The notes beneath the pieces were generated by a model. The model was given only the letters and a program-made list of their open reading frames with translations, did no database searches and was not told where the DNA came from. Shown here piece after piece: positions 1 to 64,000 of a stretch of 64,000 nucleotides of DNA. The stretch lies in the NCBI RefSeq assembly GCF_003058055.1, contig NZ_QBTZ01000001.1:1118501-1182500 (forward strand). The letters are read 5' to 3'. The DNA is from Acidovorax sp. 107 (GTDB taxonomy: Bacteria; Pseudomonadota; Gammaproteobacteria; Burkholderiales; Burkholderiaceae_C). Both the position numbers and the translations under genes were made by a program. The first letter of the stretch is position 1. The number at the start of each line of letters is the position of its first letter.

Positions 1-21
1 GGAGCCCAGCCGCTCAAGCGC

Positions 22-1059
22 TTAGCTGCTGCAACGCTCCACGATGGAAAAGCCGATGTCCACCACAGACTGGATGACGGCCTTGCCCTCGGCCCGATCG
101 GCGATCCACTGAGCCGCTGTCTGGCCCATGCGTGTGCCATCGATGCGCACGGTGGACAGGGCTGGGCTGACGGTCTCGGCAAAGTCAATATCGCCGAACC
201 CCACGACGGCCAGTTGCTGGGGTACCCCAATGCCGCGCACCTGCGCTTCGGTGAGCACGCCCAGTGCCAGCATGTCCGAACTGCAGAACACCGCGTCGAT
301 GTCGGGCACATCGGCCAGCAGCGCAGCCAGCCCCGCGCGGCCGTCTGCATGGGTGGTGGGCGATTTGCCCAGCCGCACGGCGGGCGGGCGCAGGCCCAGG
401 CGCAGGGCGGCCGCTTCAAAACCCTGGGCTCGTCGCGCGGCGCGTTCGTCACCGCCACTGAGCAACGCCAACCGCTGCCGCCCCTTGACAAACAGGTGCT
501 CGCACACGGCGGCGCCCAGCGCTTCGTGGCGCAGGCCCACCAGCATGTCGATGGGGGTGTCGGTGAAGTCCCAGGTTTCCACCACGGGAATGCCCGAGGC
601 CATCAGCAGCCGCCGCCCATCGGGCGAGTGCATGACCCCCGTGAGCACGATTCCGTCGGGCCGCCGTCCGACGATCGCGCGCAGCAGTTCGTCTTCGCGT
701 GAATGCGCGTAGCCCACCTGGCCCACCATGACCTGAAAGCCGCGCTGCTCCAGCGCATCGGTGAGGGCCTGCACCATTTCACCGAACAGCGGCCCTGTGA
801 GTGTTGGCACCAGTGCGGTGACCACGTGGCTGCGTGCCGAACGCAGCCCGCCCGCCACCAGGTTGGGCACGTAGCCCAGGGCAGACACCGCTTCCTGAAC
901 ACGTTCCCGCGTCCGCTCAGACACCTGCTGCGGCGTGTTGATGGCGCGCGAGACCGTGATCATCGACACGCCTGCCCGTTCGGCTACTTCGCGCAGCGTG
1001 ACGGCAGGGCGATCACGGCCGGTGAGCGGGGCGGGGCGGGCCGGGTCAGAAGCGTGCAT
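22..1059 (-). CDS. LacI/GntR-family transcriptional regulator of glucarate genes
   Basis: A 345-aa LacI-family repressor. The N-terminal helix-turn-helix reads TLREVAERAGVSMITVSRAI, followed by the hinge helix ending LGYVPN and a periplasmic-binding-protein-like effector domain (GIVLTG, DAVFCSSDMLALG, VGFGDIDFAE). The ATG at 1059 is chosen; a longer frame opens only with a TTG at 1107. It is divergent from kdgD, and a perfect palindrome lies between the two (1171-1186), so it very probably represses the glucarate genes and itself, with a sugar acid as inducer. Family is certain. The effector is inferred from context only. Confidence 0.92.
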   Translation of the reverse strand: MHASDPARPAPLTGRDRPAVTLREVAERAGVSMITVSRAINTPQQVSERTRERVQEAVSALGYVPNLVAGGLRSARSHVVTALVPTLTGPLFGEMVQALTDALEQRGFQVMVGQVGYAHSREDELLRAIVGRRPDGIVLTGVMHSPDGRRLLMASGIPVVETWDFTDTPIDMLVGLRHEALGAAVCEHLFVKGRQRLALLSGGDERAARRAQGFEAAALRLGLRPPAVRLGKSPTTHADGRAGLAALLADVPDIDAVFCSSDMLALGVLTEAQVRGIGVPQQLAVVGFGDIDFAETVSPALSTVRIDGTRMGQTAAQWIADRAEGKAVIQSVVDIGFSIVERCSS

Positions 1060-1170
1060 GGGGGTGGAGTCTAAAGGGGTAACGCGCCCGGTCGGTGTTG
1101 CTTGCAACGCCGCGCAAGGTCTGTGAGGCAGGAGATTGTTGAATAAGGGTTTTTCCTATGTTGTCTGATG

Positions 1171-1186
1171 ATGTTAACGTTAACAT
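1171..1186. promoter_or_regulatory. Predicted LacI-family operator (perfect 16-bp palindrome)
   Basis: The sequence atgttaacgttaacat is a perfect palindrome with the central CG typical of LacI/PurR/GntR-type operators. It sits about 85 bases upstream of kdgD and about 110 bases upstream of the divergent regulator gene, so one site could control both directions. Assignment to the adjacent regulator is inference. Confidence 0.75.
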
Positions 1187-1280
1187 TTGCGTATTCCGCT
1201 GACATTTTGCCGATTCAGGTCATAAACATCCAGCTTGTACGACCTTTTGCTTTCTTCCTAACCACCGCCTGCTTTTCACC

Positions 1281-2192
1281 ATGACCCCGCAAGAACTCAA
1301 AACCATCATGGGCTCCGGCCTGCTCTCGTTCCCCATCACCGACTTCGACGAGCAGGGCAACTTCCGCCCCAAGACCTACATCGAGCGCCTGGAGTGGCTG
1401 GCCCCCTATGGCGCCAGCGCCCTGTTTGCCGCCGGCGGCACGGGCGAATACTTCTCGCTCTCGGGCCCCGAGTACAGCGAGGTCATCAAGACGGCGGTGG
1501 AGACCTGCCGGGGCAAGGTGCCCATCATTGCCGGTGCCGGTGGCCCCACCCGCACGGCCATTGCCCATGCGCAAGAGGCCGAGCGCCTGGGTGCCCACGG
1601 CATCCTGCTGCTGCCGCACTACCTGACCGAAGCCGGGCAGGAAGGCCTGATCGAGCATGTGGCCCAGGTTTGCAACAGCGTGAAGTTCGGTGTGATCGTC
1701 TACAACCGTGACCGCACCAAGCTCACGGCCGAGTCCCTGGCCATCCTGGCCGAGCGTTGTCCGAACCTGGTGGGGTTCAAGGATGGTGTGGGCAATATCG
1801 AGACCATGTCGTCCATCTACATGAAGCTGGGGGACCGTTTCTCGTACCTGGGCGGCCTGCCCACGGCCGAGGTGTATGCAGCCGCCTACAAGGCGCTGGG
1901 CACGCCGGTGTATTCGTCAGCCGTCTTCAACTTCATTCCGAAGACCGCGATGGAGTTCTACCAGGCGGTGGCGAGTGACGACACGGCCACGCAGCACCGG
2001 CTGCTCAAGTCGTTCTTCATGCCGTACCTGGCCATCCGCAACCGGGTAGAGGGCTATGGGGTGTCGATCATCAAGGCGGGTGCGCGCATCGTGGGCCATG
2101 ACGGTGGGCCGGTGCGGGCGCCGCTGGTGGACCTCAAGCCCAGCGAGATGGAAGAGCTCAAGGCGCTGATTGACAAGCTCGGGCCGCAGTAA
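1281..2192 (+). CDS. kdgD: 5-dehydro-4-deoxyglucarate dehydratase
   Basis: A 303-aa DapA-superfamily enzyme that converts 5-keto-4-deoxy-D-glucarate to 2-oxoglutarate semialdehyde with loss of water and CO2, the second step of glucarate catabolism. Visible family marks are the [10 protein letters not shown] loop, the conserved tyrosine in GVIVYNRD and the Schiff-base lysine in [10 protein letters not shown]. Length matches the family. It is the first gene of a run kdgD - Bug receptor - gudD. The semialdehyde dehydrogenase that would finish the pathway is not in the window. Confidence 0.95.
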
Positions 2193-2282
2193 CGACGGGC
2201 CACACCCCCCGCAGAAATCCAAGGATCGAGGCCCCGCAAGAGGGCCACCGACCGCCACCCATTACCTCCGGAGACTTTCACC

Positions 2283-3263
2283 ATGTTCATGAAGAAATTG
2301 CTGCTGGTTGCCAGCGCCTGCAGTCTGGCCTTGGCCGCATCGGCCCAGACCGGCACCCCTGCCGCTTGGCCTGAAAAGCCTGTCACGATCGTTGTTCCCT
2401 TCCCTGCAGGCGGTTCCACCGACATGGTGGCCCGTGCCATGGCCGTGAACATGGGTGACAAGCTGGGCCAGAACTTCGTGGTGGACAACCGCCCCGGTGC
2501 CACGGGCACGCTGGGGGCCGGCATGGTCAAACGCGCGCCGGCCGATGGCTACACGCTGCTGGTGTCTTCACTCGGTGCCTTCGTCGTGGCGCCGCACCTG
2601 CTGAAGACCGTGCCGTACGACGCGCTCAAGGATTTCGACTACATCACCGTGCCCGTGCAGGCACCCAATGTGCTGGTGGCAGCCCCGGGCCAGAAGGCGC
2701 GCACCGTGAAGGAGGTGATCGCCCAGCTCAAGGCCAACCCGGGCAAGGTGAGTTTTGCGAGCTCGGGCAATGGTTCGTCGGACCACCTCTCGGCCGAAGT
2801 GTTCTGGCAGCAAAGCGGCACTGAGGGCCTGCACATCCCCTACAAGGGCGGCGCACCGGCCATCAACGACCTGCTGGGCGGGCAGGTGGAGTTCTCGTTC
2901 CAGAACGTGAACGCGGTGCTGCAGCACATCCGTGCGGGCAAGCTGCATGCCATTGCCGTCACCGGCGACAAGCGCAGCCCCGTGCTGCCCGACGTGCCCA
3001 CCCTGGCCGAGGCTGGCGTGGCCGGTGCCGAGGTGTACTCGTGGCAGGGCATGGCCGCGCCCAAGGGCCTGCCGCCAGCAATCAAGAAGAAGCTGTCGGA
3101 CGCCGCTATCGCCGCCATCAACGACCCTGCCGTGAAAAAGCGCATGCTGGACCAGGGCCTGGAGATTGTGGGCAGCACGCCCGAAGCCTTCACTGCCTAC
3201 CAAGCGCGCGAATTCGCCCGTTGGAAGACCGTGATCGAAACCCGAAAGATCACCGCTGATTGA
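2283..3263 (+). CDS. Bug-family (TctC-like) periplasmic solute-binding protein
   Basis: A 326-aa exported receptor of the tripartite tricarboxylate transporter class. A signal peptide ends near ASAQT. The Bug signature follows: [23 protein letters not shown], the [12 protein letters not shown] loop and the [19 protein letters not shown] segment. A strong ribosome site (ggagac) lies just upstream. Its position between kdgD and gudD suggests it binds glucarate or a related aldarate. No TctA or TctB membrane partners are encoded nearby, as is common for Bug proteins in Burkholderiales. The substrate is inferred only from neighbours. Confidence 0.93.
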
Positions 3264-3312
3264 GTTCTACCAGGGGCGCCTTTGTGTTCCCCATTCTCGT
3301 TTCCCGAACACC

Positions 3313-4665
3313 ATGACCAACTCTTCCCATCCTTCTGCCACCAGCACCCCCCTCATCACCGAGCTGCGCGTGGTGCCCGTGGCGGGCCACGACAGCATGC
3401 TCATGAACCTGAGCGGCGCGCACGGCCCGTTCTTCACACGCAACCTGCTCATCTTGCGTGACAGCGCAGGCAACACCGGGGTGGGCGAGGTACCTGGCGG
3501 CGAGAAGATCCGCCAGACCATCGAGGACGCGCGCCCGTTGATCGTGGGCCAGCCCGTGGGCCACCACAACGCCGTGCTCAATGCCATGCGCGCCCAGTTT
3601 GCCGACCGCGATGCGGGCGGGCGCGGCCTGCAGACCTTTGACCTGCGCATCACCATCCATGCCGTGACGGCGGTGGAATCGGCCTTTCTCGATCTGCTGG
3701 GCCAGCACCTGGGCGTGCCCGTGGCCGCGCTGCTGGGCGACGGCGTGCAGCGCACCTCGGTGCAGATGCTGGGCTACCTGTTCTATGTGGGCGACCGTAC
3801 CCAAACCGACCTGGCCTACCGCACCGAGCCTGGCGCCGACAACGACTGGTTCCGCCTGCGCAACGAAAAGGCCATGAATGCCGAGGGCATCGTGCGCCTG
3901 GCCGAGGCCGCGTACCAGCGCTACGGCTTTGCAGACTTCAAGCTCAAGGGCGGTGTGCTGCGGGGCGAGGAAGAGGTCGAGGCCATCCGCGCGCTGCACG
4001 AGCGTTTCCCAGACGCGCGCGTGACGCTGGACCCCAACGGTGGCTGGCTGCTGAAAGATGCCATCCGCATCACGCGCGACCTGCATGGCGTGATGGCCTA
4101 TGCCGAAGACCCCTGCGGCGCCGAAGGCGTGTTCTCGGGCCGTGAGGTGATGGCCGAGTTCCGCCGCGCCACGGGCCTGCCCACCGCTACCAACATGGTG
4201 GCCACAGACTGGCGCGAAATGGCGCACAGCCTGGCCCTGCAGTCGGTGGACATCCCTCTGGCTGACCCGCACTTTTGGACCATGGCGGGGTCGGTGCGCG
4301 TGGCGCAGATGTGCCAGGCCTTTGGCCTGACCTGGGGCTCGCATTCCAACAACCACTTCGACGTGTCGCTGGCCATGTTCACCCACGTGGGCGCCGCCGC
4401 CCCGGGCCGCGTGACGGCCATCGACACGCACTGGATCTGGCAGGACGGCGAGCGTCTGACCAAACAGCCGTTCCAGATCAAGAATGGTTTCATTGACCTG
4501 CCCCAAAAGCCCGGCTTGGGCGTGGAACTGGACATGGACGAGGTGGAGCGCGCGCACCGCCTGTATTTGCAGCATGGCCTGGGCGCACGCGACGATGCGA
4601 TGGCAATGCAGTACCTGATTCCAGGCTGGAAGTTCAACAACAAGTCGCCCTGTATGGTGCGTTGA
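3313..4665 (+). CDS. gudD: Glucarate dehydratase
   Basis: A 450-aa enolase-superfamily enzyme that dehydrates D-glucarate to 5-keto-4-deoxyglucarate, the substrate of KdgD. Seen are the capping domain, the KxK-type catalytic lysine region in ADFKLKGG, the metal-ligand strand TLDPNGGW, the AEDPCG segment and the [14 protein letters not shown] region carrying a catalytic histidine. Length and motif order fit GudD well. It is third in the glucarate cluster and is followed by a strong hairpin terminator. Confidence 0.95.
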
Positions 4666-4713
4666 AGCCGGGCACCGCGTGACCGAGGCCGCCCTGCGGT
4701 ACCGAGGTCCGGC

Positions 4714-4743
4714 AAAAAAAAGCCCTCCAGTGGAGGGCTTTTT
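4714..4743. terminator. Rho-independent terminator shared by convergent gudD and the sensor kinase gene
   Basis: An A-run, stem gccctcca/tggagggc and T-run form a symmetric hairpin between two convergent genes, so it can work on both strands. Confidence 0.85.
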
Positions 4744-4769
4744 GCATGGCCCGGGGCCGGGTATTTGTA

Positions 4770-6299
4770 TTACGCCACCCGGTCCTCCGCCCGCCGCCGG
4801 GGCAGCTGGCGCTTGACGGAGGGCCGTTGCAGGCGCTGCTTGGGGTCCGTGCCTTCTGGCAGGCTGGTGGCACGCTGCAGTTGCAGGTGGGCTACCAGGC
4901 CGCCGGTGCTGGAGTTGGCCAGCGCAAAAATGCCGCCCATGCGCTGCACCGTCTTGTCCACAATCGACAGCCCCAGGCCCGCACCCGCCGCTGCAGTGCG
5001 CGCCGAGTCGCCTCGGAAGAACGGCTTGGTGAGGTTGGACAGTTGCTCGGGCGGCACGCCAGGCCCATGGTCGCGCAGCTTGATGAGCACCCAGTTCTCG
5101 CGGCTTTTGGCTGCAATGTCCACGTTGGTGATGCCCGTGTCATTGTTCTTGCCATAGCGCCTGGCGTTTTCCAGCAGGTTGGAGATCACCCGCGCCAGTT
5201 CCACTTCGTCCGCCAGCACGTTCAGGTCTTCAGGCACCGCCATGGTGATCTGCAGCTCGCGGTGGTCTTGCACCGCGTACACACACGATGACACCACCGC
5301 ATGCAGGTTCACAGGCGTGAGCGTCACGTGGTCGGGCCGTGCGTAGTCCAGGAACTTGTCGATGGTGGCGTCGAGCTGAACGATGTCGGCCACCATGTGC
5401 TCGCGGGCCACTTCGTCGGTCACGCTCATCTCGGTTTCGAGCCGCAGGCGCGCCAGGGGCGTGCGCAAGTCGTGCGAAATGCCTGCCAGCATCACGGCGC
5501 GGTCCTGCTCCAGCTTGGCCAGCTTTTGGGCCATGCGGTTGAAGCCGATGTTCACCTCGCGGATTTCGCTGGTCACCACTTCTTCGTCGAGGTGGCTGGC
5601 AGCAAAGTCACCGTCTTTGACCCGGTTGGCCGCATACGACAGCTGCTTGAGCGGGCGGTTGATGAGCCGCGCAATCGCAGCGGCACCGGCCAGCGACAGC
5701 GCGGCGGCCGTGATCAGCCAGATCAGCCAGGTGCGCCCGCCCGCCGGGCTGAAGCGCGAACGATCCATCAGCAGCCAGTTGGGGTCGCCATTGATGTTGA
5801 AGCCGACCCACAGGCCGTTTTCTCCGTTCACGCTTTGCGCCACGATGGTGTCCGGGCCCAGGCGCATGGTCAGCTCGTCGGTCAGGCGGTTGCCCAGGGC
5901 CGTCGGGTCGAGCAGTGCGTATTTGTCCTTGGGCTCGCGCGGCAGGATGCGGACCCCTTCCTGGTCGGCCATGGTCTTGATCAGCGACACGCGCGCGATG
6001 GCGTCGGAGTGCACCAGCGCCGCGCGGCTCAGGTTGACCAGCGACGCAATCTGCTGTGCTGTCTGCAGCGTGCGCGGTTCAAACTCCAGCGCGCGCAGGG
6101 TCTGCAGCCACGCCAGGATGCTGCCCACCAGCAGCAGCGCGAGCAAAAAGAACGTGCGCCAGAAAAGGTTCAGACCCACGCGCGCACGTTGTTCCCGTGC
6201 CCGCCGAATGGCCTCCAGCGGGGCGGGGCTGGTAGCGTCGGAGGGGGCGGTGACAGACATTCGGGACGAAGATCTGGGCTTGCCCTCGGTGTTGGCCAT
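4770..6299 (-). CDS. EnvZ-like sensor histidine kinase
   Basis: A 509-aa inner-membrane kinase. Transmembrane segments lie near residues 45-65 (FFLLALLLVGSILAW) and 190-210, with a periplasmic domain between them. These are followed by HAMP (NRPLKQLSYAANRVKDGD), HisKA with the phosphorylated histidine in ISHDLRTPLARLRLE, and an HATPase domain with N box (NLLENARRYG), DHGPGVP and GAGLGLSIV. A basic tail of about 35 residues follows the catalytic domain. The start lies 6 bases after the response regulator stop, so the pair is an operon. It looks closest to EnvZ/OmpR-type systems; the stimulus is unknown. Confidence 0.9.
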   Translation of the reverse strand: MANTEGKPRSSSRMSVTAPSDATSPAPLEAIRRAREQRARVGLNLFWRTFFLLALLLVGSILAWLQTLRALEFEPRTLQTAQQIASLVNLSRAALVHSDAIARVSLIKTMADQEGVRILPREPKDKYALLDPTALGNRLTDELTMRLGPDTIVAQSVNGENGLWVGFNINGDPNWLLMDRSRFSPAGGRTWLIWLITAAALSLAGAAAIARLINRPLKQLSYAANRVKDGDFAASHLDEEVVTSEIREVNIGFNRMAQKLAKLEQDRAVMLAGISHDLRTPLARLRLETEMSVTDEVAREHMVADIVQLDATIDKFLDYARPDHVTLTPVNLHAVVSSCVYAVQDHRELQITMAVPEDLNVLADEVELARVISNLLENARRYGKNNDTGITNVDIAAKSRENWVLIKLRDHGPGVPPEQLSNLTKPFFRGDSARTAAAGAGLGLSIVDKTVQRMGGIFALANSSTGGLVAHLQLQRATSLPEGTDPKQRLQRPSVKRQLPRRRAEDRVA

Positions 6300-6305
6300 G
6301 GGCTA

Positions 6306-7037
6306 TCAGCTCGTTCCGTCCGGCACAAACACGTAGCCCACACCCCAGACGGTCTGGATGTAGCGGGGCGCTGCGGCGTCCACTTCCACCAGCTTGCGCA
6401 GGCGCGAGACCTGCACGTCCAGGCTGCGGTCAAAGGGCTCGAACTCGCGGCCGCGTGCCAGCAGCGCCAGCTTTTCGCGCGACAGGGGCTGGCGCGGGTG
6501 GCGCACCAGGGCCTTGAGCATGGCGAATTCGCCAGTGGTCAGGGGCAGCTCTTCGCCGTTGCGCTGCAGCGCGCGCGTGCCCAGGTCGAAGGTGAAGGGG
6601 CCAAAGGTGACGACTTCGTTGTCGCCCGAGGGGGCGCCCGGGGCTTCTTGAGCGGGGCGGCGGCGCAGCACGGCGTGGATGCGGGCGAGCAGCTCGCGGG
6701 GGTTGAAGGGCTTGCCCAGGTAGTCGTCGGCACCCACTTCGAGGCCCACGATGCGGTCCACGTCCTCGCCCTTGGCGGTGAGCATGATGATGGGGGTGCG
6801 GTCATTGGCAGCGCGCAGGCGGCGGCAGATCGACAGACCGTCTTCGCCGGGCATCATCAGGTCCAGCACGATGATGTCCACCGTTTCGCGCAGCAGCAGG
6901 CGGTTGAGGGCCTTGCCGTCTTCGGCAACCATGACTTCAAAACCCTCTTGGGTGAGGTAGCGGCGCAGCAGGTCGCGGATGCGGGCGTCGTCGTCCACTA
7001 CCAGAACTTTGTCGGTGCGATTGGGTGTTGTGGCCAT
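6306..7037 (-). CDS. ompR: OmpR-like response regulator
   Basis: A 243-aa two-domain regulator. The receiver domain has the acidic pocket VDDDARIRD, the phospho-acceptor aspartate in IIVLDLMMPGEDG, the threonine in MLTAKGED and the lysine in GKPFNPRELLARI. The C-terminal winged helix ends TVWGVGYVFVPDG. The ATG at 7037 is preferred over an in-frame TTG at 7070. It is expressed with the kinase downstream and is divergent from the SIMPL-domain gene. OmpR is the closest family, and the symbol carries some uncertainty. Confidence 0.88.
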   Translation of the reverse strand: MATTPNRTDKVLVVDDDARIRDLLRRYLTQEGFEVMVAEDGKALNRLLLRETVDIIVLDLMMPGEDGLSICRRLRAANDRTPIIMLTAKGEDVDRIVGLEVGADDYLGKPFNPRELLARIHAVLRRRPAQEAPGAPSGDNEVVTFGPFTFDLGTRALQRNGEELPLTTGEFAMLKALVRHPRQPLSREKLALLARGREFEPFDRSLDVQVSRLRKLVEVDAAAPRYIQTVWGVGYVFVPDGTS

Positions 7038-7251
7038 GTTGATCTCAAGTCCAATTTGTAACAGAGCCAATTCTGACCAGTTGGAACGCCGAAGTTCGGG
7101 TTTGAGGGCCGGGTTTGACCAACTGTTACAAGTTTTGCCCAGCTTCGCACCTCGTGCGACAGGGCTTTGTCAAGGGCGTAGCGCACTGCGGTTAAGGTGG
7201 TGCCCCGCACCCCTGGCAACCGGGGCGTGCACCGATGACAAGGACCGCGTG

Positions 7252-7968
7252 ATGATGAAAAATACTACCAAATTGATAGCTATATGCTCAATGATTACCT
7301 GCGCTAGCGGCGTTTTTGCCCAAAATGCACCCGCCCCTGAGCTGCGCAACGTGGTGCAGCTGTCGGCCACGGGCACGGTGGAGGTGCAGCAAGACCTGCT
7401 GGTGCTCAACCTTGCCACCAGCAAGGAGGCCGCCGATGCCGCTACCGTACAAACCCAACTCAAGCAGGCGCTGGATGCTGCACTGACCGAGGCAAAGCGC
7501 AATGCGCAGCCCGGACAGCTGGACGTGCGCACCGGTCCGTTCGGGCTTTACCCACGCTACGGCAAGGACGGCAAGATCAACGGCTGGCAGGGACGTGCCG
7601 AACTGGTGCTGGAGGGGCGTGACTTTGCACGCATCACGGCCACTGCCGGCAAGATTCAGACCCTGACCATCAGCCAGGTCGCGTTTGGCCTGTCGCGCGA
7701 AGCACGCGCCAAGGTGGAGTCCGAGGCACAGACCCAGGCCATCGAGCAGTTCAAGGCCCGTGCGGCCGAGCTGGCCAAGGGTTTTGGATTTGCCAACTAC
7801 AGCCTGCGCGAAGTGGCCGTGAACAGCAATGAGATGTCGCCCGGCCCTCGGCCCCGCATGATGGCCGCCGAGGCCAAGGCGGCGTCTTTTTCAGACTCTG
7901 CCGTGCCGGTCGAAGCGGGCAAGGCCCAGGTCACGGTGAACGTGTCGGGCTCGGTGCAGATGCGCTGA
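7252..7968 (+). CDS. Exported SIMPL-domain (DUF541) protein
   Basis: A 238-aa secreted protein with a SIMPL/DUF541 domain: VVQLSATGTVEVQQDLLVLNL at the start, WQGRAELVLEGRD in the middle, and AKVESEAQTQAIEQFKARAAELAKGFGF towards the end. Homologues are periplasmic or outer-membrane oligomeric proteins of unclear function, some linked to oxidative stress. The ATG at 7252 has aagga 7 bases upstream. The signal peptide (cleavage after GVFA-Q) is encoded almost entirely by a copy of the dispersed repeat found elsewhere in the window, which is unusual. Confidence 0.85.
   Translation: MMKNTTKLIAICSMITCASGVFAQNAPAPELRNVVQLSATGTVEVQQDLLVLNLATSKEAADAATVQTQLKQALDAALTEAKRNAQPGQLDVRTGPFGLYPRYGKDGKINGWQGRAELVLEGRDFARITATAGKIQTLTISQVAFGLSREARAKVESEAQTQAIEQFKARAAELAKGFGFANYSLREVAVNSNEMSPGPRPRMMAAEAKAASFSDSAVPVEAGKAQVTVNVSGSVQMR
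7268..7326 (+). repeat. Dispersed palindromic repeat, copy 1 (inside a signal-peptide coding region)
   Basis: It carries the family core aattgatagct, an A/T-rich middle, gcgctagcggc and the tail ttgcccaaaatg. It lies wholly inside the SIMPL gene, codons about 7 to 25, and is read in frame as KLIAICSMITCASGVFAQ. Confidence 0.7.
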
Positions 7969-8000
7969 GGCCCCTGCGCCACTGGGTGAGGCCTGTTTGA

Positions 8001-8055
8001 AGTAAAAATGGCTGCAAGCGCTAGTGCAATAAGCGCTGGCAGCTATCAAAAATAG
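8001..8055 (-). repeat. Dispersed palindromic repeat, copy 2
   Basis: Well-conserved copy between the convergent SIMPL and bdhA genes. Read on the minus strand it gives tttgatagctgccagcgctt, attgcactagcgcttgcagc and catttt. The two arms gctgccagcgctt and agcgcttgcagc form a hairpin. It may double as a transcription terminator. Confidence 0.75.
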
Positions 8056-8087
8056 AGCTAAATGCTCTGTGCCGGCTCCGCGCAGGC

Positions 8088-8870
8088 TTACTGCGCAGCC
8101 CAGCCCCCGTCCATGTTCCAGGCCACACCGCGCACGTTGTTGGCCGCGGGGGAGCAGAAGAACACGGCCAGTTCGCCCAGCTCTTCGGGCGTGGTGAACT
8201 GCATCGAAGGCTCCTTCTCGCCCAGCAGCAGCTTCTTGGCCTCTTCGTTCGAGATGCCGTGTTCGGCGGCCTTGGCGTCCACCTGCTTTTGAACCAGCGG
8301 CGTCAGCACCCAGCCGGGGCAGATGGCGTTGCAGGTCACACCGGTGGCGGCGTTTTCCAGCGCGGTGACCTTGGTCAGGCCCACGATGCCGTGCTTGGCG
8401 GCTACATAGGCGGACTTCTGGGCCGAGCCCACCAGCCCGTGTACCGACGCCACATTGATGATGCGGCCCCAGTTGGCGCTCTTCATCGCGGGCAGGGCCA
8501 GGCGCGAGGTGTGGAAGGCGCTGGTCAGGTTGATGGCGATGATGGCGTCCCAGCGTTCGACGGGGAAGTTCTCGACATTGGCCACATGCTGGATGCCTGC
8601 GTTGTTGACCAGGATGTCCACGCGGCCGAACTGGCTGGCGCTGTACTTCATCATGTCTTCGATGTCGGCCGCCCGGCTCATGTCGGCGCCGTGATAGGCC
8701 ACCTGGGCGCCCGCGGCCTCACCGGCGGCCAGTACTTCGGCACGGGGGCCATCCACATCGCCAAAGCCGTTAAGCACGATGTTGGCACCCTGGCGCGCCA
8801 GGGCCTTGGCGATGCCAAGACCAATGCCGCTGGTGGAGCCGGTGACGAGGGCAGTTTTGCCTTTCAGCAT
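8088..8870 (-). CDS. bdhA: 3-hydroxybutyrate dehydrogenase (short-chain dehydrogenase)
   Basis: A 260-aa classical SDR enzyme interconverting D-3-hydroxybutyrate and acetoacetate, linking polyhydroxybutyrate breakdown to central metabolism. Seen are the NAD motif TGSTSGIGLGIA, NNAGIQ, the catalytic serine in INVASVHGLVGS, the YVAAK pair, and CPGWVLTPLV with QKQ, typical of bacterial 3HBDH. The ATG at 8870 is preceded by ggagag. A longer frame runs upstream but starts before the conserved N-terminus. The PHB regulator phaR lies 4 kb away. Confidence 0.92.
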   Translation of the reverse strand: MLKGKTALVTGSTSGIGLGIAKALARQGANIVLNGFGDVDGPRAEVLAAGEAAGAQVAYHGADMSRAADIEDMMKYSASQFGRVDILVNNAGIQHVANVENFPVERWDAIIAINLTSAFHTSRLALPAMKSANWGRIINVASVHGLVGSAQKSAYVAAKHGIVGLTKVTALENAATGVTCNAICPGWVLTPLVQKQVDAKAAEHGISNEEAKKLLLGEKEPSMQFTTPEELGELAVFFCSPAANNVRGVAWNMDGGWAAQ

Positions 8871-8986
8871 GGGAGTCTCTCCGAATGAATTACGATGCGA
8901 CGACAAGAAAAAGTCGGCACTCAAGGGCAAGCGATGGGTGCCAACGACCACAGCATTATCGAGCGCTGCCCCCGGATTTCGCACCC

Positions 8987-9955
8987 ATGATTGAACCTAC
9001 GCTGAACTACGTACTGTGCCCAGGCCCCGCGGCCGCGCCGGAGACTCCAGACCGCGCACCCGCTCCCGCACAGCAGCACCGCATGGCGTACTGGGAGTGG
9101 AATGCCACCGGCAACCCGGCGCACCCGCACGTCATCGTCTGCGTGCATGGCCTGTCGCGCCAGGGGCGGGATTTCGATACCTTGGCCCGCGTGCTGAGCC
9201 AGCATGCCCGGGTGGTCTGCCCCGACGTGGCGGGCCGAGGCCGCAGCGATTGGCTGGCCGACCCCATGGGCTACCAGATTCCCCAATACGCGGCGGACAT
9301 GCTGGCATTGCTGGCGCAGTTGCACCAGCAAGCCCCCATCACCACGCTGGACTGGGTGGGCACGAGCATGGGCGGGCTCATCGGCATGGGCATCACCGGC
9401 CAGCCGGGCCTGCCCTTGCCGGTGCCTGTGCGCCGGCTGGTGTTGAACGATGTGGGGCCTGTCATCCAGTGGCAGGCGCTGCAGCGCATCGGGCAGTATC
9501 TGGGGCAGCCCGCACGTTTTGGTTCGCTGCAGCAGGCGGCCGACGCGATGTGGGCCATCTCCACCAGCTTTGGCCCCCACACGCCCGCCCAGTGGCTGGA
9601 CTTGTCGCGCGCCATGGTGCGCGAGCTGCCCCAGTCCGCCGGAGGAGGCCTCACATTGCACTACGACCCGGCGATTGCCGTGCCGTTCAAGACGCTGACG
9701 CAGGAGGCTGCGGCGGCGGGCGAGGCGGCGCTGTGGCAGCTGTATGACCACATCACGGCCCAGACGCTGCTGTTGCGTGGTGCGCAGTCCGACCTGCTCT
9801 CGCGCGAGACGGCGCAGGCCATGGCGCAGCGCGGGCCCCATGCCCAGGTGGTGGAGTTTGAGGGTGTGGGCCACGCGCCCACGCTGGTGGCGCCCGACCA
9901 GGTCGCCGCAGTCGCGGATTTCCTGCTGACGGCAGAAGGCGCTGTGGCCGGATGA
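8987..9955 (+). CDS. Alpha/beta hydrolase
   Basis: A 322-aa alpha/beta-hydrolase-fold protein. It has an HG oxyanion region (VCVHGLSRQGRDFD), the nucleophile elbow GTSMGG with its serine, an acid in the LLLRGAQSDLLS strand and the histidine in GVGHAP. The substrate cannot be told; esters or lactones are possible. The ATG at 8987 fits the domain start. Its stop overlaps the relA start by four bases (ATGA), so the two are translationally coupled. Confidence 0.85.
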   Translation: MIEPTLNYVLCPGPAAAPETPDRAPAPAQQHRMAYWEWNATGNPAHPHVIVCVHGLSRQGRDFDTLARVLSQHARVVCPDVAGRGRSDWLADPMGYQIPQYAADMLALLAQLHQQAPITTLDWVGTSMGGLIGMGITGQPGLPLPVPVRRLVLNDVGPVIQWQALQRIGQYLGQPARFGSLQQAADAMWAISTSFGPHTPAQWLDLSRAMVRELPQSAGGGLTLHYDPAIAVPFKTLTQEAAAAGEAALWQLYDHITAQTLLLRGAQSDLLSRETAQAMAQRGPHAQVVEFEGVGHAPTLVAPDQVAAVADFLLTAEGAVAG

Positions 9956-12165
9956 AAACCAACCCTCCTGCGCCAGCGTCTCTCACCCCCCAGACCGACG
10001 CCGTCCCCCAGCTCATCGCAGCCACGGCGCACACCCTGCCGGAGCAGGTGAACGCACTGGCGCGCGCACGCGCGTTTGCCGAACCCCTGATGGCGGGCGA
10101 GACGCTCGACTCTGGCGAGAACACGCTGGCCCACGCCGATGCGGTGGCCGCCATCCTCAAGGGCATTGGCGGCTCCGAAGCCATGCAGGCGGCCAGCTAT
10201 CTGGTGCATGCCTGCATCCACCTGAACAAACCCGAAGAAGTCATCGCCAAGGCGTTTGGTGCCAACTTTGCCGCGCTGGCGGTGGAGACCACCAAGCTGA
10301 TGCGCGTGCAGCAGCAGGCCCGCGCGGCCGCACCGCTGGACGACCCAGCCGTGCAGACGGAGAACGTGCGCAAGATGCTGCTGGCGTTCTCGCGCGACCT
10401 GCGTGTGGTGATGCTGCGTCTGGCCTCGCGCTTGCAGACGCTGCGTTTTCATGCGGCCAGCAAACGCCCCGTGTCGCCCAGCCTGGCGCGCGAGTCGCTG
10501 CAGGTGTTTGCGCCGCTGGCCAACCGCCTGGGTATCTGGCAGGTGAAGTGGGAGCTGGAGGATCTGTCCTTCCGCTTTCTGGAGCCCGACACCTACAAGG
10601 AAGTGGCCCGCCTGCTTGACGAAAAGCGCGGCGAGCGCGAGGTCTACATGGAGCATCTGCGCGCGCGGCTCGAATCCGACCTGCGCGCCCGCAGCATCAG
10701 CGCCACTGTGGCGGGCCGCCCCAAGCACATCTACAGCATCGTCAAGAAGATGCGCGGCAAGTCGCTCAACTTCGACCAGGTGTTCGACATCCGCGCGCTG
10801 CGCGTGGTGGTGCCCACAGTGAAGGACTGCTACGCCGCTCTGAGCTGGGTGCACGAGCAGTTCAAGCCCATCGTGGAGGAGTTTGACGACTACATCGCCA
10901 AGCCCAAACCGAACGGCTACCAGTCGCTGCACACCATCGTGCGGGACGACAACGGCAAGCCCATCGAGATCCAGATCCGCACCCAGGCCATGCACGAACA
11001 CGCCGAGCACGGCGTTGCAGCGCACTGGGCCTACAAGGAGGCGGGCGCCAAAGGTTATGCGGGTGTGTCTGCGACGGGCGAGTACGACGCCAAGATCGCC
11101 GTGCTGCGCCAGCTGCTGGCGTGGGAACGGGACCTGGCAGGCGCATTGCCCAACCGGGGCTTGTTCGAGGACCGCATCTACGTGTTGACCCCTGATGCGG
11201 CTGTGGTAGAGCTGCCCCAGGGCGCCACCCCGGTGGACTTTGCGTACTCGGTGCACACCAGCCTGGGCCACCGCTGCCGGGGCGCCAAGGTCGATGGCGT
11301 GATGGTGCCGCTCAACACGCCCCTGCAGAACGGGCAGACGGTCGAAATCTCCACCGTCAAGGAAGGGCGCCCCTCGCGCGACTGGCTCAATGCCGAGCTG
11401 GGTTATCTCACCAGCAACCGTGCCAAGGCCAAGGTGCGTGCCTGGTTCAACGCCCAGGCCACGCACGAGACGGTGGCGCGGGGCCGCGAGGCGGTGGAGA
11501 AGCTGCTGCAGCGCGAGGGCAAGACCGCCATCAAGCTCGACGACCTCGCCGTGCAGCTCGGCTTCAAGTCGGCCGACGCATTGTTTGAAGTGGTGGGCAA
11601 GGACGAGTTTTCGCTGCGCAATATCGAAACGGTGCTGCGCCCGCCCGAGCCCGTGCTGCAGCCCGACGACTACCTGCTGCTCAAGAAAACGCGCACCAAC
11701 GATGCAGCCCCCAAGGGCGGTGTGCTGGTGGTGGGGATCGATTCGTTGATGACGCAACTGGCCAAATGCTGCAAGCCCGCGCCGCCGGACACCATCCGCG
11801 GCTTTGTCACGCGCGGCAAGGGGGTGAGCGTGCACCGTGCCGACTGCAGCAACTTCCGCGAGATGGCGGCACGCAATGGCGAGCGCGTGATCGAGGTGGA
11901 GTGGGGCGTGCCCAAGCCTTCGGCGTCGGCGGCGGTGTACCCGGTAGACGTGGCGGTGGAGGCTGCTGATCGCCAGGGCCTGCTGCGCGACATCTCGGAA
12001 GTGTTTGCCCGCGAAAAAACCAATGTGATCGGCGTGCAGACCCAGTCCGTCAAAGGCACGGCCTGGATGACCTTCACGGTGGAGGTGTCTGATTCAGGCA
12101 GGCTGAACAAAGTGCTGGGCATCGTGGCCGGGGTGCAGGGCGTTCGGTCGGCCCGCCGCCGTTGA
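9952..12165 (+). CDS. relA: GTP pyrophosphokinase (stringent response synthetase)
   Basis: A 737-aa long RelA/SpoT homologue making (p)ppGpp. In order: a degenerate hydrolase domain (HACIHL where active enzymes carry an HD motif), a synthetase domain with RPKHIYSIVKKM, FDIRALRVVV and PNGYQSLHTIV, a TGS domain (YVLTPDAAVVELPQGATPVDFAYSVHT), a cysteine-containing conserved region (AKCCKPAPPD and HRADC) and a C-terminal ACT domain. The lost HD residues and the RelA-like FDIRA motif argue for RelA rather than bifunctional SpoT. It is coupled to the upstream hydrolase. Confidence 0.95.
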   Translation: MKTNPPAPASLTPQTDAVPQLIAATAHTLPEQVNALARARAFAEPLMAGETLDSGENTLAHADAVAAILKGIGGSEAMQAASYLVHACIHLNKPEEVIAKAFGANFAALAVETTKLMRVQQQARAAAPLDDPAVQTENVRKMLLAFSRDLRVVMLRLASRLQTLRFHAASKRPVSPSLARESLQVFAPLANRLGIWQVKWELEDLSFRFLEPDTYKEVARLLDEKRGEREVYMEHLRARLESDLRARSISATVAGRPKHIYSIVKKMRGKSLNFDQVFDIRALRVVVPTVKDCYAALSWVHEQFKPIVEEFDDYIAKPKPNGYQSLHTIVRDDNGKPIEIQIRTQAMHEHAEHGVAAHWAYKEAGAKGYAGVSATGEYDAKIAVLRQLLAWERDLAGALPNRGLFEDRIYVLTPDAAVVELPQGATPVDFAYSVHTSLGHRCRGAKVDGVMVPLNTPLQNGQTVEISTVKEGRPSRDWLNAELGYLTSNRAKAKVRAWFNAQATHETVARGREAVEKLLQREGKTAIKLDDLAVQLGFKSADALFEVVGKDEFSLRNIETVLRPPEPVLQPDDYLLLKKTRTNDAAPKGGVLVVGIDSLMTQLAKCCKPAPPDTIRGFVTRGKGVSVHRADCSNFREMAARNGERVIEVEWGVPKPSASAAVYPVDVAVEAADRQGLLRDISEVFAREKTNVIGVQTQSVKGTAWMTFTVEVSDSGRLNKVLGIVAGVQGVRSARRR

Positions 12166-12253
12166 GAGGCGGACGGGCGGGATCCGCGGGCCCGCGCCTT
12201 GGCGCTTTGTGTGATTTGTCGCGCGATGGCCCCGAGTGGCTGATTTTTATGGC

Positions 12254-12259
12254 TATAAT
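12254..12259 (+). promoter_or_regulatory. -10 element (tataat) of the tRNA-Val(GAC) promoter
   Basis: A perfect TATAAT hexamer 18 bases upstream of the mature tRNA 5' end. No convincing -35 hexamer is seen at the usual distance. Confidence 0.55.
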
Positions 12260-12277
12260 CGTGGTCTTGATAACGAC

Positions 12278-12354
12278 AGGCGCGTAGCTCAGCTGGTTAG
12301 AGCACCACCTTGACATGGTGGGGGTCGTTGGTTCGAGTCCAATCGCGCCTACCA
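12278..12354 (+). tRNA. tRNA-Val (anticodon GAC)
   Basis: A 77-base cloverleaf. The acceptor arm AGGCGCG pairs with CGCGCCT, followed by A-CCA (encoded). The D arm is GCTC/GAGC, the anticodon stem CCACC/GGTGG with loop TTGACAT gives GAC, and the T arm is TTGG-TTCGAGT-CCAA. Confidence 0.96.
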
Positions 12355-12432
12355 AGTTTTTGTCTGAAAGAAACCAGCTTTCGGTACCAAAAAAAACTTG
12401 GCAACAACACCTCTATCGGTGTTCACGCAGCA

Positions 12433-12455
12433 AGCCACCGCAAGGTGGCTTTTTC
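12433..12455 (+). terminator. Hairpin terminator after tRNA-Val
   Basis: Stem agccacc/ggtggct with loop gcaa, followed by ttttt. A second, weaker pairing (caagttttt with aaaaacttg) spans 12353-12400. The rest of the stretch up to phaR holds no recognisable gene. Confidence 0.7.
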
Positions 12456-12612
12456 GTTTCTGCTTCTTTCTTCCCTTGCCAGGGGCTGCTGGAGGTGTTG
12501 TGCGCTAAAGGCCGCACGGCATACGGCGTCTCACGCATCAGTCGCCCACGCGACACTTTGATGCCCGGCATCATCAGGGTATTCCTTTGCCGCTGCGGCG
12601 CGGCAGTCTCCC

Positions 12613-12634
12613 TAGAATGTGCTGCACTGCAATA
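12613..12634 (+). promoter_or_regulatory. Putative phaR promoter -10 with overlapping PhaR-like site
   Basis: tagaat at 12613-12618 resembles a -10 box. It abuts gtgctgcactgcaa, rich in TGC/GCA as described for PhaR operators. The position 30-50 bases before the phaR start fits autorepression. This is motif-level inference. Confidence 0.4.
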
Positions 12635-12661
12635 CATGGGTTTGAGCCCGAGGAGTTCGTT

Positions 12662-13195
12662 GTGTCCGAACCGAAAAGCGCTGTGTCCAAGTCGGCCCAG
12701 CGCGTCATCAAGAAGTACCCCAATCGCCGTCTGTACGACACAGACACCTCCACCTACATCACGCTGGCCGAGGTGCGCCAGTTGGTGATGGACCACCAGA
12801 ACGTAGTGGTGCGCGACGCCAAGACGGGCGAAGACCTCACGCGCAGCATCCTGCTGCAGATCATTCTGGAAGAAGAGGCCGGCGGTGCGCCCATGTTCAC
12901 CGAAGCGGTGCTGGCCAACATCATCAGGTTCTATGGCCATGCCATGCAGGGTTTCATGGGCGCGTACCTGGAGAAGAACGTTCAGGCATTCACTGACGTG
13001 CAAACCAAGCTGGCCGAGCAGTCGCAAAGCGTGACGCCCGAGATGTGGGCGCAGTTCATGAACCTGCAGTCGCCCATGCTCAAGGGCATGATGGGCAACT
13101 ACGTCGAGCAATCGCAATCCATGCTCACGCAGATGCAGGAGCAGATGCAAAAGCAGACCGAGCAGATGTTGGGCGCGTTTGGCATCAAGCGATGA
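12662..13195 (+). CDS. phaR: Polyhydroxyalkanoate synthesis repressor PhaR
   Basis: A 177-aa regulator that binds both DNA and PHB granules and represses phasin genes. The N-terminal DNA/polymer-binding domain carries the hallmark KKYPNRRLYDTDTSTYITL. A second conserved block follows (RSILLQIILEEE, FTEAVLANIIRFYG), then a glutamine- and methionine-rich helix to the end. The GTG at 12662 is chosen because aggag lies exactly 6 bases upstream; frames opening earlier lack homology. It works with the bdhA-encoded PHB pathway, although PHB synthase itself is elsewhere. Confidence 0.93.
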   Translation: MSEPKSAVSKSAQRVIKKYPNRRLYDTDTSTYITLAEVRQLVMDHQNVVVRDAKTGEDLTRSILLQIILEEEAGGAPMFTEAVLANIIRFYGHAMQGFMGAYLEKNVQAFTDVQTKLAEQSQSVTPEMWAQFMNLQSPMLKGMMGNYVEQSQSMLTQMQEQMQKQTEQMLGAFGIKR

Positions 13196-13342
13196 CCCGC
13201 TGAGTGGCCCGCGCGGCGGAGTGGCCCTTGCGCGTGGCTAGCTGGCCTGGGTAGTGCCCGTTTCAAGGTTGCACAGGGGCAAATAGGGCGCTGAATCGGC
13301 AGCGCCACCCGCTCCACGCCGGAACTGGGACAATAGGGGGAT

Positions 13343-14734
13343 ATGAGCGAAGCAATTGCCCCCACCAAAACACCCAAAGTCGGATTTGTCAGCCTGGGCT
13401 GCCCCAAGGCGTTGACCGATTCGGAACTGATCCTCACGCAGCTGAGCGCCGAGGGTTACGAAACCTCCAAGACCTTCCAGGGTGCGGACCTGGTCATCGT
13501 CAACACCTGCGGCTTCATTGATGATGCCGTGAAAGAAAGCCTGGACACCATTGGCGAAGCCCTGGCCGAGAATGGCAAGGTCATCGTCACCGGCTGCCTG
13601 GGTGCCCGCGCCGGCGAAGATGGCGGCAACATGGTGCGCCAGATGCATCCCAGTGTGCTGGCCGTCACAGGCCCCCACGCCACGCAGGAAGTGATGGACG
13701 CCGTCCACCTGAACCTGCCCAAGCCCCACGACCCATTCATCGATCTGGTGCCCGGCAGTTTTGGCATTGCGGGCATCAAGCTCACGCCCAAGCACTACGC
13801 CTACCTCAAGATCAGCGAGGGCTGTAACCACCGCTGCACCTTCTGCATCATCCCTTCGATGCGCGGCGACCTGGTGTCGCGCCCTATCGGCGATGTGCTC
13901 AGCGAGGCCAAGGCCTTGTTTGAAGGTGGCGTGAAAGAGCTGCTGGTCATCAGCCAGGACACCTCGGCCTATGGCGTGGACGTGAAGTACCGCACCGGCT
14001 TCTGGGACGGCAAGCCCGTCAAGACCCGCATGCTGGAGCTGGTGCAGACGCTGGGCGAGATTGCCGAGCCCTACGGCGCCTGGGTGCGCCTGCACTATGT
14101 GTACCCCTACCCGAGCGTGGACGAAGTGATCCCGCTCATGGCCACGGGCAAGGTGCTGCCTTATCTGGATGTGCCCTTCCAGCACAGCCACCCTGACGTG
14201 CTCAAGCGCATGAAGCGCCCCGCCAGCGGCGAGCGCAACCTGGAGCGCATTCTGCGCTGGCGCGAGGCCTGTCCTGAACTGGTCATCCGCAGCACCTTCA
14301 TTGCGGGCTTTCCGGGCGAGACCGAAGAAGAGTTCCAGCACCTGCTCGACTTTGTGCGCGAGGCGCAGATCGACCGCGCAGGTTGCTTTGCCTACAGCGA
14401 TGTGACCGGCGCCGCCGCCAACGAGCTGCCCGGCATGCTGCCGATGGAAGTGCGCGAAGAGCGTCGCGCGCGCTTCATGGCGGTGGCCGAAGAGGTGTCG
14501 ATTGCCAAGCTGCAGCGCCGCGTGGGCGCCACCATGCAGGTGCTGGTGGACCACGCTCCCGCCCTGGGCCGCAAAGGGGGGGTGGGCCGCACCTATGCCG
14601 ACGCGCCCGAGATCGACGGCACCGTGCAGTTGTTGCCGCCCGAGAAGATCAGCAAGACCATGAAGGTGGGTGAGTTCACCAAGGCGCGCATCGTCGGCGT
14701 GCAGGGGCACGACTTGGTGGCGCAGCCCATTTGA
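13343..14734 (+). CDS. rimO: Ribosomal protein uS12 methylthiotransferase RimO
   Basis: A 463-aa radical-SAM enzyme that adds a methylthio group to an aspartate of ribosomal protein S12. It has an N-terminal UPF0004 domain with cluster cysteines ([21 protein letters not shown]), a radical SAM domain with [15 protein letters not shown], and a C-terminal TRAM domain ([11 protein letters not shown] to the end). The CPKALTDSE segment marks RimO rather than MiaB. The stop codon coincides with the start of a dispersed repeat. Confidence 0.95.
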
Positions 14735-14792
14735 TTGCTATCTAATTAATAGCAATACGCCCATGGCGCACTAGCGCATGGGCTTGAAACCA
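14735..14792 (+). repeat. Dispersed palindromic repeat, copy 3
   Basis: Begins at the last base of the rimO stop context. It reads tgctatctaattaatagcaa, tacgcccatggcgcactagc and gcatgggcttgaaac. Two nested palindromes are present: gctatctaattaatagc, and gcccatg with catgggc around cgcactagcg. Confidence 0.65.
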
Positions 14793-14794
14793 TC

Positions 14795-14824
14795 AAAAAA
14801 GGCTTCCCGAGGGAAGCCTTTTTC
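14795..14824. terminator. Bidirectional terminator between rimO and efp
   Basis: aaaaaaggcttccc, loop ga, gggaagcctttttc. It is symmetric with A and T runs and serves both convergent genes. Confidence 0.88.
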
Positions 14825-14873
14825 TTTTGGGTGATCTCCTGCGAGGGAGATGGGCTGTAAGCCCTTGCTGCCC

Positions 14874-15428
14874 TTAGACGCGCTTGCGGTATTCGCCGGT
14901 GCGGGTGTCGATTTCGATCTTGTCGCCTTGGCTGACGAACAGGGGCACAGGCACTTCAAAGCCGGTGGCGATCTTGGCGGGCTTGAGCACCTTGCCGGAC
15001 GTGTCGCCCTTGACGGCGGGTTCCGTCCAGGTGATTTCGCGCTCGACGCTGGTGGGCAGTTCGACCGAGATGGCCTTGCCGTCGTAGAACACCACTTCAA
15101 CGGTCATGCCGTCTTCCAGGTAGTTCAGCGAGTCGCCCATGTTTTCGGCTTCCACTTCGTACTGGTTGTACTCGGTGTCCATGCACACGTACATGGGGTC
15201 GGCGAAGTAGGAGTAGGTGCACTCCTTCTTGTCCAGGATCACGTTGTCGATCTTGTCGTCGGCCTTGAACACGACTTCGGTGCCGAAGTTGCCGATCAGG
15301 CTCTTGAGCTTCATGCGCACGGTGGCTGCACCGCGGCCGCCGCGGGCGTATTCGGTCTTCAGGACCACCATGGGGTCCTTGCCGTGCATGATGACGTTGC
15401 CGGCGCGGATTTCTTGAGCGATTTTCAT
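14874..15428 (-). CDS. efp: Elongation factor P (arginine-32 type)
   Basis: A 184-aa three-domain translation factor that relieves ribosome stalling at polyproline. The acceptor loop reads [11 protein letters not shown] with Arg at position 32, the residue rhamnosylated by EarP in organisms that lack the EpmA/lysine pathway. KOW domain, central OB domain and C-terminal OB domain ([19 protein letters not shown]) are complete. The start at 15428 gives the standard [12 protein letters not shown]. The modifying enzyme gene earP lies 140 bases upstream on the same strand, which supports the functional pairing. Confidence 0.97.
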
Positions 15429-15568
15429 AGCAAGTTGCTTGGGTTGGGGCCGCTCAACGCGCGGGCTGACAAACCACCTGGTTTGCACGCCGATGCATGT
15501 TCTGCGGCGAAAGTGCGCGGGGCGCGGGCACTGACATGCCGCACCTGATTTGCGCAAAGCCTCGGATT

Positions 15569-16717
15569 TTACCGTTTTTCGGCGACAAAGCCCAAAAGTT
15601 GCGCCACAAGGTTGTCTTGCGTCAGCAGGCGTGCACGGGCCGCCCGGGTGCAGCGCGTCCACTCGGCCAGGGTGTTGTCGTCGGGCCATTGCAGCGGCGC
15701 GGCGTCCAGCCCGTTCCAGGTGGCGTGGAATCGCCGCAGCGACTCAGGGGCTTGCAGCCAGTCCAGAAAGGCCCAGAGCTTGTCGTGGTGGGCGTTGTCA
15801 TGCTGGGGGTAGATGTGCCACACAAACGCCTGCCCGGCCCACAGTGCGCGCACCAGAGAGTCCTCGCCCCGCACGGCGTTGAAGTCGCAGGCCCACAGCA
15901 TCTCGTCAAACGCCGCCTGGGGCCGGTGGGGAAGGAAGGACATGGACAGCAGCCCCTGCTGGCCGTGCAGGGGTTGTCGCTCCTGATCGCCCTGGGTCTC
16001 GGCCAAGGCGGCCCGCACTGCGGCGGCCGGGCGGCCGGGCGTGACCAGCAACTGGGTGGGCCGCAATGCGCATTGGCGCAGCAGGTCGGCCAGCGCGGGG
16101 GGCTCGTAGCAAAACAGCGACACCCAGCGCGTGCCCGGTGTCTCGTCGCCCATGCCAAACTGGGCCCGGTGCTCCGCGCGCCATGCGCTGCGATCAAACG
16201 CCTCGCGCTGCTCCATCAAGTGGGGCTCGCGCAGCAGGCCGCCGGTGCCGGCGGTAAAGCCGGGGTAGAAGAACCAGCGCGTCCACCCCGACGCCGGGCC
16301 CGACAGGATGGGCGAGGGCAGGCGGTGAGTGCGCTCCACGTAGGCCTCGGCAGACAGGTATTCCAGGTTGATCCAGACAGGTTTTGGGCATTTTTGGCCA
16401 GAAGCGCTAGTGGAATATGCGCTATATGCTATGAATTCGGGAGCAATGTCGCAGCCGAACGCCTCCACCATCACGTCGGGTGGCGGTTCGTTCGGGCCCG
16501 GCGGTGGCGTGCCCCAGCGTTTTACTTCCACACCGGGGCAGCCCTCCGGGGTCATCCATTCCAGCGCCGATGCATCGTCCACCCACAGGCGCACGCGGTG
16601 CCCCAGGCCCGCCAGCTGCGCCACCAGGCGCCAGCACACGCCGATGTCGCCAAAGTTGTCGATCACGCGGCAGAACACGTCCCATTGCAGGGCGGCGAGG
16701 GGGCGGTGCATGGTCAT
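15569..16717 (-). CDS. earP: EF-P arginine-32 rhamnosyltransferase
   Basis: A 382-aa GT-B glycosyltransferase transferring rhamnose from dTDP-rhamnose to Arg32 of EF-P. Marks include [19 protein letters not shown] at the N-terminus (conserved N and D residues of the acceptor site), [26 protein letters not shown] and the nucleotide-binding part [23 protein letters not shown]. The start overlaps the stop of the upstream LysR gene by four bases. Residues about 108-126 ([19 protein letters not shown]) come from a dispersed repeat and extend the loop before [10 protein letters not shown] compared with the enzymes I remember. Confidence 0.93.
16385..16437 (-). repeat. Dispersed palindromic repeat, copy 4 (inside earP)
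   Basis: On the minus strand it reads gaattcatagcatatagcgc, atattccactagcgcttctg and gccaaaaatgcc, matching the family consensus. It is in frame and contains no stop, so earP remains open. Confidence 0.7.
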
Positions 16718-17616
16718 GGGGCGGGCGCGGGTGGTTGCGCGCGCAAATGGTCCACCAGCAGCTGCGCCACGCTGGAGAGGGATTCTTCCGAGCGTACGCA
16801 CAGCATCAGTTGTCGGTGCGCCCACGGCTCGTTCAGCGTGACCACGCGGATGGGCTGCGAGCCCTTGTACAGCGCGGCGCTGCCACGCGGCATCACGCCC
16901 ACGCCCAGGCCGGCGGCCACCATCAGGCAAAGCGCGTCGTAGCTGGTGACCTGCATGCGCAGCCGTAGCTGCAGGCCGGCCTCGGAGGCCGCGCGGGTCA
17001 GCTGGTTGTTGATGGCGCTGCCCGGGTGTGCGCCCACAAAGTCGTAGGGCAGGGCGTCGGCCAGCCGGGCCGACTTGCGCCGTGCCAGCGCATGGCCCGT
17101 GGGCACCACCAGCACCAGCTCGTCGGTGCGATAGGGCAGCTGCACCACGCGGTCGCCGTACTGGCCCTGGTTCAGGATGCCCACATCGGCTGCGTTCTCG
17201 GCCACGGACTGGGCGATGGCCGTGCTGATCTGCTCCTGCAGCCGCACGTCCACCTGCGGGTGCAGCGCCATGAAGCTCTGTAGCTGCGCCGGCAAGAACT
17301 GCGTGATGGCCGAGATGTTGGCCACCACCCGCACATGGCCGCGCACGCCCGCTCCGTAGTCGCGCATCTGGCTGGCAATGCCGTCCAGGTCGTTGAGCAC
17401 ACCACGCGCCAGGTTCAGCAGCGCATAGGCGGCAGCCGTGGGCTCGGTGCCCTTGTTGCTGCGGGTGAACAGCGCCACACGCAGCGCGTCTTCCAGGTCG
17501 GCCAGGCGGCGGCTCACAGCCGATGCGGCGATGTGCTCGCGCGCAGCAGCGGCGGCGATGGTGCTTTCTTCCATCACGGCCACAAACAGGCGCAGGGAGA
17601 CGGGGTCGAGTTTCAT
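16714..17616 (-). CDS. LysR-family transcriptional regulator
   Basis: A 300-aa regulator with N-terminal HTH (LRLFVAVMEESTIAAAAAREHIAASAVSRRLADLEDAL) and an effector-binding domain (LVLVVPTGHALA, YDALCLMVAAGLGVGVMPRG). The ATG at 17616 gives the usual MKLDPVSLRLF start. It is divergent from the CoA-transferase operon, the classical LysR arrangement, so that operon is the likely target. Unusually, its stop overlaps the earP start by four bases, coupling a catabolic regulator to a translation-factor modification gene. Confidence 0.9.
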   Translation of the reverse strand: MKLDPVSLRLFVAVMEESTIAAAAAREHIAASAVSRRLADLEDALRVALFTRSNKGTEPTAAAYALLNLARGVLNDLDGIASQMRDYGAGVRGHVRVVANISAITQFLPAQLQSFMALHPQVDVRLQEQISTAIAQSVAENAADVGILNQGQYGDRVVQLPYRTDELVLVVPTGHALARRKSARLADALPYDFVGAHPGSAINNQLTRAASEAGLQLRLRMQVTSYDALCLMVAAGLGVGVMPRGSAALYKGSQPIRVVTLNEPWAHRQLMLCVRSEESLSSVAQLLVDHLRAQPPAPAP

Positions 17617-17765
17617 GGAGGCCTGATGGTAACAAGCGCAGCCACTGCCATGCCGGTTTGCGATGGCATCTTGTTGCTTGAGCGATTTACGGCCCCGCGC
17701 GCCCTGCGCATCATTCGCCCCGAGCCACCCCAGCGTGGGGCTGGCCGCAGGAGACAACCCCACCC

Positions 17766-18971
17766 ATGGATTCCATTGCTTCCCCCGCCGCACTGCAAGG
17801 CGTGCGTGTCATCGAAATGGGCCAGCTCATTGCCGGGCCGTTCTGCGGCAAGACGCTGGGCGAGTTTGGCGCCGACGTGATCAAGATCGAAGCCCCCGAA
17901 ACGGGCGACCCCCTGCGCAACTGGCGCCTGATCAAGGAAGGCACTTCCGTCTGGTGGCAGGTGCAGTCGCGCAACAAGCGCTCGGTGGCGCTGGACCTGC
18001 GCCAGAAGGAAGGCCAGGACATCGCCCGCCAGCTGATTGCCGAGGCCGATGTGCTGGTCGAGAACTTCCGCCCCGGCACGCTGGAAGGCTGGGGCATGTC
18101 GCCTGAGGAGTTGCACCAACTCAACCCCGGCCTGGTGATGCTGCGCATTTCCGGCTACGGCCAGACGGGCCCCTACCGCGACCTGCCAGGCTTTGGCGCC
18201 ATTGGCGAGGCCATGGGCGGCCTGCGCCACCTGACCGGCGAGCCCGGCCGCGTGCCGGTGCGTGTGGGCGTGTCGATTGGCGACACGCTGGCGGCGCTGC
18301 ACGGCACCATCGGCGTGCTCACGGCGCTGTACCACCGCAAGGTCAACGGTGGCAAAGGCCAGGTGATTGACGTGGCGCTGCACGAGGCGGTGTTCAATGT
18401 GATGGAAAGCCTGATCCCCGAATACAGCGCCTTTGGCGCGGTGCGTGAGGCCGCAGGCAGTGCGCTGCCGGGCATTGCCCCCAGCAACGCCTACCCCTGC
18501 ACGGACGGCTGGGTGCTGGTGGCAGGCAATGGCGACAGCATTTTCAAGCGGCTGATGGATGCGATTGGCCGGCCTGACCTGGGTGCTGCGCCGGACCTGG
18601 CCAACAACACCGGCCGCGTGGCCCGCGTGGAAGAGATCGATGCGGCGATTGGTGCCTGGAGCGCGCAGCGCACCGTGCAGCAGGTGCTGGATGCATTGGG
18701 CGCCGCCCGCGTGCCCGCTGGCAAGGTCTACACCGCCAAGGATATTGCCGAAGACCCGCACTACCGTGCCCGCGACATGCTGCTGACCCAGCAGACGCGT
18801 GACGGCTACAGCGTGGAGGTGCCGGGCATCGTGCCCAAACTCTCGGCCACGCCGGGCACCATCCGCAGCAGCGCGCCGCACCTGGGTGACGACACCGATG
18901 CGGTGCTGGCAGAAATGGGGCTCAATGCCGAGCAGATTGCGTTGCTGCGCAGCAAAGGAGTGGTGCAATGA
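17766..18971 (+). CDS. CaiB/BaiF (family III) CoA-transferase
   Basis: A 401-aa enzyme of the formyl-CoA/succinyl-CoA transferase family, moving CoA between carboxylic acids. Seen are GVRVIEMGQLIAGPFCGK, KIEAPETGDPLRNW, LVENFRPGTLEGWG and RISGYGQTGPYRDLPGF. At the position where I expect the catalytic aspartate (PGFD in relatives) this protein has Gly144 (PGFGAIGEAMGG), so the mechanism or subfamily may differ. A good ribosome site (ggagac) precedes the ATG. The downstream lyase gene overlaps it by four bases, which suggests the CoA ester formed is cleaved by that lyase. Confidence 0.88.
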   Translation: MDSIASPAALQGVRVIEMGQLIAGPFCGKTLGEFGADVIKIEAPETGDPLRNWRLIKEGTSVWWQVQSRNKRSVALDLRQKEGQDIARQLIAEADVLVENFRPGTLEGWGMSPEELHQLNPGLVMLRISGYGQTGPYRDLPGFGAIGEAMGGLRHLTGEPGRVPVRVGVSIGDTLAALHGTIGVLTALYHRKVNGGKGQVIDVALHEAVFNVMESLIPEYSAFGAVREAAGSALPGIAPSNAYPCTDGWVLVAGNGDSIFKRLMDAIGRPDLGAAPDLANNTGRVARVEEIDAAIGAWSAQRTVQQVLDALGAARVPAGKVYTAKDIAEDPHYRARDMLLTQQTRDGYSVEVPGIVPKLSATPGTIRSSAPHLGDDTDAVLAEMGLNAEQIALLRSKGVVQ

Positions 18972-19948
18972 ACGTACCCAGCACCGTTTGGCAAGGCGCA
19001 GGCCGCCGCATCCACATGCAGGAAGTGGGCCTGCGCGACGGACTGCAGATGGAGAAGACCTTTGTTTCCACCGAAGACAAGATCGCGCTGTGCAATGCGC
19101 TGTCGGCGGCAGGGCTGTCCAAGATCGAAGTGACCTCATTCACATCGCCCACCGCCATCCCCGCGCTGAAAGACGCCGAGATCGTGATGCGCGAGATCAC
19201 GCGCCGCCCTGGCACGGTCTACACGGCGCTGGTGCCCAACTTGCGCGGGGCAGAGCGTGCCATCGAGTCGCGCACGGACGAGCTGAACCTGGTCATGTCC
19301 GTCAGTGCCACCCATAACCTGGCCAACCTGCGCATGACGCAGGAGCAGTCGTTTGCGGCACTGGCGCAGGTGGTGGCCCTGGCGCAGGGCGCCAACGTGG
19401 CAGTGAACGTGTCGCTGTCGTGCGTGTTCGGCTGCCCCATGGAAGGCGATGTACCCGAGGCCAATGTGTTTGGCTGGGTGCAGCGTTTTGTGGACCTGGG
19501 CGTGCGCGGCATCACGCTGTGCGACACCACGGGCATGGCCTACCCCACGCAGGTGCACCAGCTCACGGCGGCAGCCCGCGCGCGCTGGCCGGGGGTGGAG
19601 TTCACCCTGCATTTCCACAACACGCGGGGCATGGGGCTGGCCAATGTGCTGGCGGCCATCGACGGGGGTGCTGACCGGTTCGATGCGTCGCTGGGTGGCC
19701 TGGGCGGTTGCCCCTACGCGCCGGGCGCCAGCGGCAATGTGTGCAGCGAAGAGATCGTGCACGCGCTGGCGCTGATGGGTTATGACACGGGCGTGGACCT
19801 GGCCCGGTTGGTGGCCGCCGCGCAGCAGTTGCCTGCGCTCATCGGCCACGACATTCCGAGCCAGATCGCCAAGGCGGGGCCGCGCTTGACGCTGCACCCG
19901 GTGCCTGCCGATTTCGATGCCATCCGCGAAAGAGCGCTGTCCCGCTGA
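18968..19948 (+). CDS. Hydroxymethylglutaryl-CoA lyase-like enzyme
   Basis: A 326-aa TIM-barrel DRE-metallolyase. Present are QEVGLRDGLQMEK (catalytic Arg-Asp), SCVFGCPMEG, CDTTGMAYP, metal-ligand HFHNTRGMGL and the glycine loop GGLGGCPYAPGASGNVCSEE with its catalytic cysteine. It fits HMG-CoA lyase. Coupling to a CoA-transferase instead of a leucine pathway suggests it may cleave another 3-hydroxyacyl-CoA, such as a citramalyl- or methylglutaryl-type thioester. That substrate is inference. Confidence 0.88.
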   Translation: MNVPSTVWQGAGRRIHMQEVGLRDGLQMEKTFVSTEDKIALCNALSAAGLSKIEVTSFTSPTAIPALKDAEIVMREITRRPGTVYTALVPNLRGAERAIESRTDELNLVMSVSATHNLANLRMTQEQSFAALAQVVALAQGANVAVNVSLSCVFGCPMEGDVPEANVFGWVQRFVDLGVRGITLCDTTGMAYPTQVHQLTAAARARWPGVEFTLHFHNTRGMGLANVLAAIDGGADRFDASLGGLGGCPYAPGASGNVCSEEIVHALALMGYDTGVDLARLVAAAQQLPALIGHDIPSQIAKAGPRLTLHPVPADFDAIRERALSR

Positions 19949-19993
19949 AAGCGGGCGCGCCTGCATCCCCCATCACCACAGGAGACAAAAACC

Positions 19994-20974
19994 ATGAGCT
20001 TCCCCGCCCCACTGTCACGCCGCCTCTTCACCGCTGCCGTGTTGTGCTCTGCCGCCTTCGCGGCGGGCGCGCAGGACAAATACCCGTCCAAACCCATCAC
20101 CGTGGTCGTGCCCCAGGCTGCGGGCGGTGCCAACGACGCTATTGCGCGTGTGGTGGCGCAAAAGCTCGGCGAGCAACTGGGCCAGAGCGTGATCGTGGAA
20201 AACCGCCCTGGAGCCGGCGGCACGCTGGCCACGGGCACCACCGCCCGCGCGCGCAACGATGGTTATACCCTGCTGCTGACGGCCGACAGTGCCCATGTGA
20301 TTGGCCCTGCGCTTTACAAGAACCCTGGCTTTGATCCCGTCAAGGACTTCACGCCGGTGGCGCCTGTGGCCACGGCGGGGTATGTGCTGGTTGCGCATCC
20401 GTCCTTCCCGGGCAACACAGTGGCGGACCTGGTGTCGCTGGCCAAGGCCAGCCCCGGCAAGTATTCGATTGCCTCTGCGGGCAATGGCACGCTGAACCAT
20501 CTGATTGGCGAAATGCTGCAAAAAGCCGCAGGCATCCAGCTGCAGCACATTCCCTACAAGGGCTCGGCCGCAGCTGCCACCGACGTGGTAGGCGGTCAGG
20601 TGCCGCTGTCGGTGCAAAGCCTGCCGTCGGCCATTGCGTTCATTAAGGCCGGCAAGCTCAAGGTGCTGGGCGTGGTCAATGAAAAGCGCGTGGCGGCTCT
20701 GCCCGACGCTCCCACCATTGGCGAGACGATCAAGGGCTTTGGCCAGGCGCCCTGGTATGCGCTGTTTGCTCCGGCGGGCACACCCGCGCCCATCGTCGCG
20801 CAACTGCAGGCCGAGGTGGCCCGCGCGCTGGAGCACAAGGATGTGGTCGAGAAACTGGCCACTGTGGGCTGCGAGCCCTTCAAGGGCACGGCAGCGCAAC
20901 TGGCGGCGCTGGTGCAGTCCGACCTGCCCAAGTGGAGCCGCGTGGTCAAGGACACGGGCGCCACGGTGGATTGA
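19994..20974 (+). CDS. Bug-family (TctC-like) periplasmic solute-binding protein
   Basis: A 326-aa exported receptor. The signal peptide ends AAFAAGAQ, followed by YPSKPITVVVPQAAGGANDAIAR, ENRPGAGGTLATG and IPYKGSAAAATDVVGGQV. The ribosome site is aggaga. It is third in the operon after the lyase. The ligand is probably the carboxylic acid degraded by the two upstream enzymes. No TctA/TctB partner is present. Confidence 0.92.
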   Translation: MSFPAPLSRRLFTAAVLCSAAFAAGAQDKYPSKPITVVVPQAAGGANDAIARVVAQKLGEQLGQSVIVENRPGAGGTLATGTTARARNDGYTLLLTADSAHVIGPALYKNPGFDPVKDFTPVAPVATAGYVLVAHPSFPGNTVADLVSLAKASPGKYSIASAGNGTLNHLIGEMLQKAAGIQLQHIPYKGSAAAATDVVGGQVPLSVQSLPSAIAFIKAGKLKVLGVVNEKRVAALPDAPTIGETIKGFGQAPWYALFAPAGTPAPIVAQLQAEVARALEHKDVVEKLATVGCEPFKGTAAQLAALVQSDLPKWSRVVKDTGATVD

Positions 20975-21053
20975 GCCGTGCGCCGCTGTCTGCCCCTGCT
21001 GCCTTTTTGACATTCAGACTTTTCACAACAACGACAACGGAGATATCGCTTTC

Positions 21054-22034
21054 ATGAAAACCACCCGCAAGCAGTTCACCACCCTGGCCCTGGCCGCACT
21101 GGCCACGGGCTTCATCGGCCACGCAGCTGCGCAGGGCGCCTACCCCACCAAGAACGTCACCATGGTGGTGCCCACCGCCGCCGGCGGCACCACCGACCTG
21201 TCGGCCCGCATGTTGGCGCAGGCCCTGGCGCCGGTGCTGGGCCAGTCGGTCATCGTGGACAACAAGGGCGGTGGCAATGGCAACATTGCGGCCAGTGCGG
21301 TCAAGCGGGCCGAGGCTGATGGGTACACGCTGCTGATGCAGTACTCGGGCTACCACGTCATCTCGCCCCACATCACCAAACAGAAGCAATGGGAGCAGAG
21401 CGACTTCCAGCCCGTGGCCAATGTGATCTCGGCGCCGCAGATCATCGTGGTGCGGGCCGACCTGCCGGTGAAGACGCTGCCCGAGTTAATTGCCTACGCC
21501 AAGGCCAACCCCGGCAAGCTCAACTACGCCTCGTCAGGCAACGGCTCGCTGCAGCATGTGACGGGTGCCATGCTGGAGCAGCAGGGTGCCATCAAGATGG
21601 TCCATGTGCCCTACAAGGGCACAGGCCCCGCGCTGCAGGACCTGCTGGGCGGCCAGGTGGACCTGACCTTTGGCACCGCGCCGCCCTTCATGCCCCACAT
21701 CGCCAGCGGCAAGCTGCGTGTGCTGGCCGTGACGGGCAAGCAGCGCCTGCCCAGCCTGCCCGATGTGCCCACCACCGCTGAGGCGGGCTACCCCAAGGTC
21801 GATGCCACCTCGTGGTTTGCGGTGTTTGCCCCGGCCGGCGTGCCCAAGGCCGTGGTGGACAAGCTCACGGCCGATATCCGCACCGTGGTGCAGAACGCGG
21901 CCTTCCAGCAGAAGGCGCAGGAGCAGGGCGCCACGGCCGACTACCAGACCCCGGCACAACTGGGCGATAAGGTGAAGGCGGATCTGGCCAACTGGGCGCA
22001 GGTGGTGAAGACCTCGAAGATCGAGGCGGAGTGA
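21054..22034 (+). CDS. Bug-family (TctC-like) periplasmic solute-binding protein
   Basis: A second 326-aa Bug receptor directly after the previous one. The start MKTTRKQFTTLALAALATGF provides the signal peptide, cleaved near AAAQG. Family marks are YPTKNVTMVVPTAAGGTTDLSAR, DNKGGGNGNIAASAVKRAEADGYTLL and VPYKGTGPALQDLLGGQVDLTF. The open frame extends 420 bases upstream into its neighbour, but only this ATG gives a signal peptide. Tandem paralogous receptors may bind related ligands or enantiomers. Confidence 0.92.
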   Translation: MKTTRKQFTTLALAALATGFIGHAAAQGAYPTKNVTMVVPTAAGGTTDLSARMLAQALAPVLGQSVIVDNKGGGNGNIAASAVKRAEADGYTLLMQYSGYHVISPHITKQKQWEQSDFQPVANVISAPQIIVVRADLPVKTLPELIAYAKANPGKLNYASSGNGSLQHVTGAMLEQQGAIKMVHVPYKGTGPALQDLLGGQVDLTFGTAPPFMPHIASGKLRVLAVTGKQRLPSLPDVPTTAEAGYPKVDATSWFAVFAPAGVPKAVVDKLTADIRTVVQNAAFQQKAQEQGATADYQTPAQLGDKVKADLANWAQVVKTSKIEAE

Positions 22035-22048
22035 CCGAGGGGCGGTGT

Positions 22049-22110
22049 TTTTGATCAAAATGGCTGCCAGCGCTAGTTGAATAAGCGCTGGCAGCTATTT
22101 ATTTGATAGT
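22049..22110 (-). repeat. Dispersed palindromic repeat, copy 5
   Basis: The best conserved copy. The minus strand gives ctatcaaataaatagctgcc, agcgcttattcaactagcgc and tggcagccattttgatc. The arms gctgccagcgct and agcgctggcagc are a perfect 12-bp inverted repeat around tattcaact. It lies between the last Bug gene and uvrC. Confidence 0.8.
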
Positions 22111-22148
22111 GAATGGGGCAGGCCGCGCCCGAGGCCACAATACGCGCC

Positions 22149-24146
22149 ATGTCCCATTCCGAAGAACTCCTCGCGCAGGTGGCTGCGCTGCCTGCGCTGC
22201 CGGGCGTGTACCGCTATTTCGACGCGCAGGATGCGCTGCTGTACGTGGGCAAGGCGCTCAACCTCAAGCGCCGGGTGTCCAGCTACTTCCAGAAGAACCA
22301 TGGCGGCACCCGCATCGGCCACATGGTCAGCAAGATCGTGCGCATGGAGACCACGGTGGTGCGCTCCGAGGCCGAGGCATTGCTGCTAGAGAACAACCTC
22401 ATCAAGACGTTGAACCCCAAGTTCAACATCCTGTTCCGCGACGACAAGAGCTACCCCTATCTGAAGATCACCGGCACGCCGGGCGCGCACACACGGGGCG
22501 ATGCGCCGGGGCAGGTGTTTCCGCGCATGGCTTACTACCGGGGCGCGGTCGATAAAAAGCACCGCTACTTCGGTCCATACCCCAGCGCCTGGGCCGTCAA
22601 GGAAACCATCCAGTTGCTGCAAAAGGTCTTCCGGCTGCGCACCTGCGAAGACACGGTGTTTGCCAATCGCACACGGCCCTGTCTGCTGTACCAGATCAAG
22701 CGCTGCACCGGGCCCTGCGTGGACCTGATTTCGCCCGAGGCCTATGCCGCTGACGTGTCGCACGCCGAGGCGCTGCTGCGCGGCGAAACGCAGGAGCTGC
22801 TGCAGGCGCTGGAGGTGCGCATGATGGCGCATTCGGACAAGCTCGAATTTGAGCAGGCGGCCGAGGTGCGCAACCAGATCCAGGCGCTGTCGCGCGTGCT
22901 GCACCAGCAGTCCATCGAGACGGTGGATGACAAGGATGTGGACATCCTGGCTGTGCGTGTGCAAGGCGGCCGCGCCTGCGTGAACCTGGCCATGGTGCGC
23001 GGTGGCCGCCACCTGGGCGACCGGCCGTACTTTCCGGTGCACGTCGAAGATGCGGCGGCGGTGTTTGAGGAAGAGGGTGGCGATGGCGCAGACGAGGCGG
23101 TGGCCACCCCGTCTCGCCCCGCGCGCCCGGTGGAGGCGCTGGTACTCGAAGCCTTCATCGCCCAGCACTACATTGGCGTGCCCGTGCCGCCGTTGCTGGT
23201 GACCAGCGTGCCCGTGGACAAAGCATTGCTCGACGCGCTGACCGAACAAAGTGGCCTGCGTGTGAACGCCATCCACCAGCCCCGCGAACAGCGCCGTGCC
23301 TGGCTCGACATGGCGCAGAAGAACGCTGACCTGCAACTGGCGCGGCTGCTGGCCGAAGAAGGCTCGCAGCAGGCCCGCACGCGGGCGCTGGCCGAGGCGC
23401 TGGATTTGCCGCCCGAAGACCTGGAGCAGCTCACCATCGAGTGTTTCGACATCTCGCACACGGCGGGCGAATCCACCCAGGCGTCGTGTGTGGTGTTCCA
23501 TCACCACAAGATGCAGAGCAGCGAATACCGCCGCTACAAGATCGAGGGTATCACCGGCGGCGATGACTACGCCGCCATGCGCCAGGTGCTCACACGCCGC
23601 TACAGCAAAGTGGTGGAGGCGCAGCGTGAGGAGGGGGGCATCGACTTTGCCGCACCCGACGCGGAAGCAGGCGCGTCCACCCGCAAAGGGGTTGCCCGCC
23701 TGCCCGACCTGGTGCTCATCGACGGCGGCAAGGGCCAGGTGGGCGTGGCGCGCGAGGTGTTCACCGCGCTGGGGCTGGACCTGACCCGCATCGTGGGGGT
23801 GGAGAAGGGCGAAGGCCGCAAGGTGGGCCTGGAAGAACTGGTGTTTGCCGATGGCCGTGAGAAGGTGTACCTGGGCAAGGACTCTGCGGCACTGATGCTG
23901 GTGGCGCAGATCCGCGACGAGGCGCACCGCTTTGCCATCACGGGCATGCGCGCGGCACGCGCCAAGGTGCGTGTGGGCGGCGGGCAGCTCGAAGAAATTG
24001 CGGGGGTGGGCCCCAAGAAGCGCGCGCGGTTGCTGCAACGTTTTGGCGGGGTGCGGGGGGTGGCGTCCGCGAGTGTGGAAGACCTGGCCACCGTGGATGG
24101 CATCTCGCGTGAGTTGGCAGAAGAAATTTACAAGGCCTTGAGATAA
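22149..24146 (+). CDS. uvrC: Excinuclease ABC subunit C
   Basis: A 665-aa nucleotide excision repair endonuclease making both incisions. It has a GIY-YIG domain ([25 protein letters not shown]), a cysteine-containing middle part ([16 protein letters not shown]), a UVR motif ([17 protein letters not shown]), an RNase-H-like C-terminal nuclease ([32 protein letters not shown]) and helix-hairpin-helix repeats at the end. The ATG at 22149 fits the domain; the frame extends a few codons further up. pgsA follows 45 bases later, the usual uvrC-pgsA order in proteobacteria. Confidence 0.97.
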
Positions 24147-24191
24147 GCCCCATGTGCCGTTCCACGGCCGTGCCGTGACACAATCGCCGCC

Positions 24192-24758
24192 ATGTTCTGG
24201 ACTATCCCCACCTTGATGACCTGGACGCGCATCGTCGCGATACCTTTGATCGTGGGGGTGTTCTACGCGCCGCTGGACCCGGCCATGCGCAACCTCATTG
24301 CCACCGTGATGTTCGTGGTGTTTGCCGCCACCGATTGGCTGGATGGCTATCTGGCCCGCAAGCTCAACCAGACCTCGTCCTTCGGCGCCTTCCTCGACCC
24401 CGTGGCCGACAAGTTTCTGGTCTGTGCATCGCTGCTGGTGCTGGTGCACCTGCAGCGTGCCGATGTGTTTGTAGCGCTCATCATCATCGGCCGCGAGATT
24501 GCGATCTCGGCCCTGCGCGAGTGGATGGCGCAGATCGGCGCGAGCAAGAGCGTGGCCGTGCACATGATTGGCAAGGTCAAGACCACGGTGCAGATGCTGG
24601 CCATCCCCTTCCTGCTGTACGACGGACGCCTGTTTGGCGTGATCGATACCGGCGTGTGGGGCACCTGGCTCATCTGGGCCTCGGCCGTGCTCACCGTCTG
24701 GTCGATGGTGTACTACCTGCAGAAGGCGTTGCCCGAGATCCGGGCGCGCGTCAAATAG
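24192..24758 (+). CDS. pgsA: CDP-diacylglycerol-glycerol-3-phosphate 3-phosphatidyltransferase
   Basis: A 188-aa integral membrane enzyme making phosphatidylglycerol phosphate. The CDP-alcohol phosphotransferase signature is complete in ATDWLDGYLARKLNQTSSFG plus AFLDPVADK. Several hydrophobic helices are visible and the length is standard. It forms an operon with uvrC. Confidence 0.96.
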   Translation: MFWTIPTLMTWTRIVAIPLIVGVFYAPLDPAMRNLIATVMFVVFAATDWLDGYLARKLNQTSSFGAFLDPVADKFLVCASLLVLVHLQRADVFVALIIIGREIAISALREWMAQIGASKSVAVHMIGKVKTTVQMLAIPFLLYDGRLFGVIDTGVWGTWLIWASAVLTVWSMVYYLQKALPEIRARVK

Positions 24759-24768
24759 TTCTCAAGTC

Positions 24769-24816
24769 TTTGATGCCTAAGGCGCTTGATAGATCAGCGC
24801 AGGCAGCTATATTTTC
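24769..24816 (-). repeat. Dispersed palindromic repeat, copy 6
   Basis: The minus strand reads gaaaatatagctgcctgcgc, tgatctatcaagcgccttag and gcatcaaag. It ends only a dozen bases before the next start codon, so it forms most of that gene's 5' leader. Confidence 0.6.
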
Positions 24817-24828
24817 AGGAGCATCTGA

Positions 24829-25923
24829 ATGGCGAAGCATCGCATTGCAGTCATTGCCGGTGATGGCATTGGCAAAGAGGTCATGCCCGAGGGGCTGCGT
24901 GTGCTGGACGAGGCTGCGCGCAAGTTTGGCATTGACCTGCACTTCGACCACTTCGACTTTTCGAGCTGGGACTATTACGAAAAGCACGGCAAGATGCTGC
25001 CCGACAACTGGAAGGACCAGATCGGCGGCCACGAGGCGATTTACTTCGGCGCCGTGGGCTGGCCCGAAAAGATTGCCGACCATGTCTCGCTCTGGGGCTC
25101 GCTGCTGCTGTTCCGCCGCGAGTTCGACCAGTACATCAACTTGCGCCCCGCGCGCCTCATGCCCGGCGTGATTGCGCCTGTGGTGCGCCGCGACGGCAGC
25201 CCGCGCCTGCCCGGCGAGATCGACATGCTGATCGTGCGCGAGAACACCGAAGGCGAATACTCCAGCATCGGTGGTCGCATGTACGAAGGCACGCCGCGAG
25301 AGATCGTGATGCAGGAGACGGTGATGTCGCGCCATGGCGTGGATCGCGTGCTGAAGTTTGCGTTTGAACTGGCCCAGTCACGGCCCAAGAAGCACCTGAC
25401 CAGCGCCACCAAATCCAACGGCATCGCCATCACCATGCCCTACTGGGACGAGCGCGTGGCCGAGATGGCCAAGGCCTACCCCGATGTGAAGGTGGACAAG
25501 TTCCACATCGACATCCTCACAGCCCACTTCGTGCAGCGGCCCGACTTCTTCGATGTGGTGGTGGCCAGCAACCTGTTTGGTGACATCCTTTCGGATCTGG
25601 GCCCGGCTTGCACCGGCACCATCGGCATCGCGCCCAGCGCCAATCTGAACCCCACGCGCACCATGCCGTCGCTGTTTGAGCCGGTCCATGGCTCGGCGCC
25701 TGACATTGCAGGCAAGGGCATTGCCAACCCCATCGGGCAAATCTGGTGCGGCGCCATGATGCTGGACTTCCTGGGGTACCGCGCTGCGCACGATGCCATG
25801 CTGGCTGCGATTGAGGCCGTATTGCAACCCGGTAGTGGTGCTCCGCGCACCCCGGACTTGGGTGGCACGGGCACCACGCAGGAGGTGGGAAAAGCCATCG
25901 CGCAGGCGCTCGCGGCCCGTTGA
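24829..25923 (+). CDS. Tartrate dehydrogenase / D-malate dehydrogenase (decarboxylating)
   Basis: A 364-aa member of the isocitrate/isopropylmalate dehydrogenase superfamily, NAD- and divalent-metal-dependent. Seen are IAVIAGDGIGKEVMPEG, the LRPARLMPGV substrate region, REN-TEGEYSSIGG, the catalytic lysine region TSATKSNGI, and the metal/NAD part VVASNLFGDILSDLG and LFEPVHGSAPDIAGKGIANP. The long SLWGSLLLFRREFDQYINLRP segment fits the TtuC/DmlA group. Distinguishing tartrate from D-malate needs assay. The ribosome site aggagc lies at the edge of the repeat. Confidence 0.9.
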   Translation: MAKHRIAVIAGDGIGKEVMPEGLRVLDEAARKFGIDLHFDHFDFSSWDYYEKHGKMLPDNWKDQIGGHEAIYFGAVGWPEKIADHVSLWGSLLLFRREFDQYINLRPARLMPGVIAPVVRRDGSPRLPGEIDMLIVRENTEGEYSSIGGRMYEGTPREIVMQETVMSRHGVDRVLKFAFELAQSRPKKHLTSATKSNGIAITMPYWDERVAEMAKAYPDVKVDKFHIDILTAHFVQRPDFFDVVVASNLFGDILSDLGPACTGTIGIAPSANLNPTRTMPSLFEPVHGSAPDIAGKGIANPIGQIWCGAMMLDFLGYRAAHDAMLAAIEAVLQPGSGAPRTPDLGGTGTTQEVGKAIAQALAAR

Positions 25924-26060
25924 GTACGGCTGGCTGCGGGGTGTCAATACGGAATGCTGCCGATACGGCGTGTTTGAGACAAAAACCCCCGCCAAGCCCT
26001 GTCGCAGCGTGAAATACGACTAGAATTCAAAACAACGCTGACGCAAAACAGCGTGTTGTA

Positions 26061-26089
26061 TTGACACTCTGAAACTCGATGGCTTTAAT
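26061..26089 (+). promoter_or_regulatory. Predicted sigma-70 promoter of hupB
   Basis: ttgaca at 26061-26066 and tttaat at 26084-26089 with a 17-base spacer, near consensus. It is about 135 bases before the hupB ATG, giving a fairly long leader. The preceding gap from the dehydrogenase stop holds nothing else recognisable. Confidence 0.75.
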
Positions 26090-26224
26090 CTGATGCAGCA
26101 GCCACTGCTGTGTATGCCAGTCATTCCCCCGCCTGTTTTTCACCAGCCCACGGCTGTGCTTTCAGGCGTGTGAAGACCAGATATCCGCGAGACATTCCAT
26201 TAACTCTTTTCCGAGAGGCTTCTT

Positions 26225-26497
26225 GTGAACAAAACCGAATTGATCGAGCACATCGCTACCAACGCCGACATCTCCAAGGCCGCTGCTGCGCGTGCCCTGG
26301 AATCCACGATCGAGGCTGTCAAGAAGACTCTCAAGAAGGGCGGCACTGTGTCGCTGGTCGGTTTCGGTACCTTCGCTGTGGGCAAGCGTGCTGCCCGCAC
26401 CGGTCGCAATCCCCGCACTGGCGCTACGATTAAAATCAAAGCTGCTAAAGTTCCGAAGTTCCGTCCTGGCAAGGCATTGAAAGATGCCTTGAACTGA
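26225..26497 (+). CDS. hupB: DNA-binding protein HU
   Basis: A 90-aa nucleoid protein that bends DNA as a dimer. The whole HU fold is visible: [21 protein letters not shown] helices, the GFGTF strand turn, and the DNA-embracing arm [20 protein letters not shown]. The ribosome site gagaggc precedes the ATG. It is followed at once by tRNA-Val and ppiD, a layout like the hupB-ppiD order of enterobacteria. Confidence 0.97.
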
Positions 26498-26512
26498 GGA
26501 TCAGTTTAGGTG

Positions 26513-26588
26513 GGGTCCTTAGCTCAGTTGGTAGAGCGGCTCCTTTACACGGAGTAGGTCGGCGGTTCGAGACCGTCAGGACCCACCA
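26513..26588 (+). tRNA. tRNA-Val (anticodon UAC)
   Basis: A 76-base cloverleaf: acceptor GGGTCCT/AGGACCC, A-CCA encoded, anticodon loop TTTACAC giving TAC, T loop TTCGAGA. It starts 15 bases after the hupB stop, so it may be processed from the hupB transcript. Confidence 0.96.
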
Positions 26589-26597
26589 TCACCGAAC

Positions 26598-26629
26598 AAA
26601 GGCGAACGCAAGTTCGCCTTTTGTTTTTT
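26598..26629 (+). terminator. Hairpin terminator after tRNA-Val(UAC)
   Basis: aaaggcgaac, loop gcaa, gttcgccttttgtttttt. It ends about 20 bases before the ppiD start, so ppiD expression would depend on read-through or a promoter inside this region. Confidence 0.8.
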
Positions 26630-26648
26630 GCCTTCTGAAAGATCGACC

Positions 26649-28577
26649 ATGTTTGAATCCATCCGCAAGCACTCCAAGATCGTGATGATCTTCTTGTTCT
26701 TGCTGATCATTCCTTCGTTTGTGCTGGTGGGCATTGACCGCAACTACTTCTCTGAAAAGAGCCCGGTGGTGGCACGTGTCGATGGCAACAACATCAACCA
26801 GACGGACTGGGACAATGCCCATCGCATGGAGACGGATCGCATTCGTGCCCAGTCTCCCTCGGTCGATCCCAAGTTGCTGGACTCGCCCAGTGCCCGCTAT
26901 GCCACCCTGGAGCGTCTGGTGCGTGATCGCGTGCTGGCGGCCGCTGCGCAGAAGATGCACCTCGTGACCAGCGATACCCGTCTGGCCCGCAGCCTGCAGG
27001 AAATCCCAGCAATTGCCGGACTCAAGCGAGCCGACGGTACGCTGGACGCCGATGCCTACCGCGCCCTGGTCGCCGCACAAGGCCTCACGCCCGAAGGGTT
27101 TGAGGCCAATGTGCGCCGCGACATCTCGGTGAACCAGGTGATGGGTGGCGTGATGAGCACCGCGTTCGGTTCTGATGCGCAGGTCAAACTTGCACTGGAT
27201 GCTTTGTACGAGCGCCGCGAGATCCAGGTCGCCCGTTTCAATGCCGCCGACTTTGCGGGCAAGGTCACTCCCTCGGAGGCAGACCTCGAGGCTTACTACA
27301 AGGCGCATCCCGCCCAGTTCCAGCAACTGGAGCAGGCAGCCATCGAATACGTGGTGCTGGACCTGGACAGCGTACGGGCATCCATCACCCTGGGTGAAGA
27401 CGACCTGCGCACCTATTACAAGGAGAACGTGGCCCGCATGATGGCGAAGGAAGAGCGCCGCGCTAGCCACATCCTTGTGAATGCCGCCAAGGACGCACCT
27501 GCTGCAGACCGTGAAAAGGCCAAGGCCCGCGCCACCGAACTGCTGGCCCAGGTGCGTAAGGCACCCGGCAGCTTTGCCGAGGTGGCCAAGAAATCTTCCG
27601 ACGACAAGGGGTCTGCAGTGGCGGGCGGTGACCTGAACTTCTTTGCCCGGGGCGCCATGGTCAAGCCATTCGAAGAAGCTGCTTTTGCGCTGAAAAAAGG
27701 CGAGATCAGTGACCTGGTGGAATCCGAGTTCGGCTATCACATCATCCAGCTCACCGACATCAAGACACCCCGCCAACCCACGTTCGAAGAACTGCGTCCC
27801 ACCCTGGAGGCAGAACTCAAGCAGCAGCAGGCACAGCGCAAGTTTGCCGAGGTGGCAGAGTCTTTCACCAACGGGGTGTACGAACAGGCCGATAGCCTGC
27901 AGCCCGTGGCAGGCAAGCTCAAGCTCAAGATCCAGACCGCCAAGGGCGTGACGCGAACTCCCGCTGCAGGCGCCAAGGGGCCTTTGGCCAATGCCAAGTT
28001 CCTCGAAGCACTCTTTGCCACAGACTCTCTGCAAAACAAGCGCAACACCGAGGCCGTGGAAGTAGGCCCCAGCCAGATGGCTGCTGGCCGTGTGACCACT
28101 TATACCCCCGCGCTCACACTGCCTTATGACGAAGTGAAGACCCGTGTCCGCACCTTGTACGTGGCCGAAAAGTCTGCCGAACTCGCCCGCAAGGAAGGTG
28201 AGGCCAAGCTCGCTGCGTGGAAGGCCGCTCCGTCGTCCGCCACAGGCCTGGCAGCAGCCACGGAAGTATCGCGCGAGCAAACCCAGAACCTGCCACGCGC
28301 GCTGATTGACGCAGCCCTGCGGGCGCCCACCGACGCGCTGCCAGGCTGGACAGGTGTGGATCTGGGGGCGGCTGGTTATGCTGTGGTCAAGGTCACCCGC
28401 GTGGTGCCGCGCCAGGTCCCTGATGCACAGCGCGCGCAGCAAGAGCGTCAGCAATACGTGCAGTGGCTGGCGACTGCCGAGGGACTGGCTTACTACGAAC
28501 TGCTCAAGCAGCGCTTCAAGGTGCAGATCAAGGCACCCCGTCCCGAAGCTGTGACGACGGTGACTGCAGAAAATTAA
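26649..28577 (+). CDS. ppiD: Membrane-anchored periplasmic chaperone / peptidyl-prolyl isomerase PpiD
   Basis: A 642-aa protein that helps outer-membrane and periplasmic protein folding near the Sec translocon. The N-terminal membrane anchor is [22 protein letters not shown] SurA_N-like chaperone domain ([19 protein letters not shown] onward) follows, then one parvulin domain at about residues 270-370 ([52 protein letters not shown]), then a second helical chaperone part. The ATG at 26649 is chosen over an in-frame upstream start because it directly precedes the conserved FESIRKHSK. Confidence 0.94.
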
Positions 28578-28609
28578 GCGATTTGACGTCCGGGGGTAAA
28601 AAACCGGGC

Positions 28610-28615
28610 TATAAT
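28610..28615 (+). promoter_or_regulatory. -10 element of the tRNA-His promoter
   Basis: A perfect tataat 12 bases before the mature tRNA. A ttgacg hexamer lies upstream at 28583 with a long 21-base spacer, so the -35 is uncertain. Confidence 0.55.
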
Positions 28616-28626
28616 GCAAAGCTACG

Positions 28627-28702
28627 GTGGCTGTAGCTCAGTTGGTAGAGTCCAGGATTGTGATTCCTGTTGTCGTGGGTTCGAGCCCCATCAGCCACCC
28701 CA
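28627..28702 (+). tRNA. tRNA-His (anticodon GUG)
   Basis: Acceptor GTGGCTG pairs with CAGCCAC, discriminator C73, CCA encoded. The genome encodes G at 28626 (the G-1 needed by HisRS), which pairs with C73. The anticodon loop TTGTGAT gives GTG. Confidence 0.96.
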
Positions 28703-28708
28703 AACAGT

Positions 28709-28742
28709 AAAGCGCTGCAGCAGAAATGCTGCAGCGCTTTTT
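28709..28742 (+). terminator. Strong hairpin terminator after tRNA-His
   Basis: A 14-bp perfect stem aaagcgctgcagca/tgctgcagcgcttt, loop gaaa, followed by tt-gc-tttt. Confidence 0.88.
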
Positions 28743-28888
28743 GCTTTTCAGCGCGTGGTTTTGCCTGTGTCTATCTCCTAGGTTGTATTGCGCCGCAGTG
28801 GATTGTTTCTTATCCATTGCTCCGTCGTCTGCGCACCAGGGGCTCGCAGGGCGCATACTGCATGCACTACCTTTCGGGAGAATTTTTG

Positions 28889-29092
28889 ATGAGCCTTGTG
28901 ATTCGCGACGCGTCGCCCAGTGAAAAACGCGGCAACGCCATGTCTGCGGCCCTGGCCAAAGAGCAACTGCAGTATGCGGTCTAGATCGTGCGCGAGGTAT
29001 TGCCGCAAAGTGCGGGGGACGCCGCACTGATCGGCGCCGTCACGCAGGCCATTGCCATGAATTACGCCGCTGTACCACAGCCGAACCGTTGA
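28889..29092 (+). pseudogene. Small gene of unknown function interrupted by an in-frame amber codon
   Basis: The frame ATG AGC CTT GTG starts after a good ribosome site (gggag, 8 bases upstream) and runs 31 codons (MSLVIRDASPSEKRGN, AMSAALAKEQLQYAV) to TAG at 28982. The same frame then continues 35 codons (IVREVLPQSAGDAALI, GAVTQAIAMNYAAVPQPNR) to TGA. Both halves have ordinary protein composition. The product may be a 31-residue peptide, a 67-residue protein made by suppression, or a recent nonsense mutant. I do not recognise the family. Confidence 0.5.
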
Positions 29093-29219
29093 GGGGTCGC
29101 GCAACGCGGTGCCTAGGTCGTTATCAGTCCAACGTGAGCGCGTCGCCAGGCTGTTCCACTCTGGCGGGCAGAGGCCTGGATTGGATGAGCGCGGAATTGG
29201 AGAGCTGCTGCCATGCGGC

Positions 29220-29296
29220 TGGCCTGCCCGGAGGGACTCGAACCCCCGACCTATAGCTTAGAAGGCTATTGCTCTATCCAGTTGAGCTACGGGCAG
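29220..29296 (-). tRNA. tRNA-Arg (anticodon UCU)
   Basis: Minus-strand cloverleaf: acceptor CTGCCCG/CGGGCAG, discriminator G, CCA encoded. The anticodon stem ATAGC/GCTAT with loop CTTCTAA gives TCT. The T arm is GGGGG-TTCGAGT-CCCTC. Confidence 0.95.
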
Positions 29297-29487
29297 ATTG
29301 ATGTTGGGCAACTGTGTTGCCTGGCTTGCGGAGTGTCCGCAACTGCATGGTGCAGGGCGCCAATCATACCCGCCCTGGCCATCGCCCCTCGCGGCGCAGG
29401 TAGTTCGATTTCGGGGCCTGGTATGGCGATGCGGTTATAACTGGGCCATCCGCTTTGTTGCCCGCCGCCTCACTGGAGCACTTGCCC

Positions 29488-31227
29488 ATGCCACACAGCG
29501 TCACGCTGATCCACACCATTGCTGCCGCCCTCGGCTTGGCGTTGGTGTTGGGTTTTCTGGCGGCCCGTCTGCGGCTGCCGGCGCTGGTGGGGTATCTGCT
29601 GGCGGGGGTGGCCATTGGACCGTTCACTCCCGGTTTTGTCGCGGATGCGGCCCTGGCCAGCCAGCTGGCGGAGATCGGCGTGATGCTGCTGATGTTTGGC
29701 GTGGGCCTGCATTTTTCGTGGGGCGACTTGCTGGCGGTGCGCAAGATTGCCGTGCCGGGTGCGGTTGTCCAGATGATCGTGGCGACATCTCTGGGCATGG
29801 CGCTGGCCACGTGGTGGGGCTGGGGCGCGGGTGGGGCCCTGGTGTTTGGCCTCGCACTGTCGGTGGCCAGCACGGTGGTGCTGCTGCGTGCGCTGGAGAC
29901 CCTGGGCATTCTGGATAGCTACACCGGGCGCATTGCGGTGGGCTGGCTGGTGGTGGAGGACTTGGCCATGGTGCTGGTACTGGTGCTGCTGCCACCGCTG
30001 GGGGGATGGCTGGGCGGCAGCGCGGGGGCAGACCTGGATGCTGCGCAGCTCTGGCGCACGCTGGGGTGGACTCTGCTGCAGGTCGGCGGGTTTGTGGCGC
30101 TGATGCTGCTGGTGGGGCGCAGGCTGTTTCCTTGGCTGCTATGGCAAGTGGCACGCACCGGATCGCGTGAGCTGTTCACGCTGTGCGTGGTGGCCGCGGC
30201 GGTGGGCATAGCGTTTGGATCGGCCGCGCTGTTTGGTGTGTCGTTTGCGCTGGGGGCCTTCTTTGCAGGCATGGTCATGCGCGAGTCCGAGTTCAGCCAC
30301 CGTGCGGCGCACGAGTCTCTGCCCTTGCGCGATGCCTTTGCGGTGCTGTTTTTTGTGTCGGTCGGCATGCTGTTCAACCCTGCGGTCTTGTGGGAGCGGC
30401 CGCTGCAGGTGCTGGCGGTGGTCGTCATCATCATGCTGGGCAAGACGGTGGCCGCTGCCGGCCTGGTGCTGGCGTTCCGGTATCCACTCAACACGGCGCT
30501 CACCGTGTCAGCCAGCCTCGCGCAGATCGGTGAGTTTTCATTCATTCTGGTTGCGCTGGGCTCCTCTTTGGGACTGCTGCCGCCAGAGGGTGCCAGCCTG
30601 GTGTTGGCGGGGGCTCTGTTCTCCATGGCGCTCAACCCGTTGTTGTTCCGTGCCATCGCCCCGTTGCAAGACTGGCTGCGTGCCCGGTCCGCGTTGGCCA
30701 GGCGGTTGGAGCAGCGCGATGACCCTTTGGCCGAACTCCCGACGAGCACTGATTCGCGCTACCTCGCGCGGCAGGTGGTGCTGGTGGGGTATGGCCGGGT
30801 AGGGCGGCGCGTGGCGGCAACGCTGGCGGCCAATGACATTCCGTTTGTGGTGGCGGAGCAGAACCGAGAGCTGGTGGAGGCTTTGCGGGCCGATGGCGTG
30901 GCGGCCGTGTTTGGTGATGCGGTGGAGCCGGCCGTGCTGATCCAGGCGCACATTGCGCGGGCCGCCATGCTGGTGGTGGCTACACCGGACGCACTGCAGG
31001 TGCGCCAGATGATCGAGACGGCGCAGACCCTGAACCCGGGCATCGACATCGCGGTGCGCAGCCACAACGAGGACGAGGCCCAGCGGCTGGTGCAGGAGTT
31101 CAGCCATGCCCAGGTGTTCCTGGCGGAAGATGCCCTGGCCCAGGCGATGTCACGCCATGTGCTGGAGCGCGCAAGGGATCGGCAGGCGCTTGCCACCCGG
31201 CCAGCACCCCTGCATGGACCGGCATGA
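29488..31227 (+). CDS. Kef/YbaL-type monovalent cation:proton antiporter (CPA2)
   Basis: A 579-aa inner-membrane protein. The N-terminal Na+/H+ exchanger domain has about 12 hydrophobic segments (for example IHTIAAALGLALVLGFLAAR, LAEIGVMLLMFGVGLHF). At residues about 430-550 lies a TrkA-N/RCK NAD-binding domain (QVVLVGYGRVGRRVAATLAANDIPFVVAEQN). Such proteins exchange K+ or Na+ for protons, often in response to electrophiles. ATG 29488 is chosen; an earlier in-frame start adds eleven residues without hydrophobic character. Closest to YbaL/RosB by architecture. Confidence 0.9.
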   Translation: MPHSVTLIHTIAAALGLALVLGFLAARLRLPALVGYLLAGVAIGPFTPGFVADAALASQLAEIGVMLLMFGVGLHFSWGDLLAVRKIAVPGAVVQMIVATSLGMALATWWGWGAGGALVFGLALSVASTVVLLRALETLGILDSYTGRIAVGWLVVEDLAMVLVLVLLPPLGGWLGGSAGADLDAAQLWRTLGWTLLQVGGFVALMLLVGRRLFPWLLWQVARTGSRELFTLCVVAAAVGIAFGSAALFGVSFALGAFFAGMVMRESEFSHRAAHESLPLRDAFAVLFFVSVGMLFNPAVLWERPLQVLAVVVIIMLGKTVAAAGLVLAFRYPLNTALTVSASLAQIGEFSFILVALGSSLGLLPPEGASLVLAGALFSMALNPLLFRAIAPLQDWLRARSALARRLEQRDDPLAELPTSTDSRYLARQVVLVGYGRVGRRVAATLAANDIPFVVAEQNRELVEALRADGVAAVFGDAVEPAVLIQAHIARAAMLVVATPDALQVRQMIETAQTLNPGIDIAVRSHNEDEAQRLVQEFSHAQVFLAEDALAQAMSRHVLERARDRQALATRPAPLHGPA

Positions 31228-31230
31228 TTT

Positions 31231-31289
31231 GAAGAGAATCTGCCTCTTGTGCTAGAAAAATATGCCTGAATAGCTATCTAATTGATAGC
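31231..31289 (-). repeat. Dispersed palindromic repeat, copy 7
   Basis: The minus strand reads gctatcaattagatagctat, tcaggcatatttttctagca and caagaggcagattctc. It starts 3 bases after the antiporter stop codon. Diverged in the second arm. Confidence 0.6.
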
Positions 31290-31419
31290 GACCTGGCGCC
31301 CGCAGTTGCAGGTGCGTTGCCCGTTCTCGGTGGCGTACACGCGGGGTGTCTCCATCTGGCCCAATGGAGGAGCGACTCCCAACCCCTGGGTCATGCAGGG
31401 GTGTGCTGCAAGCCCTTGA

Positions 31420-33291
31420 TCAATCCGTTTCTTCAAACACCAGTGATGGCACCGCCATCACACGGGCGCTCTGGCCCAACTCCTGGATGAGGTGGTTGGC
31501 AAAGTAGCTGTTCTGCGTGTCGGGCTCCAGCGCAGCCACGGCCAGGTTGGCACGCGGCTGGTTCAGGGGCACATAGAAGCTGCCAGCAGGCGCGTCGATG
31601 GCGCTGCGCAGGGTGGACACCTGCACGCGCACGATGTCGCTGCTACCGGCAATGGTGCCGATCACGTCCTGGCGGTTGCCAGCTTCGCGCGCGGTTTCGC
31701 GGTAGCTCTCTGCCAGCACGGAGCCGGGCTCTGCCACCCGCATGACCTGGATGCCCAGCTGGCGCAGGCGTTCCACGGCCGCACCTGCGTCCGCCGACAG
31801 CCAGTAGCCGCAAGGTCGCGCACGTACCTTGGTGTTGCGCAGCGTCAGCGATGAGTTCCAGTCCACGCGGATGCTGCGGTCGGCGCCCGTCTCGGGGTCC
31901 AGAAAATCAAGGTCGCGCTGGGTGGGCGTGGCCTCGGCTTCGATGACCACCTGGTCGCGGCAGGCCAGCGCACTCACGTCACGGGCCACGAACGAGCGCA
32001 CCTGCTCCAGGTTGGCGGCGCGTTCGGCGGTGGTGCGCAGGGCGCTGGCGATGGCGGTGACCTGCGCATGCACGCGGCGCTGGATGTGCATGCGGCCAAT
32101 GCCCACGCCACGGGTCTCGATCAGCAGGCTGACCGTGTTCTTCAGGCCGTGGACGTTGCGCCCCGTGTCGGGCTGGGTGCCGCCCATGGAGATGCGCTTG
32201 TCCTGCAGGTTGGTCGAGGTGGTGTAGTACCAGTCACTCGTCAGGCCCTGGGCCTTGAGGGCGGTCACCATGGGCTGGTGAAACCACTCCTGTGACGCCT
32301 TGGTGAGGAACTCGGGGTAGTTGGCGGTGGTGGTGTATTGCAGCAGCGCGTCGTAGCGCTGGATGGCGTTGAACTTCTGCAGATAGCGGCCCACCACGGT
32401 GTATTCGTGGGCGTCCACGACCAGGATGGGCCGGTAGTCATTGATGACCTGCGCCACGGCACGGGCCTCGGGGGTGTTGAGCAACAGGTGGTCGCGGTTC
32501 ATGTCCACGCCATTGGCCGTGACGCGGGTCGCTACCTCGGCGCCATCGGGGTTAGCGCGGGGCACCACCACCACGTTGATGCGGTCCAGCAGCGGCTCAA
32601 GCAGGCCCTGGGCCAGTTCGCGGCTGAGGACCAGCAGGGCTTCGCTGCCGGCAGGTTCGTCGCCATGCTGCTGCCCGATCAGCACAACGGTGGGGCGCCC
32701 GCTCTTGTCCAGGCTGGCGGGGTCGGTGCCAGCGGCACGGGTCAGCAGCAGCCCCTGGATGGGCTCACCGCGCTGCGAGGTGCCGACTTGCAGCAACTGC
32801 GTGCGTGTGCCGCCACGGGGCACGGCGTCGGTCAGGGCGCGCAGCCATTGGCCCAGCTCGGCATTGGTGGTGAATGCCCTGCGGTCAGCACCCAGGCCTG
32901 GCGTGCTGTAGACCACCGACGGGTTGGGGAACCGTGCGGCCACTGCATCGCCATAGGGCGGCGCCATGGGCGCTTCGTCGCGCACCACCAGGGGGGCGGA
33001 GGGGGGCAGGGGGCTGGCCACCACGGCAGAGCGGGGTGGCGGTACCTGCGCCGGCGTCTGCTGCCCCAGAGGCGCGGGCACCACCGTGCCTTGCTGTACG
33101 CGCGGCAGCGGCGCGGGGGCGCTGCGCTGCTGGGCTGTGGGGTTGGATGGCCAAGGGGGCAGCGGGGTGCTGCCGCAGGCGGTCAGCAACAGCGCAGCCA
33201 GCGTAGCCGGGGCAGCACAGCGCGTGATCCTGAGTACGTGACGGGGGAGCAGGGCGGCGTCGGCGCTGCGCTGGAAATTGTGCTGGGTCAT
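31420..33291 (-). CDS. M14-family zinc carboxypeptidase-like lipoprotein
   Basis: A 623-aa predicted lipoprotein with lipobox LLLTAC near residue 38, followed by a proline-rich linker (residues about 40-100). The M14 domain carries zinc ligands GQQHGDEPAGSE (HxxE) and the later histidine in VVDAHEYTVVGRY. The likely catalytic glutamate is in LLIETRGVGIGR. The C-terminal 200 residues (from RDQVVIEAEATPTQRDLDFL) lack a recognisable motif. It probably trims peptides or cell-wall material in the periplasm. Substrate unknown. Confidence 0.87.
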   Translation of the reverse strand: MTQHNFQRSADAALLPRHVLRITRCAAPATLAALLLTACGSTPLPPWPSNPTAQQRSAPAPLPRVQQGTVVPAPLGQQTPAQVPPPRSAVVASPLPPSAPLVVRDEAPMAPPYGDAVAARFPNPSVVYSTPGLGADRRAFTTNAELGQWLRALTDAVPRGGTRTQLLQVGTSQRGEPIQGLLLTRAAGTDPASLDKSGRPTVVLIGQQHGDEPAGSEALLVLSRELAQGLLEPLLDRINVVVVPRANPDGAEVATRVTANGVDMNRDHLLLNTPEARAVAQVINDYRPILVVDAHEYTVVGRYLQKFNAIQRYDALLQYTTTANYPEFLTKASQEWFHQPMVTALKAQGLTSDWYYTTSTNLQDKRISMGGTQPDTGRNVHGLKNTVSLLIETRGVGIGRMHIQRRVHAQVTAIASALRTTAERAANLEQVRSFVARDVSALACRDQVVIEAEATPTQRDLDFLDPETGADRSIRVDWNSSLTLRNTKVRARPCGYWLSADAGAAVERLRQLGIQVMRVAEPGSVLAESYRETAREAGNRQDVIGTIAGSSDIVRVQVSTLRSAIDAPAGSFYVPLNQPRANLAVAALEPDTQNSYFANHLIQELGQSARVMAVPSLVFEETD

Positions 33292-33422
33292 GGTGTGGCT
33301 GCCAAGGAGAGCCCCTGGGACGGGGCGAGTGGGGCGCTTTGTACGTGGATGTTACCTGTGCGCACCCACCCATTCCTGTCAGCGTACATCCCGTTGCAAA
33401 CCGGGGAGACCATCAAAAGGCT

Positions 33423-34517
33423 CTAAGGCCGAGTAGCGCTGTGGATGCCCGCGGAGGCATCGGGGGGCGAGGGCGGTGGGCCTGGGGGCAGCGAAGGGCT
33501 GGGCAGCTTTAGGCGCAGCAGGGCGCGCACAAAGCCATGGTCCGAGCGTGTGCGGTCCCGTCCTTCGTGCAGGTGGTCGTTGAAGTAATCCACGCGGTGC
33601 ACGTCGCCCACGCTGTTGCGGCCATTCGGCAGAAACTCTTCGCTGACAAGGATCTGGTCCAGCACATAGGGCGCGCCCTGGTGGACGTGCGAGTAGGCCA
33701 CGTCCTTCTTCAGGGCCGCGTCGCCCTGCAGGTCGTAGGCATTGAACAGGGCTACGTCGCGGGCAGACCGGTCATAGGCAATGTCGGTGGTGGCGCAGAT
33801 CAGCTGCGTGGTGACGCTGTCGGGGGTGTCGTTGAAGTCACCCAGAACCACCAGTGGCACGCTGGTCCGGTGCAGCAGATCGATCACCAGGCAACGCAGG
33901 GCCATGGCCTCGGCGCCGCGCATGATCAGCGAGCGCAGTGACGCCAGCGCCACCACTTTGCGGTCATCCCGGTCCTCGGTGGGCTGGCCCTGTGCATCCT
34001 GCAGAAACTTGGGGCGCTTGGATTTGAGGTGGGCGGTGAGGACGTTGACGGTCTGGCCATGCTTCATCCGCAACGTGGCCACCAGCGGCGGGCGCTCGAA
34101 GCGCGTGTGCTGGCCAATGCCAGGCACGTCCACCTGAAATCCTGGGGGAAAGTCGGCAAAGGACTGCATGGCCTCGACCTTGAGCCGCGTGGCCAGCCCT
34201 ACCCGGGGTGTGCCCTGCGCGCCGTGCTGGGTGCCATCGTTTTCAGCACCCGGCACAGTCACAAAGTCATAGCGCAAGCCGCTGCGACCCAGCGCCCCTT
34301 TGAAAGCGGCATCGTCCCAGACCTCCTGCACGGCCAGCACGTCCGCGTTCAGAGCCCGAAAGCGCTCGCCCAGCCAGGTGATCTTGCGTTCAAACTCGGT
34401 CTGGCTGTAAGGGTCTTGGTTTTCGTAGAACAGACGTCCAGGATTGGCCAGGTTGAGCACATTGCAGGTGGCCACCATCAGGGTGTCCAGCGGCTGGGAA
34501 GGTTCGTTGGGGCGCAT
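33423..34517 (-). CDS. Endonuclease/exonuclease/phosphatase-family protein
   Basis: A 364-aa protein with the EEP fold. It starts MRPNEPSQPLDTLMVATCNVLNLANPG, has the metal ligand glutamate in DVLAVQEVWDD, HLKSKRP, the catalytic GDFNDTPDS and the terminal SDHGFVRALL. No signal peptide is seen. It could be a nuclease or phosphodiesterase. The start is uncertain: the ribosome site is weak and the frame stays open further up. Confidence 0.82.
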   Translation of the reverse strand: MRPNEPSQPLDTLMVATCNVLNLANPGRLFYENQDPYSQTEFERKITWLGERFRALNADVLAVQEVWDDAAFKGALGRSGLRYDFVTVPGAENDGTQHGAQGTPRVGLATRLKVEAMQSFADFPPGFQVDVPGIGQHTRFERPPLVATLRMKHGQTVNVLTAHLKSKRPKFLQDAQGQPTEDRDDRKVVALASLRSLIMRGAEAMALRCLVIDLLHRTSVPLVVLGDFNDTPDSVTTQLICATTDIAYDRSARDVALFNAYDLQGDAALKKDVAYSHVHQGAPYVLDQILVSEEFLPNGRNSVGDVHRVDYFNDHLHEGRDRTRSDHGFVRALLRLKLPSPSLPPGPPPSPPDASAGIHSATRP

Positions 34518-34563
34518 GAAGGGCGGGCAGCATCGGCAAGGTCGCGAAGGCTGCAGCCTCGAA

Positions 34564-35268
34564 TCAACCGGCCTGCAGCGCCTGGCCGGACAGCACTTGC
34601 AGCCCGGGTCGGCCCGACTGTACGGCATCGACCAGCGCACGGGCCACGTCAGCACCCGGGCGGGCACGGTAGTTGGCGGGCAGGATCGGATTGAGCCACT
34701 GAAAGAGCCTGAGCGACAGGGACTCTGCGGGCCGGTGGGCCTGCTGCAGCGCCCGGCGTTCGCCCATCAGCAGGGACGGGCGTGCGATGACGAGCGTCTC
34801 AAAACCCAGCTGTTGCAGGTCGCGCTCCACCTCGCCCTTGACGCGGTTGTAAAAGATGCGCGACTGCGCATGGGCGCCCATGGCGGTGACCACGCCGCAG
34901 CGGGTGGCGCCAGCAGCGCGCGCCGCGCGGGCGGTGGCCATGACGGCGTCGTAGTCCACCGCGCGAAACGCACTTTGACTGCCAGCGGCAGCCATGGTGG
35001 TGCCGAGGGTGATGTACACGTCATCCACCGGCGGCAAGGCGGGCAGCGCCGCAAAATCCACCGCGTGCAGTTGCACGCGGGGATGGCTCAATGCGGGTGC
35101 TCGCCGCCCCTTGGCATACAGCACATGGATGGCAGATCCCACTGCGCCCACAGCATTGGCCGGGGGCGCCTTGCGCGTATCAGCGGTTGAAAGAGCCGCG
35201 AGGACCGCCTGGCCCACGAGACCCGTTGCCCCGGCCACCACCGCCACCCGCGCCTGATCCACCGCCAT
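34564..35268 (-). CDS. NAD(P)-binding Rossmann-fold protein (SDR-like, atypical)
   Basis: A 234-aa protein of the HTATIP2/YwnB-like NAD(P)-dependent group. The N-terminal dinucleotide motif is [16 protein letters not shown], then [18 protein letters not shown], the [28 protein letters not shown] strand-helix with a Y-x3-K pair, and [14 protein letters not shown] 35268 has ggagg 8 bases upstream, which decides the start although it lies inside the rhlE coding sequence, giving an 89-base out-of-frame overlap. Confidence 0.82.
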
Positions 35269-36991
35269 AGCCGCCACCTCCAGAGTTGCGATAACCGCCA
35301 CCACCACCACGGCGACCGCCGCCGCCCATGCTGTCTACGCTGGTGCGCATCGGGTCAGGCTGACCACCCGCCGAGTGGCCCGAGTGGCGGTTGCCGGGAT
35401 TGCTGTGGCCCGAGTGTGTACCCAGGTGGGCGTTGGCACGTGGAGGTTGCGAGTCGTCGTAGCGATTGCCGCCACCGCCGCCTTCGTACCCACCGCCGCC
35501 GGAGCGACCGCGGGCTGGAGCCTGGCCGCCAGCACGTGCGCCGCCGCCCTGGCCACCGCCACCGGCACGGCCACCACGCGGGCCATTGCCGCCGCCACTG
35601 GTTGCTGCACCGCCACCGGCACGCCCGCCACGGCCACCGCCGCCATTGCCACCACCGGCTGGGCGGGGACCGCGTTCGCCGCCACCGTTGCCAGCACCCT
35701 GGCCGGCCTTGTTGGTGCGGATGCGTTCCATCATTTCGCTGCGGGCTGCCTTGGCGGCCGCCTGCATCACGTCACGGCTCGGGGGCTTGCCAGCGCCGCC
35801 CCAGATGGTCTGGCGACCCATGGCGATGGGCTCGGCCTTCTCGCCTGGCTCGGGGCCAAAGCCTTCGATGACTTGCACCGGAATCTGCTGCTTGGTGAAG
35901 CGCTCGATGTCCATCATGAAGCCTTCCTCGTCCATGCAGACCAGGCTCACGGCTTCGCCCGTGGCGCCTGCGCGGCCCGTGCGGCCGATGCGGTGCACGT
36001 AGTCTTCGGAGACGTTGGGGATTTCGTAGTTGACGACGTGCGGCAGGTCATCAATGTCGATGCCGCGCGCAGCGATGTCGGTGGCCACCAGGGCGCGAAT
36101 CTCGCCGCTCTTGAAGCCTGCCAATGCCTGCGTGCGGGCGCTCTGGCTCTTGTTGCCGTGCAGGGCCATGGCCTGCACGCCATTCTTGGTGAGGAATTCG
36201 GCCACATTGTTGGCGCCGAACTTGGTGCGCGTGAACACGAGCACCTGGCTCCAGTTGTGTTGCTGGATGATGTGCAGCAGCACCTGCTTTTTCTTGCCGC
36301 GGCCCACGGGGTGGATCACCTGCGAGATGCGCTGCACCGTGGTGTTGCGCGGCGTGACCTGGATGCTTTGGGGGTTCTTGAGCAGGGTATTGGCCAGCTC
36401 GCGGATTTCGTCGCTGAAAGTGGCCGAGAACAGCAGGCTTTGCTTGTCTTTGGGCACGAGAGCCAGGACCTTCTTCACGTCATGGATGAAGCCCATGTCC
36501 AGCATGCGGTCGGCTTCGTCCAGCACCAGCACCTGCACGGTGGACAGGTCCAGGAAGCCCTGCTGCTGCAGGTCCAGCAGGCGGCCAGGGGTAGCCACCA
36601 GGATGTCCACGCCGCGCTTGATGCGGTCGATCTGCGGGTTCATGCCCACACCGCCGAAGACCACGGTGGAGTTGATATCGAGGTACTTGCCGTACTCGCG
36701 CACGGACTCTTCGACCTGGGCAGCGAGTTCGCGGGTGGGGGTCAGCACCAGGGCGCGGATGCCTTTGCCGCCAAACTTGTTCTTGGGCGCCGTGCCTTGC
36801 GAGAGGCGGTGCAGCATGGGCAGGGTGAACGCAGCGGTCTTGCCGGTGCCAGTCTGCGCGCCAGCCAGAAGGTCGTGACCTTCCAAAACAGCGGGAATGG
36901 CCTGGGCCTGAATGGGCGTGGGGGTTTCATAGCCCGTTTCGTGCACGGCCTTCAGGATGGCAGGAGCCAGGTTCAGTTCGTCAAATGTCAT
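35180..36991 (-). CDS. rhlE: DEAD-box ATP-dependent RNA helicase RhlE-type
   Basis: A 603-aa helicase. Core motifs in order: Q motif ([13 protein letters not shown]), [31 protein letters not shown] ([13 protein letters not shown]), [22 protein letters not shown] glycine- and arginine-rich tail of about 180 residues ([20 protein letters not shown] and similar) follows, typical of Burkholderiales RhlE. The start [10 protein letters not shown] is at 36991; the frame remains open upstream through a structured leader. It likely acts in RNA degradation or ribosome assembly, especially in the cold. Confidence 0.93.
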
Positions 36992-37036
36992 GTCGTTGGA
37001 TGCGCCCGTCCGGGGCGCTGGGTATCCGCCTGTCGT

Positions 37037-37129
37037 GCAACCGGGAGGTTGCTGAGCCAGTCTCAGGCTGATGAGGTTCAGGATTGGGAGCCCGGAAGCG
37101 TGGCTTCCTTCGTCCCCAGCAGTGTGCTG
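37037..37129 (-). promoter_or_regulatory. Structured leader upstream of rhlE (four consecutive hairpins)
   Basis: On the transcript of rhlE four short stem-loops follow each other: 37117-37129 (cagca/tgctg), 37094-37108 (ggaagc/gcttcc), 37052-37066 (ctgag/ctcag) and 37037-37052 (gcaacc/ggttgc). They end about 45 bases before the ATG. No known riboswitch consensus was recognised. A cold- or autoregulatory role is conceivable for a DEAD-box helicase, but this is inference. Confidence 0.4.
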
Positions 37130-37290
37130 ATGTGGCGGGCAACTGGAGCCCACAACGAAGGGTATTGTCGCATGGACCGATAATCCAGGGTTTGAGAGCG
37201 CGTTCAGCGTCTTTTGGGATCGCACAAAATGACCCGCTGAACCCGCTCTGATGCAGATTTCCTGCCCACCATCGCAAGCTAGAACCCTCC

Positions 37291-38952
<1,662 letters not shown>

Positions 38953-39011
38953 GAGCCGAGGTCAAGTAGGATTGCATCTGGAAACCTCTTGCCCGATTTC
39001 TCCTCCCCACC

Positions 39012-41522
39012 ATGTCCCTGCCCGCATCGCGTCTGAGAGTTGTTTTTCGCGCCTGCGTTGTCAACGCCGTTCGCGGGGGCGAGGCCCTGATGGGGCAGCT
39101 GGTCAAGGTCACCCAGACCGCCTTGACCAGCGAGGAGTCGAGTAGCCGCAATGTTCAGCAGCGCAATGTGCTGAGCGACGCGCTGCACCTGCTCAAGGAG
39201 CACGAGGCGGCGCTGATCAAGGGCTACCCCATGGCCCTGCTCGAGATCTTTGCCGAAGGCCCCGCGGCGACCAAGGGCCGCAGCTCGGCCGACGATACCG
39301 GCATGGATTTTGGCGAGCTTTCGCTCATGGACGAAAGCGAAATGCAGGCCCAAGTGGAGCTGTCCAAGGCGCAGCAATCGGCCCTGCACGCCACCGACGC
39401 CGTGCTGGCAGAACTCAACACGCTGGTGAGCGCTGCGCAAGGCTTGCGCAGCGTGCAACCCGAGCGCAACCCCCTGCGACCCGAGAGCTACATCCGTGCG
39501 CTGCAGCAGGTGGTGGGTGAGACCGGCGTCTCGGCCGAAGTCCGCCAGCTGTGGATGCAGCACATGCGCGACCTGATGGGCAAACTGCTGGCTGAAGAAT
39601 ACAAAAAGACTTCCCAGAGCTTGCGCGATCATGGTGTGCAGCCTGTGGGCTACGCGGTGGCGGGCAGCCCTTCGGGGGCCTCGCGTGGTGCAGGAGGGCC
39701 TGGCACGGGTTACGGTGGGTCCGGCTATGGTGGCCCGGGCACGGGTTATGGCGGCGGTTATTCCGGGTATGGCCCGTCGATGAACGCGCCCATGGGCGAC
39801 TACGGCAACACGGGCTACGGGCGCGGCATGGGCCCCGGCACGGGCTGGAGCGGTGAGTCCCAGCAAGGTGCCATAGGCTCCCTGGATGCCGCCGAAGAGG
39901 CATTGCTCACCGTGGGCATCCTGCGCCAGATGCTGGCGGGCGGTGATCCGTTTGCACCCCAGGTCTATGGGGCGGTGCCCGCCCAGGCAGTGGTTATGCC
40001 CGTGGACCCCCGCGCGGGCGCAGCCAGCGCCCAATCGTCGCTGGCGGGGGGCTACTACCCCTCGGGCGCGGCGGCGGAGGCCGCGGAAGACATGGCCCAG
40101 CTGGAGCGCTTGGTGGGGCGTCTGGCCGGTGGCGGCGCGGTCAGCCATTCGGGTTCGTTGCCCGTGCCGCTGGCGGGTTGGCGCAGGCCTGGCGTGTCGC
40201 CGGTGGTTTATGCGACCATGCCCATGGAGGCCGCAACCCAGTCCACTGCCATGGCGGTGGAGGTGGTGGGGCGCATGATGGCCAACATCGCACAGGACGC
40301 CCGTTTGCTGGCCCCCGTGCAGCAGGCCGTCAAGAGCCTGGAGCCCGCGCTCAAGCAGCTGGTGCACCACGACGGCCGGTTTTTTACCGACAGCAATCAC
40401 CCAGCACGCCGCCTGCTTGACGAGCTGACACAGCGCAGCCTGGCTTTCACCGCCGAGACAGAGCCCGGCTTCAGTGGTTTCATGCGGCTGGTGACCGAGG
40501 CCGTGGGCCATCTGTCGGCCCACGAAGTCAAGGACGCGGGGCCCTTTGACACCGTGCTCAAGGCGCTGCAGTCCGCCTGGGATACCCAGGAGCAAAGAGT
40601 CAAGGCCCAGCAGGAGGCCGAGCAGAAAGCGAAACTGCAGGCCGAGCAGCGGGAGCTGCTGGCAGAGAAAGTTGCTGCCGATATCCGCAAGCTGCCCGAT
40701 GTGGAGCGGGTACCCACGGATGTGCTGGATTTTGCAGCGGGCCCCTGGGCCGACGTGGTCGCGCTGGCGCATGTGATGCGCAGCGATGACAGCCAGGACG
40801 ATGACCCGAGCGGGTACCTGGCGCTGGTCCCGGTGCTGCTGTGGACTGCACAGCCCGACCTCACGCGCCAGGAGACCGACCGGCTCAACGAGGCCATCCC
40901 CGGCTTGCTGGCCAAGCTGCGCAAGGGCCTCAAGACCATCAATTACCCTCCCTTGCAGACCAGTGCGTTCTTGCAGCGGCTGGTGGCATTGCACCAGGCG
41001 GCTTTTGAAAAGTCCGCAGCACCCCCCACGGCAGAGTCTGAAGCGGTGACGGCTGCGCCAGAGCTGTCTGAATCGTCCGAGGCATCGGTGTCCGCACCGC
41101 AGGACAGTGCCCAGGCACCGCTGGATGCTCCCGATCCCTACGCCGACTTTGTCATCGGGGCGTGGGTGGAACTGGTGACCAACGGCCGGGTAGTGCGTAC
41201 CCAGCTCACCTGGGCCAGCCCGCACCGCACCCTGTTTTTGTTCACTGCGCCCGACGCCAGCACCCAGTCCATGACCCGCCGCATGCGCGACAAGCTGGCG
41301 GCTGAAGGCTCGCTGCGCGTGGTGCCTGCCTTGCCCCCCCGGCCCGCCAAGCCAGTGGCTCGCGCCTCGGGTTCGGCAGAAGCGGGTGCCGCAGATCGCC
41401 GGTCGTCCGATGGGCGGTCGGGCTCCAGCTCCAGGGCAGCACCACTTTCCAGGTCCGCACCGCTGTCCAAATCAGCGTCCCTGGCCCCGTCTTCGGGTTC
41501 CAAGTCCTCTAAAAATCGCTGA
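39012..41522 (+). CDS. DUF1631-family protein of unknown function
   Basis: An 836-aa cytosolic-looking protein. The N-terminal helical part (residues 1-210) and the long middle/C-terminal part (from about 380, ending in the VIGAWVELVTNGRVVRTQLTW-like beta domain near 705-755) match DUF1631. Between them is a Gly/Tyr-rich low-complexity stretch at about 220-285 (GTGYGGSGYGGPGTGYGGGY). A charged helical segment lies near 520-555 (EQRVKAQQEAEQKAKLQAEQ), and the end is serine-rich. The last beta domain resembles PilZ-like c-di-GMP proteins only loosely. Confidence 0.8.
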   Translation: MSLPASRLRVVFRACVVNAVRGGEALMGQLVKVTQTALTSEESSSRNVQQRNVLSDALHLLKEHEAALIKGYPMALLEIFAEGPAATKGRSSADDTGMDFGELSLMDESEMQAQVELSKAQQSALHATDAVLAELNTLVSAAQGLRSVQPERNPLRPESYIRALQQVVGETGVSAEVRQLWMQHMRDLMGKLLAEEYKKTSQSLRDHGVQPVGYAVAGSPSGASRGAGGPGTGYGGSGYGGPGTGYGGGYSGYGPSMNAPMGDYGNTGYGRGMGPGTGWSGESQQGAIGSLDAAEEALLTVGILRQMLAGGDPFAPQVYGAVPAQAVVMPVDPRAGAASAQSSLAGGYYPSGAAAEAAEDMAQLERLVGRLAGGGAVSHSGSLPVPLAGWRRPGVSPVVYATMPMEAATQSTAMAVEVVGRMMANIAQDARLLAPVQQAVKSLEPALKQLVHHDGRFFTDSNHPARRLLDELTQRSLAFTAETEPGFSGFMRLVTEAVGHLSAHEVKDAGPFDTVLKALQSAWDTQEQRVKAQQEAEQKAKLQAEQRELLAEKVAADIRKLPDVERVPTDVLDFAAGPWADVVALAHVMRSDDSQDDDPSGYLALVPVLLWTAQPDLTRQETDRLNEAIPGLLAKLRKGLKTINYPPLQTSAFLQRLVALHQAAFEKSAAPPTAESEAVTAAPELSESSEASVSAPQDSAQAPLDAPDPYADFVIGAWVELVTNGRVVRTQLTWASPHRTLFLFTAPDASTQSMTRRMRDKLAAEGSLRVVPALPPRPAKPVARASGSAEAGAADRRSSDGRSGSSSRAAPLSRSAPLSKSASLAPSSGSKSSKNR

Positions 41523-41616
41523 GCGCCAGGATCTCCACTGGCGGCTGCCCGCGCCGCACGGCGCAGGCCGTTCCATCGGCTTTGTGCACTGCCCGCTGCG
41601 GGGTGGTGCCTGGGCT

Positions 41617-43005
41617 CTATGCCTCTGTACCCGGCAAATCCCCGCCCGTGGCACCTGGATGGGCAGTGCTGCCGCTGGCCTCTGACGCGCGCAACAGCTT
41701 CTTGCGCACCAGATGGATGTGGTTGCGCAGCGCATACAGTTCATCGGCGTACGACAGAGGCACGCTCACTTTTTCGGCCTGGGCTTCCAGGCCATCCAGG
41801 GTGCGCAGCAGGGTTGCAGGGTCGCTTTTGCCCATCTCCAGGTCGTTTTCGATCTCGCGCAGGCGGCCATACCAGCGGAACACCCGTGACCGCACCCGGA
41901 ACTGGTAGAGCGGCGGCACAATGCGCGACAGGGGCAGCATGATCGCCAGCAAGATACCCAGCACCAGCCACATGCGCTCGATCAGGTTGGCCAGCCAGAA
42001 GGGCAGATAGCGCTGCAGTATGGGCACCGGCTCGTTCATGGCGCGGTCGCCCTCCTTGGCAATCGGCAGCTCGCTGCCCCGCGTGTTGGGGAACTCCCGC
42101 GCCCGGTTGAACCAGCCGGCGCCGCTGTGCAGCTTTTGGGCGTTCTGGGCAAACAGGGTGAGCAGGGCGGGGTGCGTGCCGTCGCGCGCCAGCAGGGATG
42201 TGGTGGTGGCCACGAGCCGGACATCGCGCTGGGGCACGTTGGCCGCAAGGTCCACCACGCCGCGCGGCAGCGTCACGGGCGTGAGGAATGGAAACCGCCG
42301 CGCGTAGGCCTCGTGCTGCGCAAAATCCAGCAGTTGCACGCCGGGTGTCTGCAGCAGCATCTGCACCATCAGCGATTCGGGCGCAGACGCAAACACCAGG
42401 GCGTCGAGCCGGCCCGCCAAAAACTCTACCGTTGCGGGCGTCTGTTCCAGGCGAGACAGCTTGACCGTACCGGGCTCCACCTTGTTGGCCTGCAGCAGGC
42501 GCTCCATCAGCGTGGGCACGCCGCTGCCCTCCGACCCGACATTGACCCGCCAGCCGCGCAGCTGCCGCAGGCTATCGAGCCGGGGTGCGTTGTGCATGCG
42601 CTCTGCCGCGTCGGTGCGGTAAAACAGCCACAGCGGCTCCACAAACAGGCTGCCCAGCGATACGAGGTTGTCCGGGTCATCGGGCTGCAATTCAGCCGTA
42701 CCACCCTGCACAAAGGCCACATCAGCCTGGCCGTCGCGCAGCAGCTGCAGGTTGTGCGACGAGCCCTCGCTGGGCAGCAACACCACGTCGATCCCATCGA
42801 CGGCCAGTGCCTTCTGGTACCGCTTGCCAAACTCCTCATAGGCACTTTGTGCGGGGCCGGTGGCCAAGGTCACGGTCTTGGGCGGATTGGGGTTGAGCCA
42901 CCAATAGGCCAGCACCAGCAGCCCGACCGCCAGGAAGGCGAGGGGGCCCGCCGACACAATCAGATCGCGCAGGGTGAGAAAGGTGTTGCGAAAGGCCTGG
43001 GGCAT
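41617..43005 (-). CDS. TAXI-family TRAP transporter solute-binding protein, membrane anchored
   Basis: A 462-aa protein with an N-terminal anchor (LAFLAVGLLVLAYWWLNP), a TAXI-type receptor domain (TVTLATGPAQSAYEEFGKRYQ, ADVAFVQGGTAEL, VEPLWLFYR, NVGSEGSGVPTLMERLL) and, unusually for a soluble receptor, a second membrane helix near residue 360-385 (MWLVLGILLAIMLPLSRIVPPL) followed by a cytoplasmic helical tail. TRAP membrane subunits are not nearby. It may be a sensor-like variant. The start MPQAFRNTF fits the anchor. Confidence 0.82.
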   Translation of the reverse strand: MPQAFRNTFLTLRDLIVSAGPLAFLAVGLLVLAYWWLNPNPPKTVTLATGPAQSAYEEFGKRYQKALAVDGIDVVLLPSEGSSHNLQLLRDGQADVAFVQGGTAELQPDDPDNLVSLGSLFVEPLWLFYRTDAAERMHNAPRLDSLRQLRGWRVNVGSEGSGVPTLMERLLQANKVEPGTVKLSRLEQTPATVEFLAGRLDALVFASAPESLMVQMLLQTPGVQLLDFAQHEAYARRFPFLTPVTLPRGVVDLAANVPQRDVRLVATTTSLLARDGTHPALLTLFAQNAQKLHSGAGWFNRAREFPNTRGSELPIAKEGDRAMNEPVPILQRYLPFWLANLIERMWLVLGILLAIMLPLSRIVPPLYQFRVRSRVFRWYGRLREIENDLEMGKSDPATLLRTLDGLEAQAEKVSVPLSYADELYALRNHIHLVRKKLLRASEASGSTAHPGATGGDLPGTEA

Positions 43006-43234
43006 GGGGGATGGACGAACGGAGAGAAAACAGGGCGAAAGCGGGCGGCGGCATGCCAGGATGGGGCGACAGCGCAAACGGGTGGTTTCGGCGCCCTATC
43101 GCGCAATCAGCGATTGCCGGTGGATTATCCAGGCAGGCACTGCGGCGACGCGCACCCGCGCTTGGCATCACGCATTGGTAATCGCCCCGGCCTTGGATAA
43201 CGGGACGACGGGAGCCGCCGACCAACCAGGGTGT

Positions 43235-43732
43235 CTACTGCGGCATGCGCTTGCGCTGGCGCTCGTAGGCCATGCATTCCTGCCGTGAGAGCATATCGTT
43301 CTGGTCCACATCCGCCGCCTCGAAGTAGGCCATGCGCGCCTGCACCACCTCTGTAAACGACAGCTTTCCGTCACCGTCCTTGTCGGCTGCGGCCAGCCGC
43401 CTCAGCTGGCCTTTACCGATTCGCGGCAACTGGCTGAGGTAGGAGAGATGGACGTAGCCCTCTGCATCGGGCCCCAGGCTGTGCCAGCCCTGCACGATGT
43501 CCTGGTGAAACTCGTCCAGCGACACGTTGCCGTCGTGATTGAGGTCGGCCGCCGCGCAGATGGCCTGCAGCCGGTGGGTGAGGGTTGAGGCCACCGGTTG
43601 GTGGGCTTTGGCAGGGCGGGGTGGCGTGGTAGGTGACGACACGGGGGTATCGGCCGCGGTGGCGGTGGGTGTCGCCGTTGCCAGTACTAAGGCGCAAGCA
43701 CCTGCGCAAATCGAGTGGAGGGCTTTTTGCAT
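43235..43732 (-). CDS. Exported EF-hand calcium-binding protein
   Basis: A 165-aa protein with signal peptide (ACALVLATATPTATAAD) and three EF-hand loops: DLNHDGNVSLDE, DKDGDGKLSFTE and the more degenerate DVDQNDMLSRQE. It probably binds calcium in the periplasm. It follows the lectin-like gene by 9 bases, so the two form an operon. Confidence 0.85.
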   Translation of the reverse strand: MQKALHSICAGACALVLATATPTATAADTPVSSPTTPPRPAKAHQPVASTLTHRLQAICAAADLNHDGNVSLDEFHQDIVQGWHSLGPDAEGYVHLSYLSQLPRIGKGQLRRLAAADKDGDGKLSFTEVVQARMAYFEAADVDQNDMLSRQECMAYERQRKRMPQ

Positions 43733-43741
43733 ACGGGCTCC

Positions 43742-44539
43742 TTACCACCACCAGCGTTGGCTGGGGCTGCGGTTGCAAGGCCACACCATCGTGTGCGCCC
43801 CAGGGCGGACCTGGCCTGCATCCACATCCAGGCATTTGCCAGTGAGTTGGCTCACGATTTGTCCACCCCGGGTGGACCAGTTCTGGCTGCGCGAGCCCGA
43901 GCAGGGCCACAGCACCACCCGTGCGCCATCCCGTGGGTCGCCGCGGTCCACGTCCACGCACAGATCGCGCACCCGGATTTCGCCACCGCGCCCCACCGCA
44001 AAACGCTGGGACGCCGTGCCGTTGCATTCGTACACCTGCAGGGTGGTGCCGGGCTGGAACTTGCCGCCCCGCACGTCTAGGCACAGGCGGCCATCCACTC
44101 GGATCTCACGACCCCAGTCGCCGCCCTGTCCGGGGTAGTCAGGGTACTCGGGGCGCCGGTCGTCGTCGTGACGGTTGTGGTTGGCCAGCAAGGCAATGCC
44201 GGCAATGGCGGCCACGGCCGCTGCTGCAGCGCCGGCATTGGAGCCGCTGTTGTTACCAGAGACGTAGGTGCGCGTGATCCTGAAGCGACCACCGCAGCCG
44301 CCGTTGGTCCACAACTCGCGGTTGGTGAGGTCGTAGCCCCAGGTCCGGTTGAAGCGGCACGCTCCCTGGGTTTGTTCCACCAGGTCCACCTGGGTCACGT
44401 CGTCCGCCAGGCGGTAGGAGGTGTAGCCACCACTGGACTGCAAATCCACCCACTGGTCCTGCGCCTGCGCTGGCAATATGCCCACGAGCAAGGGCAGGCA
44501 CAGCAGCCACGCACGTTTCTGAAGCGTCTGGTCTCTCAT
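43742..44539 (-). CDS. Exported DUF3011 / ricin-type beta-trefoil lectin protein
   Basis: A 265-aa exported protein. After a signal peptide (WLLCLPLLVGILPAQAQ) comes a DUF3011-like segment (VDLQSSGGYTSYRLADDVTQ, TWGYDLTNRELWTNGGCGGRF), then an alanine-rich hydrophobic stretch (AAAAAVAAIAGIALLAN) and a beta-trefoil with three QxW-type repeats (CLDVRGG..SQRF, LCVDVDRG..SQNW, KCLDVDAG..SQRW). A carbohydrate-binding role is likely for the trefoil. It is cotranscribed with the EF-hand gene. Confidence 0.83.
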   Translation of the reverse strand: MRDQTLQKRAWLLCLPLLVGILPAQAQDQWVDLQSSGGYTSYRLADDVTQVDLVEQTQGACRFNRTWGYDLTNRELWTNGGCGGRFRITRTYVSGNNSGSNAGAAAAAVAAIAGIALLANHNRHDDDRRPEYPDYPGQGGDWGREIRVDGRLCLDVRGGKFQPGTTLQVYECNGTASQRFAVGRGGEIRVRDLCVDVDRGDPRDGARVVLWPCSGSRSQNWSTRGGQIVSQLTGKCLDVDAGQVRPGAHTMVWPCNRSPSQRWWW

Positions 44540-44912
44540 GGGTTCGCTCTCCTTGTTCCGATCTGGGGCTGCAGGGACGAGGGTGGGGCAGTCGGACCCA
44601 GCTTCTGGGCACTGTCCACGATCTGCATCATAGGGCGGTCAGCCGCCATCAGTCCGATGACCACTCACATCATCAAAACATCAAAATGGCCCACACGCTC
44701 TCACTGGTGCTGATTGCCGAGGGTGTCTAGGCGCGGGATCAGATGGGACGTTCTGATCGCGCGGGGTGCGCACCAAGCCCCGGACTGCGGGGCTGGGCGC
44801 GCCATGCCCTTGGGGGACGTGCTGGCGCAGCTTCGCGCGGCACAGTCCCTCCGCCAACCGCAACGCCATCAGAATCTATTCCGGTCTTCACCGGTTCTTC
44901 GGTGACTCCAGG
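44540..44912. other. Intergenic stretch without recognised gene
   Basis: About 370 bases between the chemotaxis receptor and lectin genes, both on the minus strand. Short open frames exist but none has a convincing ribosome site or protein-like composition. It presumably holds the lectin-operon promoter. No repeat copy was seen. Confidence 0.6.
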
Positions 44913-46502
44913 TCACTTGATCAGCAATGCGGACCCGCTGCCGTGAATTCGAAAGACCGCCACCGCATTCACAAGGTCATCGGCCTGCCCGCGAAGGCTG
45001 GCCGCTGCGGCAGCCATCTCTTCCACCAGGGCCGCGTTTTGCTGTGTGGCCTGGTCCATCAGCGTGACGGCCTCGCCCACCTGCGTGACCCCCGAGCTTT
45101 GTTCGGAGCTGGCAGCGCTGATCTCGCCCATGATGTGCGTCACATTGCGGATGCTGGTCACTACCTCGGTCATGGTGTGGCCTGCCTTGTCCACAAGGGC
45201 CGTGCCATGCTCCACGCGGCCCACACTTTCGGTGATCAGTTGCTTGATCTCCTTGGCGGCGGCGGCACTGCGCTGGGCCAGGTTGCGCACCTCACTGGCC
45301 ACCACGGCAAAACCCCGGCCCTGCTCGCCCGCGCGGGCGGCTTCCACTGCGGCATTCAGCGCAAGGATGTTGGTCTGGAACGCAATGCCGTCGATCACAC
45401 TGATGATGTCATTGATCTTGCGGCTGGAGTCGTTGATGTCCTTCATGGTGGCGACCACCATGGCCACCACTTCGCCCCCTTGCTGTGCGACGGTTGAGGC
45501 CGAATGCGCGAGCCGGTTCGCGTTGATCGCGTTGTCCGCGTTCTGCTTCACGGTCGAACCCAGCTGTTCCATCGATGCCGCAGTTTGCTGCAGCGCACTG
45601 GCCTGCTGCTCGGTGCGCATTGACAGGTTCTGGTTGCCCTGCGCGATCTCGGCGCTGGCGGTCGATACGCTCTCCGATCCCTGGCGTACTCCTGCCACCA
45701 GGTTGGACAGACTCCGCCGCATGGCTTCCATCGAGGCAACGACCGAAGCGATCTCGTCCTTGCCTTGGGCCACCAGCGGGTTGGCCAGGTTGCCCCGCGC
45801 AAACTCCTGCGTCGCCTGGCTTGCCTCGCTCAGCGGCCGGACGATGGAACGCGTGGTGGCCACGCCCAGCACACAGGCAAACACCACCATGGTGATGCTG
45901 AGCAGGATCAGCTGAAACCGCAGCGATTCAAACTGATGCATCGATTCCTGACTGGCACGTTTGCTGATGGCGTCGCTCTCGGTCAGGAAGGCCTCGATGC
46001 CCGTCACCAGTTTGGTCAGCAGGGGGCGGCATTCTTCGTTGATTTTCTTGATGGCCGCATCCTTTTCTCCCAGGCTCCCCAGCCGGGTGATCTCCAGCGC
46101 CACAGGGCCATAGGCCGCCTCGGTGTTCTTGATTTCGGCCAGCAGCTTGTTCAGGGGAGCGGTTTCCGGGGGGCCGGCCTTGAGGGCCTCTTCCACTCCC
46201 TGGAGTGCCTTGCCCATGCCTTCATGTGCTACCCCAATGCGCCGGGTTTCCGCCTCAGCATCTTCCTTGGAGCCCGCGATCACCAGGTTGCGTGCAGACA
46301 CGGCCCGAGCATTGGCCGCGTCAAGGACCCGGTTGCCCAGGCTTTTGATCACGTTCAGGTGATTGACCTGGTTGTCCAGGCTCTCCTGCGTCATGGACTC
46401 TCCACGGATGCCCATGATGGCTACCAGGATCAGTGCACAGGTCAGGACCACATAGCCAATGCCAAGACGCGTCTTGATGCTCAGGTTTTGCAGGAGATTC
46501 AT
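44913..46502 (-). CDS. Methyl-accepting chemotaxis protein
   Basis: A 529-aa receptor. TM1 is at residues 12-30 ([19 protein letters not shown]), followed by a four-helix periplasmic sensor with MCP-type 4HB pattern, TM2 at 190-212 ([18 protein letters not shown]), HAMP, and a cytoplasmic signalling domain with the invariant tip [20 protein letters not shown] and [20 protein letters not shown]. No C-terminal NWETF-like pentapeptide is present, so CheR/CheB would need assistance from another receptor. The ligand is unknown. Confidence 0.93.
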
Positions 46503-46783
46503 GCAATGGGCCCTTCAGATGGTGACAACGATGATGCGCTTTTGTGGGCTAAAGCGCCATGTTTTCTATCTTTTGTGAGCAAGTAGCCACACGCGCTCAG
46601 GTAGCGCGGGGCGCCACGGCGCGTCACGACCCTTGATCCTGGGCTGCTTTTCCGCACCGTCAAGGTTTTTTTGACTGCGCAGGGCAGTGCTTCGTACGCC
46701 GCCCGCTGGGTTGCCGGATGCCGTTGCTGAGAGCCTGGAGTGCCTTCAGTGCATTGGGGCAGTGCAGCGCCACCCGGTGGGCC

Positions 46784-47791
46784 TTAGCCCAGTTCAGCAG
46801 CGGATGGCAGGTACAAGCCCTCTGCCGTGGTGATGGCCCGTGCAGCCCGTGCCGCCCGCGCTGTGGCAATGGCCGTGGCCTCGGCTGCCATGGTGGCCAG
46901 CACCATCATGCCCAGGCTCTTGCCCGCGCGGCCGGTGCCCAGGCTGAACAGGGTGTCGCCATCGGACATGGTGTGCACCGGGTTGATGCTGCGTGCCAGG
47001 CCATCGTGCGCTGCTACGGCCAGGCGATGGGCCTGCACCTTGGTGATGACCGCGTCGGTGGCGACCACGCCGATGGTGGTGTTGGTGCCCGCCAGCAGGG
47101 GCTGGGGCGGGTCGCCGCGTAGCAGGGCGCGGCGTGTGTCGCGCAGACGCAGGCCGTCGTCGGTGCGGGCTCCGGCAATGACTTTTGCAGTGTCCGGGTC
47201 GATCACGTCACCCAGCGCATTGCAGGCGATGAGCGCTCCCACCGTGACGCCATCCACGGTGACAGAGGCGGTGCCGATGCCTCCCTTCATGGCACGCTGG
47301 ATGCCGAAGATCTTGCCCAGGGCCGCGCCGGTGCCTGCGCCTACGTTTCCTTCGGCCGGGTCAGCGGTGGATGCAGCATCGCACGCGGCATAGCCTGCAG
47401 CGGCGTCGGGGCGGATGCGCATGTCGCCCACCAGCAGGTCGAACAGCACGGCGGCGGGCACGATGGGCAGGCGGCCCACAGCCACGTCAAACCCCACGCC
47501 GCGCTCTTCGAGCCAGCGCACGGCGCCGGTGGCGGAATCCAGCCCCCAGGCGCTGCCACCCGCGAGCATGATGGCGTGCACCTTGTCCACCAGGTTGGAG
47601 GGGTGGAGCAAATCGGTCTCGCGCGTGCCAGGGGCTGCCCCTCGCACATCCACCCCAGCCACGGCACCCTCGCGGGTGATGATGACGGTGCAGCCCGTGG
47701 GGCGGCGGGTTTCGGTGAAGTGGCCGACCTCGATGCCGGCCACGCGGGTGATGCTGCCAGCATCGCCAGCCAGAACTTGTTGAGAACTCAT
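46784..47791 (-). CDS. P1-family (DmpA/NylC-like) autoproteolytic hydrolase
   Basis: A 335-aa Ntn-fold hydrolase. It begins with the conserved ITRVAGIEVGHFTETRRPTG, has LAGGSAWGLDSATGAVRWLEE and GNVGAGTGAALGK. The segment LLAGTNTTIGVVATDA matches the autocleavage site of NylC, predicting cleavage between Asn237 and Thr238, so that Thr238 becomes the nucleophile of the beta chain. Relatives hydrolyse aminopeptide or nylon-oligomer amide bonds. The natural substrate here is unknown. No signal peptide. Confidence 0.86.
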   Translation of the reverse strand: MSSQQVLAGDAGSITRVAGIEVGHFTETRRPTGCTVIITREGAVAGVDVRGAAPGTRETDLLHPSNLVDKVHAIMLAGGSAWGLDSATGAVRWLEERGVGFDVAVGRLPIVPAAVLFDLLVGDMRIRPDAAAGYAACDAASTADPAEGNVGAGTGAALGKIFGIQRAMKGGIGTASVTVDGVTVGALIACNALGDVIDPDTAKVIAGARTDDGLRLRDTRRALLRGDPPQPLLAGTNTTIGVVATDAVITKVQAHRLAVAAHDGLARSINPVHTMSDGDTLFSLGTGRAGKSLGMMVLATMAAEATAIATARAARAARAITTAEGLYLPSAAELG

Positions 47792-47935
47792 GGCCGGTGA
47801 TTATGGTGTCCTGCCGCCCCTGCAGGCCCGCGTGTGCTCAAGGCGACGCTGAATAGGGTTGCGCAATGCGGCGAGCCAGGGATGCGCCGTGCGCGGGGTA
47901 CTGGTTCCCCGCCGCCTGCCGCCTCGGCGCTGTGG

Positions 47936-48292
47936 TCAGGGCGCCTTTTCGATCCGAGTGACCTGGTAGGTGCCGTTGACCCGCTCTGCGCGAAAGCGCA
48001 CCTTGTCACCCGCTTTGAGGTCGCCCAGCACGCTGGCATCCGACACGCGGAACACCATGGACATGGCGGGCATGTCCAGGTTCTTGATTTCGCCGTGGCG
48101 CAGGCTGACGCGCAGGGTGCGCGGGTCCCAGCGGGTGATTTCGCCCTCGCTCAGCTCCGCCGACGGCACCGCGGGGGCTGCATGGTGGCCACTGTGGCTG
48201 TCGGAGGCTGCAGCGGCGGGGGCTTGCGCCAGCGCGGGCGCCGCGCCCAGGGCGAGCAGGGCGGCGGCCAGGGAGATGGAGATCAATTTCAT
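47936..48292 (-). CDS. CusF-like periplasmic copper-binding protein
   Basis: A 118-aa exported protein. The signal peptide ends APALAQ, then a His-containing stretch (SDSHSGHHAAP), and a CusF-type small beta barrel (GEITRWDPRTLRVSLRHGEI, KNLDMPAMSMVFRV). Methionines line the site as in CusF, but the tryptophan of CusF (WPEMTM) is replaced by methionine (MPAMSM). It overlaps the DUF411 gene by four bases and is the last gene of the copper operon. Confidence 0.85.
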   Translation of the reverse strand: MKLISISLAAALLALGAAPALAQAPAAAASDSHSGHHAAPAVPSAELSEGEITRWDPRTLRVSLRHGEIKNLDMPAMSMVFRVSDASVLGDLKAGDKVRFRAERVNGTYQVTRIEKAP

Positions 48293-48837
48293 GTGGATGC
48301 CTTCTTGTGGTAACTCTTGAAGATGCGGGTGCTGCCGTCGTGGGCCACCAGCAGCACGTCATAGGGGTCGCGACGGTCGCCATACACGGCGCCATCCATG
48401 CCCGGTGAGCCCACAGGCATGCCTGGCACCGTGAGGCCCAGGGCTTTGGGTTTTTGCTGCAGCAGGGCGCGCACGTCGCTGGCGGGCACGTGGCCTTCCA
48501 CCAGGTAGCCGCCCACCAGCGCGGTGTGGCATGAGCCCAGCTTTTGCGGCAGTCCCAGGCGCGCGCGCACGGCGTTGTTGCCGGTGTCGTGGATGGTGAC
48601 GCTGAAGCCGTTGGCCTCCATGTGGGCGATCCAGTCGTGGCAGCAGCCGCAGTTCGGGTCTTTCCAGACCTCAACCGGCGTGGCAGTGGTTGTGGCCGCG
48701 CGGGACAGTTGCGGCGCCAGGGCGAGGGCCGCGCCCGCGCCCAGCCAGGGCAGGGCTTTGGCGAGCCACTGGCGGCGCGAAGGGAGGGTGGCGGCGTAGG
48801 CGGACGCGGATGCTGATCGGTGCTGGCGAGTGGTCAT
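48289..48837 (-). CDS. DUF411 metal-binding protein
   Basis: A 182-aa exported protein with a signal-like N-terminus containing RRQWLAKALPWLGAGAALAL (Tat-like). The DUF411 domain starts VEVWKDPNCGCCHDWIAHME, with the CxCC cysteine set, and continues LGSCHTALVGGYLVEGHVPA and VPGMPVGSPGMDG. The family sits in copper and silver resistance loci. It is coupled by four-base overlap to the CusF-like gene. Confidence 0.87.
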   Translation of the reverse strand: MTTRQHRSASASAYAATLPSRRQWLAKALPWLGAGAALALAPQLSRAATTTATPVEVWKDPNCGCCHDWIAHMEANGFSVTIHDTGNNAVRARLGLPQKLGSCHTALVGGYLVEGHVPASDVRALLQQKPKALGLTVPGMPVGSPGMDGAVYGDRRDPYDVLLVAHDGSTRIFKSYHKKAST

Positions 48838-48853
48838 GGCGTTTCTCCTGGCG

Positions 48854-49351
48854 TTATTTGTTGCGGGGCAACACGGTGATGGTCCCGGTCATGCCAGCCT
48901 GGTAGTGGCCGGGGATGAGGCAGGCAAAGTCAAAGTTGCCCGCGCGGTTGAAGTGCCACACGATGTCGCCGGCCTTGCCTGCCGCGACATGGGCCATGTA
49001 GGGTGCGTCGTGTTCCATGCCGGGGTGCTTTCTCATCAGCTCGGCGTGCTGCTCCAGTTCGGCCTGGGTGCCGATCACGATCTCGTGCAGCACCTGGCCC
49101 CGGTTGGTCGCGCGCAGCCGCACGGTGTCGCCTTCGCGCACTTCGATGTGGCTGGGTGAAAAGCGCATGTCGTCGCCCATGCGCACGGTGATGGTGCGGC
49201 GCACGGCCTTGGCATCGCCTGCAATGCCCCAGTCCTTCTGCTCCTTGACCACCGGGGCTGCGGTGGCGTGGTGGGGCATGTTTTCATGCCCAAAAGCGGT
49301 GAATGCGCCAGTGCATATTGCGCATGCTGCTATAAATTTGATAGTTTTCAT
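48854..49351 (-). CDS. Cupredoxin-domain copper protein
   Basis: A 165-aa exported protein with a cupredoxin fold: DDMRFSPSHIEVREGDTVRLRATNRGQVLHEIVIG, and the C-terminal copper loop FDFACLIPGHYQAGMTGTI providing Cys, His and Met, with the first His in LHEIV. The ATG at 49351 gives the signal peptide, which is encoded by a dispersed repeat (KFIAACAICTGAFTAFG), in the same frame as in the SIMPL gene. It lies between the oxidase and DUF411 genes and probably shuttles or buffers copper. Confidence 0.88.
   Translation of the reverse strand: MKTIKFIAACAICTGAFTAFGHENMPHHATAAPVVKEQKDWGIAGDAKAVRRTITVRMGDDMRFSPSHIEVREGDTVRLRATNRGQVLHEIVIGTQAELEQHAELMRKHPGMEHDAPYMAHVAAGKAGDIVWHFNRAGNFDFACLIPGHYQAGMTGTITVLPRNK
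49291..49347 (-). repeat. Dispersed palindromic repeat, copy 8 (inside a signal-peptide coding region)
   Basis: The minus strand reads aactatcaaatttatagcag, catgcgcaatatgcactggc and gcattcaccgcttttgggca. It covers codons 2-20 of the cupredoxin gene, read in the same frame and orientation as copy 1. Confidence 0.68.
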
Positions 49352-49365
49352 GGTGATCGTTGGTT

Positions 49366-50748
49366 TCAGTGTTGATGGCCGCTCGCTGCGGGCTTGCGTG
49401 CGCTGGCGGCGGCAGGGGCGGTGCCCGGGATGTCCGTGCGTGCGGGGCGTGGGGTGCTGGCGGGCGCACCCTGCCACTCAAAGGCCTGGGTGCCTGTCGG
49501 CTGCTTGAAGGCGCCGGGGTCGATGTAGCTGCCTGCGGGCTGGTCGGCGCGCACCTTGAGGGTGGTGAACATGCCGCCCATCTCCAGCGGGCCAAAGGGG
49601 CCGGTGCCGGTCATCATCGGGAAGGTGTTGTCGGGCAGCGGCATCTCCATGGCACCCATGTCGGCCATGCCGCGCTCGCCCATCACCATGTAGTCGGGCA
49701 CGATCTTCTGGATCTTGCCGACCAGGCCCCGATGGTCCACGCCGATCATGCTGGGCACGCTGTGGCCCATCGCGCCCATGGTGTGGTGGCTCTTGTGGCA
49801 GTGCAAGGCCCAGTCGCCCGGCTCGTCGGCAATGAACTCCACCTGCCGCATCTGGCCCACGGCGATGTCGGTAGTCACCTCGGGCCAGCGCGCGCTGTGG
49901 GGCACGGGGCCGCCGTCGGTACCGGTCACTTCGAATTCGTGCCCGTGCATGTGGATGGGGTGGTTGGTCATGGTGAGGTTGCCCACGCGGATGCGCACCC
50001 GCTCGCCCTGCCGCGCCACCAGCGGGCTGATGGAAGGGAACACGCGGCTGTTCCAGCACCAGATGTTGTGGTCCAGCATGGTGTTGACCTTGGGGGTCAT
50101 GCTGCCGGGCTCCACGTCAAAGGCGTTGAGCAGGAAGGCGTAGTCGCGCTGCACCTTGGCGATCTGCGGGTGACTGCCCTTGGGGTGGGTGATCCACAGG
50201 CCCATCATGCCCATGGCCATCTGCACCATCTCGTCGGCATGGGGGTGGTACATGAAGGTGCCGGGGCGGCGCGCCACGAACTCGTACACAAACGTCTTGC
50301 CCGGCTGGATGGCGGGCTGGGTAAGGCCACCCACGCCGTCCATGCCATTGGGCAGGCGCTGGCCGTGCCAGTGGATGGTGGTGTGTTCGGGCAGTCGGTT
50401 CGTCACGAAGATGCGCACGCGGTCGCCCTCGACCACCTCGATGGTCGGGCCGGGGCTCTGTCCGTTGTAGCCCCACATGTTCACCATGAAGCCGGGCGCC
50501 ACCTCGCGGACCACGGGCTCGGCCACCAGGTGGAACTCCTTGACACCCGCATTCATGCGCCAGGGGGCGGTCCAGCCGTTCAGGGTGACCACCGGGTTGT
50601 AGGGGCGGCCCGTGGGCGGGTGCAGCGGGGGGGCGGTGTCGGCGCTGGACTGCATGGCGGGTTCGGGCAGCGCGGCCAGGGCCACGCGGCTGACGGAGGC
50701 TGCGGCCACGGCCGTGGCGGCGCCAGAAAAGAAATTGCGGCGGTTCAT
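49366..50748 (-). CDS. Tat-exported multicopper oxidase
   Basis: A 460-aa three-domain oxidase. The twin-arginine signal is MNRRNFFSGAATAVAAASV. Copper ligands are seen in TTIHWHGQR, FMYHPHADE, HPIHMHGHEF and the type-1/type-3 stretch LHCHKSHHTMGAMGH. Several methionines follow (MGAMEMPLPDNTFPMM), as in cuprous oxidases. It probably oxidises Cu(I) in the periplasm. It starts one base after the TolC-family gene, so it is cotranscribed with it. Confidence 0.92.
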   Translation of the reverse strand: MNRRNFFSGAATAVAAASVSRVALAALPEPAMQSSADTAPPLHPPTGRPYNPVVTLNGWTAPWRMNAGVKEFHLVAEPVVREVAPGFMVNMWGYNGQSPGPTIEVVEGDRVRIFVTNRLPEHTTIHWHGQRLPNGMDGVGGLTQPAIQPGKTFVYEFVARRPGTFMYHPHADEMVQMAMGMMGLWITHPKGSHPQIAKVQRDYAFLLNAFDVEPGSMTPKVNTMLDHNIWCWNSRVFPSISPLVARQGERVRIRVGNLTMTNHPIHMHGHEFEVTGTDGGPVPHSARWPEVTTDIAVGQMRQVEFIADEPGDWALHCHKSHHTMGAMGHSVPSMIGVDHRGLVGKIQKIVPDYMVMGERGMADMGAMEMPLPDNTFPMMTGTGPFGPLEMGGMFTTLKVRADQPAGSYIDPGAFKQPTGTQAFEWQGAPASTPRPARTDIPGTAPAAASARKPAASGHQH

Positions 50749-50749
50749 G

Positions 50750-52177
50750 TCAGTGGCCTTGTGGGGTGCTGGAGGCTGCGGCGCCGGAGGTGAGGCCCTG
50801 CAGGGCACCTGGCGAGGTACCCGTCAAAGTAAGTTGCAGGTCGGTCTCGGCCAGCCAGAAATCGCGCTGCGCTTCGATGGCATTGGCCACGGCCTGCGTG
50901 CTGTTGCGAGCTTCGGCCAGCATGTCCCACACGCTGGCCAGCATGCCGTTGTAGCGCAGCGTGGTTTCGTCGCTGATGAGCTGGCGCAGGGGCACGACCT
51001 CGGCCTGCTGCTGGCGCGCCAGGTCGAGGGCGGTGCGGTAGGTGAGCCAGGCGGCGCGTATCTCGCTGCGGGCGCGCACGGCGGTGTCTTGCAGTTGGGC
51101 GGCACTTTGCTCCACCTGGGCCTGCGCACGGGTGCGGGCTGCGCCGCCCCTGTCAAACAGAGGCAGCGGCAGCTCGATCTCCCAACCGCGCTTCACGTCG
51201 CTGCTGCCGGTGTCGCGCTCGGTGGTGGTGTTGCGGCTGTAGGCCAGGCCGATGTCGCCAAACACGGCGCCTGCACGGCTCCAGCCCTGGCGCACTGCCT
51301 GGGTGTCGAGCTGGCGGCGGGCGGCCTGCACATCCAGCCGCTCACGCAGGGCGGTGGCTTCGATGCCGTCGGCGGGCAAGGCGGTGGCGGGCAAGGGGGG
51401 CAGCTGTGCTGCCAGCTGGTATTGCGCCTGCGCGCCCCACACGCCCAGGCGCCAGTTCAGGTCTTCGCGGGCGGTGGCGGCGGCCAGGCGGGCGCGGGCG
51501 CGCTGGCTGTTGGCCTCGTGCAGCACGGCTTGCTCGCGGGCCTGCTGCAGGCGGCTCCAGTTGCCCACCTGCGCCATGCGGCGTGCCAGCTCGGCTCCCA
51601 CCTCGGCGGCTTCGACCATGCGGTCGTGCGTGGCAGCCACCTGCTCGGCAGCCACGGCGCGCAGCCAGGCGCGGCGGGTGTCTGCGGCGAGTTGCGCCAC
51701 GTCCTGTGCGGCTTGCAGCGTGGCAATCTGCAGGCGCTCGGTCTCGTGCTGGGTGCGCCAGGGCAGGGTGATGAGGTCCATCAGGCCAAAGGCCAGAGTG
51801 CGTTCGATCTCGCGCTCCTGGCTGGTGGTGAAGCGCCCCAGGGTCAGGTGCGGGTTGGGCAGCGTGATGGCCTGCACGCGCTCGGCATCGGCCACGCCCA
51901 GAGCGGCCAGCCGGGCTTGCAGGCCGGGGTTGTTGAGCAGGGCAATGCGCACGGCGGCGTCCTGCGTGAGGGGCTGGGCCAGCCAGCCATTGATGGACTG
52001 CTGCGCCTGTGCCCGGGCGGCGGGATCGGTGGCGGGCAGGGCAGCCTGGGGCACCCCGGCGGTACGGCCTGCCGTGAGTGCGGCCACGTCGCTGCGCAGG
52101 CCATCAGGCGATACGCTGGCGCAGCCTGCCAGCAGGGCGGCAGCGGCCAGCACGGAGAAACAGCGTGCACCGGTCAT
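50750..52177 (-). CDS. TolC/NodT-family outer-membrane channel lipoprotein
   Basis: A 475-aa outer-membrane factor with lipobox LLAGC at residue 19. The typical duplicated helical pattern is present (LTQDAAVRIALLNNPGLQARLAALGVADAERVQ, and EIELPLPLFDRGGAARTRAQAQVEQSAAQLQ). Relatives are CusC/CzcC. The operon carries no RND pump or membrane-fusion gene, so it either works with components elsewhere or acts alone in this locus. The start overlaps the preceding small gene by four bases. Confidence 0.9.
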   Translation of the reverse strand: MTGARCFSVLAAAALLAGCASVSPDGLRSDVAALTAGRTAGVPQAALPATDPAARAQAQQSINGWLAQPLTQDAAVRIALLNNPGLQARLAALGVADAERVQAITLPNPHLTLGRFTTSQEREIERTLAFGLMDLITLPWRTQHETERLQIATLQAAQDVAQLAADTRRAWLRAVAAEQVAATHDRMVEAAEVGAELARRMAQVGNWSRLQQAREQAVLHEANSQRARARLAAATAREDLNWRLGVWGAQAQYQLAAQLPPLPATALPADGIEATALRERLDVQAARRQLDTQAVRQGWSRAGAVFGDIGLAYSRNTTTERDTGSSDVKRGWEIELPLPLFDRGGAARTRAQAQVEQSAAQLQDTAVRARSEIRAAWLTYRTALDLARQQQAEVVPLRQLISDETTLRYNGMLASVWDMLAEARNSTQAVANAIEAQRDFWLAETDLQLTLTGTSPGALQGLTSGAAASSTPQGH

Positions 52178-52605
52178 GGCTGGCCTTTCTGCAGAGGGTG
52201 GGGGCGGGGTGCGGCTCCATGGCCCCCATGGTTGCCATGCTGCATTCCCTGGTGCAGGGGGGGCTGAGGTACTGCTGTGGCCGTTGCGGGCGCAGAACTG
52301 GGGGCGGCGGTGGCGCTTTGTGCTTCCCAGGCCACGATGTCTGCGTGGCCGCGCGGGAACGCACCCACAGCCTCATGCGCCTGGCGCCAGGCCTGGGGTG
52401 TGGGCAAGGTGTCCACCAGCGGAGGCTGTTGCGGCATCGCCGCGTACGTCAGGGGCGCTGTGGCTGCGTCGGCGCGGGCCGCGTCAAGGGCGGATGGGCT
52501 CTGGGCTTGCGCCAGCAAGGGGAACAACAGGGTAAGGCATGCCAGTCGCGTCGGCCACAACTGCGAGGGCGACGGCGAAGACAGAAAAACGGCGGGGGCG
52601 CGCAT
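52174..52605 (-). CDS. Small exported His/Met-containing protein of the copper operon
   Basis: A 143-aa protein. The hydrophobic signal LACLTLLFPLLAQAQ is cleaved before SPSAL. The mature part is Ala/Pro-rich and ends in HQGMQHGNHGGHGAAPRPHP, a likely metal-binding tail. No family recognised. Start at 52605. It is coupled to the TolC-family gene through a four-base overlap, so it belongs to the copper operon. Confidence 0.7.
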   Translation of the reverse strand: MRAPAVFLSSPSPSQLWPTRLACLTLLFPLLAQAQSPSALDAARADAATAPLTYAAMPQQPPLVDTLPTPQAWRQAHEAVGAFPRGHADIVAWEAQSATAAPSSAPATATAVPQPPLHQGMQHGNHGGHGAAPRPHPLQKGQP

Positions 52606-52710
52606 GGCGATCTCCAGACAGCGAACGAACAAAACATGGCGCTGCCGCCCTGACGGCCCCGTTGCTGGGGGCCGCTGGGGCCGTGGCAGACGCACTTTGG
52701 GCGTCGAAGG

Positions 52711-53163
52711 TCAGGCGATGGGTGGTTTGACGACCTGCGCCGCAGGGACGCTGTCAAACTGCGCGGAGGCGAGAGGGAGCAGGGCTCCCGCTGAAAGAGG
52801 GATGGGGGTCAGCGACGCGGGCAGACCCAGCATGGCCGAGTGGCAGATTTCGCAGGCCGAGCAACTGGCGCTGTGGTGGTCGTGGTCGGCGCCGCCGGTG
52901 CTCGCGTCCTGGCAGGCTGTTGCGTGGCTGGCGGCGGCTTCATCGGAGTGGTGGTCATGGTGGCCGTCATGACCACCATGGGCGCCTCCCCCGGCTTGCT
53001 CATCGTGGCCGGAAGCCGCCTGGTGGTCCTGGTGCAGGGCCGTGGTCTGGTGCGCGGGGCCTGCTGGCAGCAGCGGTGCCACGATGCCTGCTGCCATGGC
53101 GGTGCCCGTCAGGCCCCGAAGGACCAGCACCACCATCAGCAGGAAGAAAAAGCCGCGACGCAT
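52711..53163 (-). CDS. Histidine-rich exported protein (DUF2946/CopL-like)
   Basis: A 150-aa protein starting MRRGFFFLLMVVLVLRGLTGTAMA, a signal peptide or anchor. The mature part is very His-rich (GGHDGHHDHHSDEAAASHAT, GGADHDHHSASC), followed by CSACEICHSAML with a CxxC pair, then a hydrophobic end. It resembles small metal-binding regulatory proteins found at the head of copper loci, but I am not sure of the family. It precedes the copper operon by about 100 bases on the same strand. Confidence 0.7.
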   Translation of the reverse strand: MRRGFFFLLMVVLVLRGLTGTAMAAGIVAPLLPAGPAHQTTALHQDHQAASGHDEQAGGGAHGGHDGHHDHHSDEAAASHATACQDASTGGADHDHHSASCSACEICHSAMLGLPASLTPIPLSAGALLPLASAQFDSVPAAQVVKPPIA

Positions 53164-53274
53164 CCTGCAATGATACGGCGCGTGGGCGAAGGTTCCCCCT
53201 GCGCAGCCAGCGGGGGCTGGCAGGTGCCGTTGCACAACCCGGGGACGAGCGTTTTGTGTGCCGCGCTACGCTGG

Positions 53275-53913
53275 CTACACCGCCATGTAGCGGCCCGGCC
53301 GGTGGTTCATGGCCAGCACCAGGTTGAGAGCTACGGCACCCGCAATGGACCAAGCCACACGCAGGGGCTCCACTGTCCACAGCGCCAGCAGCACGATGCA
53401 GCAGTCCACGGCCATCTGCACCTTGCCCGCGCGCCAGCCATAGCGGTCTTGCAGGTACAGCGCCGCAATGCCCACACCACCCAGGCTGCAGCGGTGGCGG
53501 AACAGCACCAGAAACCCCGTGCCGGTGATGAGCCCGCCCGCAATGGCCGCATACAGCGGCTGCAACTGCGCAAACTGCAGCAGTTGCGACTGCAGCTCGG
53601 TCAGCAGCGACAGCAGCAGCACGGCGAGAAAGGTCTTGACCGTGAAGGCCCGGCCTAGCTTGCGCAGTGCCAGCCAGTAAAACGGCAGGTTGAGCACAAA
53701 GAAGATCTTGCCAAAGCCGATGCCTGTGGCGTAGTGCAGCAAAAACGCCAGCCCCGCCGTGCCACCCGTGAGCAACCCCGCGCTGGTGAAAAACGCCACC
53801 CCCACCGAGATCAGCAACACCCCGGTGAAGATGGCCACGGCGTCTTCCGTCAGGCTGTGGGGCACGACCAGGGGGGCAGGCGCTGCAGGGGCGGTAGGGG
53901 CTCGGGAGGACAT
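53275..53913 (-). CDS. YitT-family membrane protein
   Basis: A 212-aa inner-membrane protein with about five or six hydrophobic segments. The YitT/DUF161 marks are FTGVLLISVGVAFFTSAGLLTGGTAGLAFLL and ALYLQDRYGWRAGKVQMAVD. The C-terminal DUF2179 domain common in longer members is absent. The start MSSRAPTAP at 53913 is chosen; the frame is open upstream. Function unknown. Confidence 0.87.
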   Translation of the reverse strand: MSSRAPTAPAAPAPLVVPHSLTEDAVAIFTGVLLISVGVAFFTSAGLLTGGTAGLAFLLHYATGIGFGKIFFVLNLPFYWLALRKLGRAFTVKTFLAVLLLSLLTELQSQLLQFAQLQPLYAAIAGGLITGTGFLVLFRHRCSLGGVGIAALYLQDRYGWRAGKVQMAVDCCIVLLALWTVEPLRVAWSIAGAVALNLVLAMNHRPGRYMAV

Positions 53914-54068
53914 GGGCAGAGTGCAGGGGAATAGAGGCGGGGCGTGCCGCCCCCAGGGCAAACAGGCGCGCGCAAGCGATGGATTGAACCACGCAAGCTC
54001 TATGCCGGCCTTGTCGTGCGTCAAATGGCGGGTAGCGGGCTGCCAGGCACACAGCAGCCATCGACTCC

Positions 54069-54122
54069 TGAATTGATAGCTGTCAGGGCATGAAAATCAA
54101 GCGCTACCGCCACTTTTTTGCC
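54069..54122 (+). repeat. Dispersed palindromic repeat, copy 9 (covers the 3' end of a gene)
   Basis: It reads tgaattgatagctgtcaggg, catgaaaatcaagcgctacc and gccacttttttgccc, close to copy 10. The minus-strand gene for the SRPBCC-DUF3703 protein ends inside it, so the last eight or so codons and the stop come from the repeat. Confidence 0.68.
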
Positions 54123-54978
54123 CAATTTTGGGCGGAGGCAGGCTGGCAGCCGCCATCGCTTCGTTGATCAACCGTGTGACGCGCGGCTGCGGCGCCATGG
54201 GCACCAGGGCACTCACCCGTGCCCGGCCGGTGTTGCCGATGGGCAGCCGCGCCAGTGTGTGCCCCAGCGGCACCAGGGCCAGCCGCAGCCTCTGTCCACC
54301 GGCCTCGCGCATGTCCCGCAACTGCAGTGCGTAGCGCAGCATGGCCGTGTGCGACCGCCAATGCAGGGACAGCGTGGTCTGCCCCAGCACATGCGCGGCC
54401 TCTAACCAGCGCCAGCGGGTGGCAGAGGGCGCGCCGGCGTCGCTCGCAAACGCTGCCAACAGGTGGTCGAATGCGCGCTGCGTGTGCAAGGGGTCAGCCA
54501 TGGGCTCCGCCGCGTGGCGCGCCGCCAGTTGGCGCCAGCGCCGTTGTCGGTGCCGGTAGAACACCTGGGCAAACGCCGCGCTCAGGGGCGTCATCAGCCA
54601 GGGCAGGTGGCGCGCGACCACGTCAATGTCGTCGGTGTAGAGCGTGCGACCACTAGGCAACGGCTGCAGCGTGATGCGGTGGTCCCAGCGCCGCATCAGC
54701 GTGCCCTCGCCGTTATCGCGCAGCGTGGGCCAGGCGCCGGCCTGCGCGGGGGGCTCGACGGAGATGCGCACGGTTTGGGTGCCCAGGGGCAGCAACCCCA
54801 GCAGCCGCATCTGCAACGGCAGATCCCCGGGAGACCAGTGGGTGGGCCAGGGTGCGCCGCCGGGGCGCTTGAACCGCACCAGCGGCGCCGTGATGTGGCG
54901 GAACACTGCAGTGCTTTGCAGTTGCGCAGCCACCCATTCGGGCGGTGCATTGAGCGGGGTGGACAGGCGTACGCGCAT
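54097..54978 (-). CDS. SRPBCC-like domain fused to DUF3703
   Basis: A 293-aa protein. Residues 1-155 look like a START/SRPBCC ligand-binding domain (MRVRLSTPLNAPPEWVAAQL, DHRITLQPLPSGRTLYTDDI, FAQVFYRHRQRRWRQL). Residues 163-280 match DUF3703 (RAFDHLLAAFASDAGAPSAT, WLEAAHVLGQTTLSLHWRSH, LPIGNTGRARVSALVPM). DUF3703 is normally a separate small protein in metal-resistance loci. It begins 3 bases after the CDF transporter stop and is cotranscribed with it. Its C-terminus lies in a dispersed repeat. Function unknown. Confidence 0.75.
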   Translation of the reverse strand: MRVRLSTPLNAPPEWVAAQLQSTAVFRHITAPLVRFKRPGGAPWPTHWSPGDLPLQMRLLGLLPLGTQTVRISVEPPAQAGAWPTLRDNGEGTLMRRWDHRITLQPLPSGRTLYTDDIDVVARHLPWLMTPLSAAFAQVFYRHRQRRWRQLAARHAAEPMADPLHTQRAFDHLLAAFASDAGAPSATRWRWLEAAHVLGQTTLSLHWRSHTAMLRYALQLRDMREAGGQRLRLALVPLGHTLARLPIGNTGRARVSALVPMAPQPRVTRLINEAMAAASLPPPKIGQKSGGSA

Positions 54979-54981
54979 GGA

Positions 54982-55653
54982 TCAGTGCCCGTGGGCTGCG
55001 GGGGCGCCTGCGGTGCTGGCCAGCTCTTGCCGTGCGTGGCGGATCACGCTCCAGCCGCCGCTGATGGCCAGGCCCGCCATGACGGCCGCCACCACCAGGT
55101 CGGGCCACGCCGTGCCCGTGCCCAGCACCCCCAGCGCGGCCGCCATCACGGCCAGGTTGCCCAGCGCGTCGTTGCGGGTGCACAGCCACACGCCGCGCAT
55201 GTTGGCATCGCCCTCGCGCCAGGCGTAGAGCAGGGCGGCCACACCCAGGTTGGCCGCCAGCGCCAGCAGGCCCACGCCACCCATGGTGAAGGGCTCGGGC
55301 GGCACCCCTTGCCACACCCCCCAGGCCACCCGGCCGATCACGAACACGCCAAATGCCAGCATGCTGGCCCCTTTGAGCAGCGCGGCGCGTGCCCGCCAGG
55401 TCAGCGCCATGGCCAGCACCCACAGCGACAGGCCGTAGTTGGCCGCGTCGCCCAGAAAGTCGATGGCGTCGGCCAGCAGCGACGCCGAGCCCGACTGGGT
55501 GCCCGCGCCCAGCTCCACCACAAACATGGCGGCGTTGACGATGAGCGCAATCCACAGGATGCGGCGGTAGCGCGGGTCTGCGCTGGCGGGGGCGTCGTGG
55601 CTGTGGCCGGGGGCGCTGTGGTCGTGGGGGCCGTGATGGCAATGGGCGGACAT
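54982..55653 (-). CDS. Cation diffusion facilitator (CzcD/DmeF-like) metal transporter
   Basis: A 223-aa inner-membrane exporter of divalent metals in exchange for protons. The N-terminal His-rich segment is MSAHCHHGPHDHSAPGHSHD. The metal site motif is SLLADAIDFLGDAANYGLSL (HxxxD pattern with Asp in place of His), and the second pair lies in TRNDALGNLAVM. Six membrane segments are visible. It lacks the C-terminal cytoplasmic domain of longer CDFs and ends in a short His tail. It is controlled by the divergent MerR-type promoter. Confidence 0.9.
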   Translation of the reverse strand: MSAHCHHGPHDHSAPGHSHDAPASADPRYRRILWIALIVNAAMFVVELGAGTQSGSASLLADAIDFLGDAANYGLSLWVLAMALTWRARAALLKGASMLAFGVFVIGRVAWGVWQGVPPEPFTMGGVGLLALAANLGVAALLYAWREGDANMRGVWLCTRNDALGNLAVMAAALGVLGTGTAWPDLVVAAVMAGLAISGGWSVIRHARQELASTAGAPAAHGH

Positions 55654-55691
55654 GGTGTTTTCTCCTGGCGGTTTTTGATAGCGATGGCATC

Positions 55692-55722
55692 ATTAGAAAC
55701 CTTGAAGTCACTTGAAGGTCAA
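55692..55722 (-). promoter_or_regulatory. MerR-type promoter/operator of the CDF operon
   Basis: On the minus strand ttgacc (-35, 55717-55722) and tctaat (-10, 55692-55697) are separated by 19 bases, the over-long spacer typical of MerR-controlled promoters. The spacer carries the dyad acctt...aaggt (55699-55719), matching CadR/PbrR/ZntR operators. Confidence 0.88.
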
Positions 55723-55726
55723 GCCC

Positions 55727-56191
55727 ATGGACCCCCACGCTGCACAGTTCCGTATCGGCGAGGCCGCCCAGCAGTCCGGCGTGTCGGCCGCCAACATCCG
55801 GTATTACGAAAAAGAGGGGCTGCTGCCGCCCGGCGCGCGCGGCGACAACAGCTACCGCCTGTACAGCAGCGCCGACGTGCACCAGCTGCGTTTCATCCGC
55901 CTGTGCCGCGCCATGGACATGTCACTGGACGAGGTCAGGACCTTGCTGGCGCTGGACTGGGACAGCAAGACGGACTGCCATGCCGCCTGCGATACGCTGG
56001 ATGCACACCTGGTGCATGTGCGCACCCGCCTGGCCGAGCTGCAGGCGCTGGAGGCCGACCTGCAGGCACTGCGCAGCCGCTGCGATGGCGCGGACGCCAC
56101 CTGCCACATCATCGAAGCGCTGCATGCGCGGGCTGACGCGCAGCCTGTGGGCGCCGTCGCCATGCCCAGCCAGGGCAAGCGCCATGTGTGA
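55727..56191 (+). CDS. MerR-family heavy-metal-responsive regulator (CadR/PbrR-like)
   Basis: A 154-aa activator. Winged HTH: FRIGEAAQQSGVSAANIRYYEKEGLLPPGARG. A dimerisation helix follows, then metal-binding cysteines. Cys84, Cys119 and Cys126 have the 35 and 7 residue spacing of the CadR/PbrR site, and an extra Cys88 gives CHAAC. Cd(II) or Pb(II) response is therefore expected. ATG 55727 is used; a TTG at 55712 would lie in the operator. It is divergent from and controls the CDF operon. Confidence 0.92.
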   Translation: MDPHAAQFRIGEAAQQSGVSAANIRYYEKEGLLPPGARGDNSYRLYSSADVHQLRFIRLCRAMDMSLDEVRTLLALDWDSKTDCHAACDTLDAHLVHVRTRLAELQALEADLQALRSRCDGADATCHIIEALHARADAQPVGAVAMPSQGKRHV

Positions 56192-56224
56192 GCAGTTGTT
56201 GTTCGACGTGGCGGTGTGGGTGCT

Positions 56225-56287
56225 ATTTGCTATTTAATTGATAGCTTCTCAGGCATATCCTTCTAGCGCTACCGCCCAAAAATGGCC
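56225..56287 (+). repeat. Dispersed palindromic repeat, copy 10
   Basis: It reads gctatttaattgatagcttc, tcaggcatatccttctagcg and ctaccgcccaaaaatggccc. It lies between the merR gene and the permease gene. Confidence 0.75.
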
Positions 56288-56348
56288 CAACTATCTCCCG
56301 AAGCCTGCCATGGGCTGCCCTAGCGCATGCCCCCGCTATGATCCGCCC

Positions 56349-57149
56349 ATGATCTCGCGCCTTCCCGGCCTCTCCCTGCCCGAACGTGTGTGGAACACGG
56401 CGCGGCGCTGGGCGGTGGCCTGGTGGCGCATCCTGTATCTGGGCGCGGTGGTGCTGGTGCTGGTGTTGTCGCCGTCCAGCTACGGCAAGGGCACCCGCCG
56501 CGCGCTGGCCCGGCACCTGTACCTGGACACCGCGCCAGTGCTGCTGGGCTTCACGGTGCTGGCGGCGCTCATCAGCCTGGTGCTCACGCGCATTGTGGTG
56601 GTCACGGCGCTGAGTTATGGCCTGTCGCGCTACGCGCTGGAGATGGTGATCCGCGTGCTGGTGCTGGAGCTGATCCCGCTCACGGCCGCCTTGTTTGTGG
56701 CCATGCGCTGCACCATCCCCAACGGCTCGCAGCTCGCGCACTTGCGGCTCACTGGCCGGTTCGATGCGCTGCGCCGCCAGGGCGCCGACCCGGTGCGCAT
56801 TGAACTGCTGCCCCGCGTGATTGCCGGGGTGTTTGCCTGCGTCACGCTGGCTGCGCTCAGTTGCGTGGTGGCGCTGGTGCTGGCCTACCTGGGGGTGTAC
56901 GGCTTCAACACCGCGGGCCTGTCCAGCTACACGCGCATGTTCGGCCAGGTGTTTTCGCCCAGCGTGACCATGGTGTTTGTGCTCAAGACCCTGTTCTTCA
57001 GCCTGGCCGTGGCGCTGATTCCCATGGCGGCTGGCCTGTATGACAGCGGTGAGCGCACGCAGCCCGACTCGGAACTGGGCGGCCTGGCCCGCATGTTTGC
57101 GGTGCTGCTGTTGATCGAGGTGGCCTCGCTCATGGGCAACTATTACTGA
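56349..57149 (+). CDS. MlaE-like ABC transporter permease (MCE system)
   Basis: A 266-aa permease with five or six membrane helices. The MlaE family mark is the cytoplasmic loop LRLTGRFDALRRQGADPVRIELLPRVIAG. It should move phospholipid or another hydrophobic substrate between membranes together with an MCE protein and an ATPase. ATG 56349 is chosen. The next gene is the MCE protein, 40 bases on. No ATPase gene lies next to it. Confidence 0.87.
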   Translation: MISRLPGLSLPERVWNTARRWAVAWWRILYLGAVVLVLVLSPSSYGKGTRRALARHLYLDTAPVLLGFTVLAALISLVLTRIVVVTALSYGLSRYALEMVIRVLVLELIPLTAALFVAMRCTIPNGSQLAHLRLTGRFDALRRQGADPVRIELLPRVIAGVFACVTLAALSCVVALVLAYLGVYGFNTAGLSSYTRMFGQVFSPSVTMVFVLKTLFFSLAVALIPMAAGLYDSGERTQPDSELGGLARMFAVLLLIEVASLMGNYY

Positions 57150-57189
57150 CGGCCCGCGCCGGTCGTACCTACCCGCATAACCCCACGAC

Positions 57190-58215
57190 ATGAACGACCA
57201 CCCTCCCAACCCATCGCATGGCCCCACTGCGCCTCCTGCCGGGACGGATATGCCTCCGGTCGAGACCCTGCGCCCGGTGGCCTATCTGGAACTCAAGGCT
57301 GCCGCACTGCTCCTGTTCACCCTGGCCCTCATCGTGGGCTCGGGCCTGTACCTGCTGTATGCGCGCGGCGCTTTCGAGCCCACACAGACGCTGGTGCTGA
57401 CGGCCGATGACTCCGAAGGCGTGGTGGTGGGCATGGACATGACCTTCTCGGGCTTCCCCATTGGCCGCGTGCGGCGCATCGAGCTGGCCGAATCGGGCAA
57501 TGCCCGCATCCTGGTGGACGTGCCCCGCAAGGACGCGCACTGGCTGCGCCAGTCCAGCGTGTTCACGCTGGTGCGGGGCCTGGTGGGGGGCACCAACATC
57601 CGGGCGTACTCCGGCATCCTGACCGACCCCGCGCTGCCCGATGGCGCGGTGCGGCCCGTGTTGCGCGGCGACGCAACGGCGGAGATCCCGCAGCTCATGG
57701 CCACCGCGCGCGAGCTGCTGACCAACCTGAACGCCCTGACATCGCCCGACGCCGCGCTGGGCAGCACCCTGACCAACGTCAAGGCCCTCACCGAGCGCCT
57801 CAACGGCCCAGGTGGCGCTCTGGGCGTGCTGATGGGCAACGAAGCGGACGCGAAAAGGATCGTGGCCACCCTGGAGCGCACCAACGCGCTGCTGGCGCGG
57901 CTGGACGGCATGGCCGCCCGCGCAGACAAGCAGGTGTTTGGCAGCGAGGGCAACAAGGACGCGCTGGTGCCCGAAGTGCGCGCCACCGTGGCACAGCTCA
58001 ATGGCCTGCTGGCCGACACCCGCACCAGCCTGAAGAAGGTGGATGCGGTGCTGGTGGAGGCCCAGGCCATCGGTGCTAATGCCCGCGAAGCCACTACCGA
58101 CCTGGGCGCGCTGCGTGCTGAGGTCGAAAGCAATCTGCGCAAGGGGGAAAGCCTGGTCAACGAGATCAACCGCAAATGGCCCTTTGCACGCGACACGGAG
58201 CTGAAGCTGCCATGA
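57190..58215 (+). CDS. MlaD-like MCE-domain protein
   Basis: A 341-aa periplasmic protein anchored by one N-terminal helix (AAALLLFTLALIVGSGLYLLYA). The MCE domain is at about 65-140 (LTADDSEGVVVGMDMTFSGFPIGRVRRIEL, VDVPRKDAHWLRQSSVFTLVRGLVGGTNI). A long helical C-terminal part rich in Leu/Ala (LLTNLNALTSPDAAL, LERTNALLARLDGMAARADK) probably forms a coiled tube. Its stop overlaps the lipoprotein start by four bases. Confidence 0.9.
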   Translation: MNDHPPNPSHGPTAPPAGTDMPPVETLRPVAYLELKAAALLLFTLALIVGSGLYLLYARGAFEPTQTLVLTADDSEGVVVGMDMTFSGFPIGRVRRIELAESGNARILVDVPRKDAHWLRQSSVFTLVRGLVGGTNIRAYSGILTDPALPDGAVRPVLRGDATAEIPQLMATARELLTNLNALTSPDAALGSTLTNVKALTERLNGPGGALGVLMGNEADAKRIVATLERTNALLARLDGMAARADKQVFGSEGNKDALVPEVRATVAQLNGLLADTRTSLKKVDAVLVEAQAIGANAREATTDLGALRAEVESNLRKGESLVNEINRKWPFARDTELKLP

Positions 58216-58901
58216 ACCCCTCCGCTGTACCTCGCTCTCGGGCCGCGTTGCGGCTCCTTTCCGTTGGCTGTGCCTTCGCGTTGGTTGCGTGTTCCAGCCA
58301 ACCCCCGGTGCCCGACTGGCAGATGAACGCCCAGGGCGCGTCCCAGAAGGCCATCGAGGCCTACCTGTCTGGCAATGCGCGCGTGGAAAAGCTCGAATGG
58401 GACCGGGCCCGCGCCGAAGTAGCGCGCACGGGCCGCCCCGATCTGCTCGCCCGCCTGGAGCTGATGCGCTGCGCCGCCCAGGTGGCGAGTCTGGTGGCTG
58501 AGCCCTGCGAGCGCTTTGAGGCCTTGCGGGCCGACGCCGCCGCCCCCGAGCAGGCCTACGCCGACTATCTGGCGGGCCGCGTTCAAGCCGGCCAGGTGGC
58601 ACTGCTGCCACCGGCGCAGCGTGCAGCGGCAACGTCAGGGGATGCGACCAGCCTGGCAGGCATTGCTGATCCACTGTCGCGGTTGGTGGCAGCGGGCATG
58701 CTGCTGCAGATGGGGCACGCCAGTCCTGCCGTGATCGCCACGGCCACCGGTACCGCGTCCGCACAGGGCTGGCGCAGGCCGCTGATGGCGTGGTTGTTGC
58801 TGCAGGTGCAAAGGGCAGAAGCTGCCGGGGACACGGCGGCGGCCGCTGCGCTACGCCGCCGCGTGGCTGTGGTGGAGCAATCGGGAGTGCTGCCGCGCTA
58901 G
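58212..58901 (+). CDS. Lipoprotein of the MCE transport locus
   Basis: A 229-aa predicted lipoprotein with lipobox FALVAC at residue 27, followed by an alanine-rich helical domain (QKAIEAYLSGNARVEKLEWDRARAEVARTG, LLARLELMRCAAQVASL). No family motif was recognised. Four-base overlap with the MCE gene implies it is an outer-membrane-side partner of that system. Confidence 0.78.
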   Translation: MNPSAVPRSRAALRLLSVGCAFALVACSSQPPVPDWQMNAQGASQKAIEAYLSGNARVEKLEWDRARAEVARTGRPDLLARLELMRCAAQVASLVAEPCERFEALRADAAAPEQAYADYLAGRVQAGQVALLPPAQRAAATSGDATSLAGIADPLSRLVAAGMLLQMGHASPAVIATATGTASAQGWRRPLMAWLLLQVQRAEAAGDTAAAAALRRRVAVVEQSGVLPR

Positions 58902-59045
58902 GGCGGCCGGGCGCTTCGTGCCGGTTGGGTGCGGGTGATGGGCGGGACGCCCATAAGAAAAAGTGACGTTCAACCCCGGCCTGCAAGGGTGCCGCAGGTC
59001 AGCCCGAGGCCGCAAGCGCGCTCTTTGCCACTGGCCGTGGGTTCA

Positions 59046-59423
59046 TCAGCGCAGGCGCGCCTGCAGCTGGGTTTCGATGTTGTCGCGCTCCATCGCAAAC
59101 TGCTGGGGGCTGATTTCATTCGACTCCAGCTTGCGCGCTACGGACAGCAGCAGCACGGTGTTCTCGAGACGGGTGTCCTGCTGCAGCGAGGGCGGCAGGG
59201 CCGTCAGGCGGTCGAAGCTTTGCTTGTACAACTCGCTCCAGCTCATGGCACCTGCCTGGGCCTGGGCCGTGGCACTGTCGTACCAACGCGAGAATTCATC
59301 CAAGGCGTTGTCGCGGGGGCTGGAGCAGCCCACCACAGCGGCCAACAACACCATCGAGCCCCACAATTTTGGGTAGTGAATCAAGGAAAAACGGTTTGCA
59401 GAGATGCGAAAACGTGTGGTCAC
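59046..59423 (-). CDS. Small predicted lipoprotein
   Basis: A 125-aa protein with a GTG start (ggagg 6 bases upstream) and lipobox VVGC at about residue 33. The mature part is helical and polar (DEFSRWYDSATAQAQAGAMSW, LENTVLLLSVARKLESNEI). Family not recognised. It stands alone. Confidence 0.72.
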   Translation of the reverse strand: MTTRFRISANRFSLIHYPKLWGSMVLLAAVVGCSSPRDNALDEFSRWYDSATAQAQAGAMSWSELYKQSFDRLTALPPSLQQDTRLENTVLLLSVARKLESNEISPQQFAMERDNIETQLQARLR

Positions 59424-59581
59424 GATCGTCCTCCATTCCAGAATGCCACCGAAAACACCCGGTGTGCAGCGTCGAATGGTACTCCGATGCTATGCTTTTT
59501 GCTACTGTGTTGCTGTTTGGACCCACACACGCTGCAGCGCAGCGCCAATCCCTTTGAAAGGCATTACCGGAGCGCTACCGA

Positions 59582-59767
59582 TCAGCGGTCCAGAAAGCTC
59601 GTGGACAAAATCTGATCCAGCCCCGTGAGCCCATGCGACATGGAGTCCACAGACTGCACAGCCACATCCGGCATCAGCAGCGACACCGCTGCCAGCACTG
59701 CCAGCACCACAGTCCCGATGAACGCGACCAATGCGCGCGCTCCCGGCGGTAAGGAATGGCGTTTCAT
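59582..59767 (-). CDS. Small single-pass membrane peptide
   Basis: A 61-aa peptide: basic start MKRHSLPPGAR, hydrophobic segment ALVAFIGTVVLAVLAAVSLL, then a polar tail. The ribosome site aaggac is well placed. Composition is protein-like, and the gene sits on the same strand as the small lipoprotein but is separated from it by 160 bases. Function unknown. Confidence 0.6.
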   Translation of the reverse strand: MKRHSLPPGARALVAFIGTVVLAVLAAVSLLMPDVAVQSVDSMSHGLTGLDQILSTSFLDR

Positions 59768-60309
59768 GGTGAAGTCCTTTTCAGCAAAAAAAGGTGAGGG
59801 GCCGCAATGACCTCCCAGCGCAACCTCAATGGCTGCTGGCTAGGATTTCAGCAAAGTGCCGCAGTTCCGCGTGTAAGACAAGTGCCATACCAGCGCTCTA
59901 TGGGCAACTGTTACGGCCTGTTGCCTTTACAAACCTGATGGAAACGTTCCTGTCGCTGCGTCTGCTGGGGGGCCGTGCAGAACCTGAGGATCTAAGCGGA
60001 TGCAGCCTGGCGTCATGGACCCTCAGCGTGCTCTATTTGCTCGCTTCAGAGTTGGTGGATGCCCATCGAACGGCGGTGCATAGGGGCACACATGGCTGCC
60101 TACCGCAGCGCCGCCGTCTTCCACATTCCGACGCACACCAATGTCACTGGATCGGGGTCGCTAGGCCCCAGCAGATGCCAATGGGCTCAAGACCGCATCA
60201 GAGTGCGCAGGACCTCGGGGATGTTTGGTCGCCGGCGTGCCGGGCCGAGCGTTCAATGAACGCCCTTCAGCGCGCAGCTGGGGCGCATGGGCGTACAACA
60301 GGCAAACCC
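59768..60309. other. Intergenic stretch without supported gene
   Basis: About 540 bases, with base composition less GC-biased than its surroundings. One plus-strand open frame covers it, but it has no good ribosome site and an amino-acid composition unlike a real protein. No repeat or RNA element recognised. Confidence 0.55.
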
Positions 60310-60346
60310 ACAACAAAAAACCCAGGTGACCGAAATCACCTGGGTT
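60310..60346 (-). terminator. Terminator of the tRNA-Ser gene
   Basis: Read on the minus strand: stem aacccaggtga/tcacctgggtt with a short loop, followed by tttttgttg. It lies directly downstream of the tRNA 3' end. Confidence 0.85.
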
Positions 60347-60352
60347 GATATG

Positions 60353-60442
<90 letters not shown>

Positions 60443-60527
60443 GAAGCCCTCGATTATAGCCACAGGATTGGGGGCATTCAGGTCGTAGATCCGCGTCCCC
60501 TGAAAATTTCTATCGACTGGCGTCCCA

Positions 60528-61445
60528 TCAGCCCGCTTTCTGCGATGTCTGCACCATCTTCATTGCCGAACCGATCAACGCCGACACCTCGGTCATATTG
60601 CTGGGCACGATGAGGGTGGTGGTGGCGTCTGACGCGACCTGGCTGTAAGCGTCCACGGCCCTTTCGGCCACCTTGAGCTGCACCGCCTGCTCGCCGCCGG
60701 GCTGGCGGATGGCGGCGGCCACGCGTTCGATGGCCTGGGCGTTGGCGTCGGCCACGGCCTTGATGGATTCGGCCTCGCCCTGGGCCTTGTTGATGACGGC
60801 CTGCTTTTCGCCCTCGGAGCGGGCGATGAAGGCCTCACGCTCGCCTGTGGCGATATTGATCTGCTCCTGGCGGCGGCCTTCGGAGGCGGCGATCAGTGCG
60901 CGTTTTTCCCGTTCTGCAGTGATCTGGGCCTGCATGGCGTGCAGGATTTCCTTGGGTGGAGTCAGGTCCTTGATCTCGTAGCGCAGCACCTTCACACCCC
61001 AGTTCAGTGCAGCTTCGTCGATGGCCTGCACCACCTGCGCGTTGATGATGTCGCGCTCTTCAAAGGTCTTGTCGAGTTCGAGCTTGCCGATGACCGAGCG
61101 CAGCGAGGTCTGCGCCAGCTGGGTCACGGCCGTGATGTAGTTGCTGGAGCCGTAGCTGGCGCGCATCGGGTCGGTGACCTGAAAGTACAGGATGCCATCC
61201 ACCTGCAGCTGCGTGTTGTCGCGCGTGATGCAGACCTGGCTGGGCACATCGAGCGGAATTTCCTTCAGGCTGTGCTTGTAGGCGACCTTGTCCACGAAGG
61301 GAATCAGAAAGTTCAGCCCCGGGGTCAGCGTACCCGCATATTTGCCCAGGCGTTCCTTGACCCAGGCGTTTTGCTGGGGCACGACCTTGACCGAGCGGGC
61401 GATGAAGATCACGGCAATGATCAGGAGGACGATGGCAATTTCCAT
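60528..61445 (-). CDS. SPFH/Band 7 (paraslipin, QmcA-like) membrane protein
   Basis: A 305-aa protein with an N-terminal membrane helix (IAIVLLIIAVIFIARSV), SPFH domain (VVPQQNAWVKERLGKYAGTLTPGLNFLIPFVDKVAYKHSLKE) and a long charged coiled coil (ITAEREKRALIAASEGRRQEQINIATGERE). It belongs to the stomatin group that forms membrane microdomains and often pairs with NfeD, as here with the gene just upstream (41 bases). Confidence 0.92.
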   Translation of the reverse strand: MEIAIVLLIIAVIFIARSVKVVPQQNAWVKERLGKYAGTLTPGLNFLIPFVDKVAYKHSLKEIPLDVPSQVCITRDNTQLQVDGILYFQVTDPMRASYGSSNYITAVTQLAQTSLRSVIGKLELDKTFEERDIINAQVVQAIDEAALNWGVKVLRYEIKDLTPPKEILHAMQAQITAEREKRALIAASEGRRQEQINIATGEREAFIARSEGEKQAVINKAQGEAESIKAVADANAQAIERVAAAIRQPGGEQAVQLKVAERAVDAYSQVASDATTTLIVPSNMTEVSALIGSAMKMVQTSQKAG

Positions 61446-61486
61446 GAGAAGCCTTTCTGGGAGGTTCGGTAAAGGATCTGCGTTGC

Positions 61487-61912
61487 TTACAGCGGGTCCA
61501 CCAGCAGGCGATTGCCCACCAGTTCAGCGACACGGTGCATGCCGGTCGAGGGGGTGACCCCAGGGCGGTGGATGGCGGTCCATTGGGCGCCCCGGTACTT
61601 CACGGTGGTGGTGCCGTCGGGGTTCCAGCTCTCGATGTGGATGGTTTCGCCCACATCCATGTTCACACTGCGGTCCGCGCGTGCCGACGGGTCGCCAGGG
61701 CGTTTTTTCCGCAGCAAGTAGCAGGCCACGACGGCCCCGCCGCCCACGATGGCGGCCGACACCATCTGCAGCGCGGACGCCAGGCCTAGATGGGCGGCCA
61801 GGGCGGCGGCGACCAGCCCCAGGGCCACCATCAGCAGATAGAACGTGCCGGTGAGCAGTTCTGCCACGACCACGGCCCCCGCTGCCAGCCACCAGATGGT
61901 GGATGCCTCCAT
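61487..61912 (-). CDS. NfeD-family membrane protein
   Basis: A 141-aa protein with two or three N-terminal membrane helices (TIWWLAAGAVVVAELLTGTFYLLMVALGLVAAALA) and a C-terminal OB-fold domain (DVGETIHIESWNPDGTTTVKYRGAQWTAI). ATG 61912 is preceded by an excellent gaggagg at 6 bases, which decides the start. It forms an operon with the SPFH protein and presumably binds it. Confidence 0.92.
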   Translation of the reverse strand: MEASTIWWLAAGAVVVAELLTGTFYLLMVALGLVAAALAAHLGLASALQMVSAAIVGGGAVVACYLLRKKRPGDPSARADRSVNMDVGETIHIESWNPDGTTTVKYRGAQWTAIHRPGVTPSTGMHRVAELVGNRLLVDPL

Positions 61913-62058
61913 GTCGAACCTCCTCGTGTGGTTGTGTTTGTTGCACCACATTCTGGGTCAAAAGAATGGCAGTTCAAAGGCGCGTCAACGTTATTCCTTA
62001 CACTTCGCGCCTATTTCGTTTTTTGGCCGGGCAGGCCACGGCTCCCTGGAGGCTGCGC

Positions 62059-64000
62059 ATGAAGTTTCGCTTTCCCATCATCATCATCGATGAAGACTAT
62101 CGTTCCGAGAACACCTCGGGGCTTGGCATTCGTGCGCTCGCGCAGGCCATCGAGGCCGAGGGCTTCGAAGTGGTCGGTGTCACCAGCTATGGCGATCTCT
62201 CGCAGTTTGCCCAGCAGCAAAGCCGTGCCAGTGCTTTCATCTTGTCCATCGACGATGAAGAGTTCACCGTGGGCGAGGGGCTGGACCCCATCGTGCTGAG
62301 CCTGCGCAACTTCATTGGCGAGGTGCGGCGCAAGAACACCGAAGTGCCCATCTATGTGCACGGCGAGACCAAGACCAGCCGCCACCTGCCCAACGACATC
62401 CTGCGCGAGCTGCACGGCTTTATCCACATGTTCGAGGACACCCCCGAATTCGTGGCGCGCCACATCATCCGCGAAGCCAAGAGCTACCTCGAAAGCGTGC
62501 AGCCGCCGTTCTTCAAGGCGCTGCTGGACTACGCCGAAGACGGCTCGTACAGCTGGCATTGCCCCGGCCACTCGGGTGGCGTGGCCTTCTTGAAGAGCCC
62601 CGTGGGCCAGATGTACCACCAGTTCTATGGCGAGAACATGCTGCGTGCCGACGTGTGCAATGCGGTGGAAGAACTGGGCCAGCTGCTGGACCACAACGGC
62701 GCCATCGGCGAGAGCGAGCGCAATGCGGCGCGCATCTTCAACGCCGACCACTGCTTCTTCGTGACCAACGGCACTTCCACCTCCAACAAGATGGTGTGGC
62801 ACCACACCGTCGCCCCGGGCGACGTGGTGGTGGTGGACCGCAACTGTCACAAGTCCATCCTGCACAGCATCATCATGACCGGCGCCATCCCCGTGTTCAT
62901 GAAGCCCACGCGCAACCACTTCGGCATCATCGGGCCCATCCCCCAGAGCGAGTTCGAGCCCAAGGCCATCGAGGCCAAGATCAAGGCCAACCCCTTGCTC
63001 AAGGGCGTGGACGCCAAGAAGGTCAAGCCGCGCGTGCTGACGCTGACGCAGTCCACCTACGACGGGGTGCTCTACAACACCGAGACCATCAAGGGCATGC
63101 TCGATGGCTACGTGGACAACCTGCACTTTGACGAGGCCTGGCTGCCGCACGCGGCTTTCCACCCGTTCTATGGCAGCTACCACGCCATGGGCAAGAAGCG
63201 CACGCGCCCCAAGCATTCGGTGACGTACGCCACGCAGTCCATCCACAAGCTGCTGGCCGGCATCAGCCAGGCATCACATGTGCTGGTGCAGGACTCGCAG
63301 ACCACCAAGCTCGACCGCCACCTGTTCAACGAGGCGTACCTGATGCACACCAGCACCAGCCCTCAGTACAGCATCATCGCCAGCTGCGATGTGGCCGCCG
63401 CGATGATGGAACCGCCCGGCGGCACCGCGCTGGTGGAAGAAAGCATTCTCGAAGCCCTGGACTTCCGCCGTGCCATGCGCCAGGTGGAGGAGGAGTTCGG
63501 CAAGAACGACTGGTGGTTCAAGGTCTGGGGCCCTGAGAAGCTCACCGACGAAGGCATTGGCCGTGCGGAGGACTGGATCATCCGCAGCGACAGCAAGAGC
63601 AAGAAGGGCAGCAAGTGGCACGGCTTCGGCCAGCTGGCCGACGGCTTCAACATGCTGGACCCGATCAAGTCCACCATCGTCACGCCCGGCCTGAGCCTGG
63701 ACGGCAAGTTCGACAAGACCGGCATCCCCGCATCGATCGTGACCAAATACCTCGCCGAGCACGGTGTGGTGGTGGAGAAGACGGGCCTGTACAGCTTCTT
63801 CATCATGTTCACCATCGGCATCACCAAGGGCCGCTGGAACACGCTGCTGACTGCGCTGCAGCAGTTCAAGGACGACTACGAGAAGAACCAGCCCATGTGG
63901 CGCATCCTTCCCGAGTTCTGCCAGCAGCACAAGCGGTACGAGCGCATGGGCCTCAAGGACCTGTGCCAGCACGTGCACGAGATGTACGCCAAGTACGACA
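62059..64000 (+). CDS. Arginine/lysine/ornithine decarboxylase (partial, runs off the window)
   Basis: At least 647 residues of a fold-type I PLP decarboxylase. A response-regulator-like wing domain comes first (FPIIIIDEDYRSENTSGLGI, ILSIDDEEF). The core has HCPGHSGGVAF, FFVTNGTSTSNKMVWHH and FDEAWLPHAAFHPFYG, and the PLP lysine lies in YATQSIHKLLAGISQASHV. tggagg lies 6 bases before the ATG. It converts a basic amino acid to its polyamine with proton consumption. Which one cannot be told. The 3' end is missing. Confidence 0.92.
   Translation, partial: MKFRFPIIIIDEDYRSENTSGLGIRALAQAIEAEGFEVVGVTSYGDLSQFAQQQSRASAFILSIDDEEFTVGEGLDPIVLSLRNFIGEVRRKNTEVPIYVHGETKTSRHLPNDILRELHGFIHMFEDTPEFVARHIIREAKSYLESVQPPFFKALLDYAEDGSYSWHCPGHSGGVAFLKSPVGQMYHQFYGENMLRADVCNAVEELGQLLDHNGAIGESERNAARIFNADHCFFVTNGTSTSNKMVWHHTVAPGDVVVVDRNCHKSILHSIIMTGAIPVFMKPTRNHFGIIGPIPQSEFEPKAIEAKIKANPLLKGVDAKKVKPRVLTLTQSTYDGVLYNTETIKGMLDGYVDNLHFDEAWLPHAAFHPFYGSYHAMGKKRTRPKHSVTYATQSIHKLLAGISQASHVLVQDSQTTKLDRHLFNEAYLMHTSTSPQYSIIASCDVAAAMMEPPGGTALVEESILEALDFRRAMRQVEEEFGKNDWWFKVWGPEKLTDEGIGRAEDWIIRSDSKSKKGSKWHGFGQLADGFNMLDPIKSTIVTPGLSLDGKFDKTGIPASIVTKYLAEHGVVVEKTGLYSFFIMFTIGITKGRWNTLLTALQQFKDDYEKNQPMWRILPEFCQQHKRYERMGLKDLCQHVHEMYAKYD

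Follow-up and report, generated by a model that had tools for sequence, protein, structure and literature searches.

A palindromic repeat of Comamonadaceae as a probable source of signal-peptide-coding segments in unrelated genes

Rickettsia palindromic elements sit inside unrelated protein-coding genes and are not known to be specialised as signal peptides. The Comamonadaceae repeat described here resembles them as a palindromic repeat within unrelated protein genes and differs by its use in signal peptides. For such use, the Yersinia RU repeats provide individual precedents. In the parts of Delihas 2007 (PMC2759123) that deal with these enterobacterial repeats, there is a signal-peptide case in which the signal peptides of homologues from other genera are unrelated, and YE2643 with RU-1f is also said to yield a predicted signal peptide. 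The cases in those parts are single loci that code mostly for small putative proteins and were assessed by prediction, whereas the Comamonadaceae repeat involves conserved families of known type, many genera, and a test of frame and orientation.

The repeat can also be compared with the REP and BIME sequences, as treated in PMC2817692. Like these, it is a short palindrome with more than 100 copies per genome that are mostly intergenic, and in our case the palindrome was folded for two intergenic copies. It differs from the REP/RAYT systems in that the single PF01797 (Y1_Tnp) gene of the host has no flanking repeat (best match in its 3.3-kb locus, 3.3 bits), and RAYT-driven mobility was rejected on this ground.

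The motif section of a 2017 survey (PMC5217627) lists two potential novel motifs: GCTTAT(N)5AAGCG in Acidovorax ebreus (114 copies, 5 in genes) and ATAGCT(N)22CAAAAG in Polaromonas naphthalenivorans (125 copies, 18 in genes). Both are apparently the same repeat as ours. The first was present in 43 of the 450 loci that we examined, including the cupredoxin signal-peptide segments of L011, L012, and L014. That section of the survey treats location, gene orientation, and distance, and signal peptides go unmentioned in it.

We consider it very probable that the Comamonadaceae repeat repeatedly became the signal-peptide-coding segment of unrelated genes. The basis for this reading is shared DNA, frame, and orientation, several unrelated families, and the occurrence of repeat and non-repeat peptides on the same mature protein. 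Our search of the open-access literature found no paper tying this repeat to signal peptides. The kind of event is known from individual cases; what we take to be new is that it recurs, involves a broad range of families, and extends over many genera. DNA rarely keeps a trace of the origin of signal peptides and of their fast change. In this case, the donor can still be recognised across many copies, genera, and known families, so that the rise of a targeting signal is open to tracing and testing. The finding also assigns a definite evolutionary role to a repeat that is mostly intergenic.

Repeat copies in the host genome

The window, meaning the whole stretch of 64,000 nucleotides that was analysed, comes from Acidovorax sp. 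107, whose genome comprises 5.11 Mb in two contigs. The repeat is an imperfect palindrome of about 60 bp with the left end AAATTGATAGCTGCC... A sequence-model search of the host genome gave 2738 first-look candidates and at least 150 scored copies. For counting, we used a host sample of 864 kb, made up of the window and 40 stretches of 20 kb taken at even spacing. It contained 88 repeat matches of at least 10 bits, 63 of them intergenic by simple gene calls, compared with no match of at least 10 bits in the reversed-sequence control of the same sample. In the window (Table 1), Rfam at its gathering threshold reported five tRNAs only and left the repeat unmatched.

Table 1. Genes with repeat-encoded signal peptides and repeat copies in the window
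Feature	Position	Strand	Evidence
Cupredoxin gene, plastocyanin/azurin family, 165 aa	48854..49351	-	PF00127, E 4.4e-9
Repeat copy coding for the cupredoxin signal peptide, K-L-I-A frame	49287..49341	-	nhmmer and matrix score
SIMPL (DUF541) gene	7255..7968	+	PF04402
Repeat copy coding for the SIMPL signal peptide, frame and orientation as in cupredoxin	7268..7331	+	nhmmer and matrix score
Intergenic copy just 3' of SIMPL, hairpin fold	7992..8051	-	nhmmer, folding
Intergenic copy between two genes, strong palindrome	22046..22106	-	same place in 30/30 genus loci
Copy overlapping a gene 3' end	54068..54130	+	nhmmer
Copy near a gene end; surrounding gene call uncertain, open frames on both strands	56233..56294	+	nhmmer
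Copy in a called open frame, possibly a wrong gene call	16383..16439	-	nhmmer
More diverged copy, outside called genes	31225..31284	-	nhmmer
Weak partial copy, 16.2 bits	24781..24810	-	nhmmer
Weak partial copy, 13.7 bits	14741..14777	+	nhmmer

For 44 intergenic copies that score at least 25 bits, we asked which frames stay open for 16 codons. The K-L-I-A frame did so in 24 copies; 20 of the 24 have a small-x-A motif, and 10 an uncharged hydrophobic nonamer. Two antisense frames were open in 31 and 23 copies, with 7 and 5 hydrophobic nonamers, and are used by none of the six host signal peptides described below; the remaining three frames were open in 0, 9, and 2 copies. Since one sense frame is never open in intergenic copies, stops explain part of the frame preference.

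Two intergenic copies folded better than shuffled sequences (z -2.7 and -7.7), and the two signal-peptide copies of the window did not (z -0.6 and -0.8). This difference bears on a reversed direction, in which the repeat would derive from a spreading signal-peptide-coding segment. Such an origin would suit the signal-peptide-like frame of the intergenic copies (24/44 open, 20/24 with small-x-A), but we hold it to be very unlikely given the folding and the mostly intergenic location of the repeat (63/88 matches).

The palindrome at 22046..22106 displayed apparent paired changes across loci, seen by eye and uncounted, and this copy may have a function such as termination. Some copies were found in other positions. 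At L133:16705-16757, a copy of 35.8 bits lies in frame near the C-terminus of a called gene of 924 aa. Antisense copies at L097:574-627 and L130:18873-18933 sit immediately upstream of two gene starts or overlap them, with the peptides MKFEAILFDCDG... and M(NM)EAKTVAVVDYGMGN... Another antisense copy (L116:19756-19812, 26.6 bits) lies inside a SpoU-family RNA methyltransferase gene (19214-19987, -), where it encodes residues ~60-80, before the catalytic domain: FWLQAQVEYAQAATKFIV.

Signal peptides encoded by the repeat

We confirmed that the signal peptide of the cupredoxin gene at 48854..49351, which is adjoined by a multicopper oxidase gene, is encoded by a diverged copy of this palindromic, mostly intergenic repeat. 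The cupredoxin starts with MKTIKFIAACAICTGAFTAFG, followed by HENMPHH, and the SIMPL protein with MKNTTKLIAICSMITCASGVFA, followed by QN. Aligned at K-L/F-I-A, the two segments have 34 of 54 bases equal, including 10 of the 18 third codon positions. Both copies were matched by nhmmer, each in the orientation of its own gene, with a seed that included the SIMPL copy. Matrix A1 was built from 12 repeat copies, none from a signal peptide and with cupredoxin and SIMPL absent. It scored cupredoxin at 36-37 bits (36.2; 36.7 in the host-sample scan) and SIMPL at about 32 bits (32.1; 32.7 in the host-sample scan). The preliminary description had aligned these two signal peptides in DNA and protein, in the same orientation and frame, and the base identities and A1 scores bear it out.

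Signal peptides need a lysine, hydrophobic residues, and A-x-A, and AT-rich early codons could mimic the repeat by chance. Convergent hydrophobic codon use had been named at the outset as one thing that would undo the claim, and the recodings ran against it. For cupredoxin, the score of the real sequence was attained by 0/1500 protein-preserving recodings under genome codon use, 0/1500 under uniform codon use, and 8/1500 under strong AT bias; for SIMPL, the three settings gave 0/1500 each. Shuffling the codon order also gave 0/1500 for either gene. For each of the six host genes, 0/2000 recodings with genome codon use reached the observed score. With AT bias, the numbers out of 2000 were 12 for cupredoxin, 6 for SCO1, 1 for GspD, and 0 for SIMPL, M16, and SLT_2. 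The match thus exceeds convergent hydrophobic codon use. Seven cupredoxin paralogues of the type MKRTLSLIAASALVALSFNSFA (L379, L380, L381, L382, L384, L386, and L389) are similar in protein, yet reached 8.9-11.4 bits in the K-L-I-A frame. Convergence as the sole cause was thus rejected on the recoding nulls, the host scan, and the paralogue control. The AT-biased recodings that did match the score for cupredoxin, SCO1, and GspD speak for it, and we regard it as very improbable.

For the host scan, we called signal-peptide-like genes by a home-made rule: positive N-terminus, hydrophobic core, and small-x-small cleavage site or lipobox. The rule was loosened after nhmmer had revealed the M16 and SLT_2 cases, which its first version missed. 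With the first, stricter version, 4 of 156 genes scored 28-37 bits, and the next one 14.8. With the final version, six of the 173 signal-peptide-like genes reached at least 25 bits, all in the sense K-L-I-A frame: M16 peptidase (50.6 bits), cupredoxin (36.7), SLT_2 transglycosylase (33.6), SCO1 (33.3), SIMPL (32.7), and GspD secretin (31.3). The next-best gene of the same genome scored 14.9 bits, a gap that argues against convergence. None of the 173 reached 25 bits in the other five frame and orientation configurations.

Among the 596 non-signal host genes, none reached 22 bits in the K-L-I-A configuration, alternative starts included (highest, 19.2). Two of these 596 genes, alternative starts allowed, had antisense copies upstream of the called start (59.4 and 38.9 bits). 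The comparison of 6/173 with 0/596 in the K-L-I-A configuration gave p = 1.2e-4 (Fisher). Outside the pre-chosen window, there were four cases among 150 signal-peptide-like genes in 800 kb, which extrapolates to some 26 genes in the whole genome (95% interval 7-65).

All six host genes show the features of a Sec signal peptide under our home-made rule. A seventh host user, found by orthology outside the sample, is an ABC-transport auxiliary lipoprotein (start G000:C1:3525314, 28.2 bits); both this protein and SCO1 present a Cys lipobox. Pfam assigned the users to SCO1-SenC, Secretin with GspD N0, Peptidase_M16, SLT_2, and ABC_trans_aux. We take the SLT_2 transglycosylase to be MltB-like, and the names YcnI and HAD are likewise assumed by us; Pfam itself gave SLT_2 and DUF1775. 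From the families and lipoboxes, we infer that the repeat-encoded peptides would function in export. For cupredoxin, SIMPL, SCO1, GspD, and M16, the simple gene caller chose a start that lies downstream of the repeat. Codon-based gene calling may thus misplace the starts of genes led by the repeat.

We scanned two control genomes. In 400 kb of a genome from another family of the order (G042), no repeat match was found at 10 bits, and 0 of the 92 signal-peptide-like genes reached 25 bits (highest, 21.1 in the K-L-I-A frame). In 800 kb of another genus of the family (G073), there were 22 repeat matches, and 0 of the 172 signal-peptide-like genes reached 25 bits (maxima of 15.4 in the K-L-I-A frame and 21.8 in an antisense one). 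The combined 0/264 is a further point against convergence. In G073, SCO1 scored 27.8 bits outside the sample, and a non-signal gene, coding for a DUF934 protein, scored 24.9 bits in the K-L-I-A frame. We set the threshold for counts at 22 bits. Scores of 16-22 bits, where many of the survey scores lie, are ambiguous, since values of up to 21.8 occur among the signal-peptide-like genes of the control genomes when all configurations are considered.

The preliminary description had proposed recurrent recruitment of the repeat as a secretion signal, and six unrelated host genes in one frame and orientation support this. The enrichment of the repeat in signal peptides in a single frame and orientation, which it had put forward as a check, was positive in the host sample and again in relatives. 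Its wider idea of a genome-wide mechanism for making exported proteins needs narrowing. The enrichment stands, but the users are conserved exported families whose signal peptides differ between relatives; recruitment recurs, but as a minority route on the scale of the extrapolated number of genes. The description of the signal as ready-made fits the 24 of 44 intergenic copies with an open K-L-I-A frame and does not fit the remaining 20, nor the signal-peptide copies of the window, which fold no better than shuffles.

Repeat users in relatives

Within the genus, 27 of 32 cupredoxin orthologues (host included) scored 25.5-54.7 bits, and one 19.0. The count of 32 omits L387 and L388 (duplicates of L038 and L037) and the paralogues and outgroups L377-L386, L389, and L390. 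The orthologue copies are often clearer than the window's own. Those of up to 54.7 bits span nearly the whole element, and this also weighs against convergence. The four other orthologues (L037, L038, L375, and L376) scored 9.7-12.2 bits and have different signal peptides, which are GC-rich in the two whose DNA was inspected. Over the residues compared, the cupredoxin N-termini of the Acidovorax loci L280 and L241 are identical to those of G010 and G009.

SCO1 had a match in 60/60 family genomes. Among the best 30 of these 60, one per genus, 9 reached at least 22 bits in frame and 17 at least 16. The corresponding numbers were 6 and 11 of 30 genera for GspD, and 13 and 21 of 30 genera for M16. 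The ABC auxiliary lipoprotein was matched in 45/47 genus genomes; among the best 30 genus loci, 25 reached at least 22 bits, one scored 20.0, and four scored 8.2-9.5 (G063, G005, G031, and G069). The cupredoxin of G005 and G031 is also without the repeat. Thus, for several users, the same mature protein carries a repeat signal peptide in some relatives and not in others. G005, G031, G063, and G069 are large-genome species of the genus, with 0 or 1 ATG-repeat pattern match each among the matches listed.

We also scanned by pattern. Among the matches listed (80 titled), 18 loci had Comamonadaceae titles, including Acidovorax, Polaromonas, Rhodoferax, Curvibacter, and Simplicispira. The K-L-I-A frame was found in 16 of these 18 versus 30 of the 62 with titles of other groups (p = 0.0025, among the matches listed); that it is also common in the latter is a point in favour of convergence. 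Likewise among the matches listed, 13 of the 18 opened an ORF of at least 60 aa, and five of the 18 were not plausible genes of the signal-peptide-user kind. The Comamonadaceae-titled users included a Polaromonas periplasmic binding protein, CusF, DUF1775/PCuAC, Metal_resist, a Rhodoferax protein like the host M16, SIMPL, and cupredoxin. Pfam thereby added four further families in named relatives: Peripla_BP_6, Metal_resist, CusF_Ec, and DUF1775 with PCuAC.

In the genus, we followed up ATG-plus-repeat matches: about 22 stop-free, in-frame new candidates were hand-picked among the matches listed, and 20 were examined. Plausible exported products among these 20 were SCO1 (L081 and L093), SIMPL (L084 and L087), cupredoxin (L090), and the ABC auxiliary lipoprotein (L052). 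Most of the matches followed were rejected as non-genic, being repeat copies with a fortuitous ATG and a frame of short length.

Two DUF934 proteins, L277:7514-7933 (-) and L172:18059-18439 (-), begin with the repeat in the K-L-I-A frame (MTMKLIAANAH... and MKIIAAHEH...). Repeat scores in this family were 24.9 bits, for the G073 gene above, and 30.5 bits; scores of loci chosen by a pattern holding the repeat core are inflated. DUF934 is not known as a secreted family and is presumably cytoplasmic. Judged by sequence, it is an exception to a use of the repeat in signal peptides only.

Origin and proposed mechanism

We infer that the repeat was the donor, and that the route was insertion or gene conversion. 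Read as K-L-I-A-A-S-A-x-x-x-S-A, a copy would combine a lysine with a short hydrophobic stretch and with small-x-A motifs, a product that would nearly match the requirements of the Sec translocase and of signal peptidases. A copy would arrive in frame behind a start codon, through insertion or recombination with another copy, and would replace the pre-existing signal peptide. Selection would then preserve the reading frame and leave the hairpin free to decay.

When these events took place is a separate matter. At 22046..22106, the single intergenic site examined, the copy was occupied in 30/30 genus loci with no empty site, and since it is present in all of them the repeat looks old there. Both this occupancy and the missing repeat flanks of the transposase gene speak against simple mobility. 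The SCO1 and cupredoxin trees are compatible with both gain and loss of the repeat signal peptide, and they allow one origin per gene. Together with the same register recurring within the genus in cupredoxin, SIMPL, and the ABC auxiliary lipoprotein, and with a Curvibacter locus that shares the cupredoxin version, these data suit a history in which each gene recruited the repeat once, long ago, then passed it on vertically and often lost it, while recent recruitment was rare or absent. Even so, the unrelated families would still need one recruitment each, and the match of SCO1 in L158 and L162 is displaced relative to the start (weak, 18.9 and 19.1 bits). We give this history slightly less than an even chance.

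Repeated recruitment of the repeat could also take a more dynamic form. Gene conversion between intergenic and coding copies would maintain a permanent reservoir of signal peptides that renews itself. Tens of exported proteins in each genome would then have in common a cassette that evolves in concert and could be gained or given up by conserved proteins, the type II secretin among them. We think this extension rather unlikely.

A minor observation concerns the start of the encoded peptide. AAA is often followed by AAC/AAT, ACG/ACA, or AAG/AAA in place of TTG in the SCO1, M16, and ABC lipoprotein genes, giving K-N-I-A, K-T-I-A, or K-K-I-A. Perhaps these codon swaps tune the charged start region.
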